Below, piece after piece: positions 1 to 34,570 of a DNA stretch of 34,570 nucleotides. This DNA is from Hyphomicrobiales bacterium. Its GTDB lineage: Bacteria; Pseudomonadota; Alphaproteobacteria; Rhizobiales; Xanthobacteraceae. The notes below the pieces were generated by a model, which was not told the origin of the DNA, ran no database searches, and saw nothing but the letters and a program-made list of their open reading frames with translations. Within the stretch, counting starts at the first letter, position 1. Every line of letters starts with the position of its first letter. Location of the stretch: positions 9,763 through 44,332 of the forward strand of contig PMAF01000020.1 in NCBI GenBank assembly GCA_003152455.1. Reading direction: 5' to 3'. A program made the position numbers and the translations under genes.

Positions 1-2
1 GA

Positions 3-98
3 CCCGCCAATACGCAGGTTATCGGCAACGATATCCAGGTGATCTTGCCGGAGGCCTTCGCGTCGGCAAAGCCAGTTTATCCGCTGCCACCCGTTTGA
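3..98 (+). CDS. C-terminal fragment of an ABC transporter substrate-binding protein (5' end outside window)
   Basis: Open frame from the window edge, PANTQVIGNDIQVILPEAFASAKPVYPLPPV*, directly upstream of livH-like gene; assignment rests mainly on position. Confidence 0.5.
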   Translation, partial: PANTQVIGNDIQVILPEAFASAKPVYPLPPV

Positions 99-168
99 TG
101 ACGAGGCCCGGCACGGCGGCTCCAAAGTTATCCGGCGCCGCCGTGGCGGCGCCGGCCCTGGCTGTGCC

Positions 169-1038
169 GTGCACTTAAACATTCTCTTTCCGGCGATCAT
201 CAACGGCCTGCTGATGGGCGCCATCTATGCGCTTATCGCGCTTGGCCTGACGCTGGTCTACGGCGTGTTGCACATCATTAACTTCGCCCACGGCGCGCTG
301 CTGACCGCGGCGCTGTTTGCGGCTTTCTTTCTGCACAAGCTATTCGGCATCGATCCTTATCTTGCGGTGTTCATTCTGGTGCCGGCATTCTTCACGCTCG
401 GTTATGGCTTGCAGCGCTTTGTCGTCGGTCCTGCATCGCACGGCAATGACGGCAACATCCTGCTGGTGACGCTCGGTCTCGCCGTGGTCATCGAAAACAT
501 GCTGCTGTATGCGTTTCGCGCCGACACCCGCACCATCGATGTGAAATATGCCTTCGACGTCGTGCCGTTCGCTGGGATGTTTCTGTCGGTGCCGCGGCTT
601 GCCGGATTTGCCGGTGCGGTCGTCGTCGCGCTGCTGCTATGGCTGCTGCTGACTCGTACCGACACCGGCAAGGCCATTCGCGCGGTGGCAAAAGAGAAGC
701 TTGGCGCGCAATTATCCGGTATCGACGTCGCGCATATTTACGCGGTGACCTTCGGCCTCGGCGCGGCCTGCGTCGCCATTGCGGCCTGCCTGTTGATACC
801 GACCTATTACGTTAATCCGAATGTCGGCAACGCCTTCGTTCTGATCGCGTTCACCACCGTGGTGCTCGGCGGCATGGGTTCGATCCCGGGGGCGCTTATC
901 GGCGGACTGTTCGTGGGCGTCGTGGAAAGCCTGAGCGGCCTTTATCTCGGGGAATCGCTTGGCCAGATCGGCATCTTCGTGATGTTCATTCTCGTCCTGC
1001 TGTTCCGGCCGAGCGGCTTGCTGGGAGAGCGGGCATGA
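169..1038 (+). CDS. livH: Branched-chain amino acid-type ABC transporter permease (LivH family)
   Basis: 289 aa, GTG start; hydrophobic; LivH motifs GAIYALIALGLTLVYGVLHIINFAHG and VLGGMGSIPGALIGG. Confidence 0.9.
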   Translation: MHLNILFPAIINGLLMGAIYALIALGLTLVYGVLHIINFAHGALLTAALFAAFFLHKLFGIDPYLAVFILVPAFFTLGYGLQRFVVGPASHGNDGNILLVTLGLAVVIENMLLYAFRADTRTIDVKYAFDVVPFAGMFLSVPRLAGFAGAVVVALLLWLLLTRTDTGKAIRAVAKEKLGAQLSGIDVAHIYAVTFGLGAACVAIAACLLIPTYYVNPNVGNAFVLIAFTTVVLGGMGSIPGALIGGLFVGVVESLSGLYLGESLGQIGIFVMFILVLLFRPSGLLGERA

Positions 1039-2024
1039 GCCGCGCCGGCATTCTCCCGATCGTCGCAGCCGTCTTCGCGCTGGCCTGCATTCCGTTCCTG
1101 ATCAATTCGAACGCCGTACTCAATTTTTTGGTGACGGCGCTGCTGCTGACGCTGGCGGGGCAGGGCTGGAACGTGCTCGGCGGTTTCGGCGGTCAATACT
1201 CATTCGGCCATGCCGCATTCTTCGGCACTGGCGCCTATGTGACCGCGATCCTGCAGGTGCGTTACGGGTTCAATGCCTGGCCGGCTTTCGGCATTGGAAT
1301 CGTGGCGGGCGCGGCGGTGGGTGCGGTCATTGGCATTTTGACGTTCCGTTCGGGGCTGCGCGGCTCGTATTTCGCGCTGGTGACGCTGGCCTTTGCCGAA
1401 GTGCTGCGCATCATCGCCAGCGTCGCGCCGATCACCGGCGCCGGCGTCGGCACCTTGATCAAACTCGATCTCGGTGCGCGCGCGTTGCAGTTCCAGAGCC
1501 GGGCGGCATTCTATTGGTTCATTCTCGCGCTGGTGGCAATCGCGCTTGTCATCACCAAATTGATCGAGCAATCGCGCTTCGGCGCCTGGCTGGTAGCGGT
1601 GCGCGAGAATGAAGACGCCGCGCGTGCACTGGGAGTCGACGCCACCCGCGTCAAGCTTGGCGCGATGACGATATCGGCTGCCATGACGGCGGCCGCCGGC
1701 TGTTTCTATGCCCAGTACTTTCTGTTCCTGGACGCGGCGATCGCTTACGGCCCGTGGATTTCCGTCGAGGCGCTGCTGGCGCCGATCATCGGCGGCGCCG
1801 GCACGGTGTTCGGACCGCTGCTCGGTGCGTTGATGGTCAAGACGCTCGGCGAGGCGGCCAAACACGTCACCGGCGATGTGCCGGGTCTCGATCTTGTGCT
1901 TTACGGTGTTGTGCTGATTTTGGTGGTTGGTTTTGCGCCGCGCGGCGTCGCCGGTGTGATTGCGCGCTGCCGTGCGTGGCTGACGCCGCCGGCGAAACTA
2001 GCGCGGGAGGCCGCGCATGACTGA
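1035..2024 (+). CDS. livM: Branched-chain amino acid-type ABC transporter permease (LivM family)
   Basis: 329 aa; GGFGGQYSFGHAAFFGTGAY, RENEDAARALGVD, IIGGAGTVFGPLLGA; ATGA overlap with livH. Confidence 0.9.
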   Translation: MSRAGILPIVAAVFALACIPFLINSNAVLNFLVTALLLTLAGQGWNVLGGFGGQYSFGHAAFFGTGAYVTAILQVRYGFNAWPAFGIGIVAGAAVGAVIGILTFRSGLRGSYFALVTLAFAEVLRIIASVAPITGAGVGTLIKLDLGARALQFQSRAAFYWFILALVAIALVITKLIEQSRFGAWLVAVRENEDAARALGVDATRVKLGAMTISAAMTAAAGCFYAQYFLFLDAAIAYGPWISVEALLAPIIGGAGTVFGPLLGALMVKTLGEAAKHVTGDVPGLDLVLYGVVLILVVGFAPRGVAGVIARCRAWLTPPAKLAREAAHD

Positions 2025-2772
2025 CCGGATGTTGGCGGTCGAGGGCGTCTCGAAACGGTTCGGCGGCTTGCGCGCAGTGCACGAAGCGTCGCTGACGGTC
2101 GACGCTGGCCGCATTACCGCGGTGATCGGCCCGAACGGGGCGGGCAAGACCACGCTGTTCGCGTTGATCACCGGCTTTCTGACGCCGACCGGCGGGCGCA
2201 TTGTCTACAACGGCGCCGACATCACCGGCATGCCGCCCCATAGGCTCGCGCGCCAAGGCATCGCACGCACGTTTCAGATCGTCCAACCGTTCGCCGGTCT
2301 TACGGTTCTGGAAAACATCGCGGTCGGCGCTCATCTGCATATCGCGGGGCGCGCCGCGGCGCTCGCCGCTGCAACCGAGGTCGCCAAACTGGTCGGGCTC
2401 GAACCGATGTTGCAGCAGCCGGCTGCGACGTTGACGGTGGCCGGCCGCAAGCGGCTCGAGCTTGCCCGCGCGCTGGCGACGTCGCCGAAGTTACTCCTGC
2501 TCGATGAAGTGCTGGCCGGTCTCAACCCGTCCGAAATCCGCGACATGGTGCCGATCATCCGCGCCATCCGCGAGCGCGGCGTCACCATCATGATGATCGA
2601 GCACGTGATGCAGGCGGTGATGAGTCTGGCCGAGCAGATTTACGTGCTGGTGGAGGGCCATGTCATTGCGCAGGGCGCGCCCGCCACGGTGGCTGCCGAC
2701 CCGAAGGTGATCGAGGCCTATCTCGGCGCCGGGGCCGCGGCCAGATTAGCCGGAGGCGCGCATGTCCACTGA
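2017..2772 (+). CDS. livG: ABC transporter ATP-binding protein (LivG family)
   Basis: Walker A GPNGAGKTT, Walker B LLLLDE, ARTFQIVQPF; overlaps livM. Confidence 0.9.
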   Translation: MTDRMLAVEGVSKRFGGLRAVHEASLTVDAGRITAVIGPNGAGKTTLFALITGFLTPTGGRIVYNGADITGMPPHRLARQGIARTFQIVQPFAGLTVLENIAVGAHLHIAGRAAALAAATEVAKLVGLEPMLQQPAATLTVAGRKRLELARALATSPKLLLLDEVLAGLNPSEIRDMVPIIRAIRERGVTIMMIEHVMQAVMSLAEQIYVLVEGHVIAQGAPATVAADPKVIEAYLGAGAAARLAGGAHVH

Positions 2773-3478
2773 TGCGCTTCTAAACGTGCGCGGCCTGCAT
2801 GCCGGATACGGTGAAACCGAGATACTGCGCGGCATCGATCTCGTGGTCGGCGCGGGCGACATCGTGGCCGTGCTCGGCTCGAATGGCGCCGGAAAATCGA
2901 CGCTCAATCTGGCGATTTCCGGGCTCGTTGCCGCCCGCGAAGGCTCGATCGAGTTCGATGGCCGCTTTATCCACGACGCCAGCCCGGCCGCAATTGTCGC
3001 CGCCGGTCTGGTGCACGTGCCGGAGGGGCGGCGGATATTTCCCAACATGTCGGTTGCCGACAATCTCGATCTCGGCAGTTACCGCCGCGCCTCATCGCAG
3101 CGCGCGGCCAACCGCGAGCGTGTGTTTGCCATGTTCCCGAGGCTGCGCGAGCGCGCTTCGCAACGCGCCGGCACGCTGTCGGGCGGCGAGCAGCAGATGT
3201 TGGCAATCGGCCGCGGCCTGATGGCGGAGCCCAAGCTGCTGATCCTGGACGAGCCGTCACTTGGTCTGTCACCGCTCCTGGTGGAGGAAATGTTCGCCAT
3301 GATCCTGCGACTCAACAAAGACGGGCTTGCGGTGCTATTGGTCGAGCAGAACGTGGTGCAGAGCCTCGACATCGTTCACCGCGGCTACATTCTCGAGCAC
3401 GGCAGTTTTGTCATTTCGGGCAGCGCCGCCGACATTCGTTCCGACGCCAACCTCAAGCGCGCTTTTCTCGGATTATGA
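2762..3478 (+). CDS. livF: ABC transporter ATP-binding protein (LivF family)
   Basis: Walker A GSNGAGKST, signature LSGGEQQMLAIGRGLM, Walker B LLILDEPSLGLSP. Confidence 0.9.
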   Translation: MSTDALLNVRGLHAGYGETEILRGIDLVVGAGDIVAVLGSNGAGKSTLNLAISGLVAAREGSIEFDGRFIHDASPAAIVAAGLVHVPEGRRIFPNMSVADNLDLGSYRRASSQRAANRERVFAMFPRLRERASQRAGTLSGGEQQMLAIGRGLMAEPKLLILDEPSLGLSPLLVEEMFAMILRLNKDGLAVLLVEQNVVQSLDIVHRGYILEHGSFVISGSAADIRSDANLKRAFLGL

Positions 3479-4380
3479 CGATGGCCCAACAGAACACATT
3501 GCGCTTGCGCCTGTCGAAGCTGCCGATTGTGGTCGCGCCCGGCGTTTATGATCCGCTCACGGCGCTGATCGCGGCGCAAGCCGGCTTTCACACGCTCTAT
3601 ATATCGGGTGCCGCCATCGCCTATACCCGGCTGGGGCGGCCGGACATCGGCCTGGTCAGTCTCACCGAAGTCGTTGATACGGTCGCGCTGATCCGCGACC
3701 GCGTCGACGCCAATCTCATCGTCGATGCCGATACCGGTTACGGCAATGCGCTCAATGTCGGGCGCACGGTGCATCTGCTTGAGCGGTCCGGCGCGCAGGC
3801 GATTCAGATCGAGGATCAGGGCTTTCCCAAGCGTTGCGGACATCTCGACGACAAGTCGCTGATCCCGGCCGCCGAGATGGCTGGCAAGATCAAGGCGGCG
3901 GTCGATGCCCGTCATTCCAAAGATACGCTGATCATTGCGCGTACCGATGCAGTCGCGGTTGAAGGTTTCGAACGCGCCGTCGAGCGCGCATTGCTCTACC
4001 GCGAGGCGGGGGCGGACGTGCTGTTTGTCGAAGCCCCGAAGGCGCGCGACGAACTGGCCAAGATCGTCAAACAGCTCGGCCGCACGCTGCCGCTGATGGC
4101 CAATATGGTCGAAGGCGGCAAGACGCCGATCTTGCCCGCGGCCGAACTCGAAGCACTTGGCTTTTCGTTGGTAATTTTTCCGGGCGGTATTGTGCGTACG
4201 CTGGCCAAGACCGCGGTCGACTACTACGCCTCGCTCGCCGCGCATGGCAGCACGCAGCCGTTCCGCGAGCGCATGTTCGATTTCGATGCGCTCAACCGGT
4301 TGATCGGTACGCCGGAAATGCTGGAGCGCGGCAGACGATACGAAGTGACATCAGCGCCGGATAGCAAGAAACGCCAGTAG
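3475..4380 (+). CDS. Isocitrate lyase/PEP mutase superfamily enzyme (2-methylisocitrate lyase / 2,3-dimethylmalate lyase / oxaloacetate decarboxylase-like)
   Basis: VDADTGYGNALNV, IEDQGFPKRCGH motif; start codon overlaps livF stop (ATGA); alternative ATG at 3481. Confidence 0.87.
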   Translation: MTMAQQNTLRLRLSKLPIVVAPGVYDPLTALIAAQAGFHTLYISGAAIAYTRLGRPDIGLVSLTEVVDTVALIRDRVDANLIVDADTGYGNALNVGRTVHLLERSGAQAIQIEDQGFPKRCGHLDDKSLIPAAEMAGKIKAAVDARHSKDTLIIARTDAVAVEGFERAVERALLYREAGADVLFVEAPKARDELAKIVKQLGRTLPLMANMVEGGKTPILPAAELEALGFSLVIFPGGIVRTLAKTAVDYYASLAAHGSTQPFRERMFDFDALNRLIGTPEMLERGRRYEVTSAPDSKKRQ

Positions 4381-4388
4381 GCCAGGGA

Positions 4389-5879
4389 ATGTCTCGCATG
4401 GACAAGGTTTTCGATACGATCATCAAGAATGCCCGAGTGGTTCGGCCGAACAAGACCTCGGTCGATTGTCTTGATATTGCGATCAAGGACGGAAAGATCG
4501 CCCGGCTCGCGCCGGAGATTAAAGCCGATCTCGCCGGCCAAGTCGTTGACGCCAAGAATCGCCTCGCGTTCCCAGGCTGCGTCGACGCGCATATGCATAT
4601 CGGCATTTATGCACCGCTCGCCCAGGACGCGGTTTCAGAAAGCAAGGCCGCGGCGATGGGAGGGGTTACCTCAAGCCTGAACTACCTGCGCACGGGACAC
4701 TACTATCTCAATCGAGGTGGCCCTTATCGCGAATTCATGCCCGAAGTGTTCAAGCAATCTGAGGGAAACTTTTGGGTCGACTATGGCTTTCATCTTGCGC
4801 CGATCGAAGCGGCGCACATCGATGAAATGGAGCATCTGGTCATGGACCATGGGGTGACCTCGTTTAAGATTTTCATGTTTTACGGAGGCTATGGCCTGCA
4901 CGGGGCCTCGTCGCAGCAAAACGATTTTTTGATGATCGGCCCCGATGAACGGTACGACATTGCGCATTTCGAATTCATTATGCGGTCCGCGCAGCGTTTG
5001 ATGGAGAAATTTCCCGATCAAGCCGCCCACATCAGCGTGAGTCTGCATTGCGAACTGGCGGAAATCCTCACGGCATATACAAAGATCGTGGAGCGAGAGG
5101 GCGAGCTGACCGGGCTACATGCTTATAGCGCCGCGCGCCCGCCACATTCCGAAGGTCTTGCCATCTGGATCGCATCTTATCTGGCAAATGAGACCAACTG
5201 CCTGAACATCAACCTCTTGCACTTGAGCTCACGTAAAGCAGTGGATGCCGCGTGGACCATGCAGCAGGTTTTTCCCCATATTGCTTTCCGCCGCGAAGTC
5301 ACAGTTGGTCATCTTCTTCTCGATACCGATTGCGAATGCGCCGTGCATGCGAAGGTCAATCCGCCCATCCGCCCGCGCGAGGACGTCGAGGCGCTGTGGC
5401 AGGCCGTGCTTGACCGGAAGATCGATTGGATCGTCAGCGATCATGCTTGCTGTTCAGCCGAGCAGAAGTGGTCGAAAGACGATCCGAACAATATTTGGCT
5501 GGCCAAATCCGGATTTGGCGGCACCGAATATCTCCTATCAGGCGTTTTGAGCGAGGGCAGCAGGCGCGGCATGTCATACAATCACATGGCCGAGCTTTTG
5601 AGCTGGAAGCCGGCGCAGCGGTTCGGGCTGCCGAGCAAGGGGGATATCGCTCCGGGCTATGACGCGGATATTGCGATCGTCGATCCGCACGAAAGTTTTG
5701 TGGTGCGCGCCGCCGAATCTGAATCAGTGCAAGGCTACTCGCCGTTCGAAGGAGTCGAACTCAGCGGTCGTGTGAAGAGTACGTTTTTGCGAGGCGCTCT
5801 TGTTTATGACAGCGGAAAAATCGTCGGGCCGGCGCGCGGCCAATATCTGCGGAGATCCGCCGTCGCTCGCACGCAATGA
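4389..5879 (+). CDS. Hydantoinase/dihydropyrimidinase-type amidohydrolase
   Basis: GCVDAHMHIG metal motif, GVTSFKIFMFY (carboxylated Lys), SLHCELAE, LLHLSS, SDHA; 496 aa. Confidence 0.85.
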   Translation: MSRMDKVFDTIIKNARVVRPNKTSVDCLDIAIKDGKIARLAPEIKADLAGQVVDAKNRLAFPGCVDAHMHIGIYAPLAQDAVSESKAAAMGGVTSSLNYLRTGHYYLNRGGPYREFMPEVFKQSEGNFWVDYGFHLAPIEAAHIDEMEHLVMDHGVTSFKIFMFYGGYGLHGASSQQNDFLMIGPDERYDIAHFEFIMRSAQRLMEKFPDQAAHISVSLHCELAEILTAYTKIVEREGELTGLHAYSAARPPHSEGLAIWIASYLANETNCLNINLLHLSSRKAVDAAWTMQQVFPHIAFRREVTVGHLLLDTDCECAVHAKVNPPIRPREDVEALWQAVLDRKIDWIVSDHACCSAEQKWSKDDPNNIWLAKSGFGGTEYLLSGVLSEGSRRGMSYNHMAELLSWKPAQRFGLPSKGDIAPGYDADIAIVDPHESFVVRAAESESVQGYSPFEGVELSGRVKSTFLRGALVYDSGKIVGPARGQYLRRSAVARTQ

Positions 5880-5918
5880 ACAATTTCAATGCGCGATGAT
5901 GCTTGACGTCGAGGCAAG

Positions 5919-7319
5919 ATGAGCACGGTAGCGATTGTAACGGACGAAAAATTCACCATCGAAACACCGCTGCTGATCATTGGTGCCGGCGCCGCCGGGC
6001 TATGCGCAGCGCTGGCGGCGACGGAAGCGGGTATCGAAGCCCTTGTCATCGAGCGCGATGCAGTGCCGGCAGGCTCGACGGCTTTGTCGGCCGGGCTCAT
6101 TCCCGCCGCCGGCACGCGTTTTCAGCGCGCCAAAGGCATTACCGACAGCCCGGAATTGTTCGCCGCCGACATCCAGCGCAAGGCGAAAAGCGAGGCGGAT
6201 CAATCGATCGTCGAAGCGGTCGCGCATGGCGCGAGCGCGTTGGTCGAATGGCTGGCGGACCGCTATGGCTTGCCGTTCGACGTAATCGACAACTTCAATT
6301 ATTCCGGCCATTCGGCGATGCGGATGCATGGCCTCCCGACGCGTGCCGGATCGGAACTGATCGACCGGCTGCGCAGCGCCGCGGAGACCAGCGACATTTC
6401 GATTATCCCGGAGGCCGTGGCCAACACACTGTTCACCGAACCGGGTGACCGCATTCGTGGCATCGAGATCGTACGCGGCGATGGCACGCTCGAACGCATC
6501 GGCTGCGACGCTCTCATTCTTGCCTGCAACGGCTATGGGGGCAATCCCGAACTGGTCCGCCGCTTCATCCCGGAAATGGCGGCCGCGCTTTATTTCGGCC
6601 ATCCGGGCAATCGCGGCGATGCCGTGATCTGGGGCGATGCGCTCGGCGCGCAGCTCACACATCTCGGTGCCTATCAAGGCCACGGCTCGGTCGCGACGCC
6701 GCACAATATTCTGATCTCCTGGGCCGTAATCATGCAGGGCGGCATCCAGATCAACACCGAGGGCTGGCGCTTCTGCGACGAGTCGCGAGGCTATTCCGAG
6801 CAGGCCGAGGACGTGTTGCGGCAGCCGGGCGGGATCGCCTGGAACGTATTTGATGCGCGAATTGCGGAAGTGGCGCGGCAGTTCGAGGATTTTCGCAATG
6901 CCGAGCGGGCGGGTGCAATCTTAACAGGTGGCAGCGTCGAAGAAATTGCGGCTGCGATGCATGTGCCGGCCGCGGCCTTCGCCACGGAGTGGGCAGAGGT
7001 TGAAGCGCTCAAGGCAATAAGCGGTCAAGAGCGTTATGGGCGGCGGTTCACGCCGGACCAGCGTTGTGAGCCGCCGTTCCATGCAGTTAAGGTCACCGGC
7101 GCGCTGTTTCATACCCAAGGCGGGCTCGCGATTGATGCCGCCTGCCGCGTCAAGCGCAAGGACGGCATAGTGTTTCCAAATCTGTTTGCGGCTGGTGGCG
7201 CGGCGGCCGGCGTTTCTGGACCGACAGCGGCAGGGTATCTGTCCGGCAATGGCCTACTGACCGCGACCGTGCTCGGCCGCTTGGCGGGGGAGGCGGCGGC
7301 CGCACAACTGGCTGGTTAG
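5919..7319 (+). CDS. FAD-dependent oxidoreductase (fumarate reductase/succinate dehydrogenase flavoprotein-like)
   Basis: LLIIGAGAAGLCAALAATEAG Rossmann motif, TQGGLAIDAACRV, PNLFAAGGAAAGVSGP C-terminal motif; 466 aa. Confidence 0.85.
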   Translation: MSTVAIVTDEKFTIETPLLIIGAGAAGLCAALAATEAGIEALVIERDAVPAGSTALSAGLIPAAGTRFQRAKGITDSPELFAADIQRKAKSEADQSIVEAVAHGASALVEWLADRYGLPFDVIDNFNYSGHSAMRMHGLPTRAGSELIDRLRSAAETSDISIIPEAVANTLFTEPGDRIRGIEIVRGDGTLERIGCDALILACNGYGGNPELVRRFIPEMAAALYFGHPGNRGDAVIWGDALGAQLTHLGAYQGHGSVATPHNILISWAVIMQGGIQINTEGWRFCDESRGYSEQAEDVLRQPGGIAWNVFDARIAEVARQFEDFRNAERAGAILTGGSVEEIAAAMHVPAAAFATEWAEVEALKAISGQERYGRRFTPDQRCEPPFHAVKVTGALFHTQGGLAIDAACRVKRKDGIVFPNLFAAGGAAAGVSGPTAAGYLSGNGLLTATVLGRLAGEAAAAQLAG

Positions 7320-7395
7320 GGTGCCATTGGACGCAGAAGTTTTCGTTCCCGTTGGATTCAGGCCTGTTGCGAGAAGTCTCTGCATCGGGTTTTGG

Positions 7396-7427
7396 CCGAA
7401 ATCCCCCGAAATTCCTCCGAAAATTCA
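7396..7427. repeat. Short imperfect tandem repeat (3 units of ~10-11 bp, CCGAAAT-rich)
   Basis: CCGAAATCCC / CCGAAATTCCT / CCGAAAATTCA read directly. Confidence 0.5.
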
Positions 7428-7503
7428 AATAGAAAATTTAAAACGGGAACCTCGGAGTTCGATTCCAGAGTGGTCAGCTAGCCAGTGGCGATGTTTCACT
7501 TGA

Positions 7504-7809
7504 CAGACCCACAACAGCAATCCCGGCCAAACGGTTTATGACCCATTTCTCGGCAGCGGTACGACACTGATCGCTGCCGAGACGACGGGCAGAGTCTGTT
7601 TGGGCATGGAGTTTTAGCCACGATACGTCGACGTGGCAGTGCAGCGTTGGCAGGCGTTCACGGGCAAGACGGCGTGCCTTCTCGGTGATGGCCGTTCATT
7701 CGCAGTGGTTGCCGCTGAACGTCTGGCCGGTCTTGAGCCTACAAACCTCGGTCCGGCTCCTTCGCAACCGGCCGAAGACGCCGTCAAGAATGATCCAGCG
7801 GCAACATAA
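7504..7809 (+). pseudogene. C-terminal remnant of a DNA methyltransferase (adenine/cytosine-N4 type) with internal TAG
   Basis: Frame reads QTHNSNPGQTVYDPFLGSGTTLIAAETTGRVCLGMEF*PRYVDVAVQRWQAFTGKTACLLGDGRSF...; DPFxGSGTT motif; TAG at 7615-7617, stop TAA at 7807-7809; N-terminal domain absent. Confidence 0.82.
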
Positions 7810-7819
7810 AGAAGCGCAC

Positions 7820-8293
7820 ATGCAAGACCGAGAAAACAATCCCGCAGGCTTGAAGCCGCTGGCATTCAGCCAGCAACCGGCCTCGCAAGCTAAAAAGGAA
7901 ACAAGACCCATTCGCATTCTCGAATGCCCGCCAGAACTTGGGCCAATTGCGCGAGAGGAATGGGACCGAGTTGTCGGTGAGCTAAGTAAGTTGGGAGTAT
8001 TGAGCAGTTTTGATCGCGGTCCTCTCGCGGCTTATTGTACGGCCTACGCTCTGTGGCTTGAGGCTATGGAGATGGTTCAGAAGCACGGCGCAATGATCAA
8101 ATCGCCCAAAGGATTTCCAATCCAATCGCCATACCTCTCGACCGTGAATCGGCAAGCAGAAATAATGCTGCGAATCGCGTCCGAATTTGGTTTCACCCCG
8201 GCTAGCCGCGGTCGCATCTTTTCTTATTCAAAAAGAGATTCGCTGCTGTTGAATGCCGCAAGCGAACCTGATGGTGGAAGCTCAGGTTGGTAA
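7820..8293 (+). CDS. Phage terminase small subunit, P27 family-like
   Basis: MQDRENNPAGLKPLAFSQ...CPPELGPIAREEWDRVVGELSKLGVLSSFDRGPLAAYCTAYALWLEAMEMVQKHG...SPYLSTVNRQAEIMLRIASEFGFTPASRGRI; ATG at 7820 (in-frame with track ORF 7685..8293). Confidence 0.85.
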   Translation: MQDRENNPAGLKPLAFSQQPASQAKKETRPIRILECPPELGPIAREEWDRVVGELSKLGVLSSFDRGPLAAYCTAYALWLEAMEMVQKHGAMIKSPKGFPIQSPYLSTVNRQAEIMLRIASEFGFTPASRGRIFSYSKRDSLLLNAASEPDGGSSGW

Positions 8294-8461
8294 ATTCTGC
8301 TGTTCATCGAAATGCACATAACAAGAAGTTATCATCACAATGCGCGAGACTTGAGTCGACCCCAATTCGCATAATGGCAGGTTACGGAACGGCCGCTCAC
8401 CAGATCATGGTAATGGACATAGATTCGCTGGTCCCGACGCCCCTTTTCGGAAGATAGCTAG

Positions 8462-8475
8462 TTGATTTAAATCAA
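8462..8475. promoter_or_regulatory. FNR/FixK-type binding site (TTGATTTAAATCAA)
   Basis: Perfect 14-bp palindrome TTGAT-TTAA-ATCAA, ~20 bp upstream of TATAAT at 8496-8501. Confidence 0.7.
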
Positions 8476-8495
8476 CCTCACTGGCGGCAACGCCT

Positions 8496-8501
8496 TATAA
8501 T
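8496..8501 (+). promoter_or_regulatory. Candidate -10 element TATAAT
   Basis: Exact TATAAT; inferred TSS near 8508 would put the palindrome centre at about -40. Confidence 0.45.
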
Positions 8502-8520
8502 CTCTTTAATGGAGGAAGAG

Positions 8521-8739
8521 ATGCGCTCGCTCGGTGCCATTCGGAGGATTTTGACTAAACTAGCGGGCAGAATCGCGACCCATCGGCAGTTGTCTCATTT
8601 CAAATGCGGGGATTGCGAAACATCGGAGCGATGCGGGCGGTTGCCAAGCGACAATTGCATTGCACGGATTGAGCAGATTGAACATGATGCCGATAAATCA
8701 CGCTCTCCGTCGCAGCGTGGTTATCAAGCATCTTACTAG
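8521..8739 (+). CDS. Small Cys-containing hypothetical protein (CX2CX5CX7C)
   Basis: MRSLGAIRRILTKLAGRIATHRQLSHFKCGDCETSERCGRLPSDNC...; strong SD GGAGGAAGAG immediately upstream of ATG 8521; track ORF starts at 8509. Confidence 0.6.
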   Translation: MRSLGAIRRILTKLAGRIATHRQLSHFKCGDCETSERCGRLPSDNCIARIEQIEHDADKSRSPSQRGYQASY

Positions 8740-8799
8740 TGGCTAGCTTTTTGTCCTAGTTCACCGAGAGCCTGCCAGTGCCTTCGTATTCGAAGGCCG

Positions 8800-9063
8800 T
8801 CAAACCGAATGCCGCGCGCTAGCGGTAAATCGGGTTACCGCTGTTACGCCGATGCCGCCATTCGCTCCAGGCCGGTTCTCCACGATTACGGTTTTGCCCC
8901 ATTGCTCTGAAAGCTTCTGCGCCAAGATGCGGGCGATGATGTCGCTAGTACCGCCCGCCTGATAGGGCGATATGATCGTGACCGTGCGGGATGGGAACTC
9001 GCCTGCGTCAGCAGTTGTGCATACCGACAGCGCGAGCATAACTGCAATAATTCGCCAGAACAT
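8800..9063 (-). pseudogene. Truncated TctC/Bug-family tripartite tricarboxylate transporter substrate-binding protein (N-terminus only)
   Basis: MFWRIIAVMLALSVCTTADAGEFPSRTVTIISPYQAGGTSDIIARILAQKLSEQWGKTVIVENRPGANGGIGV then unrelated residues; 87 aa versus ~320 aa for the two complete copies in this window. Confidence 0.85.
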
Positions 9064-9133
9064 GACCGTTACCTATTGCTTCCAAGTTCGGTGCTATTTG
9101 ACTCGGCCCTTCGGCATGGACATCAAATATTCC

Positions 9134-9535
9134 TCAATGGGCATCCCGTTCGTCCGTGTACCAGGAAGGTTTTTGCGGGTAGTGGGGCCCATCGTACATT
9201 TCCATAACGATCGTCTCTTCATGGGCGATCGCGGGACCGTGCACATTGCCTTTCGGATTGCAGTAGAAGCAGCCGGCGGTAAGGACGACGCCCGTCGAGG
9301 TGTATTCATATTTTCCTTTCAGGCAGAACATAAACTGATTGGCGGCATGCATATGCGGCTGGGGAATTCCGGCGTCCTTGTCGAATTTTATCAGAGCGAT
9401 CGATGCTCCGGTCTCTTCATTGCGCCAAAGCATCTTTTCATGAACGCCCTTAAGCGATTTCTCGCGCCAGGCGACATTTTCGGATTGAATCAAGATCTCA
9501 TCAAGACGTGGAGCGCCTTCAGGAAGTTTTGTCAT
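9134..9535 (-). CDS. Cupin domain protein
   Basis: PQPHMHAANQFMFCLKGKYEYTSTGVVLTAGCFYCNPKGNVHGP cupin motifs; 133 aa. Confidence 0.75.
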   Translation of the reverse strand: MTKLPEGAPRLDEILIQSENVAWREKSLKGVHEKMLWRNEETGASIALIKFDKDAGIPQPHMHAANQFMFCLKGKYEYTSTGVVLTAGCFYCNPKGNVHGPAIAHEETIVMEMYDGPHYPQKPSWYTDERDAH

Positions 9536-9793
9536 CGCGACCTCATGTTTGGCTATTGGGCTTTGGAAATTTAAGGACGATTAGAGTGGTGTGATAACGA
9601 CCTCAGAATTGACCATGGTTTGTGCGCGGATAATCGGGGGCTGAAGACATCTCTCGAACTTGATTTTCGGATTTATTGCTTTATTGCAAAATCGAGATGC
9701 GTCAGGGGGCATATGCTAACCACGCTGTTGACGGCGGACTCATTCGAATTCATTCGGCGCGTTCTCATTCAACACTTTAATTACACACCAGTG

Positions 9794-10159
9794 TTATTGA
9801 GCGGGGCCCACAGTGCTCCACGTGACGGATTTCAGCTCGATTAGCCGCGAGAGATAGGTAACGTTTGCCTTGTTCGTTAGTCGATGAACTTCCCGCATTT
9901 CATTTATAAAAACGAACGAGCCAGCCGACTCGTTTGTCGAAATCTTTCTTCCGAAGATCGTCTCGATTTCGTTGTCGCCGCCGCCCAGAGAGACGACCAG
10001 ATAGGGATGGTAGTGAATGTGAAAGTCGATGGTCTGACGCGGCTCAAGTCGGACTTCCCAAAGGCGAATATATTCGTTTTCAAACAGGAGGGTATTTCCG
10101 ATCTCTCCTAATGCGATTCCGCGATCCGCAGCCGCCTTTAATCCATGTTTGTCGTCCAT
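9794..10159 (-). CDS. Cupin-like small protein
   Basis: EPRQTIDFHIHYHPYLVVSLGGGDNEIE ... ESAGSFVFINEMREVHRLTN; 121 aa. Confidence 0.65.
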   Translation of the reverse strand: MDDKHGLKAAADRGIALGEIGNTLLFENEYIRLWEVRLEPRQTIDFHIHYHPYLVVSLGGGDNEIETIFGRKISTNESAGSFVFINEMREVHRLTNKANVTYLSRLIELKSVTWSTVGPAQ

Positions 10160-10169
10160 CGGATTGTTC

Positions 10170-10571
10170 CTATTTTACTGGCACGACCGCGATAGCGCTT
10201 ATTTCGATCAGGTAATCGGGCGAAGTCATCTTGGTGACCTCGACCATTGTTGATGCAGGCAGCGGCGGGCTAAAATATTGCGCCCGTACTTTATGAATGG
10301 CCTCAAAGTGCTCCATATTGCGGACATACACATCGACCCGGCATACGTCGTCGAGCGTGCCATCGGCGGCTTCAACGGCCGCCTTTACATTCTCGCAGAC
10401 CTGGCGAGTTTGTTCAGTGATGTCTCCGATGCCGGCAATGCTGCCGTCGGGTCGGCGAGCCGTCATGCCGGATATGAATACAAAACGGCCGGTCGCTTCG
10501 ATCGCGGTTGCGTGCGAGAAAACGCCGTTCGGTTGCCGTAGCTTCGGGCTCGAGATCTGAACTTTAGGCAT
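10170..10571 (-). CDS. RidA/YjgF family protein
   Basis: FVFISGMTARRPDGSIAGIGDITEQTRQVCENVKAAVEAADGTLDDVCRVDVYV...PASTMVEVTKMTSPDYLIEISAIA. Confidence 0.88.
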   Translation of the reverse strand: MPKVQISSPKLRQPNGVFSHATAIEATGRFVFISGMTARRPDGSIAGIGDITEQTRQVCENVKAAVEAADGTLDDVCRVDVYVRNMEHFEAIHKVRAQYFSPPLPASTMVEVTKMTSPDYLIEISAIAVVPVK

Positions 10572-11661
10572 GGTGTGTTTCCTTGATGGAGTTCTGAAAT
10601 AGGGTTGTGATCACACCGAGTTCATTTGCGAGGCGGGTCAGCATGGCAATGACAGACGGCTCAAGTTTTACTTCGCCGCCTGACTGCTCGCGACGGCGCC
10701 ATTCCGGCTCTCCAGGCGTAAATAATTGCTCTATGCCAGGGGCACGTTTTCCGCTGCGTATGCGCTCCGCGGACGCGGCGGTCTGCTGGCGAAACCAGTC
10801 GATGTCGCAAAAATGCGCTACGTCGATCGCGATGAAGAGATGTGAGCAGTCATAGGGTACGGTGAAGTCACCATATAGCGGGCGCACCTGCGAGCCCGTC
10901 GTTCCTTGTGACAGCAACCCACACATCAGATCGATTAGGAATGAAAGTCCAAAGCCTTTGGCGCCACCAGATGGAAGCAGCATGCCCGCAATTGCTTCCG
11001 AAGGATTAGTCGTAGGCATGCCTTGTGCGGTCACCGCCCAGGTCGCGGGAATGGAGTCTTTGGCCTTTTCCGCCATGCGAATTTTGCCCATCGCGGCTTT
11101 GCTTGTGGCCATATCGAGTACAATCGGAACCTTGCCGGCAGTCGGCAGCGCGATGGCGATCGGATTATTACCTACGACGCGCTCGGCGCCGCCCGGAGCA
11201 GGCATCAAGGGCCTCGTGTTGCACATCGCAATGCCGATGCAGCCGGCTTCTGCCGCCTGTAATGCATAACGTCCTGCGGTACCGAAATGAAAACCGTGGC
11301 GAACCGACACTATGCCGGCAGCGAACTGTCGTGCTTTATCGATTGCATGGATCATTGCTTGAATGCCGGTCAGTTGCCCGAGCGCATGTCCTGCATCGAG
11401 AACGACCGCTCCCTGGCGTTCCGATACGACCGAAGCGTTGTTAATGTGGGATACGGAGCCTTTCTGTAACCGCTCGATATACATATCGACCAGCATCACA
11501 CCATGCGACGACAACCCTTCGAGATCGGCTTCAACCAGTCCGCGGGCGACCGTTGCGGCGGCCACACTAGGCACGCCAACAGTAAAAAACAGCTGCGCAA
11601 TGAACTCACTGAGTTCCGCGGCAGAAACGGACTGATTCCCAGTCGGAACTTGTACGCTCAT
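10564..11661 (-). CDS. Ldh family oxidoreductase (malate/lactate/ureidoglycolate dehydrogenase-like)
   Basis: GLSSHGVMLVDMYIERLQKG, GHALGQLTG, SVRHGFHFGTAGRYALQAAEAGCIGIAMCNT, GGAKGFGLSFLIDLMCGLLS. Confidence 0.9.
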   Translation of the reverse strand: MSVQVPTGNQSVSAAELSEFIAQLFFTVGVPSVAAATVARGLVEADLEGLSSHGVMLVDMYIERLQKGSVSHINNASVVSERQGAVVLDAGHALGQLTGIQAMIHAIDKARQFAAGIVSVRHGFHFGTAGRYALQAAEAGCIGIAMCNTRPLMPAPGGAERVVGNNPIAIALPTAGKVPIVLDMATSKAAMGKIRMAEKAKDSIPATWAVTAQGMPTTNPSEAIAGMLLPSGGAKGFGLSFLIDLMCGLLSQGTTGSQVRPLYGDFTVPYDCSHLFIAIDVAHFCDIDWFRQQTAASAERIRSGKRAPGIEQLFTPGEPEWRRREQSGGEVKLEPSVIAMLTRLANELGVITTLFQNSIKETHHA

Positions 11662-12389
11662 TTGAGCGTCTTTCTGTTCATCATTCGCGGGTCTACATGA
11701 GCTTTGCTGGCTTCCAACGCCACCGCCACTTTATCGAGCGTCCGGGTGATGTGCATGCGATTGAGATCAAGCGTCTTATCGACGTCACGGTTAAGTGCCG
11801 CCCGCATCAACTGCTTGTGCTCAGTCACATCGTCGCGAAGCGGGCTGCTCGACATAATCGACAGAGCGACGTATCGCTCGGCCTGTTCGAAAAGACGCGA
11901 ACGGATAGAAAGGAGAGTGGGGGCCCCGCAGGCAGATACTAGTGCGGTATGAAAATCCGCGTGTTCCTTGCTCCAAGCTTCGCTAATGGCAGCGGTATTA
12001 GCCGGATCGATCTTACTTTGCCGGGACAACCGGTGGAACGCGCTGAGGAGATTGGCCTCCCACTCGACGCCGCCTTTTTCGAGCGACCAGCGTAGCGCGA
12101 TACTTTCGATTTCAATGCGGGTGTTCATTAGGTCGAGCAGGTTTTCTCGAGAAACCTCAGAAACCCTAAACCCCTTATTTTGCTCTAGTTCGACGAGCCC
12201 CTCGGCTTCAAGCCGCATCAAGGCTTCGCGAATAGGACTAGCGCCCATCCCGTAACGTTCGCGGAGCGCTTCCACGCGTAACCGTTCGTTTGGCATCAAC
12301 CTGCAGGCTATGATGTCGGAGCGGAGCTGAGTCAAAGCTGACGCATTCAAGGTCTGAGAGGCGTCGGACTCGGCGAGCGAAGATGGCAT
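11658..12389 (-). CDS. GntR family transcriptional regulator (FCD-type)
   Basis: LRSDIIACRLMPNERLRVEALRERYGMGASPIREALMRLEAEGLV wHTH; ATG at 12389 has SD GGGAGG; track ORF extends to 12485. Confidence 0.88.
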   Translation of the reverse strand: MPSSLAESDASQTLNASALTQLRSDIIACRLMPNERLRVEALRERYGMGASPIREALMRLEAEGLVELEQNKGFRVSEVSRENLLDLMNTRIEIESIALRWSLEKGGVEWEANLLSAFHRLSRQSKIDPANTAAISEAWSKEHADFHTALVSACGAPTLLSIRSRLFEQAERYVALSIMSSSPLRDDVTEHKQLMRAALNRDVDKTLDLNRMHITRTLDKVAVALEASKAHVDPRMMNRKTLK

Positions 12390-12436
12390 TAAACCTCCCG
12401 ACAGAGCCGTCTCTAATGCGGTGGCCCGAAGTTGTT

Positions 12437-12492
12437 TTATCGAGATAATCCACCTTTTATCGATAATCAAATAAATTTTCGGCAATCGATTG
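12437..12492. promoter_or_regulatory. Cluster of three palindromes in the GntR/ABC divergent promoter region
   Basis: TTATCGAGATAA (12437-12448), TTATCGATAA (12457-12466), CAATCGATTG (12483-12492). Confidence 0.55.
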
Positions 12493-12553
12493 ACGAGGCG
12501 ACTTTTTCAATGGCAGCATGACAATTCAGTCCTGCAACGAGGGGAGAGTTTGC

Positions 12554-13588
12554 ATGAACGCGTGGTCTCGGTGGATCGCGGGCACATTGTGCTCCATATC
12601 GCTAGTCGCCTTGCTGCCGGGCGTGGCTGCGGCGCAAGGTTCTCCGCCAACTCTGACCAAGGTCGTATTCTCGCTGGATTTCATTCCGCTGGGGCGGCAT
12701 GCAGCGTGGTATGCAGCGCTGGCCGAAGGCTATTATAAGGACGAAGGCCTCGATGTTTCGATCATCCCCTCGCAAGGGACGGCGCAGGTGATCCAAGCAG
12801 TAGAATCGGGTACCGCGAACATCGGCTTTGTCGATGTTCCAAGTGTGGTCATTGCGCGGGGCAATGGATCGAAACTCAAGATCGTGGCGGTGAACTACGG
12901 CAAGGCACCTTATGCCGTCTTCAGTCTGGCTAACGGTGCGAATGTCACCCAACCGAAACAGTTGGAGGGCCTAAATCTCGGAAGTGGAGCAGGAAGCTTC
13001 ACGCCGAAAATCATCGAAGGTTTCATGGCCCAGAAAGGACTCGATCCGAAAAAGCTTACGATCAGCAACGTGGCTCCGCCTGCTCGCGCAGCTACTCTGT
13101 TATCTGGAAAAATCCCAGCGATTGAGTTTTTCGTAATGGCAAAGCCAGGTCTTGAAGCAGCAGCAAGGTCGTCAAATACGGAGCTGCGCACCCTGTTGCT
13201 TGCAGATCATGGTCTCGAGCTCTATGGCAACGGCATTGCCGCGACTGAGGACTATATCGCCAAAAATCCAGATGTCTTGAAACGCTTCGTTCGTGCGTCG
13301 CTGAAGGGCTGGAAATTCACGATTGGAAATCCTGAGAAGGCTGCGGCAGATCAGATCAAGTACATTCCGACCCTGAAGCCAGAAGTCATTGTCGCGGAAA
13401 TCAAGGTGGTCAGCGATCTCGCGGTAACCGTTGAAACAAAAAAGAATGGTTTGGGTTGGTTTGACCCGGCGAAAATGAAGGCCAACCTAGACTTCGTCGA
13501 GAAGTACATCGGGGTAAGCGGCAAACCGCCGGTCGCGACCGATCTTTATGCAAGCGGATATCTTCCGACGCCGCCTATTATGCCTTAG
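12554..13588 (+). CDS. NitT/TauT-type ABC transporter substrate-binding protein
   Basis: Signal peptide MNAWSRWIAGTLCSISLVALLPGVAAAQG; LDFIPLGRHAAWYAALAEGYYKDEGLDVSI; SD GAGGGGAGAG before ATG 12554 (track start 12518). Confidence 0.88.
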   Translation: MNAWSRWIAGTLCSISLVALLPGVAAAQGSPPTLTKVVFSLDFIPLGRHAAWYAALAEGYYKDEGLDVSIIPSQGTAQVIQAVESGTANIGFVDVPSVVIARGNGSKLKIVAVNYGKAPYAVFSLANGANVTQPKQLEGLNLGSGAGSFTPKIIEGFMAQKGLDPKKLTISNVAPPARAATLLSGKIPAIEFFVMAKPGLEAAARSSNTELRTLLLADHGLELYGNGIAATEDYIAKNPDVLKRFVRASLKGWKFTIGNPEKAAADQIKYIPTLKPEVIVAEIKVVSDLAVTVETKKNGLGWFDPAKMKANLDFVEKYIGVSGKPPVATDLYASGYLPTPPIMP

Positions 13589-14411
13589 GAAGCAGGCCAT
13601 TCAGAGTCACGCTCAACTAGATCCTCAGGGGCGGGCTAACTCCGCCCCTGTTCCGTTCGGGCATTTCAAGGACGTCCATCAGTCCTTCAAACGCTCCGGG
13701 CAGACGCCCCTCGTTGCGATTAAGAACATTACGTTCGACCTGAAGGCTGGACACCTAGTTACCTTGCTTGGGCCGAGCGGTTGCGGAAAAACGACGTTTC
13801 TTAAAATTGTCGCTGGCTTGATTTCCGCCTCCGGTGGGACGATCCAAATTAATGGGCGCGATGTAGCCGAACCCCAACCTGATTTCGGAGTTGTTTTCCA
13901 GCAAGCAAACTTGATGCCTTGGCGGTCCATTCTGGATAATGTCTTGTTCCCGATGGAGATCCTTCGACGCTCTGACGCGGCCGCCAAGCTGCGCGCGCAA
14001 GAACTGCTCGCGCTAGTTGGGCTCGAAGGCTTCGAGCAGTCCTACCCCTCACAGCTTTCCGGTGGCATGCAGCAGCGGGTCGCGCTTTGTCGCGCCCTGA
14101 TTCATAAACCGAAGCTGTTACTGATGGATGAGCCGTTCGGCGCGCTTGACGAGCTTACACGAATGGAGATGCAGGATTTGCTCCTCGACATTCGCGTAAA
14201 GACGGATGCGACGGTCATGTTCGTCACCCACAGCATCAGCGAAGCTGTCTACATTTCCGATGTTGTCGCGGTCTTAAGCAAACGACCATCTGTCATCGCT
14301 GACTATATCGTGGTCAATTTGCCGTATCCGCGGTCCGCGGAAATCCGCTATTCCGCCGAATTTACGGACCTCGAGCATCGGGCCGGACGCGCGCTTGGTA
14401 TTACACGATGA
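13548..14411 (+). CDS. NitT/TauT-type ABC transporter ATP-binding protein
   Basis: Walker A GPSGCGKTT, LSGGMQQRVALCRALIH, LLLMDEPFGALDELTR; the N-terminus overlaps the upstream gene by 41 nt, true start uncertain. Confidence 0.85.
   Translation: MQADIFRRRLLCLRKQAIQSHAQLDPQGRANSAPVPFGHFKDVHQSFKRSGQTPLVAIKNITFDLKAGHLVTLLGPSGCGKTTFLKIVAGLISASGGTIQINGRDVAEPQPDFGVVFQQANLMPWRSILDNVLFPMEILRRSDAAAKLRAQELLALVGLEGFEQSYPSQLSGGMQQRVALCRALIHKPKLLLMDEPFGALDELTRMEMQDLLLDIRVKTDATVMFVTHSISEAVYISDVVAVLSKRPSVIADYIVVNLPYPRSAEIRYSAEFTDLEHRAGRALGITR
13627..13649 (+). other. GC-rich hairpin AGGGGCGG-(7 nt)-CCGCCCCT
   Basis: Perfect 8-bp inverted repeat between substrate-binding and ATPase domains of the operon; no T-tract follows. 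Confidence 0.65.
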
Positions 14412-15172
14412 CATTTCGTGACGTCAGAAATGCCATCTACCCATTGGTTGGAATCTCCGCCATCTTGCTGATCTGGCAACTTTACACGCATTTTCTCGGC
14501 ATCAACCGTATTGTTCTGCCTAGCCCCTTGGATATCCTATGGGCATCGATAAGCAATTGGGATGTCCTGCTGCGAGAAAGTTGGCCGACGTTTCTTGAAA
14601 GCGTGTTGGGGTTTGCTTTGGCCGTTGCGATAGGCATCCCGTTTGCCGTCTGCGTCGCGAATTCTCGTGTGCTGAATCTCACGCTGTATCCGATTTTGAT
14701 TGCCACGCAATCTATCCCAAAAGTCGCCGTCGCTCCCATTATTCTGGTCTGGTTCGGATTGGGCATGCAATCAAAACTCGTGATCGCATTTCTGGTCGCG
14801 TTTTTCCCGATCGTCGTCGATACCGCAGCGGGAATGCGTGCGACACCTGTAGGTTTGCTTGAGCTTGCCCGTTCGCTGCGAGCTTCGTCACTTCAAATAT
14901 TTTTGAAAGTTCAGTTTCCCGCGGCTTTGCCCTTCATATTTGCGGGCGCCAAAGTCGCGGTGACGTTGGCCGTTATCGGAGCGGTCATCGGAGAATTCAT
15001 TGGATCCGTCGGCGGATTGGGAAACTTGCTTCTAACCGCGAATTCACAGCTGGACAGTCCCTTGGCTTGGGCCGCGCTCATCTGGCTGAGTGTGCTAGGA
15101 ATCCTACTGTTTGGGGCGGTAGTGATTGCGGAGCGAATCGTTATGCCCTGGTCCGACGTCGGGCACCATTAA
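14408..15172 (+). CDS. NitT/TauT-type ABC transporter permease
   Basis: BPD-type permease; KVAVAPIILVWFGLGMQSKLVIAFLVAFFPI and EFIGSVGGLGNLLLTA; ATGA overlap with ATPase gene. Confidence 0.88.
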   Translation: MTFRDVRNAIYPLVGISAILLIWQLYTHFLGINRIVLPSPLDILWASISNWDVLLRESWPTFLESVLGFALAVAIGIPFAVCVANSRVLNLTLYPILIATQSIPKVAVAPIILVWFGLGMQSKLVIAFLVAFFPIVVDTAAGMRATPVGLLELARSLRASSLQIFLKVQFPAALPFIFAGAKVAVTLAVIGAVIGEFIGSVGGLGNLLLTANSQLDSPLAWAALIWLSVLGILLFGAVVIAERIVMPWSDVGHH

Positions 15173-15331
15173 CCGATGAACCTAAGTGGCCGTTTCGTTC
15201 TTTCCTGCCTCTTTATTGGTGGTCCTAGGTAGCGTTCATGCGACCGACATTCGCAGAATGAATGATTATGGAATGTTGCGCACCAATGGAATGAGTAGGT
15301 GCTCTTTTTAGTTTCGAAGCACTCGGCGCCG

Positions 15332-15745
15332 TCAGGGAGGGGATGCCAGCTCTACCAGTTCGATTACGACGTTGCCTGTTGATTTTGGGTCGATGAACGC
15401 AATACGTGAATTTGCATGGCCGATCCGTGGCTGCTCGTCGATTAGTTTAACGCCTTTTCGTTTGAGCTCGTCCAAGGCATCCTCGATGTCTTCGACCTCA
15501 AGACAAATGTGAAACAGGCCCTCTCCATGTTCCGCAATCCAGCGCGCGGTCTCCGTGTTGTCGCCATCAGACTCCAAGAGTTCAATATAAGTCTGCCCGA
15601 CCGGATACATCGCCAGCCGTGTATTGTATTGTGGTAGGTATTCTTCGTATTCGAGGCTGAGACCTATCTTCGCTTCGAATATTTCTCGGAATTGTGCCAT
15701 GCTCTTGACGGCAATTGCGATGTGCTCGATACGTTTGATCTTCAT
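15332..15745 (-). CDS. VOC family protein (methylmalonyl-CoA epimerase-like)
   Basis: MKIKRIEHIAIAVKSM...GLFHICLEVEDIEDALDELKRKGVKLIDEQPRIGHANSRIAFIDPKSTGNVVIELVE; likely start ATG at 15745 rather than 15829. Confidence 0.8.
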   Translation of the reverse strand: MKIKRIEHIAIAVKSMAQFREIFEAKIGLSLEYEEYLPQYNTRLAMYPVGQTYIELLESDGDNTETARWIAEHGEGLFHICLEVEDIEDALDELKRKGVKLIDEQPRIGHANSRIAFIDPKSTGNVVIELVELASPP

Positions 15746-16000
15746 GGTATGCCTCGACGTTTGTTTTGCCCGCGCGATCCTAGGGAGAAAGAGTCCGATT
15801 GCAAAATTGGGCTTTTCATCGAGTTGCATTATGAATACTCCATTCGAACGTTCTAAGTCTATGACGAAACGATCGATGTTAAAGTCATTGAAATGGCAGC
15901 GGCAGTCGTTACGCTCTGAAGTCGGCTTAAAGCTAGGGCTAGGCCTATTTTTCCAACATGCAATGGTCGGCTAGTTTCTTTAGCTGGGAATCGTCCGTTC

Positions 16001-17338
16001 ATGTCAGATAGCGCACGATTTTCGGACTGGGCGGCGCTAGATAAACCAACGCAGACCGTAGTCGCGGCGACCGCAATTGACAGAGCTCGCCGGCTTGAGC
16101 CGCGACTCCACGCGTTCGTCGAAATACAACGTTCCGACATAGCGCCGTCCTCTAACGGATCACTTGCATACCTTTCATATGCGGCCAAGGACTTGATTGT
16201 CGCACCGAAACATAAGCCGCATTGCGGCCTAGCAGATGTTTTGGATTTTGGATTGAACGGCTACGCCGATGTTTTGCGACTCCTCGATGATGCTGGGGCA
16301 TGCCGCGTCGGCTTCACGGCAATGACCGAGCTTGCCTACGAGCCGTCCGGCTACAACGCCGTTTGCGCTTACCCGCGAAACCCTTGGAATCTCGATTTCA
16401 TTACGGGCGGATCCTCATCTGGATCGGCGGTTGCGGTTACCAGCGGAGCGGCGACAATAGCGCTGGGCTCGGATACCGGTGGATCGATTCGCATCCCTTC
16501 GCATTGCACGGGCGCCACGGGATGGAAGCCGAGCTGGGGTGCGGTGAGTGTGACCGGTACTTTGCCTCTTGCTCCATTCCTTGATTGCGTCGGACTCTTG
16601 GCACGCAGCGCCGCCGATCTCGCTCCGGCGGCCGTGGTGCTGGCGGCGACCGTTGCGCCACAACGTGCGATTGAGAGCGTCGTCGTGTTGGCCGATGCTC
16701 TTCGCGGCGCAGTACCGTCAGTACGCACGCCTTGCCAAAACGGTATCGATGCAATCCAGGCCTGCGGCGTTGCCGTATCTCACGTCGAGGGACTGCCGGC
16801 GATGTTGGCGATCGATGCGCATGCCATGATTGTCATGCAAGGTGAGGCGGCAAGGGTTCATGCGGCCCGGCTCGGCCACCCGGCGCTCAGCCCGATTCTG
16901 CGCAGGCGGCTTGCGAAAGGTTCGACGATTGATGACGCCATGATCTCAGTTAATCGCGCCGCTCGGCCGCAATTGGTCAAAGACTTTAACGAGCAGGTCT
17001 TAGGCAAGGCCGATGCGGCGATTTTGCCGGTAATGGCGATCCGTACACCTCCGCTTTCGGAAGCCGATCCGGCTTCGCCAACATTCAGCGCTCGCCAGCT
17101 CTATGAACTTAGTAGCTACACCCGCTTCGTGAATATGCTGGGATTCCCTGCGGTGTCGATTCCGGTAGGCTTCGACGATCGTGGATTGCCCGTCGCGTTG
17201 CAGATGGTTGGCCGTGCTGGTTGCGATTTTGCTCTCATCGCACTCGCCGTGAGAGTGCAGGAGAAGACCGATTGGCATGGACGTATTCCAACTGCTATTG
17301 GCGACCTTCTCGACCGTAGCGAAGGATTGCTTGCATGA
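16001..17338 (+). CDS. Amidase signature family enzyme
   Basis: Ser-Ser-Lys triad context: YAAKDLI, GGSSSGSAVAV, GSDTGGSIRIPSHCTG; 445 aa. Confidence 0.9.
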   Translation: MSDSARFSDWAALDKPTQTVVAATAIDRARRLEPRLHAFVEIQRSDIAPSSNGSLAYLSYAAKDLIVAPKHKPHCGLADVLDFGLNGYADVLRLLDDAGACRVGFTAMTELAYEPSGYNAVCAYPRNPWNLDFITGGSSSGSAVAVTSGAATIALGSDTGGSIRIPSHCTGATGWKPSWGAVSVTGTLPLAPFLDCVGLLARSAADLAPAAVVLAATVAPQRAIESVVVLADALRGAVPSVRTPCQNGIDAIQACGVAVSHVEGLPAMLAIDAHAMIVMQGEAARVHAARLGHPALSPILRRRLAKGSTIDDAMISVNRAARPQLVKDFNEQVLGKADAAILPVMAIRTPPLSEADPASPTFSARQLYELSSYTRFVNMLGFPAVSIPVGFDDRGLPVALQMVGRAGCDFALIALAVRVQEKTDWHGRIPTAIGDLLDRSEGLLA

Positions 17339-18528
17339 CTGGTCCGCCCGACTCGTCGGCGCTCTCGCATCTGCGCGTGCTTGACCTGACACGCGCTCGC
17401 GCGGGCCCGACCTGCTGCCGCATCCTGGCGGATTTTGGTGCCGACGTTCTCAAGATCGACGCTCCACCTGGCGTCGATCCAAACGAGGGCATGAGCGGCG
17501 CGCGGGATGGCTACGATATGATTAATCTGCACCGCAATAAGCGGTCGCTGACGCTCAATCTCAAAAAAAACGAAGGCCGCGAGATCTTTTTGCGGTTGGC
17601 ACGGAAGGCGGACGTCGTCGTCGAGAATTTCCGCCCCGACGTCAAAGAGCGGCTCGGCATCGGATATGAGGCACTGCGCGTCGCCAATCCGCGCATCATT
17701 CTCGCCTCGATCTCCGGCTTCGGGCAGACTGGGCGCTATCGCCTACGAGCGGGTTTCGATCAAATTGTGCAAGGAATGGGCGGCTTAATGTGGGTAACCG
17801 GCTTTCCGGGCGAGGGGCCGATGCGCGCCGGAATTGCCGTTGCGGATTCGTCGGCCGGGGTTTATGCGGCGACCGGAATTCTTATCGCGCTCGCCGAGCG
17901 CGAGCGGTCGGGGCTTGGACAGTGGGTTCAGACTTCGCTGCTTCAAGCGCAAATCGCAATGTTGGATTTCCAGGCAGCGCGTTACCTGGTGGATGCTGAA
18001 GTGCCGGGGCAGGCTGGCACCGATCACCCGTATTCCACACCAATGGGCGTGGTGAAGACAGCCAACGGCTACATCAATATTGGCGTCGGCGGTGACGGCC
18101 AATGGCGTGCGCTGTGCAAGGCACTGGAACGGCCCGATCTTGCCGCAACCCCTGATTATGCAACGCTGGCCAATCGCTTTCGCAACCGGTCCAAACTTAT
18201 GACATTGCTTGACGCAATTTTTTTGACGGGGACATCGGACGAATGGCTCGGCAAGCTAGAAGCGGCCGGAGTGCCAGCGGGGCCTATTTACAAAATGGAT
18301 GAGGTGTTCGCCGACCCGCAAGTTCAGCATCTCGGCATTGCCATTCCATGTCAACATGACGCGCGGGGCAATATCGCCATCGTTGGACAGCCGATCGATT
18401 TATCGCGTACGCCGTCGAGCATTGTGACAATGACACCGGAGGCCGGCGAGCATACTGAACAAGTCCTACGCGAGCTGGAATACAGCAATGCGGATATTCA
18501 GCGGTTGCGAGACGCCAAAATCGTGTGA
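17335..18528 (+). CDS. CaiB/BaiF family (class III) CoA-transferase
   Basis: LRVLDLTRARAGPTCCRILADFGADVLKID, NLHRNKRSLTLNLKKNEGREIFLRL, VVENFRPDVKERLGIGYEAL, ISGFGQTG; ATGA overlap with amidase. Confidence 0.92.
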   Translation: MTGPPDSSALSHLRVLDLTRARAGPTCCRILADFGADVLKIDAPPGVDPNEGMSGARDGYDMINLHRNKRSLTLNLKKNEGREIFLRLARKADVVVENFRPDVKERLGIGYEALRVANPRIILASISGFGQTGRYRLRAGFDQIVQGMGGLMWVTGFPGEGPMRAGIAVADSSAGVYAATGILIALAERERSGLGQWVQTSLLQAQIAMLDFQAARYLVDAEVPGQAGTDHPYSTPMGVVKTANGYINIGVGGDGQWRALCKALERPDLAATPDYATLANRFRNRSKLMTLLDAIFLTGTSDEWLGKLEAAGVPAGPIYKMDEVFADPQVQHLGIAIPCQHDARGNIAIVGQPIDLSRTPSSIVTMTPEAGEHTEQVLRELEYSNADIQRLRDAKIV

Positions 18529-18538
18529 TGGTAAAGCC

Positions 18539-19435
18539 ATGGCCAATGTATTGGTAACGGGTGCCAGTGGATTTCTTGGAGTGGCCGTAATGACACGGCT
18601 CCTTACAGCCGGCCACCATGCAGTCGGGCTCGATCCGGCGCCGGCGCCCGATACTGCACGACGCCATGTTGTCGATGATCTGTCGGACCGACTGCGGCTA
18701 AGGGATCTGCTGGGCGCGGAACAGATAACCCATGTCATTCATTGCGGCGGTGTGTCGGGCCCGATGGTTCTTGCCGACGATCCAGCCCGCGTCATGGAGA
18801 TCAATGTTGCGGGTAGCCTCAACCTGCTGTTGGCGTCGCTCGGAAGCGTGAAGACATTTATATATTGTTCGTCCGTATCAGCTGTTGGCGAGTTCTATGA
18901 ACCCGATCCGATTAGCGTCGAATATCCACTCCAGCCCACGAGCGCCTACGGTTGCTCGAAAGCGGCGATGGACATGATCCTGCGCGGCCTATGGCGGCGC
19001 GTTCCGCTCGATCTCTGTTCGCTCCGCTTTACCAGCATTTATGGACCGGGCCGGCGTACGCGGCTTGTCGTTGACGATATCGTGGCCGCGGCGGCGAAAG
19101 GCGTGCCGGCATCGGCCGAGCCTGCGACCGATTGGCCCTATGTCTATGTCGATGACGCTGCGGACGCCGCTGTGGCAGCTTGCTTCTCGGCCCGGCGCCG
19201 GCAACTGTTCTATTTCATCGCCTATCCCGAACAAGTCACGTTGGAGAATTTCGCCGAAGCCGCGGCCCAAGCGGGAAAGCCGGTGCAACTCGTGATTGAC
19301 GCCACGCACCCGCGGGTTCAAAGAGGGCCGGTCGATGTCGGACCGGCGCAGCGCGATTTTGACTTTGCGCCTCGGGTCGATCACTGGGAAGGCATTTTCC
19401 GAATGCTGGCCGAGCGTTTCGCTACGCCGGTATAG
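18539..19435 (+). CDS. NAD-dependent epimerase/dehydratase family protein
   Basis: VLVTGASGFLGVAVMTRLL, SAYGCSKAAMDM (YxxxK-type), FTSIYGPG; likely start 18539. Confidence 0.85.
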   Translation: MANVLVTGASGFLGVAVMTRLLTAGHHAVGLDPAPAPDTARRHVVDDLSDRLRLRDLLGAEQITHVIHCGGVSGPMVLADDPARVMEINVAGSLNLLLASLGSVKTFIYCSSVSAVGEFYEPDPISVEYPLQPTSAYGCSKAAMDMILRGLWRRVPLDLCSLRFTSIYGPGRRTRLVVDDIVAAAAKGVPASAEPATDWPYVYVDDAADAAVAACFSARRRQLFYFIAYPEQVTLENFAEAAAQAGKPVQLVIDATHPRVQRGPVDVGPAQRDFDFAPRVDHWEGIFRMLAERFATPV

Positions 19436-19555
19436 CGTGGCCTGACACGTACTTGTGTCGCCCACCGGCCGCCGTCATAATTCGACAATCGAAGTCTGCA
19501 ACCCGCCTGAAATGTCGTTCAGTTCACGCGGCGATATCTGCCGCCCCTGTCATGG

Positions 19556-20349
19556 ATGTCGCGGATGGATCTTAAGTTTCCTGGAAAGACCGCGCTGATT
19601 ACCGGCGCATCCAAGGGCATCGGCCGCGCCGCAGCCGAATGCCTGGCGCAAGAGGGTTGCAACGTTATTCTTGTGTCGCGCACTACCGTTGATCTCGCTG
19701 CCGCAAACGAATCGATTGCACGCAAGGCTGACAAAGTCCGGATTGACACCTTCGCCGCCGATCTGTCGGACAGCCACAGCGTCGATCGGCTCGCCGCTGA
19801 GTTTCTACACGTCGACATTCTCGTGAACAATGCCGGCGCCATCCCCGGCGGGACGCTTCTTGACATTGACGAGAGGACCTGGCGCAGGGCGTGGGATCTC
19901 AAGGTCTTCGGATACATCAATATGTGCCGAGCCTTCTACGCGCTGATGAAAGCGCGCGGTTCGGGCGTATCATCAACGTGACCGGTAATGCCGCCCAGAC
20001 CCACGATCCGGAATATATCTGTGGCGTTGCGGGCAATGCGGCGCTGACGGCATTCAGCCAATCACTAGGCAGCGTTAGCCCACAGGATGGAATCCGGGTT
20101 ATCTCAGTCAATCCCGGTCCAGTTGAAACCGAGCGGTTGGTTGGCCTTATGAGAAAGAAAGCGAAGGACCGCACTGGCGATCCCGAGAATTGGCGTGAGT
20201 TGTTCAAGCCGTTGCCATTCGGACGCGCTTGTACGCCGAAAGAGGTTGGCACCATGATTGCCTTCCTGGCCTCCGAGCATTGCAGCTATAACAGCGGGTC
20301 GGTTGTGACAATTGACGCCGGTGTGTCGGCGCGCAGCTTTAACTTCTGA
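19556..20349 (+). pseudogene. SDR family oxidoreductase interrupted by a single-base frameshift
   Basis: Track ORF 19556..19981 supplies the N-terminal half (TGASKGIGRAAAECLAQ, NNAGA); homology continues in another frame in 19891..20349 (FGRIINVTGNAAQTH...NPGPVETERL...ASEHCSYNSGSVVTIDAG). Confidence 0.85.
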
Positions 20350-20371
20350 AATTACGAACGCGAGGGCAACC

Positions 20372-21250
20372 ATGCCACACCTGACAACTGACGACGGAAT
20401 CAAACTTTATTATGAGGAGGTCGGCAGCGGAATTCCGGTTGTCTTCGTGCACGAATTCGCCGGCGACCTGCGCTCCTATGAGACACAGATGCGCTATTTT
20501 GGCCAGCGGTATCGCTGCATCGCGTACAACGCGCGCGGCTATCCGCCATCCGACGTGCCCAGTGACGGAGAGAGCTACTCGCAGGAGCGGGCGCGTGACG
20601 ATATCCGTTCGGTGCTGGACGCGCTCAAAATCGACAAAGCGCATATCGTCGGATTGTCGATGGGCGGCTTTGCGGCTCTGCATTTTGGTTTTACCTATCC
20701 GGACCGCGCGCGCTCACTGGTGATTGCGGGCTGCGGCTATGGCGCTGCTCCCGATAAGCGCGCACAATTTGCGGAAGAAGCCGAGGCCGTGGCCAAGAAT
20801 TTCGAGCAAAAAGGCATGGCGAAGGCGGCCGAAGGTTACGCGCTCGGGCCGACGCGCGTGCAATTCCAGAACAAAGATCCCCGCGGCTGGCGCGAATTCG
20901 CAGACCAGTTCGAACAGCATTCAACCGATGGGGCGGTACGCACCATGCGCGGCGTGCAGAAACGGCGACCGTCTTTGTTCGACCTCGTAGGCAAGATGAA
21001 GACCATTTCCACGCCGACGCTGATCATGACGGGCGACGAGGATTGGCCCTGTCTGGAGCCAGGCCTTCTCATGAAACGGACAATCCCGACCGCGGCACTC
21101 GTCGTAATGCCGAACGCCGGCCATACCATCAATCTCGAAGATCCGGCCGCGTTCAATCAGCACATCGCTGAGTTTTTCCATACGGTCGATGTGGGAGCCT
21201 GGCGTAAGCGTGACCCACGCGCGACCGTGTCGGCGATCCTTGGCCGATAG
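20372..21250 (+). CDS. Alpha/beta hydrolase
   Basis: VFVHEFAGDLRSYETQMRYF, nucleophile elbow GLSMGGFAA, GDEDW, NAGHTINLEDP; likely start 20372. Confidence 0.9.
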   Translation: MPHLTTDDGIKLYYEEVGSGIPVVFVHEFAGDLRSYETQMRYFGQRYRCIAYNARGYPPSDVPSDGESYSQERARDDIRSVLDALKIDKAHIVGLSMGGFAALHFGFTYPDRARSLVIAGCGYGAAPDKRAQFAEEAEAVAKNFEQKGMAKAAEGYALGPTRVQFQNKDPRGWREFADQFEQHSTDGAVRTMRGVQKRRPSLFDLVGKMKTISTPTLIMTGDEDWPCLEPGLLMKRTIPTAALVVMPNAGHTINLEDPAAFNQHIAEFFHTVDVGAWRKRDPRATVSAILGR

Positions 21251-21267
21251 GCAAGAGATCGGCTGCC

Positions 21268-22032
21268 TTAAGTAGTTGTGTAGCCGCCGTCGACCAGCAT
21301 GTCGGCGCCGGTCATGAAACTTGCTGCATCGCTGGCGAGAAACAGAGCAGCCTGGGCGATTTCGTCCGGCTGGCCAAGTCGATTGAGTAAGTGCTTGGGG
21401 CCGGCGACTCGGCGTGCGGTTTCCATATTGCCGAATCGCAGCACGAGCCGTTGGGTTTCGACCGCGCCAGGCGACAGCGAATTAACGCGAATATTTTGTG
21501 CGGCATGGTCCACCGCCATAGCTTTTGCGAGCTGAATGATCGCGCCTTTCGATGCGCAATAGGCTGCGCGCGCGGGGGCGGCAACCCGGCCGAGCTGTGA
21601 CGCAATGTGGATGATATTGCCGCCGCCCGCGGCAATCATCGCCGGCAGCACCGCCCGGCTCATCAGGTAGGCGCCCATGACGTTAACGGCGAACACCCGA
21701 TTCCACTCGGCGGGTTCGATGTCTACCACGGTACCATTCGGATCATCGGTTGCCGCGGCGTTGACTAGAATATCAATTCTGCCAAAGGCCACCTGCGCCG
21801 CTTCGGCGGCGGCGCGGGTGTCGGCCTCGAGGCTGACGTCGCAGCGGAGCGCGAGTGCACGTCCGCCAGCGCGCAAGATTATTTGCGCCGTATCCTGCGC
21901 CGCTACCGAATTTAAATCGGTACATAATACCGCGGCGCCCACCGACGCGAATAGCGTAGCGATGGCGCGGCCAATCCCGTTACCGGCTCCGGTGACGATC
22001 GCCGCCTTACCCGTAAGTATCGGCTGGGTCAT
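21268..22032 (-). CDS. SDR family oxidoreductase
   Basis: VTGAGNGIGRAIA, NAAA, YCASKGAIIQLAKAM, GGYTTT C-terminus. Confidence 0.9.
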   Translation of the reverse strand: MTQPILTGKAAIVTGAGNGIGRAIATLFASVGAAVLCTDLNSVAAQDTAQIILRAGGRALALRCDVSLEADTRAAAEAAQVAFGRIDILVNAAATDDPNGTVVDIEPAEWNRVFAVNVMGAYLMSRAVLPAMIAAGGGNIIHIASQLGRVAAPARAAYCASKGAIIQLAKAMAVDHAAQNIRVNSLSPGAVETQRLVLRFGNMETARRVAGPKHLLNRLGQPDEIAQAALFLASDAASFMTGADMLVDGGYTTT

Positions 22033-22784
22033 GGTGATACTGGCACCTGCGAACCGGCCGCCACAGCGGCACGGCCGAGATAGGCCTGATGGACGCGCTC
22101 ATCCTGCTTCAGAGCGCTGCATGACCCCGATACGATAATCGACCCGGTCTGCAAGACATAGCCGCGGCTCGCCGTCTCAAGTGCATAGCGCGCATTCTGC
22201 TCGACTAGGAGAACGCTGGTGCCGGCAGCATTAATTGACCGGATCGTGCGGAAAATATCCTGCACAACCAAGGGCGCGAGCCCCAGTGACGGCTCGTCCA
22301 GGCACAGCAGACGCGGCTCCGACATCATCGCACGACCGAGAACCAGCATCTGCTGCTCGCCGCCGCTCAACGTGCCTGCATTCTGCGAGGCGCGCGCTCT
22401 CAACCGCGGAAACATGGCGAACATCTGCTCGATGAGCGTTCGCACTCTTGTGCTTTCCTTACGAAACTTGAAACCGCCCAGCTCGAGATTTTCTCGCACC
22501 GTCAGGAATGGAAACACATGGCGGCCTTCCGGTACCAGCGCGATGCCAAGATTGGTGCGTTCGTCCGGACGCAAGCGGGTAATATCGCGTCCATGGAATC
22601 GCATAGAGCCTGCGCGTGGAATGAGCGCACCGGCAACTGCCCGCAAGGTGGTTGATTTCCCGGCGCCGTTTGCTCCGATCAACGTGACGACTTCGCCTTC
22701 TTCAACGTGAAACGAGATGTTCCGGCAGGCAGGCACCTGCCCATAGGCCAATTCAAGGCCTTCGGCGGCGAACAAGGGAGTCAT
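22029..22784 (-). CDS. livF: ABC transporter ATP-binding protein (LivF family)
   Basis: GANGAGKST, LSGGEQQMLVLGRAMM, LLCLDEPSLGLAP; ATGA overlap with downstream SDR. Confidence 0.9.
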   Translation of the reverse strand: MTPLFAAEGLELAYGQVPACRNISFHVEEGEVVTLIGANGAGKSTTLRAVAGALIPRAGSMRFHGRDITRLRPDERTNLGIALVPEGRHVFPFLTVRENLELGGFKFRKESTRVRTLIEQMFAMFPRLRARASQNAGTLSGGEQQMLVLGRAMMSEPRLLCLDEPSLGLAPLVVQDIFRTIRSINAAGTSVLLVEQNARYALETASRGYVLQTGSIIVSGSCSALKQDERVHQAYLGRAAVAAGSQVPVSP

Positions 22785-23599
22785 TGGATTTCCACCCCCA
22801 GATAGGCGGCGATCACGCCAGGGTGACCTTGCACCTCGGCCGGAGCGCCTTCGTACAAATACTGGCCGTAGTCCATGACGATAATTCGGTCAGCGATCTG
22901 CATGACGAGATCCATATTATGTTCGACCATCACGACGGTTATGCCGCGTTCGCGCAGTTTCGCGATCCGCTTCAGAAGCGCGTCGACCTCAACCGCGTTG
23001 AGGCCCGCTGCCGGCTCGTCGATCATCAGCAGACGCGGCGCGGTCGCCAGCGCGCGAGCGATTTCGAGCATTCGCTGCTCGCCATAGGACAGCGAGCCGG
23101 CAGTCACCTGCGACCGGCCGCTCAGCCCCACGAAGTTTAAGAGCTCCATTGCTTCGTCGCGGCAGCGCTTGCGGTCGCGGCGGAAGGTAGCGCCGTGCAC
23201 GATATATTGCCACGCAGGGATGTCGTGGCGCGTGTGAAAACCGGCGATAACGTTTTCCAGGACTGACAATTGTTTGAACAGCCTGATCTTTTGGAATGTT
23301 CGTGCCAACCCGTGCCGGACGCGGCGTTGGGCGGCCATGCCCACCAGATCAATTCCACGAAAGGTCATACTGCCGGCATCTGGCTGGTATAGACCGCTCA
23401 TGAGATTGAGAAGCGTCGATTTTCCAGCACCATTCGGCCCGATGATTGAAAATACGATGCCGGCGGGAATGCTCAGCGAGATATCACGTACCGCTTGAAC
23501 GCCGCCAAAGCTCTTTTGCAGCCCTTTCGCCTGAAACAGCGTGTCCTTACTGGCACCATCGATTGGCGCGGGGTCCGTGGCATGCGTGGCGGAAGTCAT
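22781..23599 (-). CDS. livG: ABC transporter ATP-binding protein (LivG family)
   Basis: GPNGAGKSTLLNLMSG, LARTFQKIRLF, LSYGEQRMLEIARALA, MIDEPAAGLN; likely start MTSATHATDP at 23599, not 23956. Confidence 0.9.
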   Translation of the reverse strand: MTSATHATDPAPIDGASKDTLFQAKGLQKSFGGVQAVRDISLSIPAGIVFSIIGPNGAGKSTLLNLMSGLYQPDAGSMTFRGIDLVGMAAQRRVRHGLARTFQKIRLFKQLSVLENVIAGFHTRHDIPAWQYIVHGATFRRDRKRCRDEAMELLNFVGLSGRSQVTAGSLSYGEQRMLEIARALATAPRLLMIDEPAAGLNAVEVDALLKRIAKLRERGITVVMVEHNMDLVMQIADRIIVMDYGQYLYEGAPAEVQGHPGVIAAYLGVEIQ

Positions 23600-24636
23600 G
23601 TTCGGCTCACCGTGTCTCCGGCCCCCGCGCGTTGCCGTAAACGCGCCGCGATACGCTGACCGGCCTGCACAATGCCGCCCGGCATGAACAACACCACCAG
23701 CGTCACCAGCACGCCATAAACGATCAGCCGCAGGTCGCCGATTCCACGCAGAAGTTCGGGCAGAACCGTTAGCAATATCGCACCCAGGACTGGTCCGATC
23801 AGTGTTCCCATGCCGCCGACGATGACCATCGCAAGAATGGTGAATGACTCGGTGATGAAGAAGGCATCCGGGACCAGCGTGCCGACGAAGCCTGCGTAGA
23901 AGCAGCCTCCAGCACCGGCGACTGCGGAACTGATGGCGAAGGCCAGCACCTTCCATTTTTGACAGTTGATACCGAGCGAGGCGGCTGAGATCTCGTCTTC
24001 ACGGATCGCGGTCAAGGTTTCTCCGATTGGGGAGCGAACCAACTGGTCAAGCAAGATATAGGTCAGCAGCGCAAAACCAGCCGTCAGATAGAAAAGATTG
24101 GCAAGATTATTGAATTCAATTACTGGCAAGCCTGGAATTCTCAACGGCGGCGGTGGCGGGATGGCGTAAATTCCCAGCGGGCCCTGGGTGAGGCTAATCC
24201 AGTTAAGAAGAATTTGGTATGTAATTACGGCAAAGCCGAGTGAGGCGATGGCAAGATAGTGCCCGCGGAGGCGAACGGCAAAGATCGACAGAAGCATACC
24301 GGCTAGTCCCGCGACCAAGACTCCGCAAGCAAAAGCCAGCCAGAACGGCATGCCAAGCTTCATAATCATCAGCGTCGACACATAGGCGCCGATGCCATAA
24401 AACGCCGATTGGCCGAGATTGAGCTGGCCGGCGTAGCCCAGAACGAAATCCAATCCAACCGCCAGCAGCACATTAATCGCGCAGACGATCAAGTTGGTGC
24501 GCCAATACGAATCGGAAAATATCATTGGCAGAAGACCAATCACGATTGCTGCCATGATGAGCCAAAACCGCCGAGACGAGAGAATGGCGCTGACCATACC
24601 CACGCCCGAAGGCTCGGTCGTTGTGGGGCTAGACAT
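23596..24636 (-). CDS. livM: Branched-chain amino acid-type ABC transporter permease (LivM family)
   Basis: GYAGQLNLGQSAFYGIGAYVSTL, REDEISAASLGIN, IVGGMGTLIGPVLGA. Confidence 0.9.
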   Translation of the reverse strand: MSSPTTTEPSGVGMVSAILSSRRFWLIMAAIVIGLLPMIFSDSYWRTNLIVCAINVLLAVGLDFVLGYAGQLNLGQSAFYGIGAYVSTLMIMKLGMPFWLAFACGVLVAGLAGMLLSIFAVRLRGHYLAIASLGFAVITYQILLNWISLTQGPLGIYAIPPPPPLRIPGLPVIEFNNLANLFYLTAGFALLTYILLDQLVRSPIGETLTAIREDEISAASLGINCQKWKVLAFAISSAVAGAGGCFYAGFVGTLVPDAFFITESFTILAMVIVGGMGTLIGPVLGAILLTVLPELLRGIGDLRLIVYGVLVTLVVLFMPGGIVQAGQRIAARLRQRAGAGDTVSRT

Positions 24637-25510
24637 TTTCTTCGCGTTTCTCGGCGATAAGGCCGGTGGGCCGCACGGCGAGCATCAGCAGGAGCAGTGC
24701 GAAAACGACAATGTCGATGAGGCCAGGATCGAGAAATTGGGTGGTGTAGCTCTCGATCAGTCCGACGATTAGCCCGGCGATAATGGTTCCTTCGACATTG
24801 CCAAAGCCGCCGATAATCACGATGGCGAAGGCCTTGACGATGACAGTCGTGCCGGCAAAAGGTGTAAGCACTAACACCGGTCCGAGCATTGCCCCGCTCA
24901 TCCCCGCAAGCGCCGACGCAATGACAAAGGCCAGCATTATGAGTTGATTGGGATTGATGCCCATCAGCGCCGCGGTTTCGCGGTCCTGCGAGACCGCGCG
25001 CAGTGCTTTGCCGAGAATGGTAAATTTCATGAAGGCATAGAGCAGTCCGATCGCGATCGTGGACATCATGATAATCAGGACGCTCTGCATCGTCAGGAAT
25101 ATACCGCCGAAACGGATTACGTTATTACTGTAGGGCGTATCGAATGCGTAAGGGATGGGCCCGAGCAGCACCAGCATGACATTTTGCAGGGTGATGGAGA
25201 CACCGATGGTTGCAATCAGCGGCAACAGTTCATTGGCGCGCTCGCGCAAGGGTGCAAAAATGACCGCGTTCACCAGCCATCCCAAAATGGCCCCAACGAT
25301 CAGCGCGGCCGCAATGCCGGCAAAATAATTGCCGCTGAACAGGTGGGTCACGAAATAGGCGGTGAACGCTCCCAGCGTGACAATATCGGCGTGGGCAAAA
25401 TTTATCTGGACCAGCACGCCATAAATAAGGGTGAGCCCCAACGCGACCAGCACGTAGAGGCTCCCCACGACGACACCGTTGATCCCCTGCTGGAGGATGA
25501 CGGTCAGCAT
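24629..25510 (-). CDS. livH: Branched-chain amino acid-type ABC transporter permease (LivH family)
   Basis: GSLYVLVALGLTLIYGVLVQINFAHADIVTLGAF, AVSQDRETAALMGI, IIGGFGNVEGTI. Confidence 0.9.
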   Translation of the reverse strand: MLTVILQQGINGVVVGSLYVLVALGLTLIYGVLVQINFAHADIVTLGAFTAYFVTHLFSGNYFAGIAAALIVGAILGWLVNAVIFAPLRERANELLPLIATIGVSITLQNVMLVLLGPIPYAFDTPYSNNVIRFGGIFLTMQSVLIIMMSTIAIGLLYAFMKFTILGKALRAVSQDRETAALMGINPNQLIMLAFVIASALAGMSGAMLGPVLVLTPFAGTTVIVKAFAIVIIGGFGNVEGTIIAGLIVGLIESYTTQFLDPGLIDIVVFALLLLMLAVRPTGLIAEKREENV

Positions 25511-25526
25511 GTCTGCAAGGCTGGTT

Positions 25527-26684
25527 TTACTTTACAGCCTTCCAGGACAAGTCTGGCTGAGTTTCCATGTAGTGGATCGTATCCATTTTGGTGTTTTGGT
25601 TGGTCTTGTCGAATTCGACGCTCCCAGTCACGCCGGAGAAATTCTTTGTCGCAGCAAGACCGACCCGAATTGACTGGGCGTCCTTGGCGCCGCGGCGCAC
25701 CACGTCAGCGATCAGCATGACTTGGTCGTAGGCATGCGCGTTGAGGTGGGTCGGATCCTGGTTGTATTTGGCTTTGAACGCCTCAATGAACTTACGAACG
25801 ACATCACGTTGGTCGGTCGGGTCGAACTGGACGATGCGGATATAGCCTACTGCCGCCTTTCCGGCCTTTTGCTCGAAACCGAAGGGCAGCCAAATGGTGC
25901 CGAGCTGTATGGCCTGGCCGCCGCCGCCCTTGACGACGCCGGCCTGCGCGAGCGCCTGTGTGATCTTCAAGCCCTGGCCTTCCAGCGTGTAGGTGGGGAT
26001 CACATCGATCTTGCCAAGACTAGCAACGCGGGTCGCAATCGATGTAAAGTCATTGACGTCGCGGCCAAAGCCTATATCGGCGAGAATTTTGCCGCCGAGC
26101 TTAGTGAAAGTTTCAGCAAAAACGTTAGCATTGCCGATGCCTGCATTGGTGTTCTCGTGCAGTAGCACCGCCGTGCGCGCATTGAGCTGCTTGTAGGCCT
26201 TTGTCGCGATATCGACGCCCTGCATCACTTCATTTGGCATAATGCGGAACGTCCAGGGATTGCCTGGATCGGTGATCTTGATCGCGGAGGAGCCGGCGTT
26301 GAGGAGTGGAACCTTGGCCTGTTCCATGATCGGCATGACGGCGAGCGTTGCGTCCGAACATTCCTCGCCAATCACTACATCGGGTTTGAACTGATCGAGC
26401 AGGCGTTTGACAGCTTGAGTTGCCGGCAGCGGGCCGCATGCGGAATCTTCGTATTTCACCTCGAATTTGAAGCCATTGACGCCCGCCTTGTTGAGCTGTT
26501 CAAGCGCGAGCTCAACGCCTTGCTTGTCTTGCGCGCCGAAATAGGAGCCGGGGCCCGACATCGGAAACAGTGCCCCGATCTTGATGGTCTTGTCAGCGGC
26601 CAGAACCGCGGTCGCTGAGCCTGCGAAGATGCCGCCGACGAGCCCGGCCGACATCAGTAGCGTGCGAAATGTCCGTTTAGTCAT
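25527..26684 (-). CDS. Branched-chain amino acid-type ABC transporter substrate-binding protein
   Basis: Signal peptide; IKIGALFPMSGPGSYFGAQDKQGVELALEQLNKAGVNG; VVIGEECSDATLAVMPIMEQAKVPLLNAGSSA. Confidence 0.9.
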   Translation of the reverse strand: MTKRTFRTLLMSAGLVGGIFAGSATAVLAADKTIKIGALFPMSGPGSYFGAQDKQGVELALEQLNKAGVNGFKFEVKYEDSACGPLPATQAVKRLLDQFKPDVVIGEECSDATLAVMPIMEQAKVPLLNAGSSAIKITDPGNPWTFRIMPNEVMQGVDIATKAYKQLNARTAVLLHENTNAGIGNANVFAETFTKLGGKILADIGFGRDVNDFTSIATRVASLGKIDVIPTYTLEGQGLKITQALAQAGVVKGGGGQAIQLGTIWLPFGFEQKAGKAAVGYIRIVQFDPTDQRDVVRKFIEAFKAKYNQDPTHLNAHAYDQVMLIADVVRRGAKDAQSIRVGLAATKNFSGVTGSVEFDKTNQNTKMDTIHYMETQPDLSWKAVK

Positions 26685-26690
26685 GGCTGT

Positions 26691-26704
26691 CCTCCAACTG
26701 GAGG
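26691..26704 (-). other. Inverted repeat overlapping the Shine-Dalgarno of the 25527-26684 gene
   Basis: CCTCCAACTGGAGG on + strand; on - strand CCTCCAGTTGGAGG, with GGAGG 6 nt upstream of ATG. Confidence 0.55.
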
Positions 26705-26713
26705 TTCATTAGA

Positions 26714-26740
26714 CCTATTTATTCAAATTGCTGCAATAGG
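26714..26740. promoter_or_regulatory. Nested inverted repeat upstream of the second LIV operon
   Basis: CCTATT(714-719)...AATAGG(735-740), with ATTGC-T-GCAAT at 26727-26737 inside. Confidence 0.4.
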
Positions 26741-26810
26741 AGTTGTCTGATGAGGCTTTTCGGTTTGTTTGAGATGATTGCGCCATGCAAGTTGCGACAG
26801 CCCGTCAACT

Positions 26811-27692
26811 CTAATAGAGAGTTTGTTCGACGCAATCTTCATAGACCGGCGAGCGTTGCAGCAGCCCGCCAGACATAAAACTCAATCCGAGTCGATAAAA
26901 TCCCTGCTTCGACATTGCAGGATTGTGCGCCCATAGGCCGGCATCGCGATAACGCTGCAGCGAAGGCACCAATATGTCGTTCGGCACGTGAGGAAAGAAC
27001 GGCGCAACGGCCTTGACCAGGTCTTCTGCGCTGTTGGCGTAGAGCCATTGCTCCATTTTCGCTAGTGCACGCGTCACCGCCACAAAGACCTCGCGCCGTC
27101 GTGCGATTGCCCCCCGCGTAGCGATAAACGCCGTATAGACCGTAGGTCCGCGGGAGCTGGCCGCATAGAGTAGTTTGTCGGCGTGGTCCATTTCGGCCAT
27201 TGAGACTAAAGGCTCGAACGCTTGCATCACGTCCAGTTCACCCTTGCGTAGCGATGCGTAATTTTCCGCCATGGTGCGATCAGAAACTCTTTTGATCGCT
27301 TCAGGATTAATCCCGATCTCACGCAGATCATGCTGGAGGCACATCCACGGCGTAGGCACCTCTGAGACGCTGGCGAAACGCAAGTGCGCAAGGTCCGACA
27401 GTTTAAATGGCTTACAATTACCGATCAGAAAAAACGGATCACGCGAGACAACTTCGCCGAAGCAGACTAGCGGACTTCCGGCATCCCGATCCTGCGCTAG
27501 CATTACACGCATAGGACCGCCCCAGGTCAGATCAATCGTGCCATTAATGAGATGCAAAATTGCATCGCCCGGTGCATCGGAGGTGACCAATTCGACATCG
27601 ACACCCTCACGCGCGAAGAATCCAAGCTTGTGTGCCGCGTAATAAGGCGCATAGAAGATGGCGCGGAAATTTTCCATTAGTCTGATCTTCAC
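26811..27692 (-). CDS. NMT1/THI5-like (SsuA/TauA-type) substrate-binding protein, no evident signal peptide
   Basis: MKIRLMENFRAIFYAPYYAAHKLGFFAREGVDVELVTSDAPGDAILHLINGTIDLTWGGPMRVM. Confidence 0.78.
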   Translation of the reverse strand: MKIRLMENFRAIFYAPYYAAHKLGFFAREGVDVELVTSDAPGDAILHLINGTIDLTWGGPMRVMLAQDRDAGSPLVCFGEVVSRDPFFLIGNCKPFKLSDLAHLRFASVSEVPTPWMCLQHDLREIGINPEAIKRVSDRTMAENYASLRKGELDVMQAFEPLVSMAEMDHADKLLYAASSRGPTVYTAFIATRGAIARRREVFVAVTRALAKMEQWLYANSAEDLVKAVAPFFPHVPNDILVPSLQRYRDAGLWAHNPAMSKQGFYRLGLSFMSGGLLQRSPVYEDCVEQTLY

Positions 27693-27932
27693 GTGGTGGA
27701 GCTCCGGAGTAATGATCGGTAAGAGAGCCTTGTCGCTTGCCGAAATATTAATTTCTTAAGCCTTTGACACCAGCGTCTCAGTCGTAATCCGCACGGTGCA
27801 TTCAGCCAGAGAAATCATTGCACTGAACCGAGATCGTCCGGAACGACATCAAGATCAACTAGCTAGGCCGGCCTGGTGAGCTCCGCCCGCCATGCGATCT
27901 ATTTGCCTGAGCCTATCGTCGTCATCTTAAAT

Positions 27933-28904
27933 CTATTCCAAGGCTAGACCTGCGGCATTGATCGGGCCAGCCCATTTGGCGATTTCGCTGGCGACGAATT
28001 GTGCAAGATATGCCGATGAACGCCGTTCATTTGCTACCAGATCAATGCCATTTTCCTTGAATCGCTTTTGCACCGTCGGATTGTTCATGGTCGCAACTGT
28101 AGCATCGTGAAGCTTTTGAACGATTGGCGCGGGCGTATTCTTGGGCAGAAAAAAAGCACTCCAGTTGGATGCCTCAAAATCAGTCAATCCTTGCTCATGC
28201 GCCGACGCCAGATTTGGCAGGCTCGGCGACCGCCCGCGGGTCAGTATTGCGATCGGCTTGATCGCGCCGCTTCTAATTTGAGGGATCGCGATCGGGGTAT
28301 CTATGCACAAATAGTCGACGCGCTGCGCGATCAGGTCTTGCATCGCTAATGCGCCGCCGCGATACGGGACATGGGTGACATTGATGCCGATTCGCGCATT
28401 GATAAGGGCGCAGCCGAGATGCGTGGCCGAGCCTGCGCCAGCTGAAGCAAATTGCATCTTGTTCTGGTTGGCCTTCGCATAGGCGGCGAATTCCCGCAAA
28501 TTGTCCGCAGGCAAATCTTTGCGCACAACCAGCACTAAGGACAGATCGGCGATCAGCGCGACCGGGGTGAAATCAGTCGTGGAATTGTAAAGTGGATTCT
28601 TGTAGAGCGTTTGGCTGACGGCATGCGTACCGACATTGCCGAGCACAAACTGATAGCCGTCGGGCGCTGACTTTGCGACCCGGGCCGCACCAATCATGCC
28701 GCCAGCTCCACCGACGTTCTCGATAATCACCTGCTGCTGCAGGGCTTCGCTCAAACCTGATTGTAGAATGCGCGCAACTGTGTCCATCGGCCCTCCGGCT
28801 GCGAATGGCACCACCATGGTCAACGATCGGGTTGGCCAAGTCTCGGCGTGGGTCGGTGCAGCCAAGACACTTGCAAGCACTCCAATTATGATTAGTCGCA
28901 GCAT
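27933..28904 (-). CDS. TctC/Bug-family tripartite tricarboxylate transporter substrate-binding protein
   Basis: Signal peptide; WPTRSLTMVVPFAAGGPMDTVARILQSGLSEALQQQVIIENVGGAGGMIGAARVAKSAPDGYQF. Confidence 0.92.
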   Translation of the reverse strand: MLRLIIIGVLASVLAAPTHAETWPTRSLTMVVPFAAGGPMDTVARILQSGLSEALQQQVIIENVGGAGGMIGAARVAKSAPDGYQFVLGNVGTHAVSQTLYKNPLYNSTTDFTPVALIADLSLVLVVRKDLPADNLREFAAYAKANQNKMQFASAGAGSATHLGCALINARIGINVTHVPYRGGALAMQDLIAQRVDYLCIDTPIAIPQIRSGAIKPIAILTRGRSPSLPNLASAHEQGLTDFEASNWSAFFLPKNTPAPIVQKLHDATVATMNNPTVQKRFKENGIDLVANERRSSAYLAQFVASEIAKWAGPINAAGLALE

Positions 28905-29090
28905 TGCTAGTCTCCTAGATCGTGAAAAATGCCGCGTTTAGATCGGAAATTGGGTGGTAAAGCCGATCGCGGGCGTTGCCCAATTGTTCCTTGACAGTTT
29001 GTTCTAAGAGTGGGCTCGGAACCAGCCGGCAAAAAATCTCAGGCGTTCGGAGAGCATCGTTTTGACCTGGTGCTAGCACCACTTTGGTCA

Positions 29091-30062
29091 TCAGTTGATT
29101 GAGATATTGGCCTCGTGCGCGATTTTGCCGTATTTTGAAATTTCGTCTTGGATAAATTTCACATAGTCATTGCCCCCCAACGGTGTTGTGACAATCCCAA
29201 ACGAGTGCAGCTTGTCCACAAATGTCGGGTCAGTATTGATCTTCGTTAGTTCACCGCTCAAGCGGTCGACCACATCTTTGGGAAGGCCGGCCGGTCCGGA
29301 AATTCCGAACCACAAGCCGCCGAGGACGGTCGGATAGCCTGATTCTGCCATGGTCGGGATGTTAGGTAATTTCGGCGAGCGCTCGGTACTCATCGCTGCC
29401 AAGGGACGAATGGTGCCAGCTTGAATGTTAGAAAGCTGCGACGGAAGTCCGTCGAGTATGACCTGAATTTGGCCCGAGACGAGGTCTAGTATGGCCGGGC
29501 CCATTCCTTTGTAAGGCACGTGGACCATTCGAACGCCGGACGCTGCTTTGAACATCTCGCCCCAGAACTGACCCGGACTACCGACCCCCGAGGTTCCATA
29601 ATTCAATTGATCAGGATTGCGCTTCGCGTAAGCGACCAGTTCGGCGAGGGACTTCGGCGGAAGCGCCGCATTTACGCTTAAGACCGCGGGGACTGTCGCG
29701 ATAAGCCCGATGTGAGTGAAATCTTTGATCGGCTCGTATGGCAGACCCTTGAATGCGACCGGTGCAGTCGCGTGTGTCGTGCTTGATGAAAGCAGAAGTG
29801 TGTAGCCGTCGGGCGCAGCACGAGCGACGGCAACGGATGCGATCGTGCCAGAGGCGCCGCCACGATTATCTACTATGACATTTTCCCCGAGCGCATTGGA
29901 CAGTCGTTCTGCAATGAGTCGTCCGATAAAGTCTCCCGCGCCGCCTGGAGGCAACGGGACAATCAAAGTTATGTATCGTTCGGGATAGGAGGCTGCTGGC
30001 GCGAGGTTAGACGACGCCAAAAGTGGGACGATCCATGCCAACAGAAAGGTTAGAATCTTCAT
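29091..30062 (-). CDS. TctC/Bug-family tripartite tricarboxylate transporter substrate-binding protein
   Basis: YPERYITLIVPLPPGGAGDFIGRLIAERLSNALGENVIVDNRGGASGTIASVAVARAAPDGYTLLLSS. Confidence 0.92.
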   Translation of the reverse strand: MKILTFLLAWIVPLLASSNLAPAASYPERYITLIVPLPPGGAGDFIGRLIAERLSNALGENVIVDNRGGASGTIASVAVARAAPDGYTLLLSSSTTHATAPVAFKGLPYEPIKDFTHIGLIATVPAVLSVNAALPPKSLAELVAYAKRNPDQLNYGTSGVGSPGQFWGEMFKAASGVRMVHVPYKGMGPAILDLVSGQIQVILDGLPSQLSNIQAGTIRPLAAMSTERSPKLPNIPTMAESGYPTVLGGLWFGISGPAGLPKDVVDRLSGELTKINTDPTFVDKLHSFGIVTTPLGGNDYVKFIQDEISKYGKIAHEANISIN

Positions 30063-30127
30063 GATAGATCTCCCGCTCGCTTTAGTGGAAGGGACATCGC
30101 CCGTTATTTGTACTTATTGCGTTTTTC

Positions 30128-31612
30128 TCATGCCTGAGCCGCTTCGCGTCCGGCAATGCGCCCGAATACCGCGCCAGAGACAAGACCGGTGCCGCCTGGA
30201 TATCCGCCATAAAAAATGCCACCAACTATCTCGCCCGCAGCAAATAGGCCAGGAATGGGCTCTCTCGCGGTGTTGAGAACCTGAGAACGGGTGGAGATGC
30301 GTAGGCCCCCAAAGGTGAACGTAATGCCAGTGGTTACGCTAAATGCAAGAAATGGGCCCTTATCGATCGGATAGGACCAATTCGACTTAGGTATTTCCAG
30401 CCCAAGCGTCGTACGACCATCCTTTACCGACAGATTGATAGGTGGGTCTCCAGGAGGCACTGCCGCATTAAATTGACTAACGGTCTGCAAAAACCCATCT
30501 GCGTTAACACCTTCAAGCTTTCTGCTGAGTTCTTCGAGGGTATCGCCCGTCGCTTTTGTCACTTTCCGGATGCGATATTCGTCGCGGAGAAACGGAACCG
30601 CGCGCTGATCGAACACCTGCCAAGCCAGCAGGCCGGGCTGCGCTAAAATCTCTCGGCCGATGCGAGCATAGGTGAACGTCTGTAGATCGGAGCCCTCGTC
30701 GACAAATCGCTTGCCTGCAGCATTGACCATGATGCCGACCGGATAACTGAATTTTTGATAACCATCGCCGACCACAAGATCGCCAGTTTCTGGTGCGTTG
30801 CTATCCCAGCAGGTCGAGTGCGCGCCGGACCAATGGCCTGCAGAGTTAGCGCCTGCCGCCAGCGCCATTTTCAATCCTTCTCCGGTGTTGAAACGCGTGC
30901 CTCGGACTTTGGCGAGGTCCCAATTAGGACCCAAATAGCGAGCCCGCATTTCAGCGCTTGCTTCAAACCCGCCGCAGGCCAGAACGACGGCTTTGGCGCC
31001 GATTTCCACAGGTTTGCCTTGAATGTCGCCATAGACGCCATTTATACGTCCCGCAATTTTCCGCAATGCGTTTGCGGATGCATTGCAAACGATTTCAATT
31101 CCGGCAGTGGACGCGGCTTTGTAATATGCATCCAGCAGCCCTGGCCCGCCGCCCCACACTTCAAACGGCAGACCGCCCCAAAATTTGAATCGTCCGTCAA
31201 TTTTTGCGGCTTGCCGGCCAAAGCTGATCTGAAAACGGACGCCGAGATCACGCATCCACGCCAGCGTATCAAAACTATTGTCGACGAGTATTTCGACGAG
31301 ATCGGAATCGCACCGGTGATGCGTAAGCCGCATCACATCTTCCAGGTAATCTTCGCGCGAATATACCCCAAAATCAGACGAGGCGATTTCGCTTTCAGTC
31401 AAATCAGGAACCAATCGTCGCATGTCGGCGACGCTTTGATAAACCGTCCGCATTTGGCCAGCGGCGTAACGTGTATTGCCGCCCTGATCCTCAGCGCCGG
31501 AAGCTTCCAGGACCAGAACCGATGCACGAGACTGCTTAGCCGAGAGTGCAGCCGCCATCGCCGCGTTCCCCGCTCCGACGACGACGACATCATAGTGATC
31601 CTGCACTATCAA
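30128..31612 (-). CDS. FAD-dependent oxidoreductase, tricarballylate dehydrogenase (TcuA)-like
   Basis: YDVVVVGAGNAAMAAALSAKQSRASVLVLEAS, GGNTRYAAGQMRTVY, TFGGLRISTRSQVLN, PGLFAAGEIVGGIFYGGYPGGTGLVSGAVFGRIAG. Confidence 0.85.
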   Translation of the reverse strand: MIVQDHYDVVVVGAGNAAMAAALSAKQSRASVLVLEASGAEDQGGNTRYAAGQMRTVYQSVADMRRLVPDLTESEIASSDFGVYSREDYLEDVMRLTHHRCDSDLVEILVDNSFDTLAWMRDLGVRFQISFGRQAAKIDGRFKFWGGLPFEVWGGGPGLLDAYYKAASTAGIEIVCNASANALRKIAGRINGVYGDIQGKPVEIGAKAVVLACGGFEASAEMRARYLGPNWDLAKVRGTRFNTGEGLKMALAAGANSAGHWSGAHSTCWDSNAPETGDLVVGDGYQKFSYPVGIMVNAAGKRFVDEGSDLQTFTYARIGREILAQPGLLAWQVFDQRAVPFLRDEYRIRKVTKATGDTLEELSRKLEGVNADGFLQTVSQFNAAVPPGDPPINLSVKDGRTTLGLEIPKSNWSYPIDKGPFLAFSVTTGITFTFGGLRISTRSQVLNTAREPIPGLFAAGEIVGGIFYGGYPGGTGLVSGAVFGRIAGREAAQA

Positions 31613-31707
31613 ACTCCCTCGTGCGCGGCCGCATCAAAGAAGATTGTATGACAATCTTCCTTGAAGCCCGAGTCAAGCATTTTGTCGCGCCTTCGCGCGA
31701 GCCGCGC

Positions 31708-32319
31708 TTATGGAAGTAGCCAAGGGGACCCTTCGAAATAGGCAGATTCAAAATGACGAATTTGCTCGGAGAACTGCATTGCAAGAATGCAATCGTCGAG
31801 GCCCTGTTGGAGCCGACTTTTCCGTGACGGAGTGATGTCGAAATGAAATACTTCGCCAGAGGGAGCTGTGACTATTTGGCTTTCTAAATTGATACGAACA
31901 TGTGCGCCGGGATTCGCACAAATCTCGGCATTTAGGGCGTCGGTTTGTTTTTTCTCGATTGCCACCGCGAGGAGGCCATTGCGGAAGCAGTTTATCGTAA
32001 AAATCTCGCCATAGCTCGGCGCAATGATGCATCGGATACCAAAGTCGAGCAGCGCCAGCACAGCCAATTCGCGCGCAGAGCCGCAGCCAAAATTGGGGCC
32101 TGTAACAAGAATCTGGGCGTTGCGACAAGTGTTTTGGTTAAGCGGAAATCCGGGCCGTTCAGCGCCTGCGGCGTCGAAGCGCCACTCGCGAAACAAGACA
32201 TCCTGGTAGCCAGCGCTGCGCGCGCGACGGAGGAAGCGCGACGGAAAAATGGTTCCAGTATCGATATCGGTCCGATCGAGTGGGACAGCTACCGCGTCGA
32301 GCGATGTGAAAGGTTCCAT
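31708..32319 (-). CDS. 3-isopropylmalate dehydratase small-subunit-like protein (LeuD family)
   Basis: DRTDIDTGTIFPSRFLRR, GPNFGCGSARELAVLALLDFGIRCIIAPSYGEIFTINCFRNGLL. Confidence 0.87.
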   Translation of the reverse strand: MEPFTSLDAVAVPLDRTDIDTGTIFPSRFLRRARSAGYQDVLFREWRFDAAGAERPGFPLNQNTCRNAQILVTGPNFGCGSARELAVLALLDFGIRCIIAPSYGEIFTINCFRNGLLAVAIEKKQTDALNAEICANPGAHVRINLESQIVTAPSGEVFHFDITPSRKSRLQQGLDDCILAMQFSEQIRHFESAYFEGSPWLLP

Positions 32320-32334
32320 GAAACGTAAGCCCCG

Positions 32335-33069
32335 TTAGCGAGAACCAGCCACTATGGCGTAGAGGCCGGAGCCTAGCGCAGCCCGTCCCGTCGGCTGCAT
32401 TTGCGGCGCAAGTTTCAGATAGTCCTTGACCGCGCGAATTGAATCGCCCGGTTGCGAGCATACGTGCGCTGCAAAGACTATTGCTTTTTCCCGCAGCGTT
32501 TGATGTGGTTCGACAGCGCTTACCAGGCCGGCCGATAGCGCGGCTGCCGCGCCGATTTGCTCCGTCCCGAAGACGAGGTAGACGAGGGTACGCAAATTAA
32601 CTCGATCCAATAGCGCGGTCATAGCTAGGGTCGGCGGTAGCCCACGCTCATTCATTTCCGGTAAACTAAAACGGGCGCGGTCGCCCGCGATCACGATGTC
32701 ACAAGCGCAGGCAAGCGCGCAGCCAAAGCCAGCCGCCGCCCCTTGCACCACCGAGACCGTTGGCACTGAAGCGCTCTTGATGGTCGAATAGAAATCAATG
32801 ATCGGAGCCGTCATGCGTGTGCGGATATCGAGGGCAGATGGCTTCTTTCCTTTTGCGGCATCCTCTGGGGCTTCCGAATAATCCCGACCCTTACAAAACT
32901 CGTCGCCCTCGGCATCGATCACCACAATTTTTATGTCATCTGGGATTGATTGTAGTGTCTCCGTCAGAGTGCGGATCATCGACATCGTAATCAAATTTCC
33001 GCAATCGGGACGATTTAATGTGATCCATAGCGCTCCGTTCTTCGTCTGAAGCTTGACGTGGTCGGTCAT
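32335..33069 (-). CDS. Enoyl-CoA hydratase/isomerase family protein
   Basis: LWITLNRPDCGNLITMSMIRTL, EFCKGRDYSE, VQGAAAGFGCALACACDIVIAGDRARFSLPEMNERGLPP; likely start 33069 (track 33297). Confidence 0.87.
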   Translation of the reverse strand: MTDHVKLQTKNGALWITLNRPDCGNLITMSMIRTLTETLQSIPDDIKIVVIDAEGDEFCKGRDYSEAPEDAAKGKKPSALDIRTRMTAPIIDFYSTIKSASVPTVSVVQGAAAGFGCALACACDIVIAGDRARFSLPEMNERGLPPTLAMTALLDRVNLRTLVYLVFGTEQIGAAAALSAGLVSAVEPHQTLREKAIVFAAHVCSQPGDSIRAVKDYLKLAPQMQPTGRAALGSGLYAIVAGSR

Positions 33070-33092
33070 TCTTACCCCTTCGCGTTGTAATG

Positions 33093-34508
33093 CTAATTTA
33101 GTGAGGAAGTGCGTACGTCGGCGATATGACCCATGATCGCTGCGAGCGCGGCCATTTGCGGATTCATCACGTGCGTCCGCGCTCCGACCCCTTGACGGCC
33201 TTCGAAATTTCTCGGAGAGTTGGACGCACAACGTTGCCCTGCCTTTACAATGTCGCCGTTCGAGCCGACGCACATCGAACAACCAGAATCTCGCCACTCA
33301 AATCCGGCGTTCAGAAATATTTGATCCAAGCCTTCCGCCTTGGCTTGTCGCTTTACCGACCTCGAGCCCGGAGAAACGATAGCCGGCACGATCGCTCGAC
33401 GATCCTTCAGTATCGCCGCGGCCGCGCGTAGGGCCTCGATGCGCGAATTGGTGCAGGATCCTATGAATACAATGTCAATTGGAATATCCGTCAGGGCTAC
33501 TCCTGGATCCAAATCCATATAAGCCAGCACCTTTATCATTCGGGCACGGCGTTCGATATTGTCAACATGCATAGGGTCCGGCACGCATCCACTGACCGGC
33601 ATTACATCGTCAAGAGACGTACCCCAAGTGACCATAGGAGCTACATTGCGGGCGGCAATATCGACTTCACGATCGAACACGACGCGATCGTCGGTCCGGA
33701 GGTCGCGCCAATGCTCAACTGCCCGCTCAAATAATTTGCCATGCGGCGCCAGCTGACAGTGCGTCAGATATTCGAACGTCGTGTCGTCGGGGGCAATGAT
33801 AGCGGAGTGTGCGCCCATTTCGACTGACATGTTACAGACCGTCATGCGCTCTGCCATGCTTAGGCTGGCGACGCCGGTTCCGACAAATTCAACCGCATAA
33901 GCATTCGCACCATTGGCACCGATAGTTGAGATGATGCTTAGGATTAGGTCCTTCGCAAACGTGCCCGCCGGCAAGGCACCATCCACACGCACGCGCATCG
34001 TCAAAGGAGCGCGTCGCCAAATGGTTTGCGTGGCAAAGACTTGCTTTAGCTCCGACTGACCGACGCCGAACGCGACGGCGCCAAAAGCACCGCTGGTGCA
34101 GGTATGAGAATCAGAACCTACGACGATAATGCCGGGCAGGATGAGGCCCATTTCTGGTGCCACCACATGCATGATTCCTTGCTGTGCATGATCGATGCCG
34201 AACAGACGGAGTTTCTGCTCCTTTGCGTTGGCGATAATTTGCTGAAGCATGTCACGGACTTCTGGATCCGGAATGGCGGCAATACCAGCGTCGCGATTAA
34301 GGGTCGGCGCATAATGATCGACAAAGGCCGTGACACTTTCTGGACGTCGAAGCGGCGAGCGCTGCAGACGCAAGCCTTCAAACGCTAGATTTGACTCTTC
34401 GTGGACCAAACAGCGATCGACATATATCAGCGTGTCGTCACCAAGCTGCGAGGGTGCAACTGCATGCCGATCCCAAATTTTATGGAACAAAGAGCGAGCC
34501 GCTGTCAT
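33093..34508 (-). CDS. 3-isopropylmalate dehydratase large-subunit-like protein (aconitase/LeuC family)
   Basis: GDSHTCTSGAFGAVAFGVGQSE-type motif (VGSDSHTCTSGAFGA), FIGSCTNSRIEAL, SGCSMCVGSNGD, NFEGRQGVGARTHVMNP. Confidence 0.9.
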   Translation of the reverse strand: MTAARSLFHKIWDRHAVAPSQLGDDTLIYVDRCLVHEESNLAFEGLRLQRSPLRRPESVTAFVDHYAPTLNRDAGIAAIPDPEVRDMLQQIIANAKEQKLRLFGIDHAQQGIMHVVAPEMGLILPGIIVVGSDSHTCTSGAFGAVAFGVGQSELKQVFATQTIWRRAPLTMRVRVDGALPAGTFAKDLILSIISTIGANGANAYAVEFVGTGVASLSMAERMTVCNMSVEMGAHSAIIAPDDTTFEYLTHCQLAPHGKLFERAVEHWRDLRTDDRVVFDREVDIAARNVAPMVTWGTSLDDVMPVSGCVPDPMHVDNIERRARMIKVLAYMDLDPGVALTDIPIDIVFIGSCTNSRIEALRAAAAILKDRRAIVPAIVSPGSRSVKRQAKAEGLDQIFLNAGFEWRDSGCSMCVGSNGDIVKAGQRCASNSPRNFEGRQGVGARTHVMNPQMAALAAIMGHIADVRTSSLN

Positions 34509-34570
34509 TCATCACTCCGCGACTTGGAACGCTTAATTTAAGTCAAAAGGCTCACGAATCCCCTCATTTT

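Follow-up and report, generated by a model that had tools for sequence, protein, structure and literature searches.

In this study, a gene encoding a small protein with four cysteines was identified in the window, by which we mean the whole 34,570 nt stretch of DNA that was analysed. The sole conserved companion of this gene across its family is a FixK/FNR box, located either in its own promoter or in that of an apparent operon. The gene is probably activated by the FixL/FixJ-FixK cascade and would encode a small, probably cytosolic, metal-binding protein. The predicted promoter logic is well supported and, judging from the homologues, the Cys-rich product is part of a genuine, selected protein family, while an oxygen response and metal binding by the product we infer from its sequence and that of its promoter.

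The elements of the gene and its promoter are listed in Table 1. The original prediction had described a perfect FNR/FixK-like palindrome with a TATAAT about 20 bp downstream and a strong Shine-Dalgarno sequence directly before the ATG at 8521, and a direct reading of the sequence agreed with it on all three. No other perfect TTGATN4ATCAA occurs in the window. When up to one mismatch was allowed, two copies were observed compared with 1.26 expected, a count which is weak evidence when taken alone.

Table 1. Positions of the four-cysteine gene and its promoter elements in the window
Feature	Position	Strand	Basis or remark
FixK/FNR box (anaerobox), TTGATTTAAATCAA	8462..8475	+	perfect 14-bp palindrome; recurs upstream of homologues
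-10 element, TATAAT	8496..8501	+	20 bp 3' of the box; -10-like score peak at 19-23 bp in 15 loci
Shine-Dalgarno sequence, GGAGG	8511..8515	+	5 nt 5' of ATG 8521; sequence
Gene for the 72-aa four-Cys small protein	8521..8739	+	ORF translation; homologues; alignment
Codons Cys29 to Cys46, C-x2-C-x5-C-x7-C	8605..8658	+	alignment of members

An alternative ATG at 8509 lies 8 bp past the TATAAT. As the homologues begin at the alignment column of Met 8521, with N-termini such as MRALDAI, MRFFDAI and MRVLDII (several being MR-x-L-D), the start was placed at 8521 and not at 8509, which had also been the earlier preference. The protein read from this start is MRSLGAIRRILTKLAGRIATHRQLSHFKCGDCETSERCGRLPSDNCIARIEQIEHDADKSRSPSQRGYQASY; its length of 72 aa and its cysteines (C29-x2-C32-x5-C38-x7-C46) correspond to the CX2CX5CX7C product of about 72 aa that had been expected.

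The family comprises 18 members from Pseudolabrys (Xanthobacteraceae), other genera of the same family and one genome outside the order. A search with the single window sequence recovered homologues from 6 more Pseudolabrys genomes and from other genera of Xanthobacteraceae, while an alignment search found a family member in at least 8 of 44 Pseudolabrys genomes and one strong match outside the order (L034), which has the full Cys pattern. The homologue set was sampled from genomes of which many are metagenome assemblies, and the family and class searches scored only some candidates per genome, so that carrier frequencies are lower bounds. Identity to the window protein ranges from 23 to 55% among the aligned members, with L008 as the nearest relative (55%), and the dN/dS between the window gene and L008 was about 0.34-0.42. 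F27, C29, C32, C38 and C46 are invariant in all 16 aligned members. The exact cysteine spacing, together with the Phe that precedes the first Cys by two residues, is kept in 17 of the 18 members, so the original prediction does not fail for want of homologues preserving the cysteines; the 18th, L075, is diverged, with its fourth Cys off the standard distance and an early end. An HMM search of the 72-aa protein gave no match above cut-off in Pfam or NCBIfam, and no model from either collection reaches its cut-off for the family.

A strict TTGA-N6-TCAA sequence was found just upstream of the gene in 16 of the 18 members. In 15 of 17 members its distance 5' of the Phe codon is 122-176 nt, and in L075, too, the box is just upstream. 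The chance of 15 boxed members out of 17 was P about 4e-30, calculated from the locally observed box density with relatedness ignored. The two other members are covered by the wider pattern TTGA-N6-T/GCAA, one directly and one through an apparent upstream operon. In L009, TTGATCTGCCGCAA (TTGA-N6-GCAA) is located at 140 nt and fits the FixK2 consensus TTGA/C-N6-T/GCAA, as published in PMC9104804. In L016/L069, the four-Cys gene is directly 3' of a DUF6455-like gene, which has TTGATCTACGTCAA less than 100 bp 5' of it. Because the four-Cys gene directly follows this boxed gene and a cytochrome c gene comes next, it is likely that the three share an operon. Conservation of the box together with the ORF in relatives had been put forward as a check, and the pair recurs in 17 other genomes.

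The position of the box relative to the promoter is also conserved. When a -10 hexamer was scored at each distance 3' of the box in 15 loci, the mean score was maximal at 22 bp and high at 19-23 bp. The best score at 20-23 bp had a mean of 4.24, compared with -1.71 (sd 1.02) when the same spacers were rotated, and none of 5000 rotations reached the real score. A box ending 22 bp 5' of the -10 element would be centred at the class II position of -41.5; in the window, where the distance is 20 bp, the centre would be at about -39.5 and the box end at -33 if transcription is assumed to start at 8508. The proposed centre at about -40 stands for the window itself, and the -10 offset that scores best on average in the homologues refines it to -41.5, and the proposed closeness to the class II position is borne out by the box, spacing and -10 element being kept across diverged homologues. 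For comparison, activating anaeroboxes of R. leguminosarum are at -32 to -34 from the transcription start (PMC7888657). In the 60 nt 3' of the box, ungapped identity between loci had a mean of 28% and a maximum of 52%; as this spacer DNA has diverged, the conservation of the box is not merely general sequence conservation.

Comparison of homologue neighbourhoods showed that the neighbours are unrelated in most carriers. Sharing was only partial and involved a helicase gene (L059, L060, L062) and DUF6455 genes, which are boxed and adjacent to the four-Cys gene in L064, L068 and L069. The gene also precedes cytochrome c genes in L067 and L069 and is beside a NuoB-like hydrogenase or complex I-type gene in L061. 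One dense cluster was observed at L064:6462-9575, where three DUF6455-like genes, a CBS-BON gene and the four-Cys gene are accompanied by four FixK boxes in 3 kb. As the carriers are scattered among the Pseudolabrys genomes and the surroundings of the gene differ in most genomes, the four-Cys gene appears to have been gained and lost jointly with its box.

In the proposed mechanism, low oxygen would lead FixL to phosphorylate FixJ, and FixJ would raise FixK. A FixK dimer would then bind the box at about -40 and recruit RNA polymerase at the TATAAT by class II activation, transcribing the four-Cys gene, which is apparently monocistronic in the window. In the product, a Cys loop (F-x-C-x2-C-x5-C-x7-C) would separate an N-terminal helix from a second helix, and the four cysteines would most likely hold one metal centre; in low-oxygen metabolism, the protein could serve as an accessory electron carrier, a cluster holder or a redox adaptor. 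An AlphaFold model of the window protein, of low confidence (pLDDT 57), has a helix at 3-25, a loop and a helix at 47-60. A Foldseek search with this low-confidence model gave no match. An amphipathic membrane helix was rejected, as hydrophobic moments were mostly no better than those of shuffles. A DUF1127-like N-terminus was rejected as well, with 0 of 16 members matching the Pfam model at E<=1 and a regular expression finding no DUF1127 sequence in the loci retrieved.

With respect to the metal, the C-x2-C-x5-C spacing equals that of FNR and FeFe-hydrogenase and is followed by a fourth invariant Cys, therefore a single Fe-S cluster, predicted as an O2-labile [4Fe-4S], is slightly favoured over Zn. 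The [FeFe]-hydrogenase distal Fe-S domain (PF22609) has both C-x2-C-x5-C and E-F-x-C-G-x-C in common with the family. Its profile gave weak matches in 6 of 16 members (best E 6e-4; PDB hits at E about 0.3), all of them under the Pfam cut-off, and the window protein, at 14.6 bits, is under the 27-bit gathering score and does not qualify as a member. The fourth ligand in the hydrogenase domain is His. Similar spacings are also possible in Zn sites, and it is conceivable, at less than even chances, that the four cysteines form a structural Zn knuckle in a protein- or nucleic-acid-binding regulator, giving feedback or acting as an adaptor in the low-oxygen network. The size of the protein, its basic N-terminal helix (net charge +6 in the window protein) and its compact Cys loop would suit such a Zn-stabilised mini-regulator, for which FixK-dependent small regulators such as FixT are a precedent, but Fe-S ligands are suggested by both the C-x2-C-x5-C spacing and the weak PF22609 matches, and no Zn-finger family was matched.

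With 103 copies of TTGAYN4RTCAA compared with 4 of a reversed control pattern, the source genome of 4.75 Mb (314 contigs) is rich in FixK/FNR boxes, and its count is the highest of the 44 Pseudolabrys genomes. The median count was 47 in carriers and 24 in non-carriers (Mann-Whitney p 0.024), some of the non-carriers being incomplete genomes. The genome encodes a FixK-like protein, whose best NCBIfam match is FixK (E 4.5e-74, below the model cut-off) and whose recognition motif ETVSR has the E..SR form of a FixK/FNR-type recognition helix, and a FixJ above cut-off. Genes adjacent to boxes include hypC and one for a hydrogenase small subunit, and genes for a PEP synthase and a cytochrome c were found 315 bp and 241 bp from a box, respectively; a DUF6455-like gene is also among the genes beside boxes. 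The presence of boxes next to genes known as FixK-type targets, and of FixK and FixJ in the genome, further supports class II activation of the four-Cys gene by a FixK/FNR-type factor. At L120:670-2000 in this genome, a box is located between hypC and the gene for a hydrogenase small subunit, which are oriented divergently. L099 (G000 contig C95:20500-27942), a stretch of this genome as well, is box-rich and has two DUF6455-like genes, one of them 51 bp after a box. In Bradyrhizobium, ppsA is a FixK2-box gene (PMC9104804).

FixK is the likely activator of the four-Cys gene in this reading. The same promoter logic could be served by another CRP/FNR paralogue, either FnrL/FnrN-like or an NO-responsive Nnr/Dnr, in which case the gene would answer anoxia or NO and not FixLJ-sensed micro-oxia. 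The TTGA-N6-TCAA site is common to paralogues of the CRP/FNR superfamily, and the source genome has at least 12 further CRP/FNR-type HTH proteins (HTH_Crp_2) above the Pfam cut-off, at least 13 in total, including an FnrL-like one with the recognition helix E-T-I-S-R. Against this, FixK and FixJ are both present in all 8 Pseudolabrys carriers (among all 44 genomes, FixK in 37 and FixJ in 38), and the four-Cys gene of L069 is located between fixK and fixLJ, which makes control by another paralogue unlikely.

A further reading, for which we would allow only a slim chance, is that the protein represents the FNR sensor loop in miniature, free-standing form, with its four cysteines holding an O2-labile [4Fe-4S] and its binding to another protein returning oxygen or NO status to the low-oxygen network. 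Such feedback would arise because the protein is made only when FixK is active. In E. coli FNR, Cys20, Cys23 and Cys29 have the same C-x2-C-x5-C spacing and the fourth ligand is the distant Cys122 (PMC4214427), whereas in the four-Cys family the fourth Cys is 8 residues on. The fourth ligand sets FNR, the hydrogenase domain and the four-Cys family apart.

That box and ORF are unrelated chance features beside phage debris would be compatible with the decayed patch around them and with the fact that one perfect box in 34.6 kb is only modestly surprising, but it is effectively ruled out by the conservation of the pair and its spacing in 17 further genomes, whose spacers have diverged and whose neighbouring genes are mostly unrelated.

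The surroundings had been described as a decayed accessory patch, and a phage terminase, a broken methylase and a TctC fragment do flank the gene. At 7441-8290 of the window there is a C-terminal remnant with in-frame stops, presumably of a methylase from its DPFLGSGTT motif, followed by an ORF for a P27-type terminase small subunit. On the other side, 8800-9063 on the minus strand encodes a truncated 87-aa N-terminal fragment of a TctC-type solute-binding protein. Phage cargo was rejected as an identity for the four-Cys gene, as no terminase gene was common to the homologue neighbourhoods compared, and a search of phage records, plasmids (with the relative L037 as query) and viral contigs found no homologue.

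The results add an unannotated family of four-Cys mini-proteins whose function, through its linkage to the box, can be tested in a low-oxygen setting, and they provide a clean case of small accessory genes enlarging a regulon.

Among known proteins, those of DUF6455 (PF20056) are likewise small and alphaproteobacterial and contain C-x2-C-x5-C plus one more Cys, but their loop is longer and ends in YCPN, and their N-terminal part is also longer. Membership of the four-Cys family in DUF6455 is not supported (0 of 16 members at E<=1, hhalign probability 1.5%). With the FixK/FixK2 regulon genes of Rhizobiales, such as fixNOQP, hemN, hsp20 and ppsA (PMC9104804, PMC7888657), the four-Cys gene shares the box consensus, the position relative to the -10 element and ATG, and the presence of FixJ and FixK in the genome. 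The host differs from these systems in that ccoN (cbb3 oxidase), sought as a positive control in the source genome, was not found, therefore this is not a textbook FixK regulon. The four-Cys family was not identified among the FixK targets described in the available part of the Bradyrhizobium FixK2-regulon literature. The regulation is of a familiar kind, while the four-Cys mini-protein family itself is new to annotation.
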